From Kordia aestuariivivens (GTDB lineage Bacteria; Bacteroidota; Bacteroidia; Flavobacteriales; Flavobacteriaceae): a DNA stretch of 64,000 nucleotides. Under the pieces are notes generated by a model. The model had not been told where the DNA came from, searched no databases, and saw only the letters and a program-made list of their open reading frames with translations. The position numbers and the translations under genes were made by a program. The DNA is taken from positions 248,001 through 312,000 of the forward strand of contig NZ_JACGWS010000001.1 of NCBI RefSeq assembly GCF_014397005.1, read 5' to 3'. Position 1 is the first letter of the stretch, and the number at the start of each line of letters is the position of its first letter. Positions 1 to 64,000 of the stretch are shown here, one piece after another.

Positions 1-1009
1 CAGTTTCCAATAACTTTTCCACCATAAGGTGTAATTTTTTCAATTGCTTGTCCGAAATCGCTAAATATTTTTGTGCCTTTTCAGGGTTTTTTAAAGCGTC
101 AAAATGTTGAATAGCTTCCAAAGCAGTTGAAATTGTGGTAATTGGCGTTTTAAATTCGTGTGTAATATTGCTTATCAAATCATTCTTTATTTCCGCCAAT
201 TGCTTTTGTCGTCGAATCACGCGCAATAAATACAGCAAAGACGTAATAATTGCCAATGAAAGTAAGGTTGAAAGTAAAATTCCAAACATGCTTTTTTTCC
301 ATACTGTATTAGAAATATTAGCGTATTGCAACTCTAGCTTTTCGCCAGGTCTCAAGTATGCTGATTTCGCATTTGTTTTTAAGAATTTTTTCGGAAGTTG
401 CTCATTACTAACGGTATGAATAACCGTTTTGGCAACATATTGATTCAAGCGATATGGAACCGTAATTTGTTTTCGATCAAACTCAGTCGCTAAAAAAGAT
501 TGTAGTTTTTTAAAATCTAATGAATCTGCAGTAATAGAAATATATAAGGATGAAATTTCATCAAACAAACGAATGCTATCTCTTTTTTGTGATCCAAATG
601 AACGTGGAAATCTATTGATAATCTTGGCTTTTCCAGAAACAACCAGTGAATCTCCATCAAAACCTCCATTGTGCCTTTGCATTCTATCATCAATAATAAT
701 AGTTGCAGAATCGCGATAATTCTCAATATCAAGTCCAAAACGTTTAAATATCGAATCAAACTTTATATTACGAATCACTTCAGAATGTTCCATAGAATCA
801 CCACTACTGAAAATCATCACTTTTTCATTCTTGGCAAAATCTGCATAATACGCTTCTACAGCATTATCCAGGCTAATCTGAACCTGATTGATAAACTGTT
901 GTTTGTTGACTTGATAATTTTTGTAATTCCAATATACTTGTACAGCAATCGTAATCGCTATCGTAGCGATGATTCCGTATAAAACCCAAGAAGATTGTTT
1001 TTGCTGCAT
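1..1009 (-). CDS. Sensor histidine kinase, cut by the window edge
   Basis: Membrane sensor kinase that would autophosphorylate on His and pass the phosphate to a response regulator. The frame opens at ATG 1009 and stays open to base 1 (about 336 codons), so the C-terminal ATPase domain and stop lie outside the window. Visible: an N-terminal membrane segment (residues ~8-25), a ~215-residue presumably periplasmic region, a second membrane segment (~240-262), a short coiled linker, then the HisKA motif NITHEFKTP with the phosphoacceptor His at codon 284. The family assignment rests on this motif. The partner regulator is not in the window and is probably just beyond the left edge. A TTAAC-N5-TTAAC direct repeat lies in its upstream region (1064-1078), so autoregulation through an OmpR-type regulator is a reasonable inference. 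Confidence 0.9.
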   Translation of the reverse strand, partial: MQQKQSSWVLYGIIATIAITIAVQVYWNYKNYQVNKQQFINQVQISLDNAVEAYYADFAKNEKVMIFSSGDSMEHSEVIRNIKFDSIFKRFGLDIENYRDSATIIIDDRMQRHNGGFDGDSLVVSGKAKIINRFPRSFGSQKRDSIRLFDEISSLYISITADSLDFKKLQSFLATEFDRKQITVPYRLNQYVAKTVIHTVSNEQLPKKFLKTNAKSAYLRPGEKLELQYANISNTVWKKSMFGILLSTLLSLAIITSLLYLLRVIRRQKQLAEIKNDLISNITHEFKTPITTISTALEAIQHFDALKNPEKAQKYLAISDKQLKKLHLMVEKLLET

Positions 1010-1063
1010 ACTATTGTAATTACAATTCAAAAGTAAGGAGTTATTTATAATTACAACAATCGC

Positions 1064-1078
1064 TTAACACTCGTTAAC
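1064..1078 (+). promoter_or_regulatory. TTAAC-N5-TTAAC direct repeat, candidate response-regulator site
   Basis: TTAAC at 1064-1068 and 1074-1078 are separated by ACTCG, giving a 10-bp period typical of OmpR-family regulator sites. The same 15-mer occurs at 2769-2783 before the GLPGLI gene. It lies between the divergent kinase and lipoprotein genes. Binding by any protein is inferred. Confidence 0.45.
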
Positions 1079-1201
1079 AAAAAAACTATTTTTTAGAAAT
1101 GACGATTTTATGACAGAAAAATAATTTAGTAAAGTAGGAAAAATATGTTTATTTTTATATATTGATGCTGGAAAAAATAATATTATTAAAAATAATTAAG
1201 A

Positions 1202-1852
1202 ATGAAAAGAACAATTTTACTGATTTTAGTAGCGCAATTTTTCTTAATTGGTTGCAACCAAGAAGAAGTTTGTTACAGTTGCGATGAAAGCGTCGATGCT
1301 TTCGTAAAAGAAAATTTAAAAGCGATTCAACTGATGAATCGTGCAGACATTATTAACTATTCTAAAGAAAAACAGCGTGGAATATACAGAGCTTTATCGG
1401 CTGACAAGAAAAAAGAAATTTGGCAAGATAAATTCGTGCAAATAAATTCCTTAGATTTGAGTGATGGTGAGCGTGCATTGATGAATAAGTTTCAAGAATT
1501 TGTGAACAAAAAAGATTTTTCAAGCCCTATCACACATAAGGAAACAGGTTATCTGAATAGTTTGCGTGAAACAGGAATACAAAAATTCGGTTGGACACAA
1601 CGCTTTGTTGTAAGCGCATTTGGTTATTTAGAAAACATTGACCGAAGTGGAATCATCGTTGCAAGAGATGGTGATGGTGATCCAGTTTTTACAGATCCCG
1701 ATCCAAAACCAGATTGTGACTGTGATTGGGGATTAGGTTGTTTAGATGGACCTTGTGATGGGAGAGATGGTGCTTGTGATAAAACAGAAACGGGTTGTGG
1801 TTTTCTATTTTTTTATGAATGTGTCAGCCTTTGTAGACCAGATTTAGGATAA
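1202..1852 (+). CDS. Fulvocin C-related lipoprotein (bacteriocin-like C-terminus)
   Basis: 216-residue secreted lipoprotein with a signal peptide ending in the lipobox LIGC (Cys18). A helical, charged middle part (~30-130) is followed by an acidic linker and a cysteine-rich tail (residues 172-211) with eight cysteines: C172, C174, C180, C185, C192, C199, C207, C211, including the motif TGCG at 198-200. From memory, the number and order of these cysteines and the TGCG match the mature myxobacterial bacteriocin fulvocin C, which has four disulfides; this is an analogy to a known family (fulvocin C-related proteins), not a search result. The next gene starts 8 bp downstream and encodes a membrane protein with a thioredoxin domain, which could form the disulfides. 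Whether it is toxic or has another role is not shown by the sequence. Confidence 0.75.
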   Translation: MKRTILLILVAQFFLIGCNQEEVCYSCDESVDAFVKENLKAIQLMNRADIINYSKEKQRGIYRALSADKKKEIWQDKFVQINSLDLSDGERALMNKFQEFVNKKDFSSPITHKETGYLNSLRETGIQKFGWTQRFVVSAFGYLENIDRSGIIVARDGDGDPVFTDPDPKPDCDCDWGLGCLDGPCDGRDGACDKTETGCGFLFFYECVSLCRPDLG

Positions 1853-1859
1853 AAAAATA

Positions 1860-2708
1860 ATGACAAATAAAAAGAAAAAATATCTAAAATACTTTCTGAA
1901 TTCTATTTTAGGATTAACTATATATATCTTGATTGCTACTTTGTGTAATGGTAGATTCAGCTATACATTTCCTTTATTTAGTATATCATTGTTTATTTTG
2001 GGTTTTGTATTTGCTAAAAAAAATCAATCAACAGTTAGAAATATTAGCTTTATATTTTTGATGGAGTTATGCTTACTTTCAGTTTTAATTTTAGGTATTG
2101 AAAACGCAAAAGTAACATCTATCATTTTTTATTTAATTTTCATGCCACTATTTGTTTTTATGGGAAGTTGGGCTCGAAAACAAAAAATACAATTCTTATA
2201 TCTAGCAATAAGTTTATTCTTTCTAACTTTTCTAATTAAGCCAAATACAGGACACTATTTAAGAAACTTTTATGCAGACCTTAATACAAAGTTGCCAAAA
2301 ATATCATTCTATACATTAAACGAAGAAAAAGTAAATTTTACTAATGAAGTAACGATTATAGACTTATGGTCAACATCTTGTGCAGTTTGTTTTCGTAAAT
2401 TTCCTGAATTTGAAAAACTCAAACAAGAGTTTGAAGGAAATGACAAAATCCAATTTTATAGCGCAAATGTGCCGTTAAAAAATGATACACGCGAAAAAAC
2501 ATTGGCAACGATCAAGCGATTGAATTATGATTACGAAACCCTATTTGCTGAAAAGTTTGAAATGATTCGCGATAGTTTAGGAATCAATGGTTTTCCACAT
2601 TTATTAATCATAAAAAATGATACGATTCGCTACTTGGGCGATATGGAAACTGATAAAAAAATTGTGCTAACAAATACCCGAAATGTTATTCAGAATCTTT
2701 TAGAATAA
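1860..2708 (+). CDS. Membrane protein with C-terminal thioredoxin-like domain
   Basis: 282 residues. About five hydrophobic segments (residues ~11-29, 32-51, 62-80, 85-103, 111-126) are followed by a soluble TlpA/redoxin-like domain (~145-282) with the redox motif C174-A-V-C177 after the typical strand TIIDLWS. It also carries the later cis-Pro-type motif GFPHLLII. The domain probably faces the periplasm and acts as a thiol-disulfide oxidoreductase. It starts 8 bp after the cysteine-rich fulvocin C-like gene and is followed by a terminator, so the two form a short operon; disulfide formation or reduction in the partner is a sensible inference. The N-terminal part lacks a vitamin K epoxide reductase signature that I can recognise. 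Confidence 0.78.
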   Translation: MTNKKKKYLKYFLNSILGLTIYILIATLCNGRFSYTFPLFSISLFILGFVFAKKNQSTVRNISFIFLMELCLLSVLILGIENAKVTSIIFYLIFMPLFVFMGSWARKQKIQFLYLAISLFFLTFLIKPNTGHYLRNFYADLNTKLPKISFYTLNEEKVNFTNEVTIIDLWSTSCAVCFRKFPEFEKLKQEFEGNDKIQFYSANVPLKNDTREKTLATIKRLNYDYETLFAEKFEMIRDSLGINGFPHLLIIKNDTIRYLGDMETDKKIVLTNTRNVIQNLLE

Positions 2709-2729
2709 AAAATAAACACATACATTTAT

Positions 2730-2764
2730 AAAGTCTTTACAGTTATTTGTGAAGACTTTTTTTT
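2730..2764 (+). terminator. Rho-independent terminator
   Basis: AAAGTCTT (2730-2737) pairs with AAGACTTT (2752-2759), extended by ACA/TGT, and runs into eight T. It closes the fulvocin-like/thioredoxin operon. Confidence 0.75.
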
Positions 2765-2768
2765 GTGT

Positions 2769-2793
2769 TTAACACTCGTTAACGTTCATTAAC
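2769..2793 (+). promoter_or_regulatory. Three TTAAC repeats at 10-bp spacing before the GLPGLI operon
   Basis: TTAAC begins at 2769, 2779 and 2789, an exact 10-bp (one helical turn) period. The first two repeats with their spacer are identical to the copy at 1064-1078 upstream of the sensor kinase. They lie 57 bases before ATG 2850, where an activator of the promoter could bind. Regulator identity is inferred from site geometry only. Confidence 0.45.
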
Positions 2794-2849
2794 TATTAGC
2801 TAAATTTTTCTAGATCATATTTGTATCATCAAATTAGAAAACAAAAATT

Positions 2850-3707
2850 ATGAAAAACAACTATTTACAAACGGTCATTTTATTCGTTTTTATGCTTGTA
2901 AATGCTTTTCTCAACGCACAAGATTTTCAAGGTGTTGCAACCTATAAAACAAGTCGTAAAATGGACATTAAAATTGATAGCATGGCGCAAAGTCAAGGAA
3001 TTAATGAAGACATGCAAAAAAAGCTAAATGCAATGTTGCAAAAGCAATTTCAAAAAGAATACAAACTTACATTCAATGCTTCAGAATCTATTTATAAACA
3101 AGAAGGGAAATTGGCGGCGCCAGCACCTGGAAATGACGGAATGATGATTATGGTAATGGGCGATAGTGAATCGAAAGCGTTATACAAAAACACCAAGGAA
3201 AAGCGCTATGCGAACAAAGAAGATATCATGGGAAAGGTATTTTTAATTCAAGATTCTTTAGAGAAGAAAGATTGGAAACTAGAAAGCGAAACAAAATTTA
3301 TTGGGCAATACACATGTTACAAGGCAACGCGTACGACGGAAATTGAAAGAATGACATCAACTTCTATCAATGATACTGTTGATGACGAACCAAAAAGAAC
3401 CAAAGAGACCATTACCATTACAGCCTGGTATACACTTGACATTCCAGTGAATACAGGTCCAGGAATGTATTGGGGATTGCCAGGATTGATACTGGAAGTA
3501 AACGATGGAACAGAAACAATTGTTTGCAGTAAAATTGTATTAAACCCGAAAGATAAAATCACGATCAAAGAACCAACAAAAGGTAAAAAAGTGAATCAGG
3601 CTGCGTTTGAAAAAATCATGGAGAAAAAGTCAAAAGAAATGATGGAACGTTACCGTGGCAATCGCAGAGATGGTGAAGATGGTATGAGAATTGAAATTAG
3701 AGGATAA
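2850..3707 (+). CDS. GLPGLI family protein
   Basis: 285-residue secreted protein with a signal peptide ending near the AQ at 23-24. The family-defining motif GLPGLI is present inside GPGMYWGLPGLILEVNDG at about residues 207-223, preceded by the typical AWYTLDIPV. The family is restricted to Bacteroidota and its function is unknown; members are commonly found next to TonB-receptor-like proteins, as here. It is first in a run of four genes ending with a TonB-receptor-like protein. A second paralogue lies at 5038-5925. The role is presumably envelope-associated, but nothing in the sequence shows a catalytic centre. Confidence 0.88.
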   Translation: MKNNYLQTVILFVFMLVNAFLNAQDFQGVATYKTSRKMDIKIDSMAQSQGINEDMQKKLNAMLQKQFQKEYKLTFNASESIYKQEGKLAAPAPGNDGMMIMVMGDSESKALYKNTKEKRYANKEDIMGKVFLIQDSLEKKDWKLESETKFIGQYTCYKATRTTEIERMTSTSINDTVDDEPKRTKETITITAWYTLDIPVNTGPGMYWGLPGLILEVNDGTETIVCSKIVLNPKDKITIKEPTKGKKVNQAAFEKIMEKKSKEMMERYRGNRRDGEDGMRIEIRG

Positions 3708-3711
3708 AAAT

Positions 3712-4896
3712 ATGAAAATTCACCTAAAATATCATTGCGTACTATTTGTAAGCTATTTGTTAGGATTTACAGCAGCACTACAAGCACAAGTAGCTACGAT
3801 TCCTTTTGAGAGTGATGGATTAATGTACATCAAAGTAAAAGTGAATGATCATGCAGAACCACTGAATTTCGTTTTTGATACTGGCGCGTCTACAGCCGTA
3901 TTGGATGAAAAAGTAGCGAAGGAAATTGGCATAACTGCTGACTATCAACAACCAGCAGCAGGCGCCGCAGGAACCGAAATGTATAACATTGCTTTGTCTC
4001 AAAAATTGCACATTCAAGATATTACGTTAGCAGATGCGCATGTAGTATTAGTCGATTTAGATCGATTGTCGAAACGCGGCAATCAAAGAATTGATGGAAT
4101 CATTGGCTATAACATTATGCAACACTATGTAACTCACATTGATTATGATCAGCAAGAAATAAAACTGTATAAAAATGTGGATGATATCGCAGCTGTGGAT
4201 GCATATAAAATGTTGCCTGTATCATTAGGTTATGCGTCTATTCCGCAAGTTGAACTTGAATTTACACTAAAAAATAACAAAAAATTTAAAGGAAGTTTTC
4301 TATTCGATTCTGGCGCAAATATGACCTTTTTACTCAATACGCCTTTTGTAAAAGCGAACAATATAGAAACGCTCATTGGAAAAACAATTGAAAATAAAGC
4401 GGAAAGCTTAACGACTTCTTCAAGTTTTAAAATTGGAAACGTAACAAATGTACAATTGGGAGATTTTAAATTTGGTGAAATGCCAATCGATTTATCAAAC
4501 AGTACATCGGGTGTGATGGCTTCGGAAGCGTACGCAGGAATTTTGGGTGTAAAAATCATTCAACGATTTCATATTATTTTAGATTATAAAAATCAAAAAA
4601 TCTATCTAAAACCCAACAAAAGTTACGCAAACGAATTTGAGTTTCCACGAAGTGGCATTTCGATAGAAAAAGAAGCGGATAAAATCAAAATTTCAAATGT
4701 CGTAAAAGTATCTGAAGCATACCAAAAAGGAATTCGAGAAGGCGATCAATTGCTTGAAATTGATGAAGTTGTAGTGAATGATACACGCAAGTGTCGTGAA
4801 TTGTTAAAGCAGAAAGATACAAGTGTGAAACTCAAACTAAAAGATGAAAAAGGCGAAGTGAAAACCGTCATAATTTTCTTGAAACGACTCATTTAG
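3712..4896 (+). CDS. Secreted retropepsin-like aspartyl protease with PDZ domain
   Basis: I place the start at ATG 3712, four bases after the previous stop, because a signal peptide begins there; the in-frame TTG at 3691 would overlap the upstream gene and bury the signal peptide. The 394-residue protein has two aspartyl protease half-sites, FDTGAS (Asp56) and FDSGAN (Asp199), so one chain could form the two-lobed active site. A C-terminal PDZ domain (~310-390) contains the stretch around EGDQLLEIDEV, normally used to bind protein C-termini. It probably acts in the periplasm or envelope on unknown substrates, and is co-transcribed with the GLPGLI gene upstream. Confidence 0.85.
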   Translation: MKIHLKYHCVLFVSYLLGFTAALQAQVATIPFESDGLMYIKVKVNDHAEPLNFVFDTGASTAVLDEKVAKEIGITADYQQPAAGAAGTEMYNIALSQKLHIQDITLADAHVVLVDLDRLSKRGNQRIDGIIGYNIMQHYVTHIDYDQQEIKLYKNVDDIAAVDAYKMLPVSLGYASIPQVELEFTLKNNKKFKGSFLFDSGANMTFLLNTPFVKANNIETLIGKTIENKAESLTTSSSFKIGNVTNVQLGDFKFGEMPIDLSNSTSGVMASEAYAGILGVKIIQRFHIILDYKNQKIYLKPNKSYANEFEFPRSGISIEKEADKIKISNVVKVSEAYQKGIREGDQLLEIDEVVVNDTRKCRELLKQKDTSVKLKLKDEKGEVKTVIIFLKRLI

Positions 4897-5037
4897 CTGT
4901 CATTTTAAGAAAACCTTAACAAAATAGAGTTAAACTTAAAGAGAAAACAAAGGTCTAAATAAAGTTAAAAGTGTAACTTTTTACCCTGTTATGTACTAAC
5001 ATGACAAGAATTATAAAAACACATAAAGACCTAATAA

Positions 5038-5925
5038 ATGAAACGTATTTTACTTTGGAGCTTACTTTTATGTACAGTTAATGTATTCGCTCAAAATTTT
5101 CAAGGAAAAGCTTACTACCAATCTAAAACGACCATGGAGACGAATTGGGGCGGTAGAGAACTATCAGAAGAACAGAAAAAGCGAATTAAAGAACGCATGA
5201 AAGGCTTCTTAGAAAAAGTATACATATTAGATTTTGGAAGAACTGCTTCTGTATATAAAGAAGAAGAAAAAATTTCAGCGCCAGGACAAGGCGGAGGCGG
5301 TGGATTTGGTAGAATGATGATGGGAAGCTTTACACAAGGACGACAATACAAAGATGTTCAAAAAGGTGTGCTCATGGAATCGAAAGAATTCTTTGGAAAA
5401 AAATTCTTAATCAAAGACAGTTTGCCAAAACTAGAGTGGAAAATGGAAGGCGAAACCAAGCAAATTGGAAAATACCTTTGTTTTAAAGCAACGGCACTAA
5501 AAAAAGTAGACGAACTAGATTTCACGAGTATGCGTCGAAGAGATCGTAAAAAAGATGAAGACAAAACGGCTGAAGAGAAAAAACAAGATTCTATAAAAGC
5601 TGCAAAAGATCCGTTTAGTCAAGTTGAAATTCCAAAGGAAATCTTAGTAACAGCTTGGTATACTTTAGACATTCCTGTAAATCAAGGTCCAGGAGAATAT
5701 TGGGGATTGCCAGGATTAATTTTAGAAGTAAACGCATATAAAACAACGATTTTATGTTCTAAAATTGTAATGAATCCAGAAGAAAAGGACCCAATTGAGG
5801 AACCAACAAAAGGACAAGAAGTTACACGTAAAGAATACAACGAAATTGTAAAAACGAAAATGCAAGAAATGCGCGACATGTATCGTGGACGCGGCGGTCG
5901 TGGAGGACGAGGCGGAAGAGGATAA
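5038..5925 (+). CDS. GLPGLI family protein, second paralogue
   Basis: 295 residues, signal peptide ending FAQN at about residue 20, and the family motif within GPGEYWGLPGLILEV, preceded by AWYTLDIPV exactly as in the 2850 gene. It differs by a glycine-rich loop (residues ~82-95), a lysine/aspartate-rich insert (~163-190) and a C-terminal Gly/Arg repeat (GRGGRGGRGGRG), which could be flexible or nucleic-acid/lipid-binding. It lies 41 bp before the TonB-receptor-like gene, so the pair is likely an operon. Function unknown for the family. Confidence 0.87.
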   Translation: MKRILLWSLLLCTVNVFAQNFQGKAYYQSKTTMETNWGGRELSEEQKKRIKERMKGFLEKVYILDFGRTASVYKEEEKISAPGQGGGGGFGRMMMGSFTQGRQYKDVQKGVLMESKEFFGKKFLIKDSLPKLEWKMEGETKQIGKYLCFKATALKKVDELDFTSMRRRDRKKDEDKTAEEKKQDSIKAAKDPFSQVEIPKEILVTAWYTLDIPVNQGPGEYWGLPGLILEVNAYKTTILCSKIVMNPEEKDPIEEPTKGQEVTRKEYNEIVKTKMQEMRDMYRGRGGRGGRGGRG

Positions 5926-5966
5926 ATCTTCGCCTCACCAGCAACTAATCAGAAGAAAAAAAACCA

Positions 5967-8684
5967 ATGAAAAATATACTATTTGTGCTGCTATGTTTCA
6001 TAGCACAGGCAACTACTGCCCAAATTAAACTGGAAGGTGTTGTAAAAGATACACTCGGAAAGCCTTTGGAACTTGCCAATGTGATTGCATTGAACAAAGC
6101 AACCAATACATTAGAATCTTACGGGATTACCAATAATGAAGGACGTTTTAGGCTTTCGCTCAAAAAAAACACGACCTATTTATTAAAAGTAAGTTACATC
6201 GGATTGGCAACGATTAATGATTCATTGACAACAAAAGAAGCTGACATTACAAAAAACTTTGCAATGAAAGCGGACAATAAACTAGATGCTGTACAACTTA
6301 CATACGAAATGCCCGTAACCATAAAAGGCGATACAATTATCTACAATGCGGATTCCTTTAAAAATGGTTCCGAAAAAAAGTTGGGTGATGTTTTAAAAAA
6401 ATTGCCCGGTGTAGAAGTCGATGATGAAGGAGAAATAACGGTAGAAGGAAAGAACGTGACCAAAGTAATGGTGGAAGGAAAAGAATTTTTTGATGGCGAT
6501 AGTAAATTAGCCACTAAAAATATTCCCGCTGATGCCGTTGATAAAGTTGAAGTCTTAAAAAACAGCAACGAAGTAGGACAACTCAGAGGACTTGGAAACG
6601 ATCAGGATAATGTGATGATTAACATTAAACTGAAAGAAGGAAAGAAAAACTTTTGGTTTGGAGAAATTACCGCCGGATTAGGTCCAGATGAACGTTACAT
6701 TGCCAATCCACGATTATTCTATTACAGTCCAGAATACAGCATCAATATCATTACAGATTTTAACAATATTGGCGCAATTCCGTTTACACGACGTGATTAT
6801 TTTAAATTTTCGGGCGGATTCAGAAATACATCCAGAAATACAGGAACAAACTTCAATGTAGCTTCCAGTGATATAGGATTTTTAACCTTGCAAAACAACA
6901 GAGCAAAATCAATCGATTCTAAATTTGGAGCCGCAAACTTCAGTTATTCACCAAAGAAAACATGGGACATTAGCGGTTTTGCAATCTATTCAGGTTCACG
7001 AACAGAATTACAGCAAAATAACATTAATAATTATATTGATGAAAGCACACCTGATGAAATCACGGAGACAAATACAAAGCAGAAAAGCGATTTAGGATTG
7101 TTCAAACTAAGCACAAGTTACAAGCCAAATTCCAACAATCAAATGGATTATGATTTCTTCGCTAAAATATCGAAACAAAGCGAACGACAAGATTTCTTTT
7201 CTTCCTTATTAGGTGATATTGACGAAAATCAGTCTCAGAATCCGTATAGTATCAATCAGAATTTCAACTATTATTATACCTTAAACGATAACAATATTTT
7301 TGCTTTTGAAGCACAACATTTATTACAAGATGAAGATCCTTTTTACAATGCAAAATTGACGCAAAGTGATCAATTTCGCTTTACAGATGTTTTAGGATTA
7401 AACACATCACAATCGTTTTTAGACATTGCACAAGACAAACGTGTAAAAACCTATAAGTTTGATGCACGATTGGATTATTGGTACGTGTTGAATCAAAAAA
7501 GTAACATCAACATTACTGCTGGAACGACCTTAAGTACACAGCAGTTTGATTCTGAAATCTATCAATTTTTAGATAGTGGAAGCAAGTTGCCATTGATCAA
7601 TCCGCAAGGAGACGTGATCAATGATGTAAAATATAATTTTAGCGATACCTATTTAGGAGTACACTATAAATTAAAATCTGGAAAATTCACCTTTACACCC
7701 GGAATTACAGCGCATGCATACAGTACCAAGAATGTACAATTTGGTTCAGAATTTCAAGAAACATTCACGCGTTTCTTACCAGATTTAAACGTTCGGCTAC
7801 AATTGAAAAATTCTGAAAATATCAACTTTAATTATCAAATGCAAACAGATTTTACAGATGTAAATCGACTGGCAGAAGGTGTTGTTTTTAATAACTATAA
7901 TTCCTTATTCGCGGGAAACAGAACACTTGAAAACGCACTGTCGCACAACTTAAACTTGAGTTATTTTAGTTTTAATTTGTTTAATTATACAAACATATTT
8001 GCCTTCTTAAATTACAACAAACGTGTAGATCCAATCCGAAATCGTTCACAATTCTTAACGATTCCAGGCGCAAATCCAGGTGATCCAGATGTGTTGAGTA
8101 CAAACAGTGTTTCGTCACCTTTCAACTCTAACTTTGCAGATGAAACCTTCTCGGCAAACGGACGATTTGAACGTACGTTTGGAAAACTAAAAGCTTCCAT
8201 TGGTGGAAACTTCGCGGTATCGAAATTTACACAAGAAATTAACGGAAATAAAAGTGTGAATGAATCCTTTACACAATCATATCGAACCCGATTTAGCACA
8301 AACTTTAGAGACGCACCAAACATTGAAGTTGGTTACAATTTAACGATCAACGAGTACGATCAGGGAAATAATACAAACCGATTCATTACCAACAGTCCGT
8401 TTGTAAATGTAGATGCATATTTCTTGAAGAGTTTCATCTTTACAGCAGATTATTCGTATAATAACTATAAAAGCGAAGAACGAACCATTAACAGTTATAG
8501 TTTCTTAAAAGCGGAATTATCATATCAAAAGAAAGATAGCAAATGGGAATATACCGTAAGTGGAACCAACTTATTAAATACAAAATCGTTGAATCAAGAC
8601 AATTCAAATGACTTCTTAACAAGTACCAGCGAATATTTCATTCAGCCGCGGTATGTTATATTGAGTTTGAAGTATAATTTGTAA
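5967..8684 (+). CDS. TonB-dependent receptor-like outer membrane beta-barrel protein
   Basis: 905 residues. Signal peptide (1-18), then a carboxypeptidase regulatory-like domain (~20-100, with LEGVVKDTLGKPLELANV), a plug-like region (~110-210, containing KKLPGVEVDDEGEI and GKEFFDGDS), and a long alternating-aromatic beta barrel to the C-terminus. No clear TonB box was recognised, so it may belong to the Bacteroidota outer-membrane beta-barrel family that resembles TonB-dependent receptors rather than being an active transporter. Placement right behind GLPGLI genes is the usual arrangement. Substrate unknown. The gene ends before a strong terminator. Confidence 0.85.
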   Translation: MKNILFVLLCFIAQATTAQIKLEGVVKDTLGKPLELANVIALNKATNTLESYGITNNEGRFRLSLKKNTTYLLKVSYIGLATINDSLTTKEADITKNFAMKADNKLDAVQLTYEMPVTIKGDTIIYNADSFKNGSEKKLGDVLKKLPGVEVDDEGEITVEGKNVTKVMVEGKEFFDGDSKLATKNIPADAVDKVEVLKNSNEVGQLRGLGNDQDNVMINIKLKEGKKNFWFGEITAGLGPDERYIANPRLFYYSPEYSINIITDFNNIGAIPFTRRDYFKFSGGFRNTSRNTGTNFNVASSDIGFLTLQNNRAKSIDSKFGAANFSYSPKKTWDISGFAIYSGSRTELQQNNINNYIDESTPDEITETNTKQKSDLGLFKLSTSYKPNSNNQMDYDFFAKISKQSERQDFFSSLLGDIDENQSQNPYSINQNFNYYYTLNDNNIFAFEAQHLLQDEDPFYNAKLTQSDQFRFTDVLGLNTSQSFLDIAQDKRVKTYKFDARLDYWYVLNQKSNINITAGTTLSTQQFDSEIYQFLDSGSKLPLINPQGDVINDVKYNFSDTYLGVHYKLKSGKFTFTPGITAHAYSTKNVQFGSEFQETFTRFLPDLNVRLQLKNSENINFNYQMQTDFTDVNRLAEGVVFNNYNSLFAGNRTLENALSHNLNLSYFSFNLFNYTNIFAFLNYNKRVDPIRNRSQFLTIPGANPGDPDVLSTNSVSSPFNSNFADETFSANGRFERTFGKLKASIGGNFAVSKFTQEINGNKSVNESFTQSYRTRFSTNFRDAPNIEVGYNLTINEYDQGNNTNRFITNSPFVNVDAYFLKSFIFTADYSYNNYKSEERTINSYSFLKAELSYQKKDSKWEYTVSGTNLLNTKSLNQDNSNDFLTSTSEYFIQPRYVILSLKYNL

Positions 8685-8743
8685 TAGACATTGTTTTCAT
8701 TCCTGCGAAGGCAGGAACCAAAAAAACGATATTTAAAAATCAA

Positions 8744-8780
8744 AAGCCTTTCTGATGTTACTCAGAAAGGCTTCCTTTTT
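8744..8780 (+). terminator. Strong rho-independent terminator
   Basis: Perfect 12-bp stem AAGCCTTTCTGA (8744-8755) and TCAGAAAGGCTT (8762-8773), six-base loop, followed by CC and a T-run. It ends the GLPGLI/TonB-like unit. Just before it, TTCCTGC/GCAGGAA around 8700-8716 forms a small palindrome. Confidence 0.9.
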
Positions 8781-8932
8781 AAGAAAATAATTAAAAAACC
8801 GCAATATTTTTATAAGTACGCTACAACGTAGCAAAATGTTTTCGATTCTTTTAATTAGATAACAAAACCTCAAAAAGGTTGCGTCAATACTTGAGAAAAT
8901 TTCTTTTCTAAGTCGTTATTTGATGAGTACTA

Positions 8933-8975
8933 AAAAACACCGAGCAAAACAGTTTTTGTTTCATTCGGTGTTTTT
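8933..8975 (-). terminator. Terminator for the leftward gene at 9004
   Basis: AAAAACACCGA (8933-8943) pairs with TCGGTGTTTTT (8965-8975), with further pairing CAAAAC/GTTTTTG inside the loop. It has T-runs on either strand, so it could act in both directions. The rest of 8685-9003 holds nothing else that I recognise. Confidence 0.75.
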
Positions 8976-9003
8976 AAGCAATATTTTTTTAAAAGAATTA
9001 GAA

Positions 9004-9324
9004 TTATCCTTTCGTGATAATTTGTTCTACATAAACATACGGTCCATCTGGAGCTGACTGAGCAATACGCGCACAATACCAATCTGCTCCGTATAATAAT
9101 CCTGTATCCCATGGACTATTTTTTGCGTCTGCCCATGTCCATTTTTTCGCATTTGAATCTGGATTTGAAGGCCATCCTTTTTCATAGACTTCAATTTTAT
9201 CTTTCTGAGCTCTAAAAGGCGCATTTGTACTCCATTCTATCCATAATGTTCCGCGTTTTTCAAAAGTGGTCAATTTCCATGTGTACGTTTTTTCTGCCGT
9301 TTGATGTTTTGTTGCTTTTTCCAT
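9004..9324 (-). CDS. Small Trp-rich protein of unknown function
   Basis: 106 residues, no signal peptide or membrane segment. It holds seven Trp and many Tyr, Lys and Asp residues, and motifs such as WTWADAKNSPWDTGL and GADWYCARI. The pattern suggests a single compact beta domain, possibly ligand- or carbohydrate-binding, but I do not recognise the family. It is a single leftward gene with its own terminator. The start ATG at 9324 is the only reasonable one. Confidence 0.7.
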   Translation of the reverse strand: MEKATKHQTAEKTYTWKLTTFEKRGTLWIEWSTNAPFRAQKDKIEVYEKGWPSNPDSNAKKWTWADAKNSPWDTGLLYGADWYCARIAQSAPDGPYVYVEQIITKG

Positions 9325-9598
9325 GATATATAATCTTTAAAAATGCCTACTCTATAAAAGGATTTTCGGCTTCGTCCTGTGTTTAACTAATTTGATATTT
9401 CAAAATTCATCATTATGAGTAAGAAAAAATAGACTGTAAGTACTGTAAATACGCTTCCGTAGATTCCCGTGATTTGTGGTGGTTTATACGCGGTTATCGG
9501 TTTGTAAGTTAAATAGGAGCAGTTTTTTGATTAGTTTTATATCAGATTAAAAAAAGAAAAGCCTGCCAATTATTAATAATCACATAAACTATTCACCA

Positions 9599-10342
9599 AT
9601 GAAAAATCAAAAAAAGAAAGAAAAACAAGAAGATTATTCGAAACATAGAAGAAGATGGCAACGAGAAGATATCTTACAACTATCGCATCATTTTCATAAA
9701 ATAACGACTAGCGGCGAACAATATACAAGAACGAGCGAATTTAGAATGAGTAAAGATGGTGTAGAAAAATTTGATAAAATGAAAAATAATATCGCTCATA
9801 TTGAAATTCATTTAGGATTGAAAAAGAGAGATAAGAAGAAACAAACCTTTTTCCCAATCTTAAAGGTAATAGGTAAAGAAGGTCGTGAAGACTATTTTAA
9901 ACTAGATCCTATTGAAAATCTTGAAGAAAGAGATAGGTCTACAGCAGAAGTCCCAGATGTGTTCAAAGAAATGATTTGTAAAAATTGGGACGAAATAGAT
10001 GTTCATTTGATAGACGATTTATTTACAGCTCGGAAAAAAGAAGAAGTAAATGGTAAAAAAGTAGAATCTACAGTGAGAGTTTTACACTATAAAGTAAATG
10101 ATACAATGATAGAAACTGTTATACAAAAACTTAAAGGAATTCATGGAATTACCTTATATTCTGGAGTTGACATGAACAAATTCCCAAATAAAGAACTCAT
10201 TTCTTTCACGCCGGTTTTAGGTTTTAAGTATAAAGAAAGAAATGAAAATAAAGAAACATTAGGACTTAAAGGTGTATTAGAGTTTCTGGATGGGAAAGAA
10301 GCATTTGTTGAATATTCAAGCCCATGTCCACCAACATGTTAA
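9599..10342 (+). CDS. Hypothetical cytoplasmic protein
   Basis: 247 residues, strongly basic N-terminus (KNQKKKEKQEDYSKHRRRW), no signal peptide or membrane segment, and a C-terminus ending SPCPPTC. I do not recognise a domain. It sits 10 bp before a membrane protein gene that overlaps a sensor kinase, so it may be the first gene of a four-gene unit with the two-component pair. Role unknown. Confidence 0.65.
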   Translation: MKNQKKKEKQEDYSKHRRRWQREDILQLSHHFHKITTSGEQYTRTSEFRMSKDGVEKFDKMKNNIAHIEIHLGLKKRDKKKQTFFPILKVIGKEGREDYFKLDPIENLEERDRSTAEVPDVFKEMICKNWDEIDVHLIDDLFTARKKEEVNGKKVESTVRVLHYKVNDTMIETVIQKLKGIHGITLYSGVDMNKFPNKELISFTPVLGFKYKERNENKETLGLKGVLEFLDGKEAFVEYSSPCPPTC

Positions 10343-10352
10343 ATAAAAAATA

Positions 10353-11003
10353 ATGAGTAAAGAACTCTTTGGGATTTTACGATTAATTTCATCTTTTGCG
10401 GTGATACTTCCGTTGCTAATTGCAGTGTGGAAGTATCATCGTTTGGATAAAGTGCAACGCAAATTAGTCTATCTTTTGATCACGATTTTAGTGGTAGAAT
10501 CAATTTCGAATGTATTGTGGTATCAGAAAATAAACAATCTGCCAGTCTATCATTTTTATTCGATCATTGAATTTATTTTGATCGTAAATATCTATAAAGA
10601 TGAATTGAAAAAACTATTTCCAAAGCGTTTTTTTTACCTATTAATTGCGGTATTTACTATATTTTCAATTGTAAACATGTGTTACTTCCAGAATCTGACG
10701 ACGTTCAATTCCAATGTAACAACATTATTAGGGTTTTTGGTCATTTTTCTCTCACTCAGTTACTTTTATGCCTTGTTGAAAGAAGTGAAATACAGTTCCT
10801 TAGAACAAAATCCGATGTTTTGGATAAATGCAGGGTTTTTAATTTATTTTTCGAGTAACTTAATCCTGTTTTTTATCAACAACAGTATGTTTGCAACAGC
10901 AGATGAATCCAGTCGTTTAGTTTGGGGATTACACGCCATTGTCAATATAGTACTAACCTTTTTTTACACGATTTCTATATGCTTGAATCCGAAACAGCAG
11001 TAA
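10353..11003 (+). CDS. Polytopic membrane protein upstream of a sensor kinase
   Basis: 216 residues with about six or seven hydrophobic segments (first at residues ~7-25, last ~190-210) and few charged residues between them. The last 25 bases overlap the start of the histidine kinase gene, which suggests translational coupling. Since the kinase itself has only one membrane segment and almost no sensory domain, this protein may be the sensing or accessory membrane component; that is an inference from context. No enzyme motif seen. Confidence 0.75.
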   Translation: MSKELFGILRLISSFAVILPLLIAVWKYHRLDKVQRKLVYLLITILVVESISNVLWYQKINNLPVYHFYSIIEFILIVNIYKDELKKLFPKRFFYLLIAVFTIFSIVNMCYFQNLTTFNSNVTTLLGFLVIFLSLSYFYALLKEVKYSSLEQNPMFWINAGFLIYFSSNLILFFINNSMFATADESSRLVWGLHAIVNIVLTFFYTISICLNPKQQ

Positions 11004-11758
11004 ACTTAAAAATTATCATTATCGGAATGGTCATGATATTTGTATTGGCGTTGGCGGTGATTTTATTTTTTATTATCTATCAAAAGCGATTGTTGGCGCA
11101 ACAGAAAAAGCATCAACAAGTTGCCGCCGATTATCAAAGAGAACTGTTGGGCGTTGCTATTGAAAGTCAGGAAAAAGAACGCACGCGCATTGGAAAAGAA
11201 TTGCACGATGATGTGGGCGCTTTATTGACGACAACGAAATTATATCTAAGTCAAATTTCACCAGAACTTTCTGCGGAAGAATTGACAGCTACTTCCGAAA
11301 AAATGCGCTCACTATTTGACACCATGATTCAAAGTGTACGGAATATTTCACAAGATTTGCGACCTGTCATTTTAGAAAAATTAGGATTGATTGAAGCCAT
11401 AGAAAATTTAGTGCAAACGGTAAACGATTCTAGTAAACTGAAAGCTGTTTTTGTGAATAACAGCACACGTTCTATCGCGAAAGCAGATGAATTAAATGTA
11501 TATAGAATCATTCAAGAATTGATCAATAATACCTTGAAACATGCGATGGCATCCAACATAACGATCACGTTTAACAATGAAGGAAACGCACTAGAAATTA
11601 TATATGAAGATGATGGCATTGGCTTGCAGCAAGAATACTTAAACCAAAAAGGAATTGGACTCAGAAATATAGAAAGTAGATTGTCTGTAGTATCTGGAAC
11701 AATTCATTTCAATGCCCAAAAATCGGGAATGAAAGCAACGCTTAAAATACCTATCTAA
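10979..11758 (+). CDS. Sensor histidine kinase, HisKA_3 (NarL-partner) type
   Basis: Start chosen at ATG 10979, overlapping the upstream gene by 25 bp; an in-frame TTG at 10922 would lie deep in that gene. 259 residues: one membrane segment (~11-33), a coiled linker, the dimerisation/phosphoacceptor motif ERTRIGKELHDDVG with His76, and the HATPase domain with N-box QELINNTLKHA and G-box KGIGLRNI. This is the short kinase class that pairs with NarL/LuxR-type regulators, and such a regulator follows directly (start 2 bp after the stop). Having almost no periplasmic part, it probably relies on the adjacent membrane protein or a cytoplasmic signal. Confidence 0.92.
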   Translation: MLESETAVNLKIIIIGMVMIFVLALAVILFFIIYQKRLLAQQKKHQQVAADYQRELLGVAIESQEKERTRIGKELHDDVGALLTTTKLYLSQISPELSAEELTATSEKMRSLFDTMIQSVRNISQDLRPVILEKLGLIEAIENLVQTVNDSSKLKAVFVNNSTRSIAKADELNVYRIIQELINNTLKHAMASNITITFNNEGNALEIIYEDDGIGLQQEYLNQKGIGLRNIESRLSVVSGTIHFNAQKSGMKATLKIPI

Positions 11759-11759
11759 T

Positions 11760-12419
11760 ATGAGCAACGAAATCATACAATTAGGCTTAGTAGACGATCA
11801 CAATTTGTTCCGTGAAGGCATCAAATCATTATTGGATAAAATTACGGATGTCAATTTGGTGTTGGAAGCGGTCAACGGAAAAGACCTATTTACAAAGTTG
11901 AAAAACGAAGTTCCCGACGTGATTTTGTTAGATTTAGAAATGGAAGAAATGAACGGAGTTGATGCTACTTTGAAACTCCAAGAAGCATATCCAGAAGTGA
12001 AAATTTTAATCCTAACCATGCACAAAGAAGAGCGCATGATTTCGTATTTGATGGAAATTGGCGCGAATGGTTATTTACTAAAAGATACCACACGCGAAGA
12101 ATTGGAAGAAGCCATCAAAACTGTGTATAAAAAAGGATTTTACTTCAACGAATTTGTATCGCAAGCATTACTGAAAGGATTAAAAAACAAATCGGGAAAA
12201 CCGTTAACTATCGGGAAAGATTACCATTTAACTTCACGCGAAATAGAAGTATTAGAACTCATCGCAAAAGAATTTACAACTGCTGAAATGGCAGAAAAAC
12301 TATTTCTAAGTGTCCGAACAATTGAAGGTCATCGCAAAAACTTAATTAGCAAACTCGGCGTGAAAAATACCGCAGGATTGTTGATAAAAGCTATCAAAGA
12401 AAAGTTGATTGTGATTTAA
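11760..12419 (+). CDS. Response regulator, NarL/LuxR family
   Basis: 219 residues: receiver domain (1-~125) with the acidic pair DD at 12-13, phosphoacceptor Asp58 in DVILLDLE, and the conserved Lys in YLLKDTT. A LuxR-type helix-turn-helix (~157-215) has the typical LTSREIEVLELIA and VRTIEGHRKNLISKLGV. It is the DNA-binding output of the kinase encoded just upstream. Its stop codon TAA lies inside the terminal inverted repeat of the element described at 12418-12788. Target genes are not evident from the window. Confidence 0.94.
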   Translation: MSNEIIQLGLVDDHNLFREGIKSLLDKITDVNLVLEAVNGKDLFTKLKNEVPDVILLDLEMEEMNGVDATLKLQEAYPEVKILILTMHKEERMISYLMEIGANGYLLKDTTREELEEAIKTVYKKGFYFNEFVSQALLKGLKNKSGKPLTIGKDYHLTSREIEVLELIAKEFTTAEMAEKLFLSVRTIEGHRKNLISKLGVKNTAGLLIKAIKEKLIVI

Positions 12420-12788
12420 CGTGAGTTCGATATAAGTTTCATTCAAATAAAATTTCGCGAACATTTACCTTATAAGATTTAAAGTTATGGAAATTAGGTA
12501 CTTACTTTCGTTTTCTTTGCTCGCACAAAGAATACTGAATCAAGTTCAGCATAGGCTTCAACAAAAGAAAGTGCGCTTTTAGTTCATTCATTTCTATTTT
12601 AAATTAAGGTATTCATGAATGTAAACATTTCCAGAGGTATTTTTAATTTTTCTTTTAGGGAAAAATTAAAACCGCATGAATTTTTCTAAATTTTCTCCAA
12701 GGTTTCAAAAATTCTTAACGAAAAATCCCTGCTATACTGCGGAAAAGAAGAAAAACCGCTATTGAATTTTATATTGAACTCAGGTAGT
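12418..12788. repeat. Composite intergenic element: AACGTGAGTTCGATATAA ends around a dispersed ~250-bp repeat
   Basis: The left end AACGTGAGTTCGATATAA (12418-12435) is identical to the left end of the element at 45920-46117; the right end near 12768-12788 is a degenerate inverted copy (TTATATTGAACTCAGG). Inside, on the minus strand, is a copy of the repeat also found at 47955-48190 and 56530-56775, with shared blocks TTCGTTAAGAATTTTTGAA, CCTTGGAGAAAATTTAGAAA, CCTCTGGAAA and GCGAGCAAAGAAAA. A hairpin TTTTAATTTTT/AAAAATTAAAA lies at 12641-12671. The element fills the gap between two convergent genes and touches both stop codons. Confidence 0.75.
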
Positions 12789-14054
12789 TTTAGACTTCTC
12801 CACCAACTTCAAAATCGTTTGCGAAATAAAAATACTCAAAATCACAAATCCCATAAAAAAGAAGAATCCGTTTTGCAATTCAGACTTATTCGTGGTTAAA
12901 ATTTCGAGGTCTTGAAAGCTATTTTCTAATTGTCCGAGTTGACTCGAAATGATTCCTGTAAAACCAATATACGCCATAAAAATTGCGACAACCATTACAT
13001 CTGCCATTGACCATTTTCCACTTTTAAATACTAAAAACCGAATGATTTTATTGTCTTTTAACGATTGTTTAAAAACTAACAATACACTTGAAATCAATTT
13101 CGATACGGGAAAAATTACGCTAAACAAAACAATCAATATTCCCACGAATAGTACTTTCATTTTTCCTTGTGACAACATCACGCTCGAAACTTCCATGATG
13201 CTTTTACTTTTATAATACAACACTTGATCTGTAAACGTAATCGATTCGCCCATGAGTTGTAAATCCATCGAAGAAATGCGCGCATCAATCGCAATCATCG
13301 GAAGAAAAACGCCCAATACTAACAAATGCAACGCAGCCAAAATGTACAGTATAATTTTAAACTTGGAATGATTTTTTTCTATCACAATGATCAATAAAAC
13401 ACAAATAAAAGTAAAAAGTAATATGGAGTTTACGATGTTTTGTTTTCCGTTGATGGTTTCCAGTTTTGCAGTGATAATCTCTTTGCAATCTATGCCAGTT
13501 TCAGCATTGTATTTTGCGATAATGTTGCTATATGTCGTATAATCAATCTTTTGGAAAGTGCCATCTGTATACGCGTTTATTTGCGCTAGAATATACTTTT
13601 TAATGTTGTTTCTATTTTCTTCATTTTCAAGAAAATCGAGAATATCTTCCGTAATTGTTGGAACATGCTCTTTTAATTCGCCAAAGATTTTAAAATAATC
13701 GGCGCCAAAATTTCGGAGTGAAAAACCATAGTTTGCTTTTCGATTGTTTTCTGCTTTATAGGTCGTTTCAAACTTATCAATTGATTCGTATAAAAACGTT
13801 TGAATTTTATTTCGAGCTTCTTTTCGATCGTTTCCTGTAAGTTTTAATTCTTCTAATTTTTTGGTAATAATGGTCGCAAATTGATCTTCCCAAGCATCTA
13901 CATTAAACATTCCGTACTTAATATCCGAAAGTTCAATAACGTCCGCTTTGAACACTCGTTTATCATTTTCCAACGAATAGGACGTGAACGTTGCAATGCT
14001 GATCGCGATAAGCAGTATCACGAGAAAAATGTTAGCAAGCTGATTGGTCTTCAT
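12780..14054 (-). CDS. PqiA-like (paraquat-inducible protein A domain) membrane protein
   Basis: 424 residues. An N-terminal membrane segment (~8-26), a ~170-residue soluble helical region, then about four membrane segments in the C-terminal half. The C-terminal part carries the PqiA-like stretch YYKSKSIMEVSSVM, SVIFPVSKL and KWSMADVMVVAIFMAYIGF, known from the intermembrane lipid-transport accessory protein PqiA. No MCE partner (PqiB) is adjacent, so a lipid-transport role is only suggested. The long soluble N-terminal insertion is unlike the two-lobed E. coli PqiA. A single leftward gene convergent with the response regulator. Confidence 0.78.
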   Translation of the reverse strand: MKTNQLANIFLVILLIAISIATFTSYSLENDKRVFKADVIELSDIKYGMFNVDAWEDQFATIITKKLEELKLTGNDRKEARNKIQTFLYESIDKFETTYKAENNRKANYGFSLRNFGADYFKIFGELKEHVPTITEDILDFLENEENRNNIKKYILAQINAYTDGTFQKIDYTTYSNIIAKYNAETGIDCKEIITAKLETINGKQNIVNSILLFTFICVLLIIVIEKNHSKFKIILYILAALHLLVLGVFLPMIAIDARISSMDLQLMGESITFTDQVLYYKSKSIMEVSSVMLSQGKMKVLFVGILIVLFSVIFPVSKLISSVLLVFKQSLKDNKIIRFLVFKSGKWSMADVMVVAIFMAYIGFTGIISSQLGQLENSFQDLEILTTNKSELQNGFFFFMGFVILSIFISQTILKLVEKSKTT

Positions 14055-14124
14055 TAAAAGTGAAAATAAAATTAGTTGGTACTAACAAGACGAACGAATG
14101 TATGATTTGTTTCAAAATTAGCGC

Positions 14125-15111
14125 TTATTCTGCGTCAGCTATATAATTCAAACCAATCTGAGTTTTTATGGTATCGATAATTGTGATTAAATTTTGACTG
14201 AATTCTAACGGTAATTTTGAACTTTCCGTTTGACCATTTCGCAAACACGAATTCACTTCTTCAATCTCATGAATATATCCGTTTCCTGTATATGGAAGTT
14301 CAAAAACAGTTTCGGAATCATCTTTAAAAAGTGTAATTGTAGTTGGTTGATGAAATCTGCGGTGTAATTTTATAGCACCTTTCGTTCCGTGAATATACGC
14401 TTCTGTTGGCGTATTTGCTTCAAAAGTAGACTCTAAAACCGCTTTTGCATTCGTTGAATAATCGAACAATAGCGCGCAAAAACTATCTACGTCTGTTTCG
14501 GTCATTCTTGCCATTGTTTTAATATCTGTGGGAATTCCCGAAACTAACAAACTCAGGAAAATAGGATAAATGCCAATATCTAACAAAGAACCGCCGCCCA
14601 ATTTTTTATTGAACAATCTGCTTTCTAAATTGAGTTCAGCTTTAAAGCCAAAATCAGCACGAATCTGTATAATATCGCCAATGGTTTCTTCGTCAAGTAA
14701 TGAGATCATTTTTTCAATTGCAGGCATAAATCGTGTCCAAACGGCTTCCATCAAAAACAATTTCCGTGATTTTGCTTCTTGAATCATGGTTTTCACTTGC
14801 GTGGAATTGATTCCCATTGGTTTTTCACACAAAACAGCTTTTCCGTTTTGCAAACATAACATCGTATTTTCAAAATGAAACGTATGTGGTGTTGCAATAT
14901 AAATGACATCAATTTTTGGATCATTCGCGAGTTTTTCATAAGAATCATACGCAGTAACCGCATTATATGTTGAAGCGAATTCGGTTGCTTTTTCTAGATT
15001 CCGAGAAGCAACTCCTTGCAGCATTACATTGTCAGAAAGTTGTAAATCGGCAGCGAATTTGTGGGCAATATTCCCCAAACCGATAATTCCCCAATGTATT
15101 TTTTTGTGCAT
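14125..15111 (-). CDS. Gfo/Idh/MocA family NAD(P)-dependent oxidoreductase
   Basis: 328 residues, the usual length. Rossmann fold at the N-terminus with GIIGLGNIAHKFA (residues ~9-21), the motif CEKPMGIN (~97-104) that carries the catalytic-site Lys of the family, and a C-terminal alpha/beta domain. It should oxidise or reduce a sugar, inositol or dihydrodiol-type substrate with NAD(P); the substrate cannot be told from sequence alone. No sugar-utilisation genes lie nearby, so it stands alone between the PqiA-like gene and the metK remnant. Confidence 0.9.
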   Translation of the reverse strand: MHKKIHWGIIGLGNIAHKFAADLQLSDNVMLQGVASRNLEKATEFASTYNAVTAYDSYEKLANDPKIDVIYIATPHTFHFENTMLCLQNGKAVLCEKPMGINSTQVKTMIQEAKSRKLFLMEAVWTRFMPAIEKMISLLDEETIGDIIQIRADFGFKAELNLESRLFNKKLGGGSLLDIGIYPIFLSLLVSGIPTDIKTMARMTETDVDSFCALLFDYSTNAKAVLESTFEANTPTEAYIHGTKGAIKLHRRFHQPTTITLFKDDSETVFELPYTGNGYIHEIEEVNSCLRNGQTESSKLPLEFSQNLITIIDTIKTQIGLNYIADAE

Positions 15112-15185
15112 GTTGTTTTGTGTTGAATATGTTCAAATTTAGGGAATTATAAACGAATCTTACACTTGAATTATTGTTGTCAGTA

Positions 15186-15253
15186 ACCCACAAAAAAACC
15201 GCTTCCATAACTGAAAGCGGTTTTCTAAAATATATAACGAAGCTAAGAATCTC
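15186..15253 (-). repeat. Second copy of the metK terminator
   Basis: This stretch matches 16311-16379 (the functional metK terminator) base for base in large blocks, including AACCGCTT, GAAAGCGGTTTTCTAAAA and GCTAAGAAT. The hairpin is weaker here because of changes in the loop-proximal part. It follows a duplicate of the last 26 codons of metK. Confidence 0.85.
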
Positions 15254-15333
15254 TTACAATCCAAAAGCTGTTTTTACGTTGTCTACGTAATCTAATTTTT
15301 CCCAAGTAAATAACTCAACATCCATTGTTTTAG
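15254..15333 (-). pseudogene. metK 3'-end remnant (last ~26 codons)
   Basis: Read on the minus strand this encodes [14 protein letters not shown].. through ..VKTAFGL and a stop, identical in protein sequence to the C-terminus of the intact metK at 16380. The DNA is about 98 percent identical over ~78 bases at a constant offset of 1126. It has no start codon and breaks off abruptly at ~15333. It is the outer copy of a duplication that brackets a small AT-rich islet carrying one gene. Confidence 0.9.
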
Positions 15334-15344
15334 ATAATAATATT

Positions 15345-15995
15345 CTATCTATTTTTATGATGCCCATTAATTTTAAACTTTAAAAGCTCTATTTCTTTTT
15401 GTCTTAATTCTTTTAATTTATCTAGTTTTGTTTCAACTTTAGATTCAGCAATATAAAATATTATAGAAATTAAAAATATACCGATCAATATAAATATTAT
15501 TGTCCAAATTAAACTATTTCCATCTTTAATAAAAAGACCATCTAAGAATATAATTATCATAATTGCTATAGCTCCATAGGGTAGTAGGACGTAGCCGCAA
15601 CCATTAAAAGCTAAGTTTCCTAATCCATGAAAATTATCTTTTTTTGAATTAAGATGTTCTTCATGAAAAGAATAATTCTGTATTGTAAGATAATGATCTT
15701 TTAGATTATTAAATCTAACTTCTCTTTTGATATGATTAATTAGAGTATCTTTTTTAATTAGAGTCGATTCCTTTATATCTTTATTAGAATCAATTTCACA
15801 GTAAAAAGGATATTGGTAATCAAAACGAGCCACCTCTATTTCAAGTAATTTTTTATCAGACAAAGGAATTTCATTTTGTAAAAGTTTATAAATTTCGTCT
15901 ATTTTATTTTTTAAAAGAGTTTCTTGACACAACATATGTATCAAATGCTCAACTTTTGCAAGTGGGTTTTCATTTATAAATTTAGCTTGTTTCAT
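15345..15995 (-). CDS. Unknown protein with two C-terminal membrane segments, in an islet behind metK
   Basis: 216 residues. A soluble, charged N-terminal part (~1-125) is followed by two membrane segments (~128-153 and ~160-185) and a basic C-terminal helix. No family recognised. The gene is more AT-rich than its neighbours and lies between the intact metK end and its duplicate, so it was probably brought in with, or trapped by, that duplication. Its stop codon lies only about 12 bp upstream of the remnant. It has no adjacent partner. Confidence 0.7.
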   Translation of the reverse strand: MKQAKFINENPLAKVEHLIHMLCQETLLKNKIDEIYKLLQNEIPLSDKKLLEIEVARFDYQYPFYCEIDSNKDIKESTLIKKDTLINHIKREVRFNNLKDHYLTIQNYSFHEEHLNSKKDNFHGLGNLAFNGCGYVLLPYGAIAIMIIIFLDGLFIKDGNSLIWTIIFILIGIFLISIIFYIAESKVETKLDKLKELRQKEIELLKFKINGHHKNR

Positions 15996-16310
15996 AAAGT
16001 TTTATTTTTAAAGTCTACATTTTAATATCAAGTCAGAATGTATTTAGATTTTACTATTATCTAACACAAGTTTTTTATTCTGAAATAACGACAATGTTTT
16101 TTAGAAAAAGATACCAATTAATGACGCTTTTTTTCTCATTATAAATGACTACTAAGTTTTAATTAATATAGATGATTAGGATGTTTTTTGTTATTAACGA
16201 AACTTTAGAATTTTTTTAAAAGACATTGTTATAATTAAAGATATCCCCAAAACGTATCTAAGTTTTCAATTGAAATTTACTCTGGTTTTGATGGGTAAAA
16301 CTTCTAGATT
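15996..16310. other. AT-rich spacer of the islet, no gene seen
   Basis: About 315 bases between the unknown gene and the metK terminator. It is very AT-rich, has stops in all frames, and must hold the promoter of the unknown gene. I see no transposase remnant and no clear inverted repeats that would explain the insertion. Confidence 0.5.
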
Positions 16311-16320
16311 ACCCACAAAA

Positions 16321-16355
16321 AAACCGCTTTCAGTTTATGAAAGCGGTTTTCTAAA
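16321..16355 (-). terminator. metK terminator
   Basis: Perfect stem AAACCGCTTTCA (16321-16332) and TGAAAGCGGTTT (16338-16349) with a five-base loop. On the minus strand it runs into TTTTTTTG, a canonical intrinsic terminator immediately after the metK stop. Confidence 0.9.
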
Positions 16356-16379
16356 ATATATAGTTAAGCTAAGAATTTC

Positions 16380-17633
16380 TTACAATCCAAAAGCTGTTTT
16401 TACGTTGTCTACGTAATCTAATTTTTCCCAAGTAAATAACTCAACATCCATGGTTTTACTTTCTCCGTACGGAGTTGTGAATGTTTTAGAAACCGTTTCG
16501 TTTTTACGTCCCATGTGTCCGTAAGCTGCAGTTTCGCTGTACATTGGTGTACGTAACTTTAAACGACTTTCAATTGATGCAGGACGGAAATCAAATACGT
16601 TGGTAACGATTTTTGCAATCTCTCCATCAGTCATGTTTACTTTTGAAGTTCCATACGTATCAACAAAAATTCCCATTGGTTCAACAACACCAATTGCATA
16701 CGAAACTTGTACTAAAATCTCGTCAGCAACACCAGCTGCTACTAAATTTTTCGCTGCGTGACGTGTTGCATACGCCGCACTTCTATCTACTTTACTTGGA
16801 TCTTTTCCTGAAAAAGCTCCACCACCGTGCGCACCTTTTCCACCGTAAGTATCAACAATAATTTTTCTTCCTGTCAAACCTGTGTCTCCGTGTGGTCCAC
16901 CGATTACGAATTTTCCAGTTGGGTTGATATGATACTTAATATCATTCCCAAACAATGCTTGAATCTCAGGAGTTAATTTTGACTTCACTCTTGGAATTAA
17001 AATCTCCTTAATATCCTTACGGATTTTCGCTAACATTACTTCATCTTCATCAAAATCATCGTGTTGTGTAGAAACTACAATTGCTTCCACGCGTGAAGGC
17101 ACATTGTTATCATCATACTCAATCGTTACCTGACTTTTCGCATCAGGACGTAAATAGGTGATGTCTTTATGCTCTCTACGCAAAGCCGCCAATTCGATCA
17201 ACATTAAATGTGATAAATCCAATGCTAAAGGCATTAAATTAGAAGTTTCTTTCGTCGCATATCCAAACATCATTCCTTGATCTCCAGCACCTTGCTCTTC
17301 TTTTGTTGCTCTATCAACACCTCTGTTAATATCATCAGATTGCTCATGAATTGCAGATAAAACTCCACAAGAATTTCCATCAAACATGTATTCACTTTTG
17401 GTATATCCAATCTTGTTAACGACTTCTCTAGCAATCTTTTGTACATCTAAATACGTGTTCGACTTTACTTCTCCAGCAAGAAAAACTTGTCCTGTTGTTA
17501 CCAACGTTTCACAAGCTACTTTTGATTCTGGATCGAATGCTAAAAAATTATCAATTAAAGCATCAGAAATTTGATCTGCTACTTTGTCTGGATGTCCTTC
17601 TGAAACTGATTCAGAGGTAAAAAAATATGACAT
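16380..17633 (-). CDS. metK: S-adenosylmethionine synthetase (methionine adenosyltransferase)
   Basis: Makes SAM from methionine and ATP. 417 residues, slightly longer than the ~384 of E. coli MetK, as usual in Bacteroidota. Motifs: [13 protein letters not shown] near residue 14 (ATP/Mg binding), [12 protein letters not shown] (~116-127) and [19 protein letters not shown] (~270-288, phosphate binding and metal site). It lies divergent from metY-metX-thrA, is preceded by a SAM-II-type riboswitch and a consensus Bacteroidota promoter, and is closed by a terminator. Its last 26 codons are repeated 1.1 kb downstream. Confidence 0.97.
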
Positions 17634-17709
17634 AATAAATCTTTCTTTAAAAAATTATATTAATATGGAAAAACTAAAAGTGATTGCTTAGTCGGCTAAA
17701 GAAGTAGAA

Positions 17710-17832
17710 ATTACTGCTTTAGCATTTTTTGTTATCCTGAATTTATTTCAGGATCTAGTCTATAAATCATAAACTAGGTACTGAAACAAGTTCAGCACAA
17801 GAGGTTGCAATCAGTTCAAATTTTTCCTCAAA
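17710..17832 (-). promoter_or_regulatory. SAM-II riboswitch candidate controlling metK
   Basis: On the minus strand P1 is GAGG (17829-17826) with CCTC (17804-17801), enclosing AATTTGAACTGATTGCAA. After an insert comes AATGCTAAAGCAG (~17727-17713). The conserved SAM-II features TTGCAA directly before the 3' P1 strand and GCTAAA further on are both present. The ~69-base insert (17731-17799) is a dispersed palindromic repeat sitting in the loop between them. Immediately after, GCTAAAG can pair with CTTTAGC (~17697-17703) as a competing hairpin, a plausible expression switch. SAM-II is known from proteobacteria and Bacteroidota upstream of methionine genes. Confidence 0.7.
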
Positions 17833-17840
17833 ATCAGGTG

Positions 17841-17869
17841 CAAATGTATGAAAATCTAGTTACATACAA
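17841..17869 (-). promoter_or_regulatory. metK promoter, Bacteroidota type
   Basis: Minus-strand TTG (17869-17867), 18-base spacer, TACATTTG (17848-17841), matching the Bacteroidota sigma-A consensus TTG-N17-23-TAnnTTTG. Transcription would begin just before the SAM-II aptamer. Confidence 0.75.
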
Positions 17870-17937
17870 ACAACAAAAAAATATAAATTTAGATTTCACT
17901 TAAAAACTGTTAAAAACACTTTTTTTTGAAAAAATAT

Positions 17938-17969
17938 TTGGATATTAAAAAATAATGACTTTACCTTTG
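17938..17969 (+). promoter_or_regulatory. Promoter of the metY-metX-thrA leader
   Basis: TTG at 17938-17940 and TACCTTTG at 17962-17969, spacer 21. TACCTTTG fits the Bacteroidota -7 consensus TAnnTTTG exactly. Transcription would start near 17975, about 14 bases before the first leader ORF. The promoter is divergent from that of metK. Confidence 0.7.
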
Positions 17970-17988
17970 TAGCAAACAAAGACGAAAA

Positions 17989-18066
17989 ATGCAAAATAAA
18001 GTTTCAAATACAATGTGTTGTATGATGTGTAGCAGAAATGCCGCGGAGGACACCATTGTACGATAA
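17989..18066 (+). CDS. Leader peptide 1, Met/Cys-rich (attenuator)
   Basis: 25-codon ORF starting with ATG 17989, with the run MCCMMC at codons 9-14, so six successive codons demand Met- or Cys-tRNA. Right after the run, GCGGAGG (18043-18049) is complementary, with one G-U pair, to CCTCTGC (18097-18103), the 5' arm of the following terminator. This is the layout of a ribosome-mediated transcription attenuator: stalling on the Met/Cys codons would leave GCGGAGG free to block the terminator; smooth translation to the stop at 18066 would let it form. The downstream genes make homocysteine and methionine precursors. Not an encoded functional protein in my view. Confidence 0.8.
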   Translation: MQNKVSNTMCCMMCSRNAAEDTIVR

Positions 18067-18093
18067 CTTTAAAAAAGCATCCATCAATAATAT

Positions 18094-18122
18094 AAGCCTC
18101 TGCAAACGCAGAGGCTTTTTTC
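18094..18122 (+). terminator. Attenuator terminator 1
   Basis: Stem AAGCCTCTGC (18094-18103) and GCAGAGGCTT (18108-18117), loop AAAC, followed by a T-run. It lies 27 bases after the stop of leader peptide 1 and about 400 bases before metY, so it would end transcription prematurely. Confidence 0.9.
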
Positions 18123-18159
18123 ATGATTATATTTTAAGTTAATTTTTTTTCAAAAACCA

Positions 18160-18291
18160 ATGATGACAATTTTTCAACTAGCAGAATTTACAATTACAAG
18201 CACAGCAATGATGTGTTGTTGTATGATGGTTATGTGCATGGTATGCTGTAACCAACTCCGCTATTATCGAAAAGTTCCTGATAAGCTCTAA
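18160..18291 (+). CDS. Leader peptide 2, Met/Cys-rich (second attenuator in tandem)
   Basis: 43-codon ORF from ATG 18160 (a second ATG follows at 18163) with the run MMCCCMMVMCMVCC at codons 17-30: twelve of fourteen codons are Met or Cys. It is followed 19 bases later by another strong terminator. Within the ORF after the run, CGAAAAGTTCC (~18268-18278) could pair at 8 of 11 positions with the terminator 5' arm, a weaker antiterminator than in leader 1. No separate promoter is visible between leader 1 and leader 2, so both probably act in series on one transcript. The hydrophobic run could also be read as a membrane segment, but position and terminator argue for a leader. Confidence 0.78.
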   Translation: MMTIFQLAEFTITSTAMMCCCMMVMCMVCCNQLRYYRKVPDKL

Positions 18292-18310
18292 CAAGTTTAT
18301 CGCATCTATA

Positions 18311-18354
18311 AAAAAGGTCCTTTTGGTAATATACTTCCAAAAGGACTTTTTTTT
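18311..18354 (+). terminator. Attenuator terminator 2
   Basis: GTCCTTTTGG (18317-18326) pairs with CCAAAAGGAC (18337-18346), extended by AAAAAG with the T-tract, and is followed by eight T. It lies between leader 2 and metY. Confidence 0.9.
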
Positions 18355-18400
18355 GGTTAAAATTCAAACACGCTAAGTGTCACATCGAGCACAGTTGAGA

Positions 18401-18517
18401 TGCATTAGAAAAACAAACAAACACACAAATACACAGAAAAACAAAGAACAAAAAAACAAACGAACAAACAGAAAAACGAATAAACGAACAAATACACACA
18501 TACAAAAACAAGAAAAC
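18401..18517 (+). other. U-poor, A/C-rich untranslated leader of metY
   Basis: About 115 bases made almost only of A, C and G in irregular units such as AAACAAACGAAC and AAATACACAC, nearly without T. It lies after the second terminator and before ATG 18518. An mRNA of this kind should be unstructured. Related tracts precede metZ (23300-23480) and metH (36150-36207). A 1-base-accurate repeat unit is not kept, so it looks like decayed simple repeat. A GAGC.CAGT.GAGA palindrome (18383-18400) lies just before it. Confidence 0.55.
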
Positions 18518-19813
18518 ATGAGCACACAAAAATTCGCAACAAAAGCATTACATTCAGGACACGACACTACAAAAAATGGAGGAACACGAGCCGTTCCAAT
18601 TTACCAGTCAACAGCGTATGTATTCAACAATTCGGATCATGCATCTAACTTATTCGCGTTAGCAGAACCTGGAAACATTTACACCAGAATAAACAATCCA
18701 ACGAATGATATTCTCGAACAACGATTAGCCGCTTTAGAAGGTGGAATTGCAGCAGTAGTGACAGCTTCAGGAACGGCGGCGATTGCCACAACATTACTCA
18801 CATTACTCAGAGCAGGCGATCACATTGTAGCTTCCAACAGTTTATATGGCGGAACCTATAATCTACTCAATGTGACGCTTCCGCGATTGGGAATTACGAC
18901 AACTTTTGTAGATCCAGATGATGAAAACAGTTTCAGCGACGCAGTTCAAGAAAATACAAGAGCTGTTTTCATTGAATCTTTAGGGAATCCGAAACTAGAT
19001 GTTTTAGACCTTGAGAAAATTTCGGCGCAAGCCAAAGCAAACAAAATTCCTTTAATCGTCGACAATACGATTGCCACTCCATACTTACTGAATCCTATCA
19101 AATACGGCGCAAACATTGTCATTCACTCACTTACCAAATACATCAACGGAAACGGAACTGCCTTAGGTGGTGCCATTATTGACGCAGGAACCTTTGATTG
19201 GACGAACGGAAAATTCCCAGAATTCACAGAACCTTCTGCGGGTTATCACGGTTTAGTATACAGCGAAGCACTAAAAGAAGCGGCATTTATCGCGAAAGTT
19301 CGTATTGAAGGATTGCGAGATTTTGGTTCAGCATTAAGTCCATTCAACGCGTTTCAAATTATACAAGGATTGGAAACCTTACCAATTCGCATCAAGCAGC
19401 ACAGTCAAAACGCACTCGAATTGGCAACCTGGTTGCAAACGCAAGAAGCCGTTGCTTGGGTAAACTATCCAGGGTTGGAAACGAGCAACTATCTGGCTTT
19501 AGCCAAAAAATACTTGCCAGAAGGACAAAGCGGAATTGTAACGTTTGGAATCAAAGCAGGATTTGAAGCAGCAAAACGCATTGCAGACGAAACACAAGTG
19601 TTCTCGCTCTTAGCAAATATTGGCGATACAAAATCACTCATCATTCATCCAGCAAGTACCACACACCAACAATTAAACACGGAACAACAAGCTTCTACTG
19701 GTGTGACACAAGATTTAATTCGTTTATCGGTTGGTTTGGAAGATGTAGAAGATTTGAAAGCAGATTTACAAACTGTATTCGAAAAGATAACCGCAGGAAT
19801 TCCAGCATCCTAA
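18518..19813 (+). CDS. metY: O-acetylhomoserine aminocarboxypropyltransferase / sulfhydrylase
   Basis: PLP enzyme that makes homocysteine from O-acetylhomoserine and sulfide. Start set at ATG 18518: the upstream in-frame extension runs through the A/C-rich leader and encodes only a Lys/Thr/Asn repeat. 431 residues, normal for the family. Features: TKALHSGHD at the start, YTRINNPTNDILEQRLAALEGG (split here as the substrate/PLP loop YTRINNPTND), the phosphate-binding ASGTAAI, and the PLP-Lys motif HSLTKYINGNG. It is first gene of metY-metX-thrA, 10 bp before metX, under the tandem leader attenuators. Confidence 0.93.
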   Translation: MSTQKFATKALHSGHDTTKNGGTRAVPIYQSTAYVFNNSDHASNLFALAEPGNIYTRINNPTNDILEQRLAALEGGIAAVVTASGTAAIATTLLTLLRAGDHIVASNSLYGGTYNLLNVTLPRLGITTTFVDPDDENSFSDAVQENTRAVFIESLGNPKLDVLDLEKISAQAKANKIPLIVDNTIATPYLLNPIKYGANIVIHSLTKYINGNGTALGGAIIDAGTFDWTNGKFPEFTEPSAGYHGLVYSEALKEAAFIAKVRIEGLRDFGSALSPFNAFQIIQGLETLPIRIKQHSQNALELATWLQTQEAVAWVNYPGLETSNYLALAKKYLPEGQSGIVTFGIKAGFEAAKRIADETQVFSLLANIGDTKSLIIHPASTTHQQLNTEQQASTGVTQDLIRLSVGLEDVEDLKADLQTVFEKITAGIPAS

Positions 19814-19823
19814 ACCATATATT

Positions 19824-20813
19824 TTGAGAGAGAAAATAGCACATATATCTATTACCGATTTTTTCACAGAAAGTGGCGCGTATTATCCGAACCTAAAGTT
19901 GAGTTATCAGCTTGCGGGTTCGGATAACGCAGATGCGCCGATTGTGTTGGTCAATCATGCTTTAACGGGGAACTCCGAAGTCACAGGCGAAAATGGTTGG
20001 TGGAAATCACTCATTGGCGATGGAAAATGTATTGATACAAATCATTTTAAAGTTTTAAGTTTTGACATTCCAGGCAATGGTTTTTTGCGCGAAGCAGCAC
20101 TCATCAAACAGTATAAAGATTTTGTTGCGAGAGATATTGCGAAGATTTTTATCAGAGGATTGGAACATTTAAAAATCAATACATTATTTGCGGCTATTGG
20201 CGGATCGTTAGGCGGTGGAATTGTTTGGGAAATGGCGGTTTTAGAACCAAATTTGATTCAAAATTTAATCCCGATTGCTTCCGATTGGAAATCGACCGAT
20301 TGGTTGATTGCGAATTGCTTCTTGCAAGAACGCATTCTAGAAAATTCGAGCAATCCGATTGAAGATGCACGCATTCATGCCATGTTGTGTTACCGAACGC
20401 CATTTTCACTCAAAGTAAAATTTCAGCGGACGCTACATAAAGAAAAAAATATTTTTAATACGGAAAGTTGGTTGCTCCATCACGGAGAAAAATTACAACA
20501 GCGTTTTCAATTATCCGCATACAAACTGATGAATCAACTCTTAAAAACAATTGACATTACCAGAGGTCGCGAATCGTTGGAAAAAGTTGCAGCGCCGATT
20601 GCGGGAAACATTCACATTATTAGTATTAATAGTGACATCTTTTTTTCGCCTGACGAAGATATAGAAACCTACAGAAGACTCAAGCGCGTGAAGGCAAATG
20701 TGTATCATGATGAAATACAATCCATTCATGGGCACGACGCTTTTTTAATGGAATACAGACAATTAAGTCATTTGCTCAGAAACATATTTCAAGTACAAAA
20801 ATCATCAATTTGA
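19824..20813 (+). CDS. metX: Homoserine O-acetyltransferase (alpha/beta hydrolase fold)
   Basis: Acyl transfer from acetyl-CoA to homoserine, supplying the MetY substrate. 329 residues, alpha/beta hydrolase fold with nucleophile Ser128 in GGSLGGG, the oxyanion-type NHALTGN (44-50), the catalytic Asp in SDIFFSPDED (~283) and His in IHGHDAFL. The start is TTG 19824; there is no earlier ATG and the next internal ATG would remove the core. It is slightly shorter than typical MetX (~350-380). Position between metY and the aspartate kinase/homoserine dehydrogenase supports the call. Confidence 0.88.
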   Translation: MREKIAHISITDFFTESGAYYPNLKLSYQLAGSDNADAPIVLVNHALTGNSEVTGENGWWKSLIGDGKCIDTNHFKVLSFDIPGNGFLREAALIKQYKDFVARDIAKIFIRGLEHLKINTLFAAIGGSLGGGIVWEMAVLEPNLIQNLIPIASDWKSTDWLIANCFLQERILENSSNPIEDARIHAMLCYRTPFSLKVKFQRTLHKEKNIFNTESWLLHHGEKLQQRFQLSAYKLMNQLLKTIDITRGRESLEKVAAPIAGNIHIISINSDIFFSPDEDIETYRRLKRVKANVYHDEIQSIHGHDAFLMEYRQLSHLLRNIFQVQKSSI

Positions 20814-20830
20814 TATAAAAAAAATAAGCT

Positions 20831-23233
20831 ATGAAGATATTGAAATTTGGTGGAAAATCACTTGCGAACGGAAAAGGAATTAAAACGGCAATTCAGATTA
20901 TAAAAGATAAAGCGCAGCAGGAAGGAAATATTGCAGTTGTACTATCGGCGCGCGGAAATGCTACGGATGAATTGTTGGAAATGCTGGAAAAAGCTGCTCG
21001 CAAAGAAACGTACCATGAACAATTGACGGCGTTTAAAGCATATCAAAGTCAAACAGATAGATCGCTCGATTTTTCGGAAGAGTTTACAACCTTGGAAAAT
21101 CTATTTCAAGGAGTTTCTTTATTGGGCGATTATTCTGAAAAAATAAAAGATCAAGTTGCATCGCAAGGCGAAATTATCTCAGCGAAATTGGTCACTAATT
21201 TATTAAAGAAAGAAGGTGTAAATGCACATTATACAGATACCCGAAAGCTGATAAAAACGGATGATGTTTTCGGAAATGCGAGACCTTTGGATGTAATTTC
21301 GAGAAGAAATGTGATCAATCATTTTAAATCGTACAACGGAACAACGGTTAATATTGTGACAGGTTTTATAGGATCGAATCAAAACAATGAAACGACAACA
21401 TTGGGGAGAAACGGAAGTAATTATACAGCAGCTTTGTTAGCGAATTTTTTAGATGCTGAAGAATTACAAAATTATACACATGTCGATGGAATTTTCACCG
21501 CAAATCCTGATTTAGTGGCTGACGCCAGAAAAATTGCTGAATTATCTTTTAATGAAGCAAATGAATTGGCAACGTTTGGCGCGCACATTTTACATGCAAA
21601 AACGATTGTTCCGTTGATTGAAAAAAACATTCCATTGCGAATTTTGAATACGTTCAATAGTTCCGATAATGGAACGGTGATTACGCAAAAAACAAACACA
21701 AAAGGCATCAAATCGATTTCGGTATTAGACACTGTTGCGTTGATCAATTTAGAAGGTAGAGGTTTGCTCGGTAGAGTTGGTGTGGATGCACGAATTTTTA
21801 GAACCTTAGGCGAAAATGAGATCAATGTGAGTATTATTTCGCAAGGTTCATCGGAACGTGGTATTGGTTTGGTAATTGATGCAGACAAAGCTTCCAAAGC
21901 TATTGTTAGTTTAGAAAAAGAGTTTGAAAATGATTTCTATACAAAAGATGTCAATAAAATATCAGTTATAGATGATGTTGCTGTCATTTCGATTGTTGGT
22001 CAAGATTTGAGCGAATTTCACAAGCCGTATAACGCATTGATAAAGAATCAAATTGTTCCGATTTTGTTTAATAATACGGTTTCAGGTAAAAACGTGAGTT
22101 TGGTCGTGAAGAAGTCACAATTACACAAAGCTATCAACGTGATTCACGGCCAAATCTTCGGAATTTCTAAAAAAATAAACATTGCTGTTTTTGGAAAAGG
22201 ATTGGTCGGTGGCACATTGCTCGATCAAATTGTACACAGTAAAACAGCTATTTTAGATAAAAATAACATCAAGCTAAATGTATTCGCTATTGCAGATTCA
22301 CAACATGTGTATTTAGACAAAAACGGCATTGCAGACGATTGGAAATTTGAATTTCAACAACAAAAAACGGCATATACATTACAACAAATTATAGATTACG
22401 CGAAAGCGCACCATTTAGAAAACCTCATTGCGGTTGACACAACGGCGAGTAAAGATTTTATTCATGATTATATAAGTTTAGTTAAAAATGGCTTTGATTT
22501 GGTTTCGGCAAATAAAATTGCAAATACAGTTGAATATTCGTTCTATCAAGAATTGAGAACGCAGCTTCAAAAGTATCAAAAAAATTATTTGTACGAAACC
22601 AATGTTGGGGCTGGATTGCCATTGATAGACACGATTAAATTATTGCATAAATCGGGTGAAAAAATTAAAAAAATTCGCGGTGTATTTTCGGGTTCATTAA
22701 GTTATCTGTTTAATACGTATTCAGTGGAAGATATTCCGTTTAGTATGGTATTGAAACAAGCCGAAGAAAAAGGGTTTACCGAACCGGATGCACGTGAAGA
22801 TTTATCGGGAAATGATGTGGCTCGAAAGTTATTAATTCTTGCCAGAGAATTGGACTTAAAACATGAATTATCAGACATCACGATTCAAAATTTATTACCA
22901 GCACATTTACAAGCAATCAATCTGCAACTATTCAAAAAAAGTATCACAGATTTAGATCAAACATATACACTCATCAAAGCAAATCAAAAGGAACATCATG
23001 TATTACGGTATGTTGGCGATTTATCTACAGAAACAGGAATTTTGGAAGTAAAGTTAATTTCTGTGCCGAGCAATAGTGCCTTGGGACAAATAAAAGGCTC
23101 GGATTCTATTTTCGAGATTTACACAGAAGCGTACGCAGCACAACCATTAGTCATTCAAGGTGCCGGAGCTGGCGCGGCGGTTACGGCAAGAGGTGTTTTT
23201 GGAGATATATTACGTTTAACGGAGAAATTGTAG
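20831..23233 (+). CDS. thrA: Bifunctional aspartate kinase / homoserine dehydrogenase I
   Basis: 800 residues, close to the ~820 of E. coli ThrA. N-terminal aspartokinase (1-~275) begins KFGGKSLANG; a central regulatory ACT region (~300-440) contains GRGLLGRVGVDARIF and SQGSSERGIG; C-terminal homoserine dehydrogenase (~447-800) has the NAD(P) loop FGKGLVGGTLLDQI and the substrate loop TNVGAGLPLIDTIK. It supplies homoserine to metX and, elsewhere, to threonine. Being in the metY-metX operon suggests this copy serves methionine. Its stop codon lies inside a small hairpin (GTAGACT/AGTCTAC, 23230-23255). Confidence 0.95.
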   Translation: MKILKFGGKSLANGKGIKTAIQIIKDKAQQEGNIAVVLSARGNATDELLEMLEKAARKETYHEQLTAFKAYQSQTDRSLDFSEEFTTLENLFQGVSLLGDYSEKIKDQVASQGEIISAKLVTNLLKKEGVNAHYTDTRKLIKTDDVFGNARPLDVISRRNVINHFKSYNGTTVNIVTGFIGSNQNNETTTLGRNGSNYTAALLANFLDAEELQNYTHVDGIFTANPDLVADARKIAELSFNEANELATFGAHILHAKTIVPLIEKNIPLRILNTFNSSDNGTVITQKTNTKGIKSISVLDTVALINLEGRGLLGRVGVDARIFRTLGENEINVSIISQGSSERGIGLVIDADKASKAIVSLEKEFENDFYTKDVNKISVIDDVAVISIVGQDLSEFHKPYNALIKNQIVPILFNNTVSGKNVSLVVKKSQLHKAINVIHGQIFGISKKINIAVFGKGLVGGTLLDQIVHSKTAILDKNNIKLNVFAIADSQHVYLDKNGIADDWKFEFQQQKTAYTLQQIIDYAKAHHLENLIAVDTTASKDFIHDYISLVKNGFDLVSANKIANTVEYSFYQELRTQLQKYQKNYLYETNVGAGLPLIDTIKLLHKSGEKIKKIRGVFSGSLSYLFNTYSVEDIPFSMVLKQAEEKGFTEPDAREDLSGNDVARKLLILARELDLKHELSDITIQNLLPAHLQAINLQLFKKSITDLDQTYTLIKANQKEHHVLRYVGDLSTETGILEVKLISVPSNSALGQIKGSDSIFEIYTEAYAAQPLVIQGAGAGAAVTARGVFGDILRLTEKL

Positions 23234-23480
23234 ACTTCGACTCCGTTCAGTCTACGTTTGAAATTTAGAGGTTTATAAGTTTAGACTATAAAAGAAGCGA
23301 ATCGAAAGAAAAACAATCAACAAATCAACAAATCAACAAAAATAAAAGTTTATGAGTTGATAAGTTTACTAGTTTATAAAAAACGAATTAACAGAAAAAC
23401 AAATCGACAAAGGAGCAAAGCGACTAAAAAAAGTCTAACAATCCAAAAAACTAACAAGTCTAATAAAGTCTCAACGAACA
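23234..23480 (+). other. Spacer between thrA and metZ
   Basis: Contains the hairpin at 23230-23255, which holds the palindrome core TTCGACTCCGTTCA, and then a mostly U-poor tract rich in AATCAACAAATC and AACAGAAAAACAAATC units up to the metZ start. No TAnnTTTG promoter is clear, so metZ may be read through from thrA. No coding sequence seen. Confidence 0.5.
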
Positions 23481-24650
23481 ATGAATTCAAATTATATAGA
23501 AACACAAGCCATTCGGACACAACTAGAACGCTCGTCTTTCTTAGAACATTCCAATCCGTTATATCTAACATCAAGTTTTGTTTTTGAAGATGCGGAAGAT
23601 ATGCGCGCTTCCTTTGCGGAAGAAAAAAAACGAAACATTTACAGTCGATTTACCAATCCGAACACGTCTGAATTCGTATCTAAAATCTGTAAAATGGAAG
23701 GCGCAACTGACGGTCATGCATTTGCTACAGGAATGTCTGCGGTATTTTCAACCTTTGCAGCATTGTTAAATAGCGGCGATCATATTGTATCATCACGTTC
23801 AATATTTGGCTCAACGCATAGTTTATTTACGAAGTTTTTACCAAAATGGAATATAGAAACCAGTTATTTCAAAGTAAACGAGATAGATAAAATTGAATCA
23901 TTAATCAAACCAAATACTAAAGTCCTTTATGCAGAATCGCCAACAAATCCAGCCGTTGACATTTTAGATTTAGAAGTTTTAGGTAAAATTGCCAAAAAGC
24001 ACAATCTTATCTTAATTATTGACAATTGCTTTGCAACGCCGTATTTGCAGCAACCTATTAAATTTGGCGCAGATTTAGTCATTCATTCTGCAACAAAATT
24101 GATTGACGGACAAGGTCGTGTATTGGGTGGCGTTACTGTTGGGCGAGAAGATTTAATTCGGGAAATCTACCTATTTTCAAGAAATACAGGTCCTGCATTG
24201 TCGCCTTTTAATGCGTGGATTTTATCTAAAAGTTTAGAAACCTTGGTGGTGCATGTCGATCGACATTGCGAAAATGCATTGAAGATTGCAGAATTTTTAG
24301 AGAATCATCCAGAGGTAAATTGGGTAAAATATCCGTTTCTAAAATCGCATCCGCAATACGAAATTGCCAAAAAACAAATGAAACTAGGCGGAAACGTAGT
24401 TGCTTTTGAAGTGAAAGGCGGGATTGAAGCTGGGCGAAAATTTTTGAATACTATAAAAATGTGTTCGTTGTCTGCAAACTTAGGTGACACGCGAAGTATT
24501 GTAACGCATCCAGCATCAACCACACATAGTAAGCTTTCTGTGGAAGATCGTTTGGAAACGAGTATTACAGATGGACTCATTCGTATTTCCGTAGGATTGG
24601 AAAATGTAAACGACATTATGCAAGATGTACAACAAGCACTTGCAACCTAA
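23481..24650 (+). CDS. metZ: O-succinylhomoserine sulfhydrylase-type trans-sulfuration enzyme
   Basis: 389-residue PLP enzyme of the Cys/Met metabolism family, the usual length for MetZ. PLP motifs: YSRFTNPNTSEF (~54-65), ATGMSAVFS (~83-91), and HSATKLIDGQG with the PLP-Lys. It would make homocysteine from an acylated homoserine and sulfide, or act as a cystathionine synthase/lyase. The window thus has two sulfhydrylases, this one and metY; they are clearly different subfamilies (389 versus 431 residues). A terminator follows at 24683-24731. Confidence 0.87.
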   Translation: MNSNYIETQAIRTQLERSSFLEHSNPLYLTSSFVFEDAEDMRASFAEEKKRNIYSRFTNPNTSEFVSKICKMEGATDGHAFATGMSAVFSTFAALLNSGDHIVSSRSIFGSTHSLFTKFLPKWNIETSYFKVNEIDKIESLIKPNTKVLYAESPTNPAVDILDLEVLGKIAKKHNLILIIDNCFATPYLQQPIKFGADLVIHSATKLIDGQGRVLGGVTVGREDLIREIYLFSRNTGPALSPFNAWILSKSLETLVVHVDRHCENALKIAEFLENHPEVNWVKYPFLKSHPQYEIAKKQMKLGGNVVAFEVKGGIEAGRKFLNTIKMCSLSANLGDTRSIVTHPASTTHSKLSVEDRLETSITDGLIRISVGLENVNDIMQDVQQALAT

Positions 24651-24682
24651 TATAAAATTCTTTTTTTTCATGTATATGACAG

Positions 24683-24731
24683 AAAAGGTTTTGATTGTAA
24701 TTATAAAGATTCAATTGAGACCTTTTTCTTT
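24683..24731 (+). terminator. Terminator after metZ
   Basis: AAAAGGT (24683-24689) pairs with ACCTTTT (24720-24726), continued imperfectly by TTGATTG/CAATTGA, followed by a T-rich tail. After it, 24745-24770 holds one copy of the GAGCGCGGTCGAGA palindrome. Confidence 0.65.
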
Positions 24732-24870
24732 TACATATGAAAATGTCATTTTGAGCGCGGTCGAGAAATCTTTGTAACTACTAATCGTAAAAGTATTTCT
24801 TTCCAACAATCCAATAAGTCTAACAGATCCAAAGCGTTCACATTGAGCAGAATCGAAGCGAATTGCTAAG

Positions 24871-24885
24871 TACGGTATTCCCGTA
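24871..24885 (+). promoter_or_regulatory. Palindrome TACGG-TATTC-CCGTA, candidate operator of the peptide genes
   Basis: A perfect 5-bp inverted repeat with 5-base spacer, 57 bases before the start of the first precursor peptide. The same palindrome occurs at 25614-25627, 30410-30424 and 34267-34281. Regulator unknown. Confidence 0.6.
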
Positions 24886-24942
24886 ATTCATCCTTTAAAA
24901 TATTTAGTATCTTTTCATGTATTAACTTAAAATATTGTAAAT

Positions 24943-25182
24943 ATGAAAAAAAAGAACCTAAAAAGCTTAGCGCTTAACAGAAAAACAATCTCCAATCTTG
25001 ATGCAACAAACAGCAAAGGTGGAGTCGCTCCAACAGTACTATGTATATTAACAATAGATGATATTAATGGCGGAAATATCTGTCTTCGGTCGGTTAAATG
25101 TCTTCAGACAGACGGTTGTGTCAGTATTTTTCAAACATGTATTACACAAACGGAATTCCCTACATGTAGAGATTGTAACTAA
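24943..25182 (+). CDS. Lanthipeptide-type precursor peptide (class I leader)
   Basis: 79 residues. The leader begins MKKKNLKSLALNRKTISNL and ends at the double glycine at residues 26-27, as in Bacteroidota class I lanthipeptide precursors. The 52-residue core holds seven Cys and several Ser/Thr. Its sister follows 20 bp downstream with all seven Cys conserved. No LanB/LanC, protease or transporter gene is in the window, so modification must come from elsewhere, or the peptide is not modified. Preceded by the TACGG palindrome. Confidence 0.82.
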   Translation: MKKKNLKSLALNRKTISNLDATNSKGGVAPTVLCILTIDDINGGNICLRSVKCLQTDGCVSIFQTCITQTEFPTCRDCN

Positions 25183-25202
25183 GAATCAAAAATAGTAAAA
25201 TC

Positions 25203-25445
25203 ATGAAAAAAAAGAATCTAAAAAGCTTATCGCTTAACAGAAAAACGATCTCTAATTTTGACGCGTCAAGTAATAGAGGTGGAGCTGGTGGAACAGTACT
25301 CTGTGTATTTACAGTGCCTAACCCAGATGGTGTAAATACCTGTCTTCAATCAGTTGAATGTCTTCAAACGCAAAAAGGTTGTGCAAGTGTTCTGATCACG
25401 TGTCTCCCACCAACAGAATTTCTAACATGTAGAAATTGTGTGTAA
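25203..25445 (+). CDS. Lanthipeptide-type precursor peptide, sister of the previous gene
   Basis: 80 residues, leader MKKKNLKSLSLNRKTISNF, GG at residues 26-27, seven Cys in the core aligned to those of the upstream peptide (shared TVLC, CLQ..ECLQT, TEF.TCR.C). The pair is a tandem duplication, read from one promoter and ended by the terminator at 25471-25495. Core differs in spacing by one residue. Confidence 0.82.
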   Translation: MKKKNLKSLSLNRKTISNFDASSNRGGAGGTVLCVFTVPNPDGVNTCLQSVECLQTQKGCASVLITCLPPTEFLTCRNCV

Positions 25446-25470
25446 AATCAACATTATAATGTATAAAGGC

Positions 25471-25496
25471 AAGCGAACTTCGGTTCGCTTTTTTTG
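25471..25496 (+). terminator. Terminator after the peptide pair
   Basis: AAGCGAAC, tetraloop TTCG, GTTCGCTT (25471-25490), then T-run. An almost identical hairpin follows the small peptide at 45610-45750. Confidence 0.92.
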
Positions 25497-25613
25497 TACA
25501 ATAAACTAATTAAAACTACGATTTTATTCGTTGTTTTATAAGGTGTGAAGTATTGCTGAAAAGCCATAGAAATAAGCGTTTGTCGAGAAAACTTAAAAAG
25601 CGCGCCTATTTTT

Positions 25614-25627
25614 TACGGAAAACCGTA
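25614..25627 (+). promoter_or_regulatory. Palindrome TACGG-AAAA-CCGTA upstream of the large T9SS gene
   Basis: Perfect inverted repeat with 4-base spacer, extended to TTTTACGG/CCGTAAA. It is 172 bases before ATG 25800 and matches the palindromes of three peptide genes. The remaining bases of 25446-25799 hold a small hairpin ATTTCATTTTCGATGAAGT (~25680) and nothing coding. Confidence 0.5.
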
Positions 25628-25799
25628 AACATCTTTAAATTAGTAGTGTGCATGTATGTGTGTTCATCAGGAAAAACGATTTCATTTTCGATGAAGTGTT
25701 GAATAAAAGGGTTGAAATGCAGTTATCTAAGGTTGATTGAAAAGATATATTAACTACTTTTAGGGTCTAATATAGCATGAACTACCTAATCCCCAAACT

Positions 25800-28700
25800 A
25801 TGCGAATATCCACATTGCTACCTTTTATGTTGATATGTTTTTTCAGTACAGAAACTTTTGGTCAATGTGCCGGAATAAGTACCAATGCATGTTCTACAGC
25901 TGCACCGACAGTAATTAGTAATAGTATCACGTGTACACCACCTGCAAATCAAGGTGGACGACGGAATTTTAATGTGACCAACATGATTGCTGGTTACACG
26001 TACAGAGTTTCCAATTGTGGTTCTGGTTTTGATACACAAATGACTATCAGAGATGCTGGTGGAACTGCTGTAGCATTCAACGATGACAATGGCCCTGCAT
26101 GTGCAGGAACTGCTGCTTCTATTGATTTTGTGCCAGCAACTACAGGCGATTACAGAATACATCTCAACAGATACAATTGTGCCACAACAAATAATTTAAA
26201 CGGAGATATTGTAGTTACGCTAGTAGCAATTCCTGGTGCTGTACCTGCTAATGATGATTGTACTACTGCGATTTCATTAACCGTAAATTCAGGATCTACA
26301 TGTACAACGAGTACTTCAGGAACAACCAGTGGAGCAACACAAACTATTGGCGCTATCAGTTGTAATAGCTTTACAGGAGCTGCCGATGATGATGTTTGGT
26401 ATAGTTTTACAGCAACTTCTACAGAGCATGATATTACAGTAACACCAGGAACACTTATAGATGCAGTCGTAGATTTACGATCTGGAGCCTGTGATGGAAG
26501 CAATATAGACTGTGCTGATACAACAACAGGAAGTTCAGCTGAAGTAATCAATGCAACGAGTTTATCGATAGGAACTACATACTATATAAGAGTATACAGT
26601 TATGATGCAGCATCAGATGAAGGTACATTTGATATTTGTGTCACTACGCCATCATTAGTCAATTGCATGCCTACAACAGATTCTCCAGGCGGACGCTATA
26701 TTGATACCATAAGTTTTATAGGTACTTTGGAGGATGTTACAAATGCAGGAACAGGTTTTAGTACTGGTTATCAAGATTTCACAGGACTTACCACACTTTC
26801 CAGACAAGTAGAAGGAGAAGGAGTGAATGTCTATGTAGAAGCTAACGCTAGAGGACGAATCAAAGCTTGGGTCGATTGGAATACGGACAATATTTTTGAC
26901 GTTACAACAGAAGAAGTCTATGACTCTGGAGGCGTAGCAACGACAACCGTGACCTTTGGCTTTGTGATTCCATTAGGAACTGCCGTAGGAGATTACAAAA
27001 TTCGAGTTCGAATATATAACACTGTAAGTGATAATCATAACTATGATTTTACGCCTTGTGAAAACTTTGTAGATGGACTTCCTTCAGACCAAATTGGAGA
27101 AGCTGAAGATTATTTATTTACCGTAGAACCTTATTGTGATTCCCTAATTACAAGCGTAACTGATGGAGAAACCTGTGGGACAGGTACTGTAGATTTATCA
27201 GTTGCCTCTAATATTGTAGGTCTTACTAAATATAGATGGTATGATGCAGAAACAGGAGGTACGATGTTAGCAGAAACAAATAATGGTAACTGGACAACAC
27301 CATCCATTTCAACTACCACCACCTATTATGTAACTGCGTTTAATGGAACTTGTGAATCATGGGAGCGTGAGGCAATAGTCGCACAATTTAATCCTGTACC
27401 AGTACTTGTAGTAACTCCTGATGTTCCTGATAGAGTAGTATGTGGGGAAAATGATATGTTAGAAATATCAGCTGCAGGTGATGTTGATGATGTATTCTTA
27501 ATAGATGAAGATTTTGAATCAGGGACTCTAGGGGCATTCACAAATGTGATTCTCAATGACAACGGTGCTACTATAAATGGTCTTACTGCATGGCAAAACC
27601 AAACAAGTACCTTCATTCCTGCCGAACAAGTATGGTTTCCAGCAATTTCATCAGGGTTTGGAAGTGATCAATTTGTGATCAGTAATTCAGATGTTGGTGC
27701 AGATGGATCAGGAACCTCATATATAACGGACAATGCGTTACAATCAACCACTTCGTATGATACAACTAACTATGTAAACCTTACACTAAGTCTAGATTGT
27801 TACTACTCACATTATTTAGCAGATGGTGTTGATGCTACAACCGATTATATAGCAATAGAAGCTTCTACGGATGGTACCAACTGGACAGCCATTACACCAA
27901 ATATTGTAGCAGATGTTGGAATTGGAACAAGGTTTGAAACCCTTTCGTATGATCTAACTACGTACATTAACGAACCAACGTTGAGTGTTCGTATTCGCTA
28001 TTATGGAGTATGGGTAGATGGTGTTGCGGTAGACAATATAAAACTATTTGGAGACAAAGATATTACAGCGGTCGATTGGACAACAACACCTTATGGGATT
28101 GTAGATTTATATATTGATACTGATAGTGATGGAATAGGCGACACACCATACACTTCAGGAAGTAGCGCAGAAACGGTATATGCAATGCCAACATTAGCAC
28201 AATTAGAAGAAGCTACCTATTCATTTACCATTGATGCAAACCTTGCCAACGGATGTGGCGCAGCGAGTTTCGATTTTAATATCACCAACAGAACACGAAT
28301 ATTTGATAGTAGTGTAGATGCTTGGGGCGTAGCTTCCAATTGGTCACAAAACATTGTGCCTACGTCGGATGATTGTGTTATCATAAAAGACAACGGACTC
28401 ACTTTTGATACCAAAGTATCGGGAACAGCATTGGCTAAAAACCTAACCGTGAAAAATGGAGCGCATCTAGAAATGGCATCGTTATCTTCACTAACAGTTA
28501 CGGATTGGATTACAGTAGAATCTGGTGGAACCATCAACATAAATGATAGTGCAAACTTAGTTCAAGTAACGGATGTTACCTCCAATAACAATACAGGAGA
28601 CATCAATATGCATCGTACGGTTTCAGGAGTCACGGGAACTGACTATATATTTTGGTCTACAGCAGTAGAAGGTTTTGATGTGGCAAACATATCACCAGGA

Positions 28701-30080
28701 ACACAACCATGGTATATCTATCAATGGGCACCAACGGTAAGTGGAAATGGAGTGGGAGACTATGGAGAATGGCAAGCAGCTTCGGGAACAATGGCAGTTG
28801 GAAATGGATATATTATCCGTGGAATTTCGGGAACAAGTGCAGCCAATACCGCAGACTTTGTGGGACGACCAAATAATGGAATCATAAACACTACGGTTAC
28901 TAGAGGAACGTATACAGGTGTAGACTATCCGGGCGCTGGAAGTACCAATGCAACGGAGTTAGATGATAACTGGAACTTAGTAGGAAATCCATATCCGTCA
29001 GCAATATCAGCGGATGCATTTATTACGACAAATGCTTCTGTTATTACAGATGATACCAATCCGGGAACCATCACAGGAACCGTATATCTTTGGAGACATC
29101 TGAGCGCACCTAGTGATGCGTATGTAGATCAGTTTTATAGTAACTTTGCGTACAATTACAATGCGGATGATTACATTCAATACAATAGTACTGGATCAAA
29201 TCCTATTGGATTTAATGGGAACATCGCAGCTGGGCAAGCATTCTTTGTACTAATGGATGATGCAGCACCAGCAACCACTACCATAGAATTCAATAACTCA
29301 ATGCGAGATGCTTCATACGGGAACAATCAATTTTACAGATCGAATGAAGATGATATTGGTCAAATTGAAAACAATGAAAACAATACAACCAACAATCCGA
29401 TTGAAAGACACAGAATTTGGTTAGACATTATCGCTTCAGACAATACGGCGGCATCTATACTTGTTGGATATCTCACAGGAGCTTCTAACAATAAAGACAG
29501 ACTTTACGATGGAGATAACTTAAGCGACGCAGCTACACATTTATACTCACTTATTGGTGACGAAAAAATGGCAATTCAAGGAAGAGCATTACCATTTCAA
29601 GACACAGATATTGTACCATTAGGTGTAAAAGTTGGACAAAGTGGAACTTATACCGTTGCTATTAATGCAGTTGACGGACTATTTGATACTACAAATCAGG
29701 CAATCTACCTAGAAGATTTATATACAAATACTGAGCATGATTTACGTGCAATGCCATACAGTTTTTATTCAGATGATGGAATCTTTAACGATCGTTTTAT
29801 ATTAAAATATGCACCGAACAGCACTTTAGATACGAACGAATTTGAATCAAATACAGGAGTTGTCATCTCTACAAACAACAATCAAATAAAAGTACATTCA
29901 TACAACAGTCAAATTGAAGACATAATAGTATATAATATCCTTGGAAAACGTTTAATTGATCGTAAAAATATCAATCAAGATATATATGATATCACAAACT
30001 TACGTCAAACAAACAGTGCGCTTATCATAAAAGTTACCTTGCGAAACGGTAAGCAAAAAATACAAAAGGTCATTTACTAA
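25800..30080 (+). CDS. Very large secreted multidomain protein with T9SS sorting domain
   Basis: 1426 residues. Signal peptide (1-21), two pre-peptidase C-terminal-like beta domains (~35-145 and ~155-275, with GDYRIHL and TYYIRVYSYD), a GEVED-type domain (~300-445, with AWVDWNTDNIFDVTTEEVYD and GEAEDYLFTV), an Ig-like segment (~448-530), a jelly-roll-like stretch (~565-750), and a C-terminal type A sorting domain (~1355-1426, VYNILGKRLI ... KVTLRNGKQKIQKVIY). The last is the type IX secretion signal, so it should be exported across the outer membrane and attached or released. Likely an adhesin or surface structural protein; no catalytic motif seen. It carries the TACGG palindrome upstream in common with precursor peptides. 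Confidence 0.85.
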   Translation: MRISTLLPFMLICFFSTETFGQCAGISTNACSTAAPTVISNSITCTPPANQGGRRNFNVTNMIAGYTYRVSNCGSGFDTQMTIRDAGGTAVAFNDDNGPACAGTAASIDFVPATTGDYRIHLNRYNCATTNNLNGDIVVTLVAIPGAVPANDDCTTAISLTVNSGSTCTTSTSGTTSGATQTIGAISCNSFTGAADDDVWYSFTATSTEHDITVTPGTLIDAVVDLRSGACDGSNIDCADTTTGSSAEVINATSLSIGTTYYIRVYSYDAASDEGTFDICVTTPSLVNCMPTTDSPGGRYIDTISFIGTLEDVTNAGTGFSTGYQDFTGLTTLSRQVEGEGVNVYVEANARGRIKAWVDWNTDNIFDVTTEEVYDSGGVATTTVTFGFVIPLGTAVGDYKIRVRIYNTVSDNHNYDFTPCENFVDGLPSDQIGEAEDYLFTVEPYCDSLITSVTDGETCGTGTVDLSVASNIVGLTKYRWYDAETGGTMLAETNNGNWTTPSISTTTTYYVTAFNGTCESWEREAIVAQFNPVPVLVVTPDVPDRVVCGENDMLEISAAGDVDDVFLIDEDFESGTLGAFTNVILNDNGATINGLTAWQNQTSTFIPAEQVWFPAISSGFGSDQFVISNSDVGADGSGTSYITDNALQSTTSYDTTNYVNLTLSLDCYYSHYLADGVDATTDYIAIEASTDGTNWTAITPNIVADVGIGTRFETLSYDLTTYINEPTLSVRIRYYGVWVDGVAVDNIKLFGDKDITAVDWTTTPYGIVDLYIDTDSDGIGDTPYTSGSSAETVYAMPTLAQLEEATYSFTIDANLANGCGAASFDFNITNRTRIFDSSVDAWGVASNWSQNIVPTSDDCVIIKDNGLTFDTKVSGTALAKNLTVKNGAHLEMASLSSLTVTDWITVESGGTININDSANLVQVTDVTSNNNTGDINMHRTVSGVTGTDYIFWSTAVEGFDVANISPGTQPWYIYQWAPTVSGNGVGDYGEWQAASGTMAVGNGYIIRGISGTSAANTADFVGRPNNGIINTTVTRGTYTGVDYPGAGSTNATELDDNWNLVGNPYPSAISADAFITTNASVITDDTNPGTITGTVYLWRHLSAPSDAYVDQFYSNFAYNYNADDYIQYNSTGSNPIGFNGNIAAGQAFFVLMDDAAPATTTIEFNNSMRDASYGNNQFYRSNEDDIGQIENNENNTTNNPIERHRIWLDIIASDNTAASILVGYLTGASNNKDRLYDGDNLSDAATHLYSLIGDEKMAIQGRALPFQDTDIVPLGVKVGQSGTYTVAINAVDGLFDTTNQAIYLEDLYTNTEHDLRAMPYSFYSDDGIFNDRFILKYAPNSTLDTNEFESNTGVVISTNNNQIKVHSYNSQIEDIIVYNILGKRLIDRKNINQDIYDITNLRQTNSALIIKVTLRNGKQKIQKVIY

Positions 30081-30100
30081 ACAAGAAAAAATTCAACAAC

Positions 30101-30142
30101 AAAAAAGCACGCTGTATATCATTTTATATAGCGTGCTTTTAT
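30101..30142. terminator. Bidirectional terminator, copy 1 of a duplicated block
   Basis: AAAAGCACGCT..TATA and TATAGCGTGCTTTT pair around TCATTTTA, with A-run before and T-run after, serving the convergent T9SS and peptide genes. An identical hairpin is at 33955-33995. Confidence 0.88.
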
Positions 30143-30176
30143 GTTTCAATATAACTAATATTGTTGTAAATATTGA

Positions 30177-30353
30177 TTAAGCTTCATCCTTTTTAGGAGG
30201 TGGACAAATACCACATGATAATCCACACTGTGAATCATTCTGAGAACCACTACATCCTTGAGGAGAAGAAATTCCTCCTTTAATCACTTCTTCACGTAAA
30301 TCTGAGATAAGTTTTTTGTTTAATCTCAACGATTTTAAATTTCTTTTTTTCAT
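30177..30353 (-). CDS. Lanthipeptide-type precursor peptide, 58 aa
   Basis: Leader MKKRNLKSLRLNKKLISDL, double glycine at residues 26-27, then a core ISSPQGCSGSQNDSQC... with four Cys and a PPPKKDEA tail. It is almost identical to the peptide at 34041-34208 (residue 32 Q/R and different last residues). Together with its terminator and promoter it forms a ~280-bp block that is repeated on the other side of the 30534-33635 gene. A TACGG-type palindrome lies 56 bases before the start. Confidence 0.82.
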   Translation of the reverse strand: MKKRNLKSLRLNKKLISDLREEVIKGGISSPQGCSGSQNDSQCGLSCGICPPPKKDEA

Positions 30354-30409
30354 GCTATTTTTTTTAAATTAATAAGCAAACAAGTTAAGTAAATAAATTG
30401 CATAATTTT

Positions 30410-30424
30410 TATGGGAAAACCGTA
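30410..30424 (-). promoter_or_regulatory. Palindrome TATGG-GAAAA-CCGTA, candidate operator
   Basis: One mismatch from the perfect TACGG-N5-CCGTA form; 56 bases upstream of ATG 30353, the same distance as at the other two peptide genes. Confidence 0.5.
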
Positions 30425-30533
30425 ATTAATCTGATTTAGATATAAAAAAATACATCCATCCATGAATATCTATCTTTTAAATAAAACAGAATAATTACCC
30501 AGAAATCTTTACCATAGTTGTTTGCCTTTTTAT

Positions 30534-33500
30534 CTAATTATAAATAATGATTTCTTCTCCAAGGATTCCATCAAAATTTCCAATCACAGGAAAGCGATTA
30601 GCGGTCTTTAAATGCCAGTTTCCAATTTTTGTATTATTGCGTTTAATGTACAAACTATTAAATGTATTTCCAGAAAGCGTTAACAGTCCAATCCCGTAAG
30701 GTTTAGATACCAAAATATCTGCTTTGCCATCCGCATTAAAATCTCCAATTTTTAAAATCTTATTATCTCTAACCGTCCTAGTATTATAAGTCCATCTTCC
30801 AAAACGAGTGCCCACAGGCTTTACAACAATGCTATTTAAAGTATTGCCCGATAAAGTTAACAGTGCAATTCCATATGGTTTAGACACTAAAATATCTGCT
30901 TTTCCATCTCCATTAAAATCGCCAACTCCTTCAATTTTATTATCACGAACGGTGCTAGTATTATAGGTCCATATTCCGAAACGAGTGCCGTTTGGTTTTG
31001 TGAGTACGGAATTGAATGTATTGCCTTGAAGTTTCAAAATTCCGATGCCCCAACGGCTTGTAATTAAAATATCATCTTTTCCATCTCCATTAAAATCTGC
31101 AATTGCCTCAATCTTGTCACTTCCGCTATTTACAGAAGCATTATATCTCCATTGTCCAAACCAAGTATCTTTGCGTTTCACAACTATACTACTTAATGTA
31201 TTGCCAGATAATGTCAACAGCGCAATTCCATACGGTTTAGACACCAAAATATCTGCTTTTCCATCGCCATTAAAATCACCAACTCCTTCAATTTTATTAT
31301 CTCTGACTGTGTTGGTATTATAGGTCCATACTCCAAAACGAGTACCATTTGGTTTTGTGATGACGGATTTGAATGTATTCCCTTGAAGTTCCAACATTCC
31401 TATTCCCCAGGGACTTGTAATTAAAATTTCATCTTTTCCATCATTGTCAAAATCTGCAATTGCCTCAATCTTATCATTTGGATTATATCTCCATTGTCCA
31501 AACCAAGTATCTTTTGGTTTCACAACAATACTTTTCCATTGATTATTTATGCGAGATAAAACGCCAATTCCCCACGAACTGCTTATTAAAATATCATCAA
31601 TTCCGTCTCCATTAAAATCACCTTTACCTAAAATTTTATTAAGATTTGAATCAAAATTCCATCCTTCAAACCAAGCTTTATTCGCATGTATTGCATAGTT
31701 GTTTAAATTACTTCCATTAAGTTTTAATATACTAAGTCCATTCTCATACTTCATTCTAACGGTCCAATCGCCAATAATACTCCAGGTATACGTTCGTTTA
31801 TTACCAGCAACATCTTTAGACAACTGTGAGTCATTTGATTCTTTTGTAAAATAAGCGCGCCAACCATCACCAAAATGTTTTTTTTCACTCTTTCCTATTT
31901 CTTCGGTAAAGCCTTCGGGTTTATCATAAAATACTTTTGCTCTTGAAGCGAGTGCGACTCCATTAAGGAAAAACAATATGCTTTCTGCATTTTGCAATCC
32001 AGTTGATGTGCCATAGCTATTATGATTGTAAGGAACACTAGATGCGCCTCCTGGACTATTCACCTCGCATCCATTATGGATAAAAAGGTTTCCTCCGGTT
32101 CCGGATAGAATATTATTTTCATAAATTGTTCTATGTACGTACGCATCAGCTTTACCATTTTGCCCAAATAAAGAAGGTGTGTAGCGAAACAGACTTCCAA
32201 TTTGTTCCTTTTTCCAACGCCAAGGACGGCCTCCAACTAAGTTTTCTAAGGTATTCAAATTATAAGAATCACCATAAATACTTCCCCAAGGATCAGAATG
32301 TGATGACATACCTTTTAAGGTAGCAGGAGTTTTTAAAAAATTCACATAATTAAGTAAACTTGCATCATTATAAGCAACGGAATTGCTAAAGCTTGGGGAT
32401 GCTTTTTTTAAATAATTATTAAGGTTTGAAGCATTAATTAAGCCACTTCCAAAGTTTGCAGCTCCAGTTCTATGGCTACCCAATGGATTGCCTCCAGATC
32501 GGAAGCTATGATTCCTGTCAAAATAATTTATAAGCAGTTCACGCTCTGTCGCTGGATCTTTCCTTAAAAAGGTTCTTGGGTCAGCATTTCGAGTGGTTTC
32601 TAGTGTGCGAGGGCGACCGCTTCTATCTAACAAACCTCTATTGTTTGAATCTAAAAAATTTGGATCAGGAGTAACAGCTATATTTCTTGCATTAATTCTC
32701 GAAACCAATATCTCAGGTCTCGAAATTGGGTTTGACTTGCTACGATCTGCAGTGCTAATTTCTGGATGCCTTTGCGCAGTACGAAGTCTCAATCTTAAAG
32801 TTCCACTTGACGAAGTAAGTCGCTGGAAATTATCATCTCTTATCCAGAAAAAATCCTGAAAAGAAACTTGATTATCATTATACTTTGTAGAAACAAATGT
32901 CATATTATCAACTGGCCAATTACTTGCAGTGCCAGTCGTTGGTATGGCTTCAATAGATGCTACGTTGGTTGGCCCTTTCCTATAAATATCTTCCCATTTT
33001 CCATCTAAATCTGCCAATACAATATCTGCTCTATGCGCAACAATTTCGGGCACGATTCTCAAAAAATCCGTTTTATTACTATATGTGTAGTTTGTGCCAC
33101 CAATGGTCATATTCCCAGTCTTTTTCTTCCAAAGCCATCTTCTGAGTAACATAGCTTCTGGGAATGAACCTACTAAAACAACGCCTTGTAAATTTTTGGT
33201 TCGCTTAACTTCTTTTAAAAATGATCTTAGTGCCAAAAGGGTTTGTCCATCTTGATGTTGTAGACCGTCATAAATATCAGCCTTTATAAATTTTGTGGTA
33301 TATCCTTCTGCTTTCAAATCATCTTTAAACTGTTGGAGTCTATTTAACAAATCATTTGTTGAATAAGAACTTCCTGCTATTGTATTCAAAATCCTGTCTT
33401 CAACCAATACCAACACTAACTTACTGTTGGAATTAACGGTCTCATACCTTTGCTCAAATGGCAAATAACTTAGTTGATTGATCTCATTGATGCCATCAGA

Positions 33501-33635
33501 GTCCATATCGTATCCGCTATAAGAAGACATAACAGAAGATATCGTTTGCGCTTTTGCGATATTAATTGCTGTGAAAGCAATCATAAATACTAAACAATAT
33601 TTTAATCCTTTAGATACGTGAGTAAATTTTTTCAT
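30534..33635 (-). CDS. Secreted FG-GAP repeat protein with N-terminal C25 peptidase-like region
   Basis: 1033 residues with a signal peptide ending AKAQ at about residue 30. The N-terminal ~600 residues resemble gingipain-like (C25) proteins in layout, with LVLVLVEDRIL, LQQFKDDLKAEGY and GVVLVGSFPEAM, and a later LFIHNGCEV that could hold His and Cys; I am not sure these are catalytic. From ~residue 655 seven FG-GAP repeats of ~50-58 residues follow (GDFNGDGKADILVS type, Ca-binding loops). Alternate repeats are nearly identical, showing recent internal duplication. No T9SS sorting domain at the end. It is flanked by two copies of the same peptide-gene block. Confidence 0.75.
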   Translation of the reverse strand: MKKFTHVSKGLKYCLVFMIAFTAINIAKAQTISSVMSSYSGYDMDSDGINEINQLSYLPFEQRYETVNSNSKLVLVLVEDRILNTIAGSSYSTNDLLNRLQQFKDDLKAEGYTTKFIKADIYDGLQHQDGQTLLALRSFLKEVKRTKNLQGVVLVGSFPEAMLLRRWLWKKKTGNMTIGGTNYTYSNKTDFLRIVPEIVAHRADIVLADLDGKWEDIYRKGPTNVASIEAIPTTGTASNWPVDNMTFVSTKYNDNQVSFQDFFWIRDDNFQRLTSSSGTLRLRLRTAQRHPEISTADRSKSNPISRPEILVSRINARNIAVTPDPNFLDSNNRGLLDRSGRPRTLETTRNADPRTFLRKDPATERELLINYFDRNHSFRSGGNPLGSHRTGAANFGSGLINASNLNNYLKKASPSFSNSVAYNDASLLNYVNFLKTPATLKGMSSHSDPWGSIYGDSYNLNTLENLVGGRPWRWKKEQIGSLFRYTPSLFGQNGKADAYVHRTIYENNILSGTGGNLFIHNGCEVNSPGGASSVPYNHNSYGTSTGLQNAESILFFLNGVALASRAKVFYDKPEGFTEEIGKSEKKHFGDGWRAYFTKESNDSQLSKDVAGNKRTYTWSIIGDWTVRMKYENGLSILKLNGSNLNNYAIHANKAWFEGWNFDSNLNKILGKGDFNGDGIDDILISSSWGIGVLSRINNQWKSIVVKPKDTWFGQWRYNPNDKIEAIADFDNDGKDEILITSPWGIGMLELQGNTFKSVITKPNGTRFGVWTYNTNTVRDNKIEGVGDFNGDGKADILVSKPYGIALLTLSGNTLSSIVVKRKDTWFGQWRYNASVNSGSDKIEAIADFNGDGKDDILITSRWGIGILKLQGNTFNSVLTKPNGTRFGIWTYNTSTVRDNKIEGVGDFNGDGKADILVSKPYGIALLTLSGNTLNSIVVKPVGTRFGRWTYNTRTVRDNKILKIGDFNADGKADILVSKPYGIGLLTLSGNTFNSLYIKRNNTKIGNWHLKTANRFPVIGNFDGILGEEIIIYN

Positions 33636-33954
33636 CTTTTTTACTTTTTAGTTGATTCGTATTTCTTGTAATTCCAATCTTATTTCTTAGGATTATAATG
33701 CAGCAACCTTAGAAATAATTACAACAAAAGTAAAGTGTATGGCTGCGTTTTAAAATAGGTAAAACACCTTTTACTGGCTGATTTTCACCCTTTTAACAAG
33801 GTTTTATTCTTAGCTTGCTAAAAAGTGATACTACAGAAAATTAGATGTTTACATTTAGAACGAATGTCTATAAAGGAATTTGAACCAAACCTTGGAGAAA
33901 CCGAAGATTGATGCGTTTCTACTGAAGAAAATAAAAAAGAAAACGATCAACAAT
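33636..33954. other. Upstream region of the FG-GAP gene
   Basis: About 320 bases without an ORF. On the minus strand TACTTTTG (33732-33725) matches the -7 consensus, without a clear TTG at the right distance. No other structure recognised. Confidence 0.4.
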
Positions 33955-33995
33955 AAAAAGCACGCTGTATATCATTTTATATAGCGTGCTTTTAC
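33955..33995 (-). terminator. Terminator, copy 2 of the duplicated block
   Basis: Identical in its core to the hairpin at 30101-30142 (GCACGCTGTATA / TATAGCGTGC). It lies after the peptide gene at 34041-34208, in the leftward direction. Confidence 0.88.
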
Positions 33996-34040
33996 GTTTC
34001 AATACAATTAATATTGTAACTAATAATTCAGGTCCAAGAT

Positions 34041-34208
34041 TTATTGTTTAGGTGGTGGACAAATACCACATGATAATCCACACTGTGAATCATTCTGAGA
34101 ACCACTACATCCTCGAGGAGAAGAAATTCCTCCTTTAATCACTTCTTCACGTAAATCTGAGATAAGTTTCTTGTTCAGTCTCAACGATTTTAAATTTCTT
34201 TTTTTCAT
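34041..34208 (-). CDS. Lanthipeptide-type precursor peptide, 55 aa (near-identical paralogue)
   Basis: Same leader as the 30177 gene (MKKRNLKSLRLNKKLISDL ... GG) and the same four-Cys core up to GICPPPK, ending KQ. The two differ by R/Q at residue 32 and the last few residues; silent changes (for example CTG/TTA for Leu11) show the duplication is not brand new. A perfect TACGG-GAAAG-CCGTA lies 58 bases upstream. Confidence 0.82.
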   Translation of the reverse strand: MKKRNLKSLRLNKKLISDLREEVIKGGISSPRGCSGSQNDSQCGLSCGICPPPKQ

Positions 34209-34266
34209 ACTATTTTTTTTAAAAAGTTAATAAACACCAAGATAAACAATTGAATTACATGCGGTT

Positions 34267-34281
34267 TACGGGAAAGCCGTA
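34267..34281 (-). promoter_or_regulatory. Palindrome TACGG-GAAAG-CCGTA, candidate operator
   Basis: Perfect inverted repeat with 5-base spacer, 58 bases before ATG 34208. Fourth copy of the motif in the window. Confidence 0.6.
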
Positions 34282-34391
34282 ATATCACAAACGTACTAAA
34301 AGTAGGAAAAAGCGTTGATATTGAGGTATTCGTAACAAATCATTAAATTTTGATAATTTCGTTAAAAAATTCGCAATAAAAACACGCCCGA

Positions 34392-34601
34392 AACCCTCTC
34401 GCAGCAATGCGACAAGGTTTCCAACGCAAACAAAAGCTTCCCGCAGACCTGCGAGACGTTTTCAAACGCCAACAAAAGCTTCCTGCAGAGCTGCGAGATG
34501 CTTTCCGACACCAACGAAAGCTTCCTGCAGAGCTGCGAGAGGCTTTCAAACACAAACAAAAGCTTCTCGCAAGCGTGCGACAAGCTTCCCAACAGAGACG
34601 A
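34392..34601. repeat. Five tandem 42-bp repeats, unusually GC-rich
   Basis: AAGCTT recurs exactly every 42 bases at 34434, 34476, 34518 and 34560, with a degenerate first unit from 34392. Each unit has CGCAG or TGCAG facing CTGCGAGA, and GCTTTC facing GAAAGC, so it can form one or two small hairpins. At roughly 50 percent GC it stands out from its surroundings. 42 is a multiple of three, so an open frame runs through it (plus frame 34407-34652, repeating KLPAELRDAF), but there is no ribosome binding site or codon pattern that makes me believe it is a gene. Confidence 0.8.
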
Positions 34602-34710
34602 AGCAGTAAAACAGAACATTGTCAGCAAATACCACAAAAACAAAACACATAGAAATACGGGTTGCTAAATCAAAAATGTTCACTTATTTTTATGCAAAAT
34701 CTGAACACAC

Positions 34711-35694
34711 ATGCTTAGCAATACGATCAAAGAACTTTCAACAACAATACTCAACAATCAATCAGACATTACTGTATCTAAAAATGCCATTGATGAAATT
34801 CATAAGCATTTTCTAGAAATCACAGAAATTCTGGACTTAGGGAAAGAATTGCAAAACATAGCAGCAGTGCCAACGGCAAGCGGAATGGCATTATCACTCA
34901 ATCATGCAGCAGCGTGTTTAATAGATTACAGAAGAACAACCAAATTTTTAAAAGGAATGGTTGAACTCATTCGCGCAAAGCAACAACAACATCCAAACGA
35001 AACCATCAATATATTCTATGCAGGCTGCGGTCCGTATGCACCATTTGTAACCATAGTAGCACCATTATTCGATCCAAAAGAAGTGCAATTCACACTCTTA
35101 GAAATCAACGCGGCTTCCATCAAAATGGCAGAAAAACTCATCGCAGAATTACAACTTGCCGACTACGTAACGGAATATCATACGGCAGATGCTGTCACCT
35201 TTCAAATTCCAGATGCTAAAAAATACCATATCCTATTCAGTGAAACCCTAGATGCTTTACTATACCGCGAATCATACATGCCAATTCTATGGAACATGTT
35301 GCCACAACTCTCGGAAAACTGCGCGGTCATTCCAAACAATGTCATTGTAAAAGCAGGACTGACCATTCCACTACAAGAAGAAGAAACGGTTCGGAAAGAA
35401 GACGAAGGCGGAATCATCATAAATGTACGTGAAGTTGTTAAAGCAAACAAAGGAAATTCACCATTACCCGAAAGACTTCCAACAGCTACCATAAACATCC
35501 CAAAAGACAGTAACTATCAATCCATGATTGTAGACACACAAGTACATATCTACGACGATATTTGGCTTGCCCGAAACGAATCATCACTCAGCATTCCACT
35601 CGAAATGGAAATTGAATATCCGCTAACATTCAGCGAAGTCTACTTTTTCTATCAACTCAAACCGTCCGTAGAGCTAAAACTAAGCTATAAGTAG
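34711..35694 (+). CDS. SAM-dependent methyltransferase-like protein
   Basis: 327 residues, no signal peptide. A helical N-terminal part (~1-100) is followed by a class I methyltransferase-type Rossmann motif FYAGCGPYAPFV (~113-124), an acidic strand end LLEINAAS (~145), and a C-terminal beta-rich part, giving an overall arrangement like protein arginine methyltransferases. The substrate is unknown. It stands alone between the tandem repeat and the SAM-I riboswitch. Because precursor peptide genes are near, a role in peptide modification is conceivable, but nothing ties them. Confidence 0.65.
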   Translation: MLSNTIKELSTTILNNQSDITVSKNAIDEIHKHFLEITEILDLGKELQNIAAVPTASGMALSLNHAAACLIDYRRTTKFLKGMVELIRAKQQQHPNETINIFYAGCGPYAPFVTIVAPLFDPKEVQFTLLEINAASIKMAEKLIAELQLADYVTEYHTADAVTFQIPDAKKYHILFSETLDALLYRESYMPILWNMLPQLSENCAVIPNNVIVKAGLTIPLQEEETVRKEDEGGIIINVREVVKANKGNSPLPERLPTATINIPKDSNYQSMIVDTQVHIYDDIWLARNESSLSIPLEMEIEYPLTFSEVYFFYQLKPSVELKLSYK

Positions 35695-35795
35695 CAAGCG
35701 AAAACGTTATCGTATAAAAATCACTAAAAAATATTTGCATCTTCCTTTTGGAAGCCGTTAATTTGTGTAAATAAATAGTTCATATACATACTGTC

Positions 35796-35894
35796 GTTAT
35801 CAAGAAAGGCCGAGGGATTAGACCCGTTGAAGCCTTAGCAACCCTTTACACATAAAGAAGGTGCTACATTCTACTGCGCAAGCGGATAGATAAC
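35796..35894 (+). promoter_or_regulatory. SAM-I riboswitch (S-box) upstream of metH
   Basis: P1 is formed by GTTATC (35796-35801) and GATAAC (35889-35894). Between them are the S-box landmarks CAAGAAAGG..GAGGGA, GACCCGTTGAAGCC, TTAGCAACCC, AAGGTGCTACATTC and the final GATA. These match the SAM-I aptamer in order and spacing. A short hairpin ending in six T (~35900-35930) may be the expression platform, but its stem is weak. It controls the two-part methionine synthase downstream. Confidence 0.93.
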
Positions 35895-35944
35895 AAAAGA
35901 GAAATTCACTTCATTTCCTCACACTTTTTTGATACAACTTATAA

Positions 35945-36061
35945 TTAGGGCGTTACCCTAGCGGGTCAGGCTATTCGCAGTCGCTTTTTTGTACTGTCAT
36001 TCCTGCTTTCGCAGAAATCACAGCACAAAAAGAGCTCCGACAATGCTACTATCCTTAACGC
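35945..36061 (+). repeat. GGGCGTT...TAACGC dispersed element, copy 1
   Basis: Begins TTAGGGCGTTACCC, continues GCGGGTCAGGCTATTCGC, and ends CTACTATCCTTAACGC. The same head and tail occur at 40072-40196 (reverse) and 51471-51582. A CCTGCTTTCGCAG hairpin is inside. It lies in the transcribed spacer between the SAM-I riboswitch and metH. Confidence 0.75.
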
Positions 36062-36207
36062 AGATAGAAAAGCCAAGGAAAGCCTGTGCTAAACAAAGCA
36101 CTAAGGTTGTCATGAAAACAAAACAAAGGACGCTGAGCGGAGTCGAAGCGACTATGAAACGAAAGAACGAAAGAACGAATTAACGAAAGAACGAAGAACA
36201 AAAAAAA

Positions 36208-37209
36208 ATGAAAAACATCTGGAACGAAATAGAAAAACGAATCCTTGTCCTCGATGGCGCTATGGGAACCATGTTGCAAGCCTACAAATTTGTGGAAGCT
36301 GATTTCCGTGGCGAACGCTTCAAGGATTACCCAACACCATTGCAAGGAAACAATGACTTGCTATCCATCACACAACCACACGCCATCAAAGAAGTACATG
36401 CAAAATACTTTGCAGCGGGTGCAGACATTGTAGAAACCAATACATTCTCCGGAACTACCATCGCGATGGCTGATTATCAAATGGAAGACTTGGTATACGA
36501 ACTCAACTTCGAATCGGCAAAAATTGCCAAAGAAGTGGCTGACGAATTCACAGCCAAAGAACCGCACAAACCACGTTTTGTAGCAGGTTCCATTGGTCCA
36601 ACAAACCGAACAGCAAGCATGTCACCCGACGTAAATGATCCAGGTTATCGCGCCGTAACATTTGACGAATTGCGTATAGCGTACAAACAACAAGTAGAAG
36701 CTTTACTAGATGGTGGCGTTGATGTATTATTAGTCGAAACAGTATTTGACACGCTCAATGCAAAAGCGGCACTATTTGCCATCGAAGAAGTAAAAACAGA
36801 ACGCGATATTACAATTCCAATCATGTTGAGCGGAACCATTACTGATGCAAGCGGACGTACACTATCTGGGCAAACCGCAGAAGCATTTCTAATCTCCGTA
36901 TCACACATTCCGTTACTATCCGTCGGATTTAACTGTGCGTTAGGCGCAAACCTATTACAACCACATTTAGAAGCCATTGCGAACAAAACGGACTTTGCAA
37001 TCTCAGCGCATCCAAACGCAGGATTGCCAAACGCTTTTGGGGAATACGAAGAATCACCAGAAGAAATGGCTGCTCAAATAGAAGAATACCTCAAAAAAAA
37101 TCTAATAAATATTATCGGTGGATGTTGCGGAACAACGCCCGATCATATCACCGCAATCGCTGAGGTAGCTGCGAAATACAAACCACGTCAGGTAGTTGTT
37201 AGTTGTTAG
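36208..37209 (+). CDS. Methionine synthase, homocysteine-binding module (split MetH part 1)
   Basis: 333 residues equal to the N-terminal homocysteine S-methyltransferase domain of MetH. Begins with [10 protein letters not shown] (~12-21); zinc-binding Cys in SVGFNCALG (~244) and the pair in [10 protein letters not shown] (~310). Alone it binds and activates homocysteine; the folate, cobalamin and reactivation modules are in the next gene. It is the first gene of metH1-metH2-metF behind a SAM-I riboswitch. The split is usual in Bacteroidota. The ATG is preceded by a GAAAGAAC-repeat, U-poor tract. Confidence 0.94.
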
Positions 37210-37287
37210 TTATTTGTTGTTGGTAAATAAAATTTAAAATGAATACGAATTTCAGCCTTTTACGCAGAATAACTTTTATTGATGAAT

Positions 37288-37312
37288 GTCATATCGAGCG
37301 CAGTCGAGATAC
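37288..37312 (+). repeat. GTCATATCGAGCGCAGTCGAG palindromic repeat
   Basis: One of at least six copies of the short palindrome core TCGAGCGCAGTCGAGA in the window; it lies in the spacer between the two methionine synthase genes. Confidence 0.7.
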
Positions 37313-37368
37313 AATTGAAATCTCTGTAAATCAATAAAAGATAATAGTTAATACGAGTATTACAAATT

Positions 37369-40068
37369 ATGAAAATAAAGCAAACTAAATATATGCGACT
37401 TTCAGGTTTAGAACCACTAGTTCTAAACGAAAATAGCAACTTTATAAATGTAGGAGAACGAACCAATGTAGCAGGCTCGCGTAAATTCTTGCGACTCATC
37501 AAAGACGAAAAATTTGATGAAGCGTTGGCAATTGCCAGACATCAAGTAGATGGTGGCGCGCAAATCATCGATATCAACATGGACGATGGTTTAATTGACG
37601 GAAAAGAAGCCATGGTAAAGTTTCTAAACCTCATTGCTGCCGAACCAGATATCTGTCGCGTGCCCATCATGATTGACAGCTCCAAGTGGGAAATCATAGA
37701 AGCCGGATTGCAAGTGGTACAAGGGAAGTCGGTGGTAAACTCTATCTCACTAAAAGAAGGTGAAGAAAAATTTATCTGGGAAGCAACACAAATCAAACGG
37801 TACGGAGCGGCAGTCATTGTCATGGCTTTCGATGAAGTTGGACAAGCAGACAACTACGAAAGACGTTTAGAAATTGTGGCGCGTTCGTACGATGTATTAG
37901 TCAACAAAGTAGGGTTTCCTGAAGAAGATATCATCTTTGATTTAAACATATTTCCCGTAGCAACCGGAATGGACGAACACCGCAAAAATGCTATTGATTT
38001 CATTGAAGCAACACGTTGGACGCGTCAAACCTATCCGAATGTAAGTGTCAGTGGCGGTGTGAGTAATGTATCGTTTTCGTTTAGAGGAAACAATGTTGTG
38101 CGTGAAGCGATGCACTCAGTATTCTTATATCATGCCATTCAAGCTGGAATGAACATGGGAATCGTAAACCCTGCAATGTTAGAAATATATGATGACATTC
38201 CAAAAGACTTGTTAGAACATGTAGAAGATGTAATGTTTGATAGGAGAGAAGATGCAACGGAACGTTTATTGGATCTGGCGGAAGCTTTCAAAGGAACAAA
38301 AAAAGCAAGTGCAGAAACCATTCAAGAATGGCGCGGTTTCGAATTGCAAGAACGTATCACACATTCACTCGTAAAAGGAATTGATAAATATATTTTAGAG
38401 GACATAGAAGAAGCACGCCAAAAAGCAGAAAAACCGTTAGAAGTCATCGAAGGAAACCTCATGATTGGTATGAATGTCGTGGGCGATTTATTCGGTTCAG
38501 GAAAAATGTTCTTACCGCAAGTGGTAAAATCGGCACGTGTAATGAAAAAAGCGGTTGCTTATCTAAACCCTTATATTGAAGAAGAAAAAAAGAAAAATGC
38601 TACCAAATCATCGAAAGATGAAAGCGGGGCAGTAGGAAAAATATTAATGGCAACCGTAAAAGGTGATGTGCACGATATTGGAAAAAACATTGTAAGTGTC
38701 GTACTCGGTTGTAACAATTACGAAATTGTAGATTTGGGTGTGATGGTTGCACCCGAAAAAATCATTGCAGCAGCCAAAGCGGAAAATGTAGATGTCATAG
38801 GATTATCTGGTTTAATTACGCCTTCGCTAGACGAAATGGTGTATTTAGCCAAAGAAATGGAACGTCAAAACTTTAGCATTCCTTTATTGATTGGTGGCGC
38901 AACGACTTCCAAAGCACATACAGCTGTAAAAATTGATCCAGAATACAAAAATGCGGTCGTACATGTCAATGATGCATCAAGAGCAGTGACGGTTGTGGGT
39001 GATTTGTTAAATAAGAAAAAATCAAAAATCTATCGCAAAAAGCTAAAGGAAGACTATGATATATTCCGCGAAAAGTTCTTAAAACGTAGAAAAACAAAAA
39101 AATACATTCCATTATCAGCAGCGCGACGAAAAAAATATAAAATCGATTGGGAAACGAGCAACATCGTAAAACCAAATGAACTCGGAATCCAGAAACTTAC
39201 ACAATTAAGTTTGAAAGAATTAGTTCCGTTTATCGATTGGAGTCCATTCTTTAGATCGTGGGATTTACACGGACATTATCCAGCGATTTTAACGGATAAC
39301 GTGGTTGGTGAACAAGCAACACAATTATTTGCGGATGCACAAGAAATGATCAAAGAAATCATTGCGAATCAATCGCTAAAAGCAAAAGGAATTTTTGGAT
39401 TGTTTGAAGCAAACACAATTAATCATGATGATATTTCCATTCAGAAAAACGGAAAAGAAGTTGCTGTTTTTAGAACACTGCGTCAACAATTGGAAAAACG
39501 TGCCGAAGTTCCAAACATTGCTTTGTCAGACTTTATAGCACCAAAAGAAACAGGCAAGCAAGATTATATGGGAACATTTTGTGTAGCGATATTTGGTGTG
39601 CAAGAATTGGCAGATAGTTACAAAGAAAAGCAAGACGATTACAACGCAATTATGGCGCAAGCCATTGCAGATAGATTTGCAGAAGCATTTGCTGAATACT
39701 TACACAAACAAGTCCGAACCAAACATTGGGGCTACGATGTGAGTGAAAATTTAACCAATGAAGATTTAATTAAGGAAAGTTACAAAGGAATTCGTCCAGC
39801 GCCAGGATATCCGGCATGCCCCGATCATTTGGAAAAAGAAACCATCTGGGAATTGCTTGGCGTTGAAGAAGTCATAGGTGTTACACTTACGGAAAGTTTA
39901 GCCATGTGGCCAGCTGCAGCCGTTTCTGGATATTATTTCGGAAACCAAGAAGCAAAGTATTTTGGGTTGGGGAAAATTACAAACGATCAGGTTGAAGATT
40001 TTGCGAATAGAAAAGGAATTAGCATAGAAAAAGCACAAAAATGGTTGCACCCAAACTTGGCGGATTAA
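37369..40068 (+). CDS. metH: Methionine synthase, folate, cobalamin and activation modules (split MetH part 2)
   Basis: 899 residues. Pterin-binding domain (~20-300, starting [13 protein letters not shown]), cap and B12-binding domain with the cobalt-ligating DVHDIGKN motif (His435) followed by [12 protein letters not shown], and a C-terminal SAM-binding activation domain (~590-899, with [14 protein letters not shown]). It transfers the methyl group from methyltetrahydrofolate to cobalamin and on to homocysteine held by the preceding protein. A weaker alternative start is the ATG at 37393. It ends four bases before a reverse copy of the GGGCGTT element. Confidence 0.97.
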
Positions 40069-40071
40069 CCC

Positions 40072-40196
40072 GCGTTAGTGATAGGAGCGGCATCCTCCCG
40101 ATTTTCTCGGGAGATACAGCGGATAGCACGACCATAAAAGGTTTTTGAACATTGAGCGGAGCGGAAATGAGAAATAAGCTTTTGTGGGAACGCCCA
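40072..40196 (-). repeat. GGGCGTT...TAACGC dispersed element, copy 2 (reverse)
   Basis: Minus strand: GGGCGTTCCCAC ... GTGCTATCCGCTGTATCTCC, stem CTCCCGA/TCGGGAG, GATGCCGCTCCTATCAC, ending TAACGC. It lies between metH and metF, presumably transcribed in antisense orientation within the operon. The inner block GCTATCCGCTGTATCTCC is identical to copy 3. Confidence 0.8.
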
Positions 40197-40258
40197 AAAA
40201 AAAGATTGAGAGAAAAAGAATGAGATTCCCGTCTACACGGGAATGAAAAAAATAACAG

Positions 40259-41215
40259 ATGAAAGTAACAGAACATATCACAAATGCCGAGGGAAAAACA
40301 TTGTTTACCTTTGAAATATTACCGCCATTAAAGGGACAAGATATTAAATCGATATTCGATAATATTGATCCGTTAATGGAATACAAACCACCATTTATTG
40401 ACGTAACGTATCACAGAGAAGAGTATACGTTTAAAGAATTGGGGAATGGATTGTTGAAAAAACAAGTGGTAAAAAAACGTCCAGGAACGGTTGGAATTTG
40501 TGCCGCGATTCAGAATAAATATCAAGTAGATGCTATTCCGCATATTTTATGTGGTGGATTTACGAAGGAAGACACAGAAAACTTCTTGATCGATTTAGAT
40601 TTCTTAGGAATTGACAATGTGGTTGCCTTACGTGGTGATGCGGTGAAAAGTGAAACCTATTTTAAACCTGAAAGTGACGGACATACATACGCTTCCGAAT
40701 TGGTAAGTCAGATACAAGACTTAAACAACGGAAAATATTTAGATGAAGAATTGCAAAACTCTTCCAAAACTGATTTTTGTGTGGGTGTTGCGGGGTACCC
40801 TGAAAAACACATGGAAGCGCCAAGTTTGGATTCGGATATTCATTTTTTAAAGAAAAAGATAAAAGCGGGCGCGGAATACATTGTAACGCAGATGTTTTTT
40901 GATAATCAAAAATTCTTCGAGTTTGAAAAAAAGTGTCGCAAAGAAGGCATTACGGTTCCTATCATTCCGGGATTGAAACCGATTGCAACACGAAAGCAGT
41001 TGAACTTAATTCCGCATCGTTTCAATGTAGATTTACCGGATGATCTCATTATGGCAATTGTTCGTTGTAAAGATAACAAAGCCGTTCGGCAAGTAGGAGT
41101 TGAATGGTGTACGCAACAAAGTAAAGAACTTATTGAAGCAGGTGTGCCGATTTTGCATTACTACTCTATGGGAAGATCGAGCAATATTGAAGCCATTGCA
41201 AAAAAGATATTTTAA
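40259..41215 (+). CDS. metF: Methylenetetrahydrofolate reductase
   Basis: 318 residues, TIM-barrel FAD enzyme that reduces 5,10-methylene-THF to the 5-methyl-THF used by methionine synthase. Recognisable: FTFEILPPLKGQ at the start (family FExxPP), NVVALRGDA (~116-124) and a C-terminal ending in the expected GVEWCTQQSKEL. It is the last gene of the metH1-metH2-metF unit and is closed by the bidirectional terminator at 41220-41262. Confidence 0.96.
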   Translation: MKVTEHITNAEGKTLFTFEILPPLKGQDIKSIFDNIDPLMEYKPPFIDVTYHREEYTFKELGNGLLKKQVVKKRPGTVGICAAIQNKYQVDAIPHILCGGFTKEDTENFLIDLDFLGIDNVVALRGDAVKSETYFKPESDGHTYASELVSQIQDLNNGKYLDEELQNSSKTDFCVGVAGYPEKHMEAPSLDSDIHFLKKKIKAGAEYIVTQMFFDNQKFFEFEKKCRKEGITVPIIPGLKPIATRKQLNLIPHRFNVDLPDDLIMAIVRCKDNKAVRQVGVEWCTQQSKELIEAGVPILHYYSMGRSSNIEAIAKKIF

Positions 41216-41219
41216 CTAA

Positions 41220-41262
41220 AAAAAGGTCATTTGAAAAGAATACTTCTCCAAATGACCTTTTT
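41220..41262. terminator. Bidirectional terminator between metF and the peptide cluster
   Basis: AAAAAGGTCATTTG (41220-41233) pairs with CAAATGACCTTTTT (41249-41262), 14-bp perfect stem with A and T runs on the two sides. Confidence 0.93.
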
Positions 41263-41284
41263 AGATACTACTAAAATTAGTAGT

Positions 41285-41482
41285 TTAACATCCAAGCGTG
41301 TTTGCGTCAAACAAACCGCAATTAAGATTTCCGTAACATCTAGTTACATCAACTGTTCGGCAAACATCTATGGATTCACAGATGTATACAGAATCTCCAA
41401 ATCCACCTGTGATACTTTGCGCATTCAGTGTTGAAATGGAATCTTTTTTAAGTTTTAACTTTTGAATTGATTTTTTCTTCAT
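41285..41482 (-). CDS. Lanthipeptide-type precursor peptide
   Basis: 65 residues; leader MKKKSIQKLKLKKDSISTL, GG at 26-27, core with five Cys. It shares with its three neighbours the core pattern C-x4/5-C-x-T-(I/V)-D-x-T-x-C, here CESIDVCRTVDVTRC, then C-x5-C. An extra C-terminal Cys is unique to it. Last of four related leftward genes. Confidence 0.82.
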   Translation of the reverse strand: MKKKSIQKLKLKKDSISTLNAQSITGGFGDSVYICESIDVCRTVDVTRCYGNLNCGLFDANTLGC

Positions 41483-41516
41483 GATATAAGTTTTTTTAGA
41501 TTAAAATGAAAGTTGA

Positions 41517-41714
41517 CTAAAAAGTTTGATTTACAGGATATGGATAAATTTGACATTGATATTCTCCTTTACATCTAGTGTAATCAATAGTTTCACAGAA
41601 GACCGTTTCACACAATAATGTATTCGTGTAATTTCCTCCTGTCAGCTCATTTTGGTTTAACTTAGAAATAGAAGCTTTCTGAAGTTTCAACCTTTTAATT
41701 GATTTTTTTTTCAT
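41517..41714 (-). CDS. Lanthipeptide-type precursor peptide
   Basis: 65 residues; leader MKKKSIKRLKLQKASISKL, GG at 26-27, core with four Cys and the family block CETVFCETIDYTRC. A GTGG-TTTTG-CATTA sequence at 41767-41781, 52 bases upstream, resembles the one before the 42406 gene and, more loosely, the TACGG palindromes. Confidence 0.82.
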   Translation of the reverse strand: MKKKSIKRLKLQKASISKLNQNELTGGNYTNTLLCETVFCETIDYTRCKGEYQCQIYPYPVNQTF

Positions 41715-42177
41715 AATTTAAGTTTTTAGTTAAGCTTAAATATATGATAACAAAATAGGTATGCGCAGTGGTTTTGCATTACTAGAATTACGTGTTCGCT
41801 ATATTTAACATAATTCACAATAGGGCATAAAAAAAGAGGAATGCCTTAGATTCCTCTTTTAACTAAACATCAAATTGATTATTTTTAAAAATCAGTTTTG
41901 TGGGTGTTGTCAATACATTGACAACTTATTTTCCGTGATATAAAGTGAAACAAAAAGTATACTGAATCACAAACGAATTGACACATTCTATTTGCTTTCC
42001 CCTTTCAGTATATGGTCATCAACTTATAATTCACGGTTAAAGTAATTTGGTTAGGTCAAATCTATAGCAAAGCAATAGATATTCGTGCGGGTTTTACACT
42101 ACTTTCACTACGTGATTGCTGTAAGTGTTTGATTTATAATAAGTAAACCCTTACTTGTTGTAAAATGACATTCGAAA
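41715..42177. other. Spacer with terminator, operator-like motifs and a possible decayed peptide gene
   Basis: Contains the operator-like block at 41767-41781, the terminator at 41831-41861 and a third operator-like block at 42085-42101 that has no peptide gene at the expected distance. Between them, on the minus strand, short frames with Cys (for example one starting near 41978) suggest the remains of a peptide gene, but no leader is left. Otherwise nothing recognised. Confidence 0.4.
41831..41861. terminator. Terminator within the peptide cluster
   Basis: AAAAGAGGAA (41832-41841) pairs with TTCCTCTTTT (41851-41860), with A and T runs outside. It separates the 42178/42406 peptide pair from the 41285/41517 pair. 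Confidence 0.88.
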
Positions 42178-42372
42178 TTATCTTTGCGGGCTAGTATAAA
42201 TTTCACAAAGACCGCCTGCTACGATACACGCAGTATAATCGATCGTTTCACAGAAGTTTACAGACAAACAAATTTCTGTATTTCCAAAGGTTCCTCCAGA
42301 GATTGCATTTGCATTTAGCTTAGAAACTGCTGTTTTCTTTAATCTTAATTTTTGAATTGATTTTTTTTTCAT
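42178..42372 (-). CDS. Lanthipeptide-type precursor peptide
   Basis: 64 residues; leader MKKKSIQKLRLKKTAVSKL, GG at 26-27, core with four Cys, block CLSVNFCETIDYTAC followed by C-x6-C instead of x5. It lies 33 bp after the 42406 gene in the same direction, so the two are probably cotranscribed. Confidence 0.82.
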   Translation of the reverse strand: MKKKSIQKLRLKKTAVSKLNANAISGGTFGNTEICLSVNFCETIDYTACIVAGGLCEIYTSPQR

Positions 42373-42405
42373 GGTTTTAAGTTTTTTAAAATTTAATTCT
42401 ATTGA

Positions 42406-42597
42406 TTAATTGGCATTCCGATCATAAAATTGACAATTTAGCTCACCGTTACAACGTGTAAAATCGATCGTTTCACAGATATTTACGGATTGACAAAATA
42501 AGGTGCCTCCAATAGTTCCTCCACTTACGGCATTAGCATTCAGCGCAGAAATAGAAGCTTTCTTTAACTTCAACTTTCCAATTGATTTTTTTTTCAT
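42406..42597 (-). CDS. Lanthipeptide-type precursor peptide
   Basis: 63 residues; leader MKKKSIGKLKLKKASISAL, GG at 26-27, core with four Cys and block CQSVNICETIDFTRC. First gene of the leftward pair. The sequence TGAGG-TTTTG-CATTA lies 54 bases upstream (42652-42666). Confidence 0.82.
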   Translation of the reverse strand: MKKKSIGKLKLKKASISALNANAVSGGTIGGTLFCQSVNICETIDFTRCNGELNCQFYDRNAN

Positions 42598-42651
42598 AAT
42601 ATTAAGTTTTTTGGTTAAGTCTAAATATATACAAATGAAATAGTTATGCGC

Positions 42652-42666
42652 TGAGGTTTTGCATTA
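42652..42666 (-). promoter_or_regulatory. Conserved upstream block of the 41.5-42.6 kb peptides
   Basis: TGAGG-TTTTG-CATTA here and AGTGG-TTTTG-CATTA at 41767-41781 are at nearly the same distance (54 and 52 bases) before their start codons. The layout is like the TACGG palindromes but the half-sites are not complementary. Function inferred. Confidence 0.4.
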
Positions 42667-42803
42667 CAAGTAGTAAGTGGATGCAGTAGTTAACATATAT
42701 AAGGAGATTAGAAATGTCTTTTTACCTCATGAATCAGCTTTTTACCAATAAATACGACTGAAAAAACTATTTTTTTAAAATAAAAACTACATTTGTCAAC
42801 GCA

Positions 42804-43898
42804 ATGAAAAAAATAGTTTTCCTCTTATTCTTTTGTGTGACAATTGCTTTTGCACAAGAAAAATCGCAGAAAGCGGCAAGTATTGAAGTCAATTACTTTG
42901 GCGGAAGTATTGTGCGACATAATAATGATATTCTGCACCTGATTACAGGACATCCAGAAGGTTTTATTATCAGTTACAACGAAAAAACATTTGGGTATGA
43001 CGATTGGTCTGAATTTTATAACTATCCTGATTATGGAGTTTCATTCAGCTATCAAAATTTAAAAAATGAATACTTAGGGGAAAATGTTGCCGTGTATGGA
43101 CATTATAATTTTTACTTTTTAAAACGAAATTTAATGTTTCGTATCGGTCAAGGATTGGCTTACACAAGCAATCCGTATGACAAAAAAGATAACTTTCGCA
43201 ATATTGCTTTTGGTTCACGCTTTATGAGCAGTACATATTTAATGCTCAATTACAAAAAGGAAAATCTATTTGACCGATTTGGTGTGCAAGCCGGATTGTC
43301 GTTCGTTCACTATTCCAATGCCAATGTAAAAGCACCAAACACAAGTATCAATACTTTGGCTGTCAATGTTGGTGTCAACTATAACTTAGACGATACTTCA
43401 CTGATTGAATTTACAAAGAATGATAGCATTCAGAAGTTTTCAGAACCCATCAAGTTTAACTTTGTTTTGCGAGCAGGAATCAACGAAAGTGATGCTATTG
43501 GAAGTGGGCAGTATGGTTTTACAATTCTGTCTGCGTATGCTGACAAACGATTGGGAAGAAGAAGCGCCATACAACTCGGAACAGAAGTGTTTTTCTCTAA
43601 CTTTTTAGATGAATGGATTCGATACAGATCGATTGCATTTCCTAATGGAGCAGTCAAAGGCGATGAAGATTTTAAGCGCGTTGGTATATTTGTGGGACAC
43701 GAATTATTTATCAGTAGATTTTCAATTATTACACAGCTAGGATATTACGCGTATTATCCTGTGGATTTTGAAGGTAGAACGTATATTCGTGCGGGAATGA
43801 AGCGATATTTTGGCAAAAAGTGGTATGCAGTCATGACGCTCAAATCACATGGAGCCAAAGCAGAAGCTACGGAATTTGGTGTCGGAATTCGATTGTAG
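42804..43898 (+). CDS. Outer membrane acyloxyacyl hydrolase / lipid A deacylase-like protein
   Basis: 364 residues; signal peptide ending FAQE (~18), then alternating beta strands of an outer membrane barrel. The block SFVHYSNANVKAPNTSINTLAV (~165-186; key residues His and Ser of HYSN, and PN) resembles the catalytic His-Ser motif of PagL-type lipid A 3-O-deacylases. It would trim acyl chains of lipopolysaccharide at the cell surface. It has a longer N-terminal part than PagL, as usual for the Bacteroidota members. Single gene, rightward, divergent from the peptide cluster. Confidence 0.8.
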   Translation: MKKIVFLLFFCVTIAFAQEKSQKAASIEVNYFGGSIVRHNNDILHLITGHPEGFIISYNEKTFGYDDWSEFYNYPDYGVSFSYQNLKNEYLGENVAVYGHYNFYFLKRNLMFRIGQGLAYTSNPYDKKDNFRNIAFGSRFMSSTYLMLNYKKENLFDRFGVQAGLSFVHYSNANVKAPNTSINTLAVNVGVNYNLDDTSLIEFTKNDSIQKFSEPIKFNFVLRAGINESDAIGSGQYGFTILSAYADKRLGRRSAIQLGTEVFFSNFLDEWIRYRSIAFPNGAVKGDEDFKRVGIFVGHELFISRFSIITQLGYYAYYPVDFEGRTYIRAGMKRYFGKKWYAVMTLKSHGAKAEATEFGVGIRL

Positions 43899-44007
43899 TT
43901 TGATAGTTGTTAGAATTGAGTTATGTGTATTGAGCTTATAAGGAACAAAAAATGTAACAATCGAAAAAATACAGACTCTTTACAATAGCAATCAAAAATG
44001 TAAAAAG

Positions 44008-44574
44008 ATGAAAAAAAGAGTTTTGTACAGTTTAGTAGCAGTATTGCTTATTTGTCAATTAGGAATTGCGCAAATAGCACCAGAAGAAAATATTGAGAAG
44101 AAAAATAAAATAGCACAAAAAGATCATCCTAAATTAAAAGGGATGCTTTTAGGTGTTCATGGCGCTAGAGAAACCATGTTTGAAATCGGTTATTTTTATT
44201 ATGATTGGACAGAAATAACTACGGGTAAAATACCTGCCATTGGCGGAGCAGGATATTCAATCTCGACAGAACACTATATAAATCATAATTATATCATTGC
44301 GCCAAAAGCAGCTATTTGGGCAAATTTATTATATCTAAATGTAGGAATCAGTACGCCTTGGTATTTTGATATGGAAAAAAATAATAGCTTGCGCGTACGA
44401 CCAGAAATAGGAGTTGGTTCAGGAAGTTGGAAATTGACGTTTGCTGCAAATATGGCAATCACCAATAAAGACATGCCGAATGTAAGTAAGTATATGGTGT
44501 CCGCAATCTGTTTTCTAAATTTTAATAAGAAAGCAAATGATGTAAAGAGAAAAATAGGTTTCCTTGGCTTGTAA
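44008..44574 (+). CDS. Probable small outer membrane or periplasmic protein
   Basis: 188 residues with a clear signal peptide (1-22, ending IAQ). The remainder shows alternating hydrophobic/aromatic strands (MFEIGYFYYDW, NHNYIIAPKAAIWANLLYLNVGI cut into short strands), consistent with a small beta barrel. No family recognised. It may be cotranscribed with the deacylase-like gene 110 bp upstream or stand alone. Confidence 0.7.
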   Translation: MKKRVLYSLVAVLLICQLGIAQIAPEENIEKKNKIAQKDHPKLKGMLLGVHGARETMFEIGYFYYDWTEITTGKIPAIGGAGYSISTEHYINHNYIIAPKAAIWANLLYLNVGISTPWYFDMEKNNSLRVRPEIGVGSGSWKLTFAANMAITNKDMPNVSKYMVSAICFLNFNKKANDVKRKIGFLGL

Positions 44575-44631
44575 GATTGAATGTTTTATTTGACAGAATA
44601 GTAGGTTTTGCCAATTTTGAAAAAATAACTT

Positions 44632-44700
44632 TGAATACTGAATACTGAATACTGAATACTGAATACTGAATACTGAATACTGAATACTGAATACTGAATA
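44632..44700 (+). repeat. Heptanucleotide repeat (TGAATAC)9.9 touching a start codon
   Basis: Nine complete TGAATAC units plus six bases, with no mismatch, end one base before ATG 44702. The repeat occupies the whole ribosome-binding and leader region of the following gene; no Shine-Dalgarno-like or TAnnTTTG sequence lies between it and the ATG. Tandem arrays of this kind change length by slippage, so it is a candidate expression switch. Confidence 0.95.
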
Positions 44701-44701
44701 A

Positions 44702-45445
44702 ATGAAAAAACTATACTTCATACTACTAATTCTAACGTTCATTTCTTGTGACAAAGAAGATGCGAACGATTGTTTTCAAGCGTCGGGAAGTATCATCACG
44801 GAAGAAGTTCGCGTGAATGATTTCTCTAAAATAGAAGTCAATGAAGGAATTAATCTAGTGATAAAAGATGGCGCAAGTCAAGAAATAATCATAGAATCGG
44901 GCGCAAATCTGATCAATGAAGTAGAAGCAACTGTTATTGGAGACAAGCTATTCTTATTTGACAATAATAACTGCAATTATGTTCGCGATTACGGAATCAC
45001 CACAATTTATGTGACTTCGCCGAACATTACGGAAATTATAAGTAAAACTCAGTTTGAAGTGCGTTCGGACGGAATTTTAACCTATCCAAATCTCACTTTG
45101 ATTTCTGAAAATTTCACCAACGAAAGTGCAGCTTCTGGAAACTTTACATTACAAGTACAAAATCAGGAACTAAATATTTTGTTCAATAACTTATCGAATC
45201 TATTCATTTCAGGAAGTACTGATATTTTTGACATCAATTTTCCTGGTGGAAATTCACGCGTAGAAGCCCAAAATTTTGCAGCAAATGCAGTTTCTATCTT
45301 CTCTCGTGGAAGTAATGATATCATTATCAATCCACAGTTGGAACTTTCGGGAGACATCTTTGGAACTGGTGATGTAATTGCGGTAAATCGTCCGCCAATC
45401 ATAGCACTTACGGCGCATTACACAGGGCAGCTTATTTTCGAATAA
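44702..45445 (+). CDS. Head GIN domain (DUF2807) lipoprotein
   Basis: 247 residues; lipoprotein signal with FISC (Cys16). The body is a right-handed parallel beta structure typical of the head GIN domain (DUF2807): VNDFSKIEVNEGINLVI at ~38-54, repeated GIxLxI-like strands, and SGDIFGTGDVIAV near the end. The family is described as putative autotransporter-adhesin head-like, so surface binding is a reasonable guess. Its start codon follows directly on the (TGAATAC)n array, so its expression may vary between cells. Confidence 0.82.
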   Translation: MKKLYFILLILTFISCDKEDANDCFQASGSIITEEVRVNDFSKIEVNEGINLVIKDGASQEIIIESGANLINEVEATVIGDKLFLFDNNNCNYVRDYGITTIYVTSPNITEIISKTQFEVRSDGILTYPNLTLISENFTNESAASGNFTLQVQNQELNILFNNLSNLFISGSTDIFDINFPGGNSRVEAQNFAANAVSIFSRGSNDIIINPQLELSGDIFGTGDVIAVNRPPIIALTAHYTGQLIFE

Positions 45446-45609
45446 TCGACTCATTATTAGCATTATATCTCTTTTTGAAAATTGTTTTATTAAGGATTGT
45501 AAAATTTAATTTTTACTACCTTCAGTTTAAGAACCAAAGGTTAAGTTTATTGTTTTAGGTGTTTTAACATACTACTTTCATGCTATTATTAATTTAAAAT
45601 TTTAATGTC

Positions 45610-45750
45610 ATGAGAGAAAAAAAAGTAAAAAATTTATTGCTTAGAAAAAAAACAATAAGCATTGTAAATAGCGTAAAAATTAATGGAGGAAAATTGCCAA
45701 CAACAAAACAAACTTCACTTGAGGAAACATTTTGCCTTTGTATTGGATAA
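45610..45750 (+). CDS. Small lanthipeptide-type precursor peptide, 46 aa
   Basis: Leader-like start MREKKVKNLLLRKKTISIV with GG at residues 26-27, followed by a short core of 19 residues (KLPTTKQTSLEETFCLCIG) with two Cys and several Thr/Ser. Smallest and most divergent of the twelve peptides in the window. It is followed by its own terminator, nearly identical to that after the 25203 peptide. Confidence 0.7.
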   Translation: MREKKVKNLLLRKKTISIVNSVKINGGKLPTTKQTSLEETFCLCIG

Positions 45751-45779
45751 AAATAATGTCTATTAATTAGGAATAACAA

Positions 45780-45804
45780 GAGCGAACTTCGGTTCGCTTT
45801 TTTA
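45780..45804 (+). terminator. Terminator after the small peptide
   Basis: AGCGAAC (45781-45787), TTCG loop, GTTCGCT (45792-45798), T-run. It shares its stem and loop with 25471-25496. Confidence 0.9.
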
Positions 45805-45919
45805 TGTGATATTTTGAAGGAATATTAAGATGTGAGAACTTTCAAATGTCAATTCTATACAGTCAAACATACGTGAATTCGTGGAGAGAAAAATAAATTT
45901 CCAAAAGAAACCTACTATT

Positions 45920-46117
45920 TAACGTGAGTTCGATATAACTTATTTTTTAATATACTGTTTATCATATATTTAACTCCAATGTCAAATCGAGCGCAGTCGA
46001 GATTCAATAAAATTATAGTACTTTTTAAGCTTCTCGACTGCGCTCGAAGTGACAAAATGCTAATTTTATTGCGTTTGGCAGTTTATATTGACGATTTCTT
46101 ATGTCGAACTCACGTTA
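45920..46117. repeat. MITE-like element with AACGTGAGTTCGATATAA inverted ends
   Basis: Left end AACGTGAGTTCGATATAA (45921-45938); right end is its inverted copy with one change (TTATGTCGAACTCACGTT, 46099-46116). Inside is a second inverted pair, TCGAGCGCAGTCGAGA (45988-46003) and TCTCGACTGCGCTCGA (46032-46047), so the whole ~200 bp can fold into a nested cruciform. The right end includes the stop codon of the leftward gene at 46115. No coding capacity. The left end is identical to that of the element at 12418. Confidence 0.85.
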
Positions 46118-46432
46118 TTTAATAACATTTAGAACATAGGCGCAAGCTGTTAAAAACCAAAAAAGGATCAATAAGCAAATACAAATATGTACTAAAAAAG
46201 AAAATCTCCTTTTCCAAAACGTAAACTCAGTTGTTCCTCTGTGATAAAAATACATGCCTGAAAAACCAAGTGTACTGAATGCGCAAAAAATTGCTCCAAA
46301 CAAAAATGAAAAAGTTCTATTTGCTCCTTCAGGTTTAAGTAAAATTAAAAGAATGGAAATACAAACTAATGCCACATTAATCTGTGCATAACGAAATGAT
46401 CTCGTTGAGTTTATTAAAGTATATTTTTCCAT
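46115..46432 (-). CDS. Small membrane protein of unknown function
   Basis: 105 residues with three hydrophobic segments (~17-31, 41-63 and 80-102). No motif recognised. The stop codon TAA lies within the terminal repeat of the MITE-like element, so the last residue(s) may have been fixed by the insertion. Single leftward gene. Confidence 0.65.
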   Translation of the reverse strand: MEKYTLINSTRSFRYAQINVALVCISILLILLKPEGANRTFSFLFGAIFCAFSTLGFSGMYFYHRGTTEFTFWKRRFSFLVHICICLLILFWFLTACAYVLNVIK

Positions 46433-46660
46433 TAAAAGAAGTTTTATAGCACTTTAAATATAGTAAAAATACTTCAATTAAATAGCGTGTGTTGAAAACT
46501 CAATAAAGTATAGATATTCTGAAAATAATTCGAGAATTCGTAACAAACCAAACAAGCAGAAAAACGAAAAAACAGAAAAACAAATCAACAAAAAAGTAGT
46601 AATCCAACAATCTAAGAGCGAAGCGATCGAAAAGCAAAGCAGTCTAAAAGCATAGCGAAT

Positions 46661-47557
46661 CTAAGAAGCCGTCAACTCTCTAAACAAACTCTCTAAATTT
46701 TTATTCTTAGGATTAATTTGCAATGCTTTCAATTCATTATCATGCGCAAAATCAAATACAGTCGAACGCATATCTTTTGTCGTGTCAAACGTAAGTTCAT
46801 AGACCAAACCATGTGTATTCACAACTTGTGTCACATGCGGAATCTGTTCAAGTAAAACATCTTCAATACGGTAATCGAACTCAACTTCAATTACCTGTTG
46901 TTGATCTTTCTGAAGTTTTGCTAATGTAGTATCAGCAACAATTTCTCCTTTATTAATAATAATCACGCGATCGCAAATAGCTTCTACTTCTTGCATAATA
47001 TGTGTGGAAAGAAAAATAGTTTTCTCTTTTCCAATCGAAGTAATCAAATTTCGAATCTCTGTCAATTGATTCGGATCTAAACCTGTTGTGGGTTCATCCA
47101 AAATCAACACTTCCGGATCGTGCAATAAGGCATTTGCCAAACCAACACGCTGACGATATCCTTTTGACAATTCACTAATCTTTTTATGAGCTTCTGGCGA
47201 AAGCCCTGTCATTTTGATTACTTCATCAATACGTGACTTTGCTACTTTGTGTACATTCGCGCTAAACGCTAAATATTCACGCACATGCATATCCAAATAC
47301 AACGGATTGTGCTCAGGAAGATACCCAACACTCTTTTGTACATTTCGTGCATTAGCAATCGTATCAAACTCGTTCACAACGGCATTTCCCGAAGTCGCCT
47401 TCAAATAGGTCGTCAATATTTTCATCATGGTAGACTTTCCAGCACCATTTGGGCCTAAAAAACCAACAATTTCTCCTTTAGCAACACGAAAAGAAACTGC
47501 ATTCAATGCTTTTTGTTCGCCATAAATTTTAGTGATATTTTCTACTACAATAGACAT
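46661..47557 (-). CDS. gldA: Gliding-motility ABC transporter ATP-binding protein GldA
   Basis: 298 residues. Walker A GPNGAGKST (~36-44), Q-loop region followed by GYLPEHNPLYLDMHVREYL, ABC signature LSKGYRQRVGLANALLHDPEV and Walker B LILDEPT, and the H-loop in FLSTHIMQEVEAICDR. The length and the PEHNPLY stretch fit GldA, the ATPase that works with membrane components GldF and GldG in flavobacterial gliding. Those partners are not adjacent here. The gene is leftward and lies next to a low-complexity AAC/GAAAAAC-rich tract at its 3' end. Confidence 0.88.
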   Translation of the reverse strand: MSIVVENITKIYGEQKALNAVSFRVAKGEIVGFLGPNGAGKSTMMKILTTYLKATSGNAVVNEFDTIANARNVQKSVGYLPEHNPLYLDMHVREYLAFSANVHKVAKSRIDEVIKMTGLSPEAHKKISELSKGYRQRVGLANALLHDPEVLILDEPTTGLDPNQLTEIRNLITSIGKEKTIFLSTHIMQEVEAICDRVIIINKGEIVADTTLAKLQKDQQQVIEVEFDYRIEDVLLEQIPHVTQVVNTHGLVYELTFDTTKDMRSTVFDFAHDNELKALQINPKNKNLESLFRELTAS

Positions 47558-47727
47558 GTTCAGGAATTAGAGATTCAAAATTACATAAATTTTCATCAGT
47601 ATTTTGCATCATTAAATCAAATAAAAACAAAAAATACGATGGTTTACTGATAAAAACGTTTTTCTTCAAAAAATATTGGAAAACGATTTTGATTACAAAA
47701 ATTAATCTATACATTAGCTAAACATAA

Positions 47728-47817
47728 ATGGAAACAACGATGTTTAAAGCAAACTATTTTTGGCAAGGTTATTTTTACTTTTTCTACAGAAAAAAGTTGG
47801 AACTCCTTGTTATATAG
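47728..47817 (+). CDS. Aromatic leader peptide (attenuator of the pheA operon)
   Basis: 29-codon ORF from ATG 47728 containing YFWQGYFYFFY at codons 10-20: nine of eleven codons are Phe, Tyr or Trp. Right after them, TTGGAACT (47797-47804) can pair, with one wobble, with AGTTCCGA (47852-47859), the 5' arm of the following terminator. This is a PheL/TrpL-like ribosome-mediated attenuator: stalling for lack of aromatic aminoacyl-tRNA would leave TTGGAACT free to prevent termination. The first downstream gene is prephenate dehydratase, which fits perfectly. Confidence 0.9.
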   Translation: METTMFKANYFWQGYFYFFYRKKLELLVI

Positions 47818-47850
47818 TTTAGTGTAAACAAACTCAAAACATATCAAAGT

Positions 47851-47882
47851 AAGTTCCGAAATATATTCGGAACTTTTTTTTT
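47851..47882 (+). terminator. Attenuator terminator of the aromatic operon
   Basis: AAGTTCCGAA (47851-47860) and TTCGGAACTT (47866-47875), loop ATATA, then nine T. It lies 33 bases after the stop of the aromatic leader ORF. Confidence 0.95.
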
Positions 47883-47954
47883 GGATAAAAATTAAAAAAA
47901 GAGATGTTATATGTAATTAGGGTAATGTGAATTTTATATAAAAACTAAACGGTT

Positions 47955-48190
47955 TTTCTTTTTCCGCAGTGTAGTAATTCTTTTCGTTAAGAATTTTTGA
48001 AACCTTGGAAAAAATTTAGAAAATAATTGCGGTTCTAGTTTTTCAGAGAAAAAACTAGAAACACCTCTGGAAAAAGCGCCTTTTCTTTTGTTTCTTTTCT
48101 TTGGGCGAGCAAAGAAAACGAAATTGAAGATTCATAAGTTCCTTAATTTTAAAATAGAAATGACACGAACTAAAATAAAAAACTAAAATT
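47955..48190 (+). repeat. Dispersed ~240-bp repeat with conserved hairpin, copy 2
   Basis: Shares TTCCGCAGTGTAGTA, TTTTCGTTAAGAATTTTTGA, CCTTGGAAAAAATTTAGAAA, CACCTCTGGAAA and GCGAGCAAAGAAAA with the copies at 12418-12788 (reverse) and 56530-56775. Hairpin TTCTAGTTTTT/AAAAACTAGAA at 48033-48060. In this copy the last two modules come in the opposite order from the other two copies. It sits in the transcribed leader between the aromatic attenuator and pheA. Confidence 0.85.
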
Positions 48191-48262
48191 GAATACTTTT
48201 TGAGAAGTATTTTGATTAAAAATTATATCAAATAAACCTTTTAAGGTGAAGTATATAGACGA

Positions 48263-49093
48263 ATGAAAAAAACAATTGCCATACAAGGAATTCAAGGTTC
48301 CAACCATCACAAAGTAGCACAAGCGTATTTCGGAGACGAAGTACAATTGGACGAATGTCTATCTTTTGATGCGTTAGTACATAGCTTGATGCATGGAAAA
48401 TGCAACTACGCAATCATGGCATTGGAAAATACCATTGCAGGTTCTATCATTCCAAACTATGCATTAATTGATGCAAATAACATTCACATCAATGGTGAAT
48501 ATTACCTAAACATTCATCATCATTTAATGGCGTTGCCAAATCAAACCATTCAAGATATTACGGAAGTTTGTTCGCATCCGATGGCGTTGTTGCAGTGTAA
48601 AGAATTCTTTAAGCAATATCCACAAATCAAATTGGTAGAAGATGTAGATACGGCAGCAGTTGCACAAAAAATAGAACAACAACAACTAAAAGGAATTGCG
48701 GCAATTGCTACAAAAACTGCAGCGGAACTCTTCAATTTAGAAATTCTTTCAGGAGAAATTCAAACGATCAAAACCAATGCGACACGTTTTGTAATTCTAC
48801 AAAAAGAAAAGCCAACGAACGGAATTGATCAAATAGACAAAGCATCCTTACGATTTGAATTAGATCACAAAAGAGGAAGTTTAGCAACCATACTCAATGT
48901 TATGAGCGATTGCAAACTCAACCTAACCAAAATACAATCCTTACCAATTATAGAAACACCTTGGAAATATGCCTTTTTCGTAGATGTTACGTTTGAATCG
49001 TATGAAAACTATACCAAAGCAATCTCCATATTGGAAATAATGACGACAAGTTTAAAAGTGTTAGGAACCTACAAAAACCAACGAAACTCATGA
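48263..49093 (+). CDS. pheA: Prephenate dehydratase
   Basis: 276 residues. Converts prephenate to phenylpyruvate on the way to Phe. N-terminal periplasmic-binding-like catalytic domain (1-~185) with IQGIQGSNHHKVA, ALENTIAGSI (~53-62) and the catalytic TRF in NATRFVIL (~173-180); C-terminal ACT domain (~193-272) with RGSLATILNVMS (GALxxxL-like) and KIQSLPI in place of the usual ESRP motif, so Phe binding may be altered. No chorismate mutase is fused; that activity is on the last gene of the operon. The ATG 48263 start is used. The next gene overlaps by 4 bp. Confidence 0.93.
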   Translation: MKKTIAIQGIQGSNHHKVAQAYFGDEVQLDECLSFDALVHSLMHGKCNYAIMALENTIAGSIIPNYALIDANNIHINGEYYLNIHHHLMALPNQTIQDITEVCSHPMALLQCKEFFKQYPQIKLVEDVDTAAVAQKIEQQQLKGIAAIATKTAAELFNLEILSGEIQTIKTNATRFVILQKEKPTNGIDQIDKASLRFELDHKRGSLATILNVMSDCKLNLTKIQSLPIIETPWKYAFFVDVTFESYENYTKAISILEIMTTSLKVLGTYKNQRNS

Positions 49094-50235
49094 TTCCTGC
49101 AAAACGCATACATACGGTTGAAGAATACTATTTCTCTAAAAAATTACGAGAAGTACGCGGATTAATAGCGGCTGGAAAACCGATCATCAATCTCGGAATC
49201 GGAAGCCCCGATTTGCAACCGCCAACAGTTGTAGTAGACGCTTTAGAAGCAAGTTTACACGACGATACAGCACACAAATACCAAAGCTACCAGGGAATTC
49301 CTGAGCTGAGAAATGCCATTGCAGATTTCTATCAGAAAAATTACAATGTTGCGTTAAACGCGAATGATGAAGTCTTACCATTAATGGGAAGCAAAGAAGG
49401 AATCATGCACATTTCCATGGTATATTTAGATGAAGGCGATGAGGTATTAATTGCAAATCCGAGTTATCCAACCTACACTTCGGTAACGAAACTATTAGGC
49501 GCAATTCCAAAATATTACAACCTAAAAGCAGCGAACAATTGGTTGCCCGATTTGGCACAATTAGAACAGCAAGACTTAAGCAAAGTAAAACTGATGTGGG
49601 TCAACTATCCGCACATGCCAACAGGCGCAAAAGCAACGAAAGCGTTCTTTGAAAACTTGATTGTTTTTGCAAAAAAGCATCAAATCCTGATTATCAATGA
49701 CAATCCATACAGTTTCATTCTCAACGAGGAACCGTTGAGTATTCTAGCAATTGATGGTGCAAAAGATGTGGCTTTAGAATTAAATTCACTCAGTAAATCG
49801 TTCAATATGGCAGGTTGGCGTACAGGAATGGTGATGGGAAAAGCGGAACACATTCAACACGTATTAAAAGTAAAAAGTAATATGGATTCGGGCATGTTTT
49901 ACGGAATCCAAAAAGGCGCAATCCAAGCATTGGCAAGTTCCAAAGAATGGTTTGCAACGCTCAATAAAATATATGAAAAACGCCGTAAACTTGTTTGGGA
50001 ATTGGCGACAAAATTGAATTGTGTATATGATGAGGAAACGGCAGGAATGTTTGTGTGGGCAAAACTACCTGCAACCAATGAACTAACCTCAGAAGAATTC
50101 ATAGACAAATTACTCTATGAAAAAGATGTATTCATCACGCCAGGAAGCATATTTGGGACACAAGGAGAAGGTTATGTACGTTTTTCATTATGTGTAACCG
50201 AAGCAAAAATAAAAGAAGTCATCAATAGAATGTAA
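49090..50235 (+). CDS. Class I/II pyridoxal-phosphate aminotransferase, probably aromatic
   Basis: 381 residues. Fold type I aminotransferase with NLGIGSPDLQPP (~31-42), the Asn/Asp PLP contacts in MWVNYPHMPTGA and INDNPYSF, and the PLP-Lys motif SLSKSFNMAGWRTG (~233-246). It would transaminate phenylpyruvate and 4-hydroxyphenylpyruvate, judging by its position between prephenate dehydratase and prephenate dehydrogenase; sequence alone would also fit other amino acids. Start overlaps the pheA stop (ATGA). Confidence 0.88.
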   Translation: MIPAKRIHTVEEYYFSKKLREVRGLIAAGKPIINLGIGSPDLQPPTVVVDALEASLHDDTAHKYQSYQGIPELRNAIADFYQKNYNVALNANDEVLPLMGSKEGIMHISMVYLDEGDEVLIANPSYPTYTSVTKLLGAIPKYYNLKAANNWLPDLAQLEQQDLSKVKLMWVNYPHMPTGAKATKAFFENLIVFAKKHQILIINDNPYSFILNEEPLSILAIDGAKDVALELNSLSKSFNMAGWRTGMVMGKAEHIQHVLKVKSNMDSGMFYGIQKGAIQALASSKEWFATLNKIYEKRRKLVWELATKLNCVYDEETAGMFVWAKLPATNELTSEEFIDKLLYEKDVFITPGSIFGTQGEGYVRFSLCVTEAKIKEVINRM

Positions 50236-50236
50236 T

Positions 50237-50614
50237 ATGAAGCAAAAAATAGAAATCATACACGCGTACATTAATGCGTACAATGCATTTGATATTTCAG
50301 GAATGTTGAAAGATTTGCATGCAGATATTGTTTTTGAAAACTATGCATCAGAAACATTGACACTCGCAACCCAAGGAATTGAAGAATTTGAAGCGCAAGC
50401 TAAAAAAGCAGCATTACTATTTGAATCCAGAATGCAGCGAATTGTTGATATTTCAAAAAATGAAAAAGAAGTTGTTGTTGCTATTAACTATCAAGGCATA
50501 GTAGCAGTAGACCTGTCTGAAGAAATAAAAAAAGGAGCGGAAATTACATTGAATGGTAAAAGTGTCTTCTCTTTTAAAGATCAAAAAATAAGTAAAATCA
50601 TAGATATTAGTTAA
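50237..50614 (+). CDS. NTF2-like (SnoaL-type) small protein inside the aromatic operon
   Basis: 125 residues, cone-shaped alpha+beta fold of the nuclear transport factor 2 superfamily: YINAYNAFDISGMLKDLHADIVF at 12-34 (kept here as key residues AYNAFD and HADIVFE) and a terminal GKSVFSFKDQKISKI strand pair. Starts 1 bp after the aminotransferase stop and ends 1 bp before tyrA, so it is translated with them. Its role in aromatic synthesis is unknown; it may bind a small molecule or isomerise one. Confidence 0.8.
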   Translation: MKQKIEIIHAYINAYNAFDISGMLKDLHADIVFENYASETLTLATQGIEEFEAQAKKAALLFESRMQRIVDISKNEKEVVVAINYQGIVAVDLSEEIKKGAEITLNGKSVFSFKDQKISKIIDIS

Positions 50615-50615
50615 C

Positions 50616-51464
50616 ATGAACGTATACATCATAGGAATCGGACTCATTGGCGGAAGCATGTCGTTAGATATTCAAGAAAAATATCCAGCAGCTGTGATGT
50701 ACGGAATTGACACAAACGATGCACATTTAGAAGAAGCACTGCAAAGACAGCTCATTCATAAAAAAGCAACCGTTTCGAGCATGCAAAATGCTGATATTGT
50801 CATCATCACGATTCCGGTACACGTATCAATTGATATTATTACGGAAGTTTTAAATACAATTAGTGACGATACGTTGGTTATTGATGCTGGTTCAACCAAA
50901 GAAAAAATATGTAAAAGCATAGAAACGCATCCAAAGCGAAGAAACTTTTTGGCAGCGCATCCAATTGCAGGAACTGAATTTTCTGGACCCAAAGCAGCGA
51001 TCAATGGTTTATTTGCAGGCAAAACGAATATTATATGCGAAGTTGAAAAAACAGCATTTACACTGCAAGAAAAAGCATTAGAACTATTCAAACACTTAGG
51101 CATGCGCATTCGATATATGGATCCGAAATCGCATGACAAACACATTGCATACGTATCACATCTATCGCACATAAGTGCATTTATGTTAGGAAAAACAGTC
51201 ATTGAAAAAGAAAAAAACGAACGTGATATTTTCGATTTGGCAGGCAGTGGATTTGCTTCCACAGTGCGTTTGGCAAAAAGTTCGCCAGCGATGTGGACAC
51301 CAATATTTGAGCAAAACAAAACAAACGTCATTGAAACATTAGACGAATACATTGCCAATTTGCAAGAATTCAAAGCATTGATGGTACAAGATAATTTTGA
51401 GGGAATCTATAAAGAAATGGAAAATACGAATCACATTAAAAAAATATTAAACGGAATCAAATAA
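50616..51464 (+). CDS. tyrA: Prephenate dehydrogenase
   Basis: 282 residues. NAD-binding GIGLIGGSMSLDI at the N-terminus, DAGSTKEKI (~90-98), the conserved HPIAGTEFSG (~113-122) with catalytic His, and SHLSHISAFML (~181-191). Oxidises prephenate to 4-hydroxyphenylpyruvate for Tyr. Monofunctional. Followed by the GGGCGTT dispersed element, then the last gene of the operon. Confidence 0.95.
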   Translation: MNVYIIGIGLIGGSMSLDIQEKYPAAVMYGIDTNDAHLEEALQRQLIHKKATVSSMQNADIVIITIPVHVSIDIITEVLNTISDDTLVIDAGSTKEKICKSIETHPKRRNFLAAHPIAGTEFSGPKAAINGLFAGKTNIICEVEKTAFTLQEKALELFKHLGMRIRYMDPKSHDKHIAYVSHLSHISAFMLGKTVIEKEKNERDIFDLAGSGFASTVRLAKSSPAMWTPIFEQNKTNVIETLDEYIANLQEFKALMVQDNFEGIYKEMENTNHIKKILNGIK

Positions 51465-51470
51465 CAATAA

Positions 51471-51582
51471 TTAGGGCGTTTCCAAGAAGCACACTTCGAG
51501 AAAACCTCAGTGTGCCTCTTGGTCGGGCTATCCGCTGTATCTCCCGAGAAAATCGGGAGGATGCCGCTGCTATCCCTAACGC
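51471..51582 (+). repeat. GGGCGTT...TAACGC dispersed element, copy 3
   Basis: Begins TTAGGGCGTT, has a long stem CCAAGAAGCACACT/AGTGTGCCTCTTGG, continues GTCGGGCTATCCGCTGTATC, stem CTCCCGA/TCGGGAG, and ends GCTATCCCTAACGC. It sits in the transcribed spacer between tyrA and the next operon gene. Confidence 0.85.
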
Positions 51583-51690
51583 GGAAGTTCCCACGAAAGT
51601 GGAAATCCCAAAGAACCAATATAATAATGAATAATATGCGTGTCTTGAGCTGATCGAAGGATAACGCAAAAAGTAAAAAAAAGAAAAACC

Positions 51691-52773
51691 ATGGAAAACA
51701 AAAAAGAACTTAGAAACTGGTTAGATGCTTTCGGATTAGAACATCCATTAGTAATCGCAGGACCATGCAGTGCAGAAACAGAAGAACAAGTATTAAAAAT
51801 AGCACATGAGCTCAAAGATACGGACGCAACTGTATTGCGCGCAGGAATTTGGAAGCCGCGTACGCGTCCAGGAAACTTTGAAGGTGTGGGCGCACTCGGA
51901 CTCAAATGGTTGCAAAAAGCCAAACAAGAAACCGGAATGATGATAGCTACGGAAGTAGCCAACGCAACACACGTGCGTTTAGCATTAGAACATGATGTTG
52001 ATGTATTATGGATTGGTGCACGTTCAACGGTAAGCCCATTCATTGTACAAGAAATTGCAGATGCATTAAATGGAACAGACAAAATTGTATTAGTCAAAAA
52101 TCCAGTAAATCCTGATTTACCATTATGGCTTGGTGCTGTGGAACGTTTATATTCGGCAGATATTAAAAAATTAGGTGTCATTCACAGAGGATTTTCAACC
52201 TATGAAAAAACGCGTTACAGAAACAATCCTGAATGGCAAATTCCGATTGAATTGCAAAACCGTTTTCCAGATTTACCATTAATCTTAGATCCATCGCACA
52301 TTGCAGGAAGAAGAGATATCATTTTTGACATTTGCCAAACAGGTTTAGACTTAAACTTTGATGGTTTAATGGTAGAAACACATTTTGATCCAGACAATGC
52401 TTGGAGTGATGCCAAACAACAAATCACGCCAACCAGACTAGTAGAAGTCATGGAAGATTTAAAAATCAGAAAGGCTACTGATACCGAAGCTGAATACCGA
52501 AATGCATTAAACACGTTCCGTACACAAATTGATGTTATTGACCATCAAATCATTGAAATGTTAGGAAAACGTATGAAAGTTGCAGATAAAATTGGTGCGT
52601 TGAAAAAAGAGAAAAACGTTGCCATCTTACAAGCCAAACGTTGGAATGAAATCTTAGGGAAGATGATCTTAGAAGGTGAAGAGAATAAACTAAGTGAAGA
52701 ATTTATCCTTAAAATCTTCAAAGCCATTCACCAAGAATCGATCAATCATCAAGAGAAAATAGTGAATAACTAA
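51691..52773 (+). CDS. Bifunctional DAHP synthase / chorismate mutase
   Basis: 360 residues. N-terminal DAHP synthase of the KDO8P-synthase-related type (1-~265), with VIAGPCSAETEEQVL (~20-34), LRAGIWKPRTRPG (~50-62) and LDPSHIAG (~200-207). C-terminal AroQ-type chorismate mutase (~270-355) with FRTQIDVIDHQIIEMLGKRM and QAKRWNEI (split here for length). Fusion of the first and a late step of aromatic synthesis lets the mutase part sense prephenate; it is a well-known arrangement in Bacteroidota. Last gene of the aromatic operon, closed by a perfect terminator. Confidence 0.94.
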   Translation: MENKKELRNWLDAFGLEHPLVIAGPCSAETEEQVLKIAHELKDTDATVLRAGIWKPRTRPGNFEGVGALGLKWLQKAKQETGMMIATEVANATHVRLALEHDVDVLWIGARSTVSPFIVQEIADALNGTDKIVLVKNPVNPDLPLWLGAVERLYSADIKKLGVIHRGFSTYEKTRYRNNPEWQIPIELQNRFPDLPLILDPSHIAGRRDIIFDICQTGLDLNFDGLMVETHFDPDNAWSDAKQQITPTRLVEVMEDLKIRKATDTEAEYRNALNTFRTQIDVIDHQIIEMLGKRMKVADKIGALKKEKNVAILQAKRWNEILGKMILEGEENKLSEEFILKIFKAIHQESINHQEKIVNN

Positions 52774-52787
52774 TAAGATAAATACAG

Positions 52788-52815
52788 AAAAGCGAGCCAA
52801 TTGGCTCGCTTTTTA
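52788..52815 (+). terminator. Aromatic operon terminator
   Basis: Perfect palindrome AAAAGCGAGCCAA (52788-52800) / TTGGCTCGCTTTT (52801-52813) with flanking A and T runs. It also faces the leftward peptide cluster and may serve both. Confidence 0.93.
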
Positions 52816-52837
52816 TGTTCAGCAATGCTACAAAAAA

Positions 52838-53020
52838 CTATGCACACGTACAATCTGTATTTGCAATGAGCGTTTCTGGCGAACACTTTAAAATATCCAT
52901 TGAATTCGGATTTTCTTCACTTCCGCCAGAAGTATCAATTGGATTATCACCACCTTTAATACTAAAACTAGCAATTGACTTCTTATGAAGTGCTAAACTC
53001 TTCAAATTTTGTTTTTTCAT
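52838..53020 (-). CDS. Lanthipeptide-type precursor peptide
   Basis: 60 residues; leader MKKQNLKSLALHKKSIASF, GG at 23-24 with a second SGG at 31-33, core with three Cys (CSPETLIANTDCTCA at the end). Third and last of a leftward peptide cluster; 25 bp after the previous gene. Confidence 0.78.
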   Translation of the reverse strand: MKKQNLKSLALHKKSIASFSIKGGDNPIDTSGGSEENPNSMDILKCSPETLIANTDCTCA

Positions 53021-53045
53021 AATTTTAAGATTTTAAAAATGATGA

Positions 53046-53294
53046 TTAAAATGGATTCTGAATACTTTCACACTCAATACCACATGTTTCAAATAGTACT
53101 GATTCCTGTCCGCAGGTAGGTGCTTCAGTTGGACATGAATTTACACCATCTGACCAGCAACCAATAAAATTTGAGTTTGGCGCAGTATCAGTTGGTCCTG
53201 TAAAGGTGCCAGTGTCTAAAGTTTCTCCACCTCCATTAAGATTAGATACGGATGTTTTATTTAATACTAAATTTTTTAAATTTCGTTTTTTCAT
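53046..53294 (-). CDS. Lanthipeptide-type precursor peptide
   Basis: 82 residues; leader MKKRNLKNLVLNKTSVSNL, GGG at 21-23, core with many Thr and five Cys (NFIGCWSDGVNSC, then TC, ETCGIEC). Nearly a copy of the next gene upstream: both share the ends CGIECESIQNPF and IGCWSDGVNSC, while the middle of the core differs. Confidence 0.82.
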   Translation of the reverse strand: MKKRNLKNLVLNKTSVSNLNGGGETLDTGTFTGPTDTAPNSNFIGCWSDGVNSCPTEAPTCGQESVLFETCGIECESIQNPF

Positions 53295-53319
53295 AACTTC
53301 AAGATTTTAAAAATGATGA

Positions 53320-53565
53320 TTAAAATGGATTCTGAATACTTTCACATTCAATACCGCATGTTTCTTCCATAGTTTGTTCGCAAGCTGTACGATACTCACT
53401 TAGGCAAGAATTTACACCATCTGACCAACAACCAATAAAATTTGAGTTTGGAACAGTCACAGTTGGTCCCGTAAGGGTTCCAGTGTCTACAGTTTCTCCA
53501 CCTCCTGTAAGATTTGACACAGATGTTTTGTTTAATGCTAGACTTTTTAAATTTCGTTTTTTCAT
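53320..53565 (-). CDS. Lanthipeptide-type precursor peptide, paralogue of the previous one
   Basis: 81 residues from ATG 53565; a longer frame opens at 53595 but the standard leader MKKRNLKSLALNKTSVSNL starts at 53565. GGG at 21-23 and five Cys in the core in the same relative order as in the 53046 peptide, except that the middle part is SEYRTACEQTM. First gene of the leftward cluster. Confidence 0.82.
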   Translation of the reverse strand: MKKRNLKSLALNKTSVSNLTGGGETVDTGTLTGPTVTVPNSNFIGCWSDGVNSCLSEYRTACEQTMEETCGIECESIQNPF

Positions 53566-53748
53566 AATTTTTAGTTTTAAATTAATATGAATCAAAAGAA
53601 GAAATAATTTTTCATCAAAAAAAGAAACACTATTGACGGTTTATAAATTCGCAATAAAGCGTTGTAAACGTGATAAGTAGATTGTTGATGGTTTATGAAA
53701 ACGCAACACTAAATTTTTGTCAAAAACGAAGCACTTATCAATTTTATT

Positions 53749-53777
53749 TTGATAACTAAAATTTATCTATACATTTG
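53749..53777 (+). promoter_or_regulatory. Consensus Bacteroidota promoter
   Basis: TTG (53749-53751), 18-base spacer, TACATTTG (53770-53777). It has the same spacing and -7 box as the metK promoter. Because a start at 53749 would put the promoter inside the gene, it fixes the following gene's start at ATG 53833. Confidence 0.8.
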
Positions 53778-53832
53778 CCAACTCCCACAAATTATTGCAA
53801 ACAAAAATCACCCTAAAACTTTAAAAACACAG

Positions 53833-55479
53833 ATGAAACACATTGTACACGTATTGCTATTTCTTTTTGTATTGAACGTAAATGCGCAAGGAAAATTAGG
53901 TCCTATTACAATTTCTTATGGAGAAGAAATCAAAGAAGACAAAGAAAAAATTGTTCGAATTGCCGGAGAACTCAATGGAAAAATCTACACGTTAGCACGC
54001 AAAGGGAAAAAGAAATATTTCCTAAAAATGTTTGGTGCAGACAAAATGGAAATACTCGGTACGCAGCAAATTGAATTTACAGAATACAAAGGAAAAGATC
54101 TCACGTTTGAAGAAATCATTGTCATTGGAAACAACCTATATGCATTTGGAAGCTTGTACGATCGGAAAGCAAAAGAAAACCATTTAGTAGGATTTCCTAT
54201 TTCGGCAGATGGAAAATTGTCAAAAAATGGACAAATACTATTCAATACAAAGGTAACCAAGAAGCGAGAAAGAGGTGCTTTCTACTTCAAAGAATCACCA
54301 ACAGGCGATCGTTTGCTAATTATGCACGCAGCATTCTTTGATAAAAAAGAAGAAGTACAGTACGAAGTAAAATTATTTGATGAAAATCTTCAAGCTGTAA
54401 TGACAAACTTAGAAACTGTTCCTTTTGAAGACAGAAGAGACTTAGAATTCAACATTGCTGATTTTGATGTAAATGTATACGATGATATTTTCATTGTCAT
54501 CAACGAAAGTTACAGAGATCGTAAAGCGAAAAAAAACATTGAAAAATTTGAAGTACACGCATTCAAAAAAGAAAGTGGTTACGCAAAAGAAATCATTAAT
54601 ATCGATTTTATAAACAGAGAAGTTATCAACTGTGAATTACTAGCAACAAATAATGATGTGTTGCATTTAGTGGGATTCTACTCAAGTGTGCGTAAAAATG
54701 GAAAAGCAAACAAAAAATTAAGAGGTGTATATGCTGCAACTATTAATGCAAAGACGAATGAAGTAACCAATCTGAAATTCAATAAGTTTGATTATGAAAC
54801 AAAAGTAAAACTCATTGGAGAACGAAGAGCTAAAAAAGACAAAGACATCAAGCCTTTATACAGAACGCATAGTTTGATAGAAAAAGAAGACGGCGGATTA
54901 TTTTTACTATCTGAATATCAGCAAATAGTTGTAGGGAGAGCACAAGGAATTGGTCCTGTAGCAGTACAACCAATTATATACATCAATAACGAAATTATAG
55001 TAACCTCTTTAAATGCTGATGGAACTGTAGCTTGGACAAATGTAATTCCAAAAGAGCAGAAGGCTGCTTTTACTGTATTCTCATTGGGAATCTTTGGTTT
55101 TGCAAGTGGAAATAACTTTTCGGTTGGTGTTGGAATCGCAATTCCAATTGCAGTTGCAGGTAGAGGTCCAGAATACTTAAGCGCCATTCCTATCTATGAA
55201 AACGGACAATTAACGGTTGTTTTTAATGATAATAAAAAAAATATTGGTGTTACTGATATTGAAAAAATTAAAAGATTAGGAAACTATAACAAAGCAATTC
55301 CAACTGCATTTGTATTTGATGATAAAGGAGAAATTACCAGAATTGATCCAGAAGAATATCAAGACGGACAATTAGTCATCAGACCAGGAGTCTATTACAG
55401 AAAAGGAGCCAATGATTACATCATTTACGCATCAAGAAGATCGAAAGACAAATTAGGGAGAATGCAAATTCAAAACTAA
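53833..55479 (+). CDS. Secreted protein of unknown function
   Basis: 548 residues from ATG 53833 (signal peptide MKHIVHVLLFLFVLNVNAQ); the in-frame TTG at 53749 is the -33 element of the promoter. The body has many strands and repeating short blocks such as VIGNNLYAFGSLYDRK and LLATNNDVLHLVGFY, suggesting a beta-propeller-like periplasmic protein. No catalytic motif recognised. Single gene with its own promoter and terminator. Confidence 0.72.
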   Translation: MKHIVHVLLFLFVLNVNAQGKLGPITISYGEEIKEDKEKIVRIAGELNGKIYTLARKGKKKYFLKMFGADKMEILGTQQIEFTEYKGKDLTFEEIIVIGNNLYAFGSLYDRKAKENHLVGFPISADGKLSKNGQILFNTKVTKKRERGAFYFKESPTGDRLLIMHAAFFDKKEEVQYEVKLFDENLQAVMTNLETVPFEDRRDLEFNIADFDVNVYDDIFIVINESYRDRKAKKNIEKFEVHAFKKESGYAKEIINIDFINREVINCELLATNNDVLHLVGFYSSVRKNGKANKKLRGVYAATINAKTNEVTNLKFNKFDYETKVKLIGERRAKKDKDIKPLYRTHSLIEKEDGGLFLLSEYQQIVVGRAQGIGPVAVQPIIYINNEIIVTSLNADGTVAWTNVIPKEQKAAFTVFSLGIFGFASGNNFSVGVGIAIPIAVAGRGPEYLSAIPIYENGQLTVVFNDNKKNIGVTDIEKIKRLGNYNKAIPTAFVFDDKGEITRIDPEEYQDGQLVIRPGVYYRKGANDYIIYASRRSKDKLGRMQIQN

Positions 55480-55497
55480 TTTAAAACACACATAAAT

Positions 55498-55529
55498 AAA
55501 AAGGTTTGTATGAAAGTACAAACCTTTTG
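55498..55529 (+). terminator. Terminator between the unknown secreted protein and rsgA
   Basis: AAAAGGTTTGTA (~55499-55510) pairs with TACAAACCTTTT (55517-55528), loop TGAAAG, then TTG. It lies only about 35 bases before the rsgA start codon. Confidence 0.85.
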
Positions 55530-55562
55530 TTAGTTATAAGAATAATCTTGATCTTTGCAGTA

Positions 55563-56516
55563 ATGATAGGAACTGTTTATAAATCTACGGGAAGTTGGTA
55601 TTTGGTGAAAACTGAAGATGGAACAGCGTATGAATGTAGAATTAAAGGGAAATTTAGACTCAAAGGAATCAAAAGTACCAATCCGATTGCGGTTGGTGAC
55701 AAAGTGAACTTTACGCTAGAAGCAAAAAATAATACCGAAACAGGAATTATTGATGAAATTTTTGAGCGAAAAAACTATATCATTCGTAAATCGGTCAACC
55801 TATCCAAGCAAACGCATATCATTGCTTCCAACATTGATCAGGTATTTCTATTAATTACGATTGACAATCCACCAACATTTCCAAGTTTCATAGATCGTTT
55901 ATTAGTTACCGCAGAAGCGTATCAAATTCCATGTGTATTAACATTCAACAAAATGGATACCTACACAGAAATTGAAAAACGTGCGGAAGTGATGTATCTC
56001 AGAGATATCTACGAGAATATTGGATATGAATGTATAGAGATTTCCGCCAAGGAAAACAAAAACATTGATGCTATCAAAGCGCGAATGAAAGGAACGGTAA
56101 GTATGTTTGCAGGACATTCAGGAGTTGGGAAATCTACTTTAGTCAATGCAATTGATCCAACATTAAACCTAAAAACAAAAGAAATTTCGGAACAACACAA
56201 GCAAGGACAACATACAACAACCTTTGCTGAAATGTTCGATTTAGAATTTGGCGCAAAAATAATTGATACACCAGGAATCAAAGGATTCGGAATTGTAGAC
56301 ATGGAAAAAGAAGAAATAGACAACTATTTCCCAGAATTTCTAGCACTAAAAAACAAATGTAAATTCAACAACTGCATTCACATTGAAGAGCCAAAATGCG
56401 CCATCAAAGACGCTGTAGATGAAGGTGAAATTGCGTGGTCGCGCTACAAAAGCTACGTGCAAATCATAGAAGGCGATGACAACAATTACCGTGTTGACGA
56501 ATTCAAAGATGAATAA
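55563..56516 (+). CDS. rsgA: Ribosome small-subunit-dependent GTPase A
   Basis: 317 residues from ATG 55563; the longer frame to 55506 would start inside the terminator hairpin. Circularly permuted GTPase: OB fold (~1-70), G4 TFNKMD before G1 GHSGVGKST, G3 DTPG, and the C-terminal zinc site C-x5-C-x-H-x5-C (CKFNNCIHIEEPKC). It helps late maturation of the 30S subunit. The sequence GATCTTTG sits 6 bases before the ATG, like a -7 box, so the transcript may be leaderless or nearly so. Confidence 0.95.
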   Translation: MIGTVYKSTGSWYLVKTEDGTAYECRIKGKFRLKGIKSTNPIAVGDKVNFTLEAKNNTETGIIDEIFERKNYIIRKSVNLSKQTHIIASNIDQVFLLITIDNPPTFPSFIDRLLVTAEAYQIPCVLTFNKMDTYTEIEKRAEVMYLRDIYENIGYECIEISAKENKNIDAIKARMKGTVSMFAGHSGVGKSTLVNAIDPTLNLKTKEISEQHKQGQHTTTFAEMFDLEFGAKIIDTPGIKGFGIVDMEKEEIDNYFPEFLALKNKCKFNNCIHIEEPKCAIKDAVDEGEIAWSRYKSYVQIIEGDDNNYRVDEFKDE

Positions 56517-56529
56517 TTTATAGACAATA

Positions 56530-56775
56530 CAATTCTTTTTCCGCAGTGTAGTATACATTTTTCGTTAAGAATTTTTGAAGCCTTGGAGAAAATTTAGAAA
56601 AATGGATACGGTTTTGACTTTTTCAGTCAAAAACACCTCTGGAAATCGAAGATTCATGAATACTTTAGTTTGAAATAGAAACGCATGAACTAAAAAGCGC
56701 ACTTTCTTTTGTTGATGCCAGTGCTGAACTTGATTCAGTATTCTTTGTGCGAGCAAAGAAAATGAAAATGAAAAA
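56530..56775 (+). repeat. Dispersed ~240-bp repeat with conserved hairpin, copy 3
   Basis: Shares TTCCGCAGTGTAGTA, TTCGTTAAGAATTTTTGAAG, CCTTGGAGAAAATTTAGAAA, CACCTCTGGAAA and GCGAGCAAAGAAAA with the other two. Hairpin TTTTGACT/AGTCAAAA at 56612-56632, with a stem sequence different from the other copies. It also carries GTGCTGAACTTGATTCAGTA. It fills the spacer between rsgA and dtd. Confidence 0.85.
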
Positions 56776-56856
56776 CGAAAAATATACTTGCTTGAATAAT
56801 AAGTTATTTAGAAAATTATAATTTTGATCAAAAGAATAAAACTATATTAATTATAA

Positions 56857-57309
56857 ATGAAAGCCGTAATCCAAAGAGTTTCAGAAGCAAGCGTAACCGT
56901 AGAAGCTAAAAAGATAGCTGAAATCGGTCATGGAATGCTCATTCTCCTTGGAATTGAACACGAAGACACACCAGAAGATATTGCTTGGCTTTCTGCCAAA
57001 ATAGCCAAACTCAGAATCTTCAATGATGAAAACGACGTGATGAATACTTCACTAATTGACACCAACGGCGACGCAATTGTAGTAAGTCAATTTACATTGC
57101 ATGCAAGTACTAAAAAAGGAAATCGTCCGAGTTATATCAAAGCAGCAAAACCAGAAACTTCTGTTCCGCTATACGAAGCATTTGTAGGACAATTAGAGCA
57201 AGATCTTCAAAAAAAAGTGCAAACTGGCATTTTTGGTGCCGATATGAAAGTTGCTTTGCTAAATGATGGTCCTGTAACAATCATCATAGATTCTAAAAAC
57301 AAAGAATAA
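56857..57309 (+). CDS. dtd: D-aminoacyl-tRNA deacylase
   Basis: 150 residues, the normal length. Removes D-amino acids wrongly attached to tRNA. Family signatures are the start MKAVIQRVSEASV, the active-site SQFTLHAST (~77-85) with Thr, and the cis GxP loop GNRPSY (~89-94) that gives chiral selectivity. Housekeeping gene with no operon partner. Confidence 0.97.
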   Translation: MKAVIQRVSEASVTVEAKKIAEIGHGMLILLGIEHEDTPEDIAWLSAKIAKLRIFNDENDVMNTSLIDTNGDAIVVSQFTLHASTKKGNRPSYIKAAKPETSVPLYEAFVGQLEQDLQKKVQTGIFGADMKVALLNDGPVTIIIDSKNKE

Positions 57310-57419
57310 CTACGTTTAGTAACTTTTTCTTACACTTGCGAAATTTCAACGTTAGAAACCATTTCTTTTCTTATATTCGTAGAATGTTTCCCCACGATAT
57401 CGAATAAAACATAATATGT

Positions 57420-59327
57420 ATGCGCATTAAGTTAGTATGGATTGTCTTTTTATTATTAAATGTAAATTTAGTATTCTCACAGGACGATCTCAAAAGTTAT
57501 TTAACACTTCCTCAAGAATTAAAAGACAATGCGAATGCTGTCGTCCGTCTCGATGAAACAATTGTTGCGGTAAAAGCAATCAATGATTTAGAAATTTCGC
57601 AAAAACGAATTGTTACTGTTTTAAACGAAAGCGGAATTTACAAAATTGGAGCAGTTGTCGGTTATGACAATGACATCAAAGTAAAAGAGGCAGAAGTTAG
57701 AATCTATGACAAATTAGGGAAACAAATCAAGAAATTTCGTCAACGCGATTTTGTAGATGTAAGTGCGGTAGATGGCGGCACCATGTATTCTGATTCGCGT
57801 GTAAAATACATAGATTACATGCCAATTGCATATCCGTTTACGGCAGTATTTACCTGTGTTGTACAAACAAAAAATACGGCAAACATTCCAAGTTTCAATC
57901 CGCTTGGATACTATGTCGGAATTCAAAAAAGTCGTTACAAAATAACCTATCCACCATCATTTACACTACACAAAAAAGAACTCAACTTAGAGGAATTTGG
58001 TGTCATAAAAGAAGAAAAAGAAGGGAAACTTGTCTACATCATCGAAAATATATCAAGCATAAAACCTGAATCATTAAGTCCATCAGAATCTGAAATAGAA
58101 CCCAAAGTATTCTTTGCGTTGAATAAATTTAGCTATGATGGCGTTACCGCCGAAATCAACAATTGGGAAGAATTTGGTTCATGGATGCATCAAAGTCTAC
58201 TCCTTGGTCGTACAACTGTCGATGCAGAAACAAAAGCAACCATTCAAAAATTAGTGGCTGGCGTAACTTCCGATCGCGAAAAAGCAAAAATCATTTACGA
58301 ATTCATGCAAAACAAAACACGCTACATCAGTGTGCAAGTTGGTATTGGAGGTTTTCAACCGATTCCAGCAGAAGAAGTAGACAAAGTTGGTTATGGCGAT
58401 TGTAAAGGATTGACGAACTACATGATGGCTTTATTAAAAATTGTAGATGTAGAATCTCATTACACACATGTAGAAGCTGGGAATGAAATAGTAGGTTTCT
58501 ATGATGACTTTGCGTCGCTAGCACAAGGAAACCATGTTATCCTAAACATTCCAAATGGCGGCGATGATATTTGGCTTGAATGTACAAGTCAAAAAGTGCC
58601 TTTTGGACACATTGGCGACTTTACCGATAACAGAAATGTATTGGTGATTACTCCTGAAGGTGGAAAAATAAAACGCACCAAAAAATACACTGCGGAAGAA
58701 AGTTTACAAGAAACAACAGGTTCATACACGCTAAACAATGAAGGAAACTTAACGGCGGATGTTTCGATAAAAACAGAAGGAATTCAGTATGATAACCGGT
58801 ATTACCTAAAAGATTGGTCTGACATTGAAAAAGACAAACACTACAAAAAATACTTTAGAACGATAAATAATATCAATGTTGATGGAATTGCGCTTGAAAA
58901 TGACAAAGAAACCATTGCGTTCTCTGAAAAAGTAAAATTCAATGCGGATGCGTATGGAGTCGTTACGGGCAATCGGATGTTATTTGCACCAAATGCTCTA
59001 AACAGACAAACCAACATTCCTGATCGCTATCGAAATCGTAAATTTCCATTAGAAATTCAAAGAGGTTATTACGATACGGACGATTATGAAATCAAATTGC
59101 CAAGCGATTACGAAATAGAAGCGATTCCCGACAATGTAACGTACGAAACCAAATTTGGAAGTTACTCTTTTACAATTACAAAAAAAGACGATCAAACACT
59201 ACAATACAAAAGAGAGATCAAAATAAATGATGGTTTATACCCAAAAGAAGAGTATAAAAACTATCGAAATTTCATGAAAAAAATTGTCAAATACGATGGT
59301 TCTAAAATTGTACTTATCAAAAAATAA
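57420..59327 (+). CDS. DUF3857 / transglutaminase-like periplasmic protein
   Basis: 635 residues with a signal peptide (1-~20). N-terminal DUF3857 domain (~40-210), then a transglutaminase-like core (~260-400) with the catalytic Cys328 in GYGDCKGLTN and a following His in ESHYTHV, then a C-terminal DUF3858-like beta domain. Such proteins are common in Bacteroidota and often occur in tandem; their substrate is unknown (peptidase or amidase activity is expected from the fold). The paralogue follows 32 bp later and lacks the Cys. Confidence 0.88.
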   Translation: MRIKLVWIVFLLLNVNLVFSQDDLKSYLTLPQELKDNANAVVRLDETIVAVKAINDLEISQKRIVTVLNESGIYKIGAVVGYDNDIKVKEAEVRIYDKLGKQIKKFRQRDFVDVSAVDGGTMYSDSRVKYIDYMPIAYPFTAVFTCVVQTKNTANIPSFNPLGYYVGIQKSRYKITYPPSFTLHKKELNLEEFGVIKEEKEGKLVYIIENISSIKPESLSPSESEIEPKVFFALNKFSYDGVTAEINNWEEFGSWMHQSLLLGRTTVDAETKATIQKLVAGVTSDREKAKIIYEFMQNKTRYISVQVGIGGFQPIPAEEVDKVGYGDCKGLTNYMMALLKIVDVESHYTHVEAGNEIVGFYDDFASLAQGNHVILNIPNGGDDIWLECTSQKVPFGHIGDFTDNRNVLVITPEGGKIKRTKKYTAEESLQETTGSYTLNNEGNLTADVSIKTEGIQYDNRYYLKDWSDIEKDKHYKKYFRTINNINVDGIALENDKETIAFSEKVKFNADAYGVVTGNRMLFAPNALNRQTNIPDRYRNRKFPLEIQRGYYDTDDYEIKLPSDYEIEAIPDNVTYETKFGSYSFTITKKDDQTLQYKREIKINDGLYPKEEYKNYRNFMKKIVKYDGSKIVLIKK

Positions 59328-59359
59328 ACACCCTATTCAATATTAACAAATATACACAG

Positions 59360-61378
59360 ATGAAAAAATACATCTTACTAACTTTTGCGTTTGTATGTTT
59401 TGCAGCATTAAATGCACAAGAAGTTAAATTTGGAAAAATTTCCAAAGCAGAACTAGAAGAAAAAGAACATCCAAAAGATCCAGAAGCTTCGGCAGCCATA
59501 CTTTATGAAAAATTGTACGTTACATTTCGGTACATACAAGGACAAGGTTTTTACGTAGAAACGAACGTTCACAAACGGATCAAAATATACAAAAAAGATG
59601 GTTTTGAAATGGCGAACCATTACATTCCGCTCTACAAAGGAAGTGGCGAACGTGAAAAAGTTTTAGGTTTAAAAGCCTATACCTACAACTTAGAAAACGG
59701 AAAAATAGAAGATACCAAACTCCGAAATGACGGAATCTTCAAAGAAAAACGGTCAGAATATGTTGAAGTAGAAAAACTAACCATGCCTAATGTAAAAGAA
59801 GGTTCGGTTGTAGAATATAAATACAAAATAACTTCCCCGTATTATGGAAACATCAACGAAATAGATCTTCAATATAATATTCCTGTAAATCATATCGAAG
59901 TCGTATTTGAAGCACCTGAATACTTCACGTACAAAAAGCATTACAAAGGATACTTTTTACTAAAACCTATTGAAGCAAATCGTCCAGGTACAATAACGCT
60001 AACTGGAAGTTCAAGAAGTGGTGGAAATAGTACTTTCGCAACTACGAAAACAACTTTTAGTAGAGATGATGTTGAATTCAACTACAACATCACAAAATTC
60101 AACCTAAAAGATGTGCCAGCATTAAAAGATGAAAGTTTTGTGAGCAACATTGAAAACTATCGCAGTGCTGTAAAATTTGAATTATCACAAATACAATATC
60201 CGAACGATATCCCAAAATACTTATCAAAATCATGGGATGATGTCGTAAAAACGATTTATAGAAGTCAAGCCTTTGGAGGAGAATTAGAAAAAAAATCATA
60301 CTTCAAAGATGATATCGACGGATTAATAGAAGGTGTTGCGGGCGATATGAAAAAAGCGTCGCTAATCTATAACTACGTTCGAAACAAAGTAAAGTGGAAT
60401 GGAAACTACGGAAAATATACCGATGTAGGTGTTCGTAAAGCATACAAAGAAAACTTAGGAAACGTATCAGACATGAACCTAATGCTAACAGCAATGTTAC
60501 GTTATGCAGGCATCAATGCAAACCCTGTAATCTTAAGCACACGACGACATGGAATCAAAATGTTTCCAACCTTAAATGGATTCAACTATGTAATTGCTGC
60601 GATAGAAGTAGAAGATGCTGTAATCCTATTAGATGCCACAAACTACTATGGTGAGCCAAATGTATTGCCGTTGCGTGCGCTAAACTGGTCAGGAAGACTC
60701 ATTCGTAAAGATGGAAGTTGGAGTCAAATCAGTTTAATGCCGAACCAAGCTGCATTGCGTGCAACAAGTTTAAGTGTAACATTAGATGAAAACGGAGATT
60801 TAGCAGGAAAGCAACGTACACAATTCACATCACACAATGCGTTAGAATTTAGAGAAATCTATACAAAAGCTGACAAAGACGACTATCTTGAAAAACTTGA
60901 AAATGCAATTGGAGACATCGAAATTGACGAACATGCTGTAAAAAACTTGAAGAAAATTGGAAAGCCTGTATTAGAATCATACGCATTCACAAAAGAATCA
61001 CAAGCGGAAGTTATTGGAGATAAACTCTACTTTTCGCCATTATTCTTTTTGGCCACTTCAGAAAATGTTTTCAAGACCGAAGAAAGAGTCTATCCAGTTG
61101 ATTTTGGATATCCGTGGAAACGAAAAATTATGATGAACATTCAATTGCCAGCAGGTTATGAAGTAGAATCATTGCCAGAAGCTGCAGCAGTTCGATTGCC
61201 AGATAACTTAGGAGCGTATTCATTCAATATCTCTAAAACACCAAATGGAATCAGCGTAGTCATGTCAAAAGAAATCAATTCGTCTGTCATTACACCAGAC
61301 AAATACGCTGCATTACGTGAATTCTATAAAATGTTGGTGGAAAAAGAAAAAGAAAAAGTAGTATTGAAGAAAATATAA
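59360..61378 (+). CDS. DUF3857 / transglutaminase-fold protein, apparently without catalytic Cys
   Basis: 672 residues, signal peptide (1-~19), same three-domain plan as the gene upstream. At the place of GDCKGLTN in the partner it has VSDMNLML: the nucleophile Cys is replaced by Asp371, so it is probably not an active thiol enzyme in this fold. A His follows in RRHGIKM. Encoded directly downstream of the active-looking paralogue, so the two may form a complex, one catalytic and one structural; inference only. Terminator follows. Confidence 0.85.
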   Translation: MKKYILLTFAFVCFAALNAQEVKFGKISKAELEEKEHPKDPEASAAILYEKLYVTFRYIQGQGFYVETNVHKRIKIYKKDGFEMANHYIPLYKGSGEREKVLGLKAYTYNLENGKIEDTKLRNDGIFKEKRSEYVEVEKLTMPNVKEGSVVEYKYKITSPYYGNINEIDLQYNIPVNHIEVVFEAPEYFTYKKHYKGYFLLKPIEANRPGTITLTGSSRSGGNSTFATTKTTFSRDDVEFNYNITKFNLKDVPALKDESFVSNIENYRSAVKFELSQIQYPNDIPKYLSKSWDDVVKTIYRSQAFGGELEKKSYFKDDIDGLIEGVAGDMKKASLIYNYVRNKVKWNGNYGKYTDVGVRKAYKENLGNVSDMNLMLTAMLRYAGINANPVILSTRRHGIKMFPTLNGFNYVIAAIEVEDAVILLDATNYYGEPNVLPLRALNWSGRLIRKDGSWSQISLMPNQAALRATSLSVTLDENGDLAGKQRTQFTSHNALEFREIYTKADKDDYLEKLENAIGDIEIDEHAVKNLKKIGKPVLESYAFTKESQAEVIGDKLYFSPLFFLATSENVFKTEERVYPVDFGYPWKRKIMMNIQLPAGYEVESLPEAAAVRLPDNLGAYSFNISKTPNGISVVMSKEINSSVITPDKYAALREFYKMLVEKEKEKVVLKKI

Positions 61379-61447
61379 GTACTGCAAAAAGTTCAGCGGT
61401 TTTTGTACAATCACACAAAATAATTCACCAAAAAACTATATTTTTAC

Positions 61448-61486
61448 AAGTGACTTTATAACACGTTTATAAAGTCACTTTTTTTA
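61448..61486 (+). terminator. Terminator after the DUF3857 pair
   Basis: AAGTGACTTTATAA (61448-61461) pairs with TTATAAAGTCACTT (61467-61480) around CACGT, followed by T-run; 14-bp stem. Confidence 0.92.
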
Positions 61487-61615
61487 GTGAAACTCAATTT
61501 TAAAAAGCCTGAAAGACGCATTTAAAATTGTAAGTTGAACTAATCCCGCAGAATTGCGGGATCTCACTTTTGAATACTTTTTACAAACAAGCTTTCGCTT
61601 AAAAAACGCAGTCTC

Positions 61616-61942
61616 ATGGACATAAAAGCAGCACAACTCAACGTAGATACATGGATTAAAGAACACGGTGTTCGCTATTTCAATGAATTGACAAACATGG
61701 CGCAACTCACAGAAGAAGTTGGCGAAGTAGCGCGCATCATTGCAAGACGCTACGGAGAACAAAGCGAAAAAGAAAGTGACAAAGACAAAGACTTAGGCGA
61801 AGAATTAGCCGATGTGGTTTTTGTTGTACTCTGTTTGGCAAATCAGACAGGTATTAACTTGCAAGAAGCGTTTGACAAAAAAATGGACAAGAAAACCAAA
61901 CGCGATCACGATCGTCATCACAATAATGAAAAGTTAAAATAA
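61616..61942 (+). CDS. MazG-like nucleotide pyrophosphohydrolase
   Basis: 108 residues, all-alpha NTP pyrophosphatase fold with the metal-binding acidic motif TEEVGEVARII (~31-41) and EELADVVFVVL (~62-72). It would hydrolyse (d)NTPs or modified nucleotides to monophosphates. Short single-domain type. Position before aroA suggests no shared function. Confidence 0.9.
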   Translation: MDIKAAQLNVDTWIKEHGVRYFNELTNMAQLTEEVGEVARIIARRYGEQSEKESDKDKDLGEELADVVFVVLCLANQTGINLQEAFDKKMDKKTKRDHDRHHNNEKLK

Positions 61943-61970
61943 TCTAAAAAATATCTTTTAATCTTACTTT

Positions 61971-61995
61971 GTCACATCGAGCGCAGTCGAGATGC
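61971..61995 (+). repeat. GTCACATCGAGCGCAGTCGAG palindromic repeat
   Basis: A copy of the short TCGAGCGCAGTCGAGA palindrome, in the spacer between the MazG-like gene and aroA. Other copies: 18379-18403 (decayed), 24745-24770, 37288-37312, 45981-46005 and (inverted) 46031-46053. Confidence 0.75.
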
Positions 61996-62028
61996 AACTG
62001 AAAACATAGATTACCTAGAAATCACGCT

Positions 62029-63252
62029 ATGAACATAAAGCTTCAAAAATCAACACTTCACAAACAATCAAACATTGCGATAACAGGTTCCAAAAGTGAA
62101 TCGAATCGGTTGTTGCTATTGCAAGCTTTATATCCAAACATTACCATTGCAAACATCTCCAATTCGGATGATGCGGTATTAATGCAAAAAGCACTAAAAT
62201 CTTCAGATACTATAAAAGACATTCATCACGCAGGAACAGCAATGCGCTTTTTAACAGCCTATTACGCAACACAAAACAGACAAGAAATCACCTTAACAGG
62301 TTCTGCGAGAATGCAAGAACGTCCCATAAAAATATTAGTAGAAGCGTTACGACAATTAGGCGCAGACATTCAGTACACAAACAATGAAGGGTATCCGCCA
62401 TTACAGATAAAAGGACAAAAATTACAAGGAAATAAAGTTACGCTTGACGCGAATATCAGCAGTCAATACATTTCTGCGTTACTACTTATTGCACCAACCT
62501 TGGAAAATGGTTTAACGCTTTCGTTGAATGGAAAAATAACGTCAGTTCCGTATATCAACATGACACTTTCTTTGTTGAATGACCTTGGTGTGAAAACCCA
62601 TTTTGAAGGAAATACAATCACTGTACAACGATTTGAAGCCACTGAAAATGTAAAAGCATTCACGGTAGAATCTGATTGGAGTTCGGCTTCGTATTTTTAT
62701 AGTTTAATCGCGCTAAGCGAAATCGGAACCACCATTGAACTTTCATCTTACAAAGAAAACAGTTTGCAAGGCGATTCATGTTTGGCAGAAATCTATAAGG
62801 AATTTGGAGTGGAAACTGTTTTTGCTGAAAATACAATTACACTTTCCAAAAAATGGGAAGCAACCCAGGAAGCCATCAAGCTCGACTTGAAAAATGCACC
62901 AGATATTGCGCAAACAATTGCTGTTACAGCATTCGGATTGAAATTATCTTGCAACATGATCGGATTGCACACGCTAAAAATAAAAGAAACAGATCGTTTG
63001 GTTGCTTTAAAAACTGAACTGGAAAAATTGGGCGCTTCCGTTGATATCACGGACGCATCATTACACTTGCATGAAGCGACTCAAATTAATGAAAATATCA
63101 TCATCGAAACCTATAAAGATCACCGAATGGCAATGGCTTTTGCACCATTAGCATTGCGTGTTCCATTGGAAATTGAAAAAGCAGATGTCGTTTCTAAATC
63201 CTTCCCAGACTTTTGGAAAGATTTACAAAATATTGGTATAAAAACCGTGTAA
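62029..63252 (+). CDS. aroA: 3-phosphoshikimate 1-carboxyvinyltransferase (EPSP synthase)
   Basis: 407 residues, two inside-out alpha/beta domains. Makes EPSP from shikimate-3-phosphate and phosphoenolpyruvate. Recognised: SKSESNRLL near residue 22 (phosphate binding, Lys), AGTAMRFLTAYYA (~71-83, in place of LGNAGTAMRPL), the SQYISALL loop (~144-151), and the C-terminal DHRMAMAFA. It serves chorismate synthesis along with the operon at 48-53 kb but is not linked to it. Preceded by the palindromic repeat. Confidence 0.96.
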   Translation: MNIKLQKSTLHKQSNIAITGSKSESNRLLLLQALYPNITIANISNSDDAVLMQKALKSSDTIKDIHHAGTAMRFLTAYYATQNRQEITLTGSARMQERPIKILVEALRQLGADIQYTNNEGYPPLQIKGQKLQGNKVTLDANISSQYISALLLIAPTLENGLTLSLNGKITSVPYINMTLSLLNDLGVKTHFEGNTITVQRFEATENVKAFTVESDWSSASYFYSLIALSEIGTTIELSSYKENSLQGDSCLAEIYKEFGVETVFAENTITLSKKWEATQEAIKLDLKNAPDIAQTIAVTAFGLKLSCNMIGLHTLKIKETDRLVALKTELEKLGASVDITDASLHLHEATQINENIIIETYKDHRMAMAFAPLALRVPLEIEKADVVSKSFPDFWKDLQNIGIKTV

Positions 63253-63351
63253 AATTGGGCACAATTGAAATGTTATGTAGCTAAAGAATCCAAAATGGAT
63301 AGCAGAAATACAGCTTAATTAAAAGTATATCTAAAAAAACTCCTTAAATAC

Positions 63352-63383
63352 TTGACAACGCCTATCTTGAGATTGTATATTTG
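63352..63383 (+). promoter_or_regulatory. queA promoter, Bacteroidota type
   Basis: TTG (63352-63354) and TATATTTG (63376-63383), spacer 21; the -7 box matches TAnnTTTG exactly. It lies 28 bases before the queA ATG. Confidence 0.65.
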
Positions 63384-63411
63384 CCGTTCTTAAAAATAAC
63401 TCAAAAGACTT

Positions 63412-64000
63412 ATGGCAAAAAAGCTATCGCATTTCAGTTTTGATCTTCCCGAAGAATTATTAGCTGAATATCCTTCAGAAAACAGAGATGAAGCACGCTT
63501 AATGGTGTTGAATCGTGAAAAGAAAACGATTGAACACAAGCAATTCAAAGATATAGTAGACTATTTTGATGAAGGCGATGTAATGGTGTTAAACAATACG
63601 AAAGTATTTCCTGCAAGATTATTTGGAAACAAAGAAAAAACAGGCGCAAGAATCGAAGTCTTTTTATTAAGAGAATTAAATGAGGAGCAACGTCTTTGGG
63701 ATGTTTTAGTAGATCCAGCACGAAAAATTAGAATTGGAAATAAATTATACTTTGGAGAAGACGAAAGCTTAGTTGCTGAGGTTATTGACAATACAACTTC
63801 AAGAGGTCGTACATTACGTTTCTTATATGATGGTTCGTACGAAGAATTCAGAACGAAACTAAGTGAACTTGGGCAAACGCCACTTCCAAAATACATCAAA
63901 AGAGATGTGGAGCCAGAAGATGAAGAGCGTTACCAAACAATTTATGCAAAAGAAGAAGGCGCTGTGGCAGCACCAACAGCTGGTTTGCACTTCTCAAAAC
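63412..64000 (+). CDS. queA: tRNA preQ1 ribosyltransferase-isomerase, 5' part
   Basis: Start ATG 63412; open to the right window edge (196 codons), about 55-60 percent of a complete QueA. It transfers the ribosyl part of SAM to preQ1 in tRNA during queuosine synthesis. Signatures: [12 protein letters not shown] at residues 10-21, [16 protein letters not shown] (~58-73) and [12 protein letters not shown] near the edge, a family landmark. The rest lies outside the window. Confidence 0.96.

What the first reader, a model, noticed from the sequence alone, without database searches (positions are those of the whole stretch)
17962..18354. Two tandem Met/Cys leader-peptide attenuators upstream of metY-metX-thrA
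Seen: two short ORFs (17989-18066 and 18160-18291) with the runs MCCMMC and MMCCCMMVMCMVCC, each followed within 30 bases by a strong intrinsic terminator, all between a consensus promoter and metY. In the first, GCGGAGG (18043-18049), located just after the regulatory codons, pairs with CCTCTGC in the terminator 5' arm. Known: leader-peptide attenuation controls his, trp, phe, thr and similar operons. I am not aware of a described tandem dual Met plus Cys attenuator for the O-acetylhomoserine pathway in flavobacteria. Inference: the operon senses shortage of Met-tRNA and Cys-tRNA, twice in series, instead of SAM.
Basis: partly seen in the sequence, partly recalled or inferred. Interest (0 to 1): 0.92.

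Follow-up and report, generated by a model that had tools for sequence, protein, structure and literature searches.

The report
Tandem methionine/cysteine leader-peptide attenuators
In a marine Kordia bacterium two short leader genes packed with methionine and cysteine codons, each followed by a transcription stop signal, sit in series before the methionine-making genes and very likely switch them on when those amino acids run short; a number of relatives have the same device where others carry a riboswitch.

Summary
Confirmed and extended. Window 17962-18354 (genus Kordia) holds two leader ORFs, each followed by an intrinsic terminator, before metY-metX-thrA. Both occur in all 11 Kordia genomes examined. 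Of the 80 closest metY loci, 39 have such leaders, 40 a SAM-I riboswitch, 1 SAM-II; none has both directly upstream. All 86 gap runs from the leader-1 start codon through the Met/Cys run are multiples of three. The antiterminator strand starts 14-15 nt after the first base of the last Met/Cys codon in 42 of 50, just beyond a stalled ribosome's expected front edge. Relatives appear recoded: Cys runs before cysE, Ile before ilvB, Asn before asnA. Mechanism: ribosome-mediated transcription attenuation, two stages in series; Met codons in all 91 leaders, Cys in most. Nothing was tested at the bench.

The parts
17937..17969 (+). Bacteroidetes-type promoter: TTTG 17937-17940, TACCTTTG 17962-17969
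   Evidence: a TAnnTTTG match lies within 70 nt upstream of leader 1 in 35 of 50 rows, at -26 or -27 in the 9 Kordia rows (one without the upstream TTTG). Consensus recalled; a -7 element in Flavobacterium is mentioned in PMC6847099 (passages).
17989..18066 (+). Leader-1 ORF (25 aa) with the run MCCMMC (codons 18013-18030)
18043..18049 (+). Leader-1 antiterminator 5' strand GCGGAGG, pairs with 18097-18103
   Evidence: starts 15 nt after the first base of the last Cys codon of the run
18094..18121 (+). Terminator 1: stem 18094-18117 and T tract to 18121
18160..18291 (+). Leader-2 ORF (43 aa) with the run MMCCCMMVMCMVCC (codons 18208-18249)
18262..18274 (+). Leader-2 antiterminator 5' strand TATTATCGAAAAG, pairs with CTTTTGGTAATA 18320-18331 (terminator arm plus loop)
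18316..18354 (+). Terminator 2: arms 18316-18326 and 18337-18347, T tract 18347-18354
   Evidence: beyond the loop limit of the scanner
18518..19813 (+). metY, O-acetylhomoserine sulfhydrylase
   Evidence: TIGR01326 632.4 bits, cut-off 495.1
19824..20813 (+). metX-like homoserine O-acetyltransferase
   Evidence: Best hit TIGR01392, 176.7 bits, below its 500-bit equivalog cut-off
20831..23233 (+). thrA, bifunctional aspartate kinase/homoserine dehydrogenase
   Evidence: NF006959 771.1 bits, cut-off 726

Best explanation
Two ribosome-mediated transcription attenuators in series control metY-metX-thrA. One transcript, started just after 17969, runs through both leaders. In each, a ribosome that translates quickly through the Met/Cys run moves over the antiterminator strand and the terminator hairpin forms. 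A ribosome that stalls on a Met or Cys codon of the run leaves that strand free, because it begins just beyond the ribosome's expected front edge; the strand captures the terminator's 5' arm (in leader 2 also its loop) before the 3' arm is made, and RNA polymerase reads on. Shortage of charged Met-tRNA, or Cys-tRNA where Cys codons are present, should open both gates; two gates in series should give low leak and a steep response. Shown from sequence: ORFs, runs, terminators, mutually exclusive pairings with covariation, spacing, frame conservation of leader 1, pathway match, and codon runs that follow the pathway in relatives. Inferred: translation of the leaders, stalling, read-through, and the benefit of two stages.
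For: Conservation: both leaders in 11 of 11 Kordia genomes (L081-L091). Models R1 and R2 reach E<=1.2e-8 in 33 and 23 of 397 family genomes (Kordia, Flavobacterium, Christiangramia and Salegentibacter were among the training sequences; most matches nearer E 1e-4 are chance). metY lies behind the hit in 27 of the 30 R1 and 21 of the 23 R2 loci of that strength taken. Covariation, leader 1: box with 5' arm AU 32, CG 10, GU 4, GC 3, other 1 at one column pair, and that 5' arm base with the terminator 3' arm UA 35, GC 10, CG 3, UG 2; score reached by 0 of 500 shuffles in both. Leader 2: 82.5% of cells of the 14-pair helix paired, 6 pairs with double changes, score reached by 0 of 500 shuffles, slid versions at most 0.082 against 0.193. 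Frame: from the start codon through the run (alignment columns 5-47) 86 of 86 gap runs are 3 or 6 long; spacer gaps take many lengths. Codons: 284 of 768 leader-1 and 399 of 1023 leader-2 residues upstream of the strand are Met or Cys. Spacing 14-15 nt in 42 of 50 leader-1. Folding by ribosome position: on every Met/Cys codon tested (6 of 6 in leader 1, 8 of 13 in leader 2) the arm pairs upstream; with the ribosome on the last Met/Cys codon at least 5 arm bases pair upstream in 49 of 50 leader-1 and 31 of 41 leader-2. Recoded relatives.
Against: No expression or translation data. In full-length folding the terminator wins at every ribosome position, so antitermination must be kinetic, as in classical attenuators. 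Covariation: double changes come from few clades; two of the five leader-1 antiterminator measures are not above shuffles (pairs with double change 135 of 500, further pair types 271 of 500) and one slid version scores 0.148 against 0.213; its sixth pair is broken in 19 of 47. Release is not sharp: in leader 1 three of ten arm bases still pair two codons past the run and at the stop; in leader 2 nine of eleven one codon past and five of eleven four codons past. Over the leader-2 set 15 of 41 keep 3 or more arm bases paired upstream at the stop codon and 10 of 41 miss the 5-base mark when stalled, several of them pairing through the terminator loop instead; L043 leader 1 and L085 leader 2 fold no better than 18 of 60 shuffled spacers. 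Past column 47 gaps of 4 occur, so the box changes reading frame. Outliers: F. psychrophilum L043 leader 1 has three Met/Cys codons and no stop before the terminator; L044, L043 and L103 have spacing 17, 18 and 5; L141, L143 and L145 form 4 of 6 box pairs. Nine of the 39 loci have a leader-1 unit only and seven a leader-2 unit only. G014 and G030 have metY but neither leader nor SAM-I hit.
Confidence: 0.9

Rival explanations
1. The attenuators sense methionine only; Cys codons carry no signal and are kept for RNA sequence or decoding speed.
For: Met codons in 91 of 91 leaders; Cys absent upstream of the strand in 7 of 50 and 2 of 41. In Flavobacterium some Cys codons of leader 2 lie inside the conserved TGCTATTGCC RNA strand.
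Against: Cys is the second commonest residue of both leaders upstream of the strand (100 of 768; 141 of 1023). Cys-rich leaders stand before a serine acetyltransferase gene in G026 and before the nitrite/sulfite-reductase-family gene in 6 of 6 Kordia that have it.
Confidence: 0.25
2. The short ORFs encode functional Met/Cys-rich microproteins, for example metal-binding, and the terminators merely set a basal level.
For: Runs such as MMCCCMMVMCMVCC resemble metal-binding sequences (recalled); the Kordia leader-2 C-terminus YYRKVPDK is conserved.
Against: Residues outside the runs vary between genera; the box is read in two frames (42 and 8 of 50 rows by spacing); the Kordia C-terminus coincides with the paired RNA strand; related leaders carry Ile and Asn runs before ilvB and asnA.
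Confidence: 0.05
3. The region is a riboswitch (SAM, T-box or unknown) in which the ORFs are incidental.
For: SAM-I takes this position in 40 of the 80 closest loci.
Against: No Rfam family reaches its gathering score in 17900-18520. Gaps keep frame through the run; what is conserved is terminator, antiterminator strand and codon run.
Confidence: 0.03
4. Leader 1 and leader 2 do different jobs (coarse and fine sensor, or each for its own gene) and their tandem order here is partly historical.
For: In G349 (L199) a TonB-dependent receptor gene lies between them; single units occur in 16 of the 39 loci; in the window leader 2 has 13 Met/Cys codons upstream of its strand, leader 1 six.
Against: In all 11 Kordia genomes both precede metY; no TAnnTTTG is seen between them in the two Kordia spacers printed.
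Confidence: 0.35

Closest known systems
Ribosome-mediated leader-peptide attenuators (trp, his, leu, thr, phe of enteric bacteria; recalled; Rfam holds Phe_leader RF01859)
   Same: Short ORF rich in codons of the product amino acid, competing antiterminator and terminator, intrinsic terminator before the operon
   Different: Amino acids are Met and Cys; two units in series; no Rfam family reaches its gathering score; a phylum whose mRNAs lack Shine-Dalgarno sequences (PMC6847099, abstract in listing)
Polycysteine leaderless ORF attenuators of mycobacteria (Canestrari et al. 2020; seen only as cited in PMC9031893, passages)
   Same: Short ORF with contiguous Cys codons that responds to Cys supply
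   Different: Leaderless, Cys codons, and described in that passage as acting on translation of downstream genes; here Met-led, tandem, with intrinsic terminators
metL leader before metNIQ of Streptomyces lividans (PMC8079986, passages)
   Same: Proposed leader peptide that ends ARCMCRRMCAF, so Met and Cys mixed
   Different: Authors stress Met and Thr, report no typical Rho-independent terminator and a leaderless start; single; transporter operon; no starvation test in the passages seen
Leader-peptide attenuation noted in Flavobacterium psychrophilum (PMC9723704, passages and section 19)
   Same: Same family; 'strong clues' for leader-peptide attenuation before amino-acid operons; pheA, hisG and alaS named among conserved 5' elements
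   Different: 'methionine' and 'metY' do not occur in its main text; table S7 and appendix D9 could not be opened and may list this leader
SAM-I riboswitch (RF00162)
   Same: Same position and pathway in other Flavobacteriaceae
   Different: Senses SAM by an aptamer; not found directly upstream of metY in the 39 leader loci

Membership tests
Ribosome-mediated transcription attenuator (trp/his type) | Short ORF with a run of codons for the pathway's product amino acid | tested here: met
Ribosome-mediated transcription attenuator (trp/his type) | ORF under coding selection | tested here: met
   Leader 1 only: 86 of 86 gap runs from start codon through the run are multiples of three; leader 2 was not put through this test
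Ribosome-mediated transcription attenuator (trp/his type) | Intrinsic terminator between leader and first gene | tested here: met
Ribosome-mediated transcription attenuator (trp/his type) | Mutually exclusive antiterminator kept by covariation | tested here: met
   two of five measures for the leader-1 antiterminator not above shuffles
Ribosome-mediated transcription attenuator (trp/his type) | Stalled ribosome leaves the antiterminator strand free | tested here: met
   By spacing and folding only, with the footprint recalled from E. coli
Ribosome-mediated transcription attenuator (trp/his type) | Ribosome at the leader's end prevents the antiterminator | tested here: inconclusive
   arm mostly free (2 bases or fewer paired upstream) in 49 of 50 leader-1 but 26 of 41 leader-2
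Ribosome-mediated transcription attenuator (trp/his type) | Read-through rises when the cognate aminoacyl-tRNA is scarce | not testable with these tools
   Needs reporters or RNA mapping
SAM-I / SAM-II riboswitch | Aptamer upstream of metY | tested here: not met
   No hit over the gathering score in 17900-18520 on either strand
T-box leader | Match to an Rfam T-box model | tested here: not met
   No T-box among the 27 matches at E<=10
Mycobacterial polycysteine attenuators | Leaderless ORF of contiguous Cys codons | tested here: not met
   Runs mix Met and Cys; the TACCTTTG element ends 20 nt before the ATG, so a leaderless start is unlikely (inference)

The most novel reading that the evidence does not exclude
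Flavobacteriia own a modular attenuator scaffold, often inherited as a tandem pair, whose sensing run is recoded while the RNA switch is kept. Met or Met/Cys versions stand in for the SAM-I riboswitch on metY; in G026 the pair before metY is Met-rich and a second pair before serine acetyltransferase and cysM genes carries Cys runs, a natural codon swap; weaker relatives carry Ile before ilvB (G404) and Asn before asnA (G424). In G176 a Met leader and a SAM-I riboswitch stand in series before metX, a two-signal gate.
Probability: 0.6. Interest if true: 0.8.

Novelty: new variant of a known kind. Interest (0 to 1): 0.72.

Why it matters
At the metY operon close relatives use either a SAM riboswitch or, if this reading holds, a charged-tRNA sensor at the same place, so sensing a methionine product and sensing the protein-building block can be compared directly. 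The leaders fill that place in 39 of the 80 metY loci closest to Kordia; in an even draw of 397 family genomes 33 have a strong leader-1 match, so they are a sizeable minority family-wide. A Met attenuator is also conceptually awkward, since Met is needed for initiation, which makes a working example informative. The recoded relatives offer a ready code-swap experiment, and the element predicts sulphur-controlled genes, including a TonB-dependent receptor.

Tried and rejected
SAM, T-box and other Rfam families in the leader: no match over threshold. Plasmid collection search of the leader DNA: no match. Weak R1/R2 hits (E 1.6e-6 to about 1e-3): I opened 18 such places in genomes other than G026. 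Four are clear leaders (L305 before a MetY-like ORF, L307 two ORFs before metX, L308 Ile before ilvB, L321 Asn before asnA), L316 is a Met/Cys-poor relative before metX, and 13 look like ends of ordinary genes. L092's short ORF 'MFTHPKPGLCCAVMCK' is taken as chance, since a SAM-I core lies between it and metY. Outside the family the order draw gave one strong R1 hit (G059); G592 and G612 (E about 2e-6) show no Met/Cys leader when opened. Cys-gene survey in 60 relatives: script finds a leader followed by a terminator within 450 nt in 5 of 24 loci of the nitrite/sulfite-reductase-family gene (4 Kordia and G050), 0 of 29 cysH loci (I left out L257 of the 30 loci returned; G059's leaders lie too far up for the script) and 1 of 22 cysE loci (the 22 strongest of 30 returned). 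So cysteine-gene leaders are patchy. Duplex test: G026 cysE leader 2 fails (73 of 200 shuffles as low), ilvB is weak (8 of 200), Kordia cysI 3 of 200. Whether leaders were gained or lost is open: the metY tree needs at least 2 changes.

Full report
The window. It lies in genome G000, contig C1:248001-312000. The genus is Kordia: metY is 93-95% identical to four Kordia records, and G002, marked 'same genus', has a contig of the same length (950822) as K. periserrulae NZ_QBKT01000001.1.

The observation. Both leader ORFs, both terminators and the stated pairing are at the stated places. Of 2018 short ORFs in the window only these two reach 6 Met/Cys in 8. The pieces with the terminators fold far better than shuffles, the front of leader 2 alone does not. 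The promoter elements are at 17937 and 17962.

Distribution. In the 80, a script finds Met/Cys leaders in 38, and L078 carries a divergent pair with both terminators, making 39. SAM-I stands upstream in 40: 30 by an S-box pattern within 400 nt, 9 more by Rfam, and L026, where it lies about 1.4 kb up before a preceding metB-like gene. L061 has SAM-II. None has both directly upstream of metY. By leaders and terminators together 22 of the 39 have both units, 9 leader 1 only, 7 leader 2 only, and L059 is cut by its contig. On a metY tree of the 80 the leader state needs at least two changes: Kordia, and a group of Flavobacterium, Christiangramia and Salegentibacter.

Wider draws. R1 and R2 give 33 and 23 strong hits (E<=1.2e-8) in 397 family genomes; the tool's larger tallies at E<=0.001 are mostly chance. 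In 246 genomes of the order 22 have R1 at E<=4e-9, 21 of them in the same family, many in one genus. In several leader genomes SAM-I lies behind metY instead, before metX (for example G031 and G035); in G176 leader 1 and SAM-I stand in series before metX.

Conserved RNA. In leader 1 the box, the terminator 5' arm and the 3' arm change together (AGAGG/CCTCT, AGCG/CGCT, AAGGG/CCCTT). The box is read in two frames: spacing from the last Met/Cys codon is a multiple of three in 42 of 50 rows and not in 8. In leader 2 the strand pairs with the 5' arm in Flavobacterium and with arm plus loop in others: GCTATTGCCA with TGGTAATAGC, GGTATTACC with GGTAATACC, CGTATTACC with GGTAATACG. The 41 rows form 9 to 13 of the 14 possible pairs.

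Ribosome geometry. The box begins 15 nt (36 of 50), 14 (6), 12 (5), and 17, 18 and 5 (one each) after the first base of the last Met/Cys codon. I took the covered RNA to end 12 nt after the first base of the A-site codon (recalled from E. coli toeprinting). With that rule the window's arms pair upstream for each Met/Cys stall tested. Leader 1 weakens to 3 of 10 bases two codons past the run and 0 at three; leader 2 holds 9 of 11 one codon past, 5 of 11 four past and 0 six past. Over the sets, mean nascent energy is -14.4 stalled against -0.3 kcal/mol at the stop (leader 1) and -15.1 against -1.9 (leader 2); shuffled spacers give -6.3 and -7.9.

Which amino acid. Met is in each of the 91 leaders; Cys in 43 of 50 and 39 of 41. 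MetY falls in the O-acetylhomoserine/O-acetylserine sulfhydrylase subfamily, so its product could feed both amino acids; that link is inference. Relatives: G026 has two leader pairs, Met-rich before metY and with Cys runs before a serine O-acetyltransferase-family gene (below cut-offs) and cysM (above). In Kordia a nitrite/sulfite-reductase-family gene next to cysD- and cysN-like genes has a Met/Cys short ORF in 6 of 6 genomes that carry it, with a terminator found by script in 4; 17 of the 18 loci outside Kordia have none. Flavobacterium G448 and the other-family genome G059 have tandem leaders before cysH-type genes followed by cysD and cysN (G448) or cysN (G059). G581 has leader 1 before a serine acetyltransferase-family gene and cysK. 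Ile before ilvB in G404 and Asn before asnA in G424 were picked up at weak E-values. Of the eight duplexes tested in recoded relatives five beat all 200 shuffles, as do both G026 metY leaders; genus names of G448 and G581 rest on sharing group g147 with G160, whose contig matches Flavobacterium limi in length.

Neighbouring sensors. SAM-I at 35794-35896 precedes genes with the domains of a split metH and metF. A SAM-II candidate at 17709-17835 (-) precedes metK at 40.9 bits, below the gathering score of 44; hits over threshold lie there in several relatives.

Literature. Ten searches of the held library were made. I saw passages of PMC7366714, PMC9723704 (and its section 19), PMC4833913, PMC6847099, PMC8079986 and PMC9031893; the rest only as listings. 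None of what I saw describes a Met/Cys attenuator before metY in flavobacteria. The library is partial and supplements were closed, so the novelty claim is limited.

Verdict.

Noticed in passing
window 17709-17835 (-): SAM-II riboswitch candidate before metK, 40.9 bits (gathering 44), with a long inserted loop; hits over threshold at the same place in relatives.
   Followed up: partly
window 35794-35896 (+): SAM-I riboswitch before genes with split metH (36208-37209, 37369-40068) and metF (40259-41215) domains.
   Followed up: yes
L208 (G176), about 2885-3240 after reverse complement: A Met leader with terminator and a SAM-I riboswitch stand in series before metX.
   Followed up: partly
L302 (G026:C192 42725-43049): Tandem Cys-run leaders before a serine acetyltransferase-family gene and cysM, with terminators like those of the Met-rich pair before metY in the same genome.
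   Followed up: yes
L199 (G349:C1) 1257-4533: A 948-aa TonB-dependent receptor gene sits between leader 1 and leader 2; perhaps a Met/Cys-controlled importer.
   Followed up: no
L308 (G404) and L321 (G424): Ile-run leader before ilvB, and a GTG-started Asn-run leader before asnA, picked up by the leader-1 model at weak E-values.
   Followed up: partly
L200 3990-4310 and L199 7880-8020: Leader-like pairs poor in Met/Cys with terminators before a small ORF and SAM-I-metX; what they sense is unclear.
   Followed up: no
G000-G010: A nitrite/sulfite-reductase-family gene is found in 6 of 11 Kordia genomes and not in G000, although all 11 keep the metY leaders.
   Followed up: partly
L061 3373-3432: SAM-II rather than SAM-I stands upstream of metY in this uncultured Bacteroidetes genome.
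   Followed up: no
window 9344-9379 (-), 40063-40137 (+), 51517-51585 (-): Rfam hits to DUF805b and Flavo-1 RNAs.
   Followed up: no
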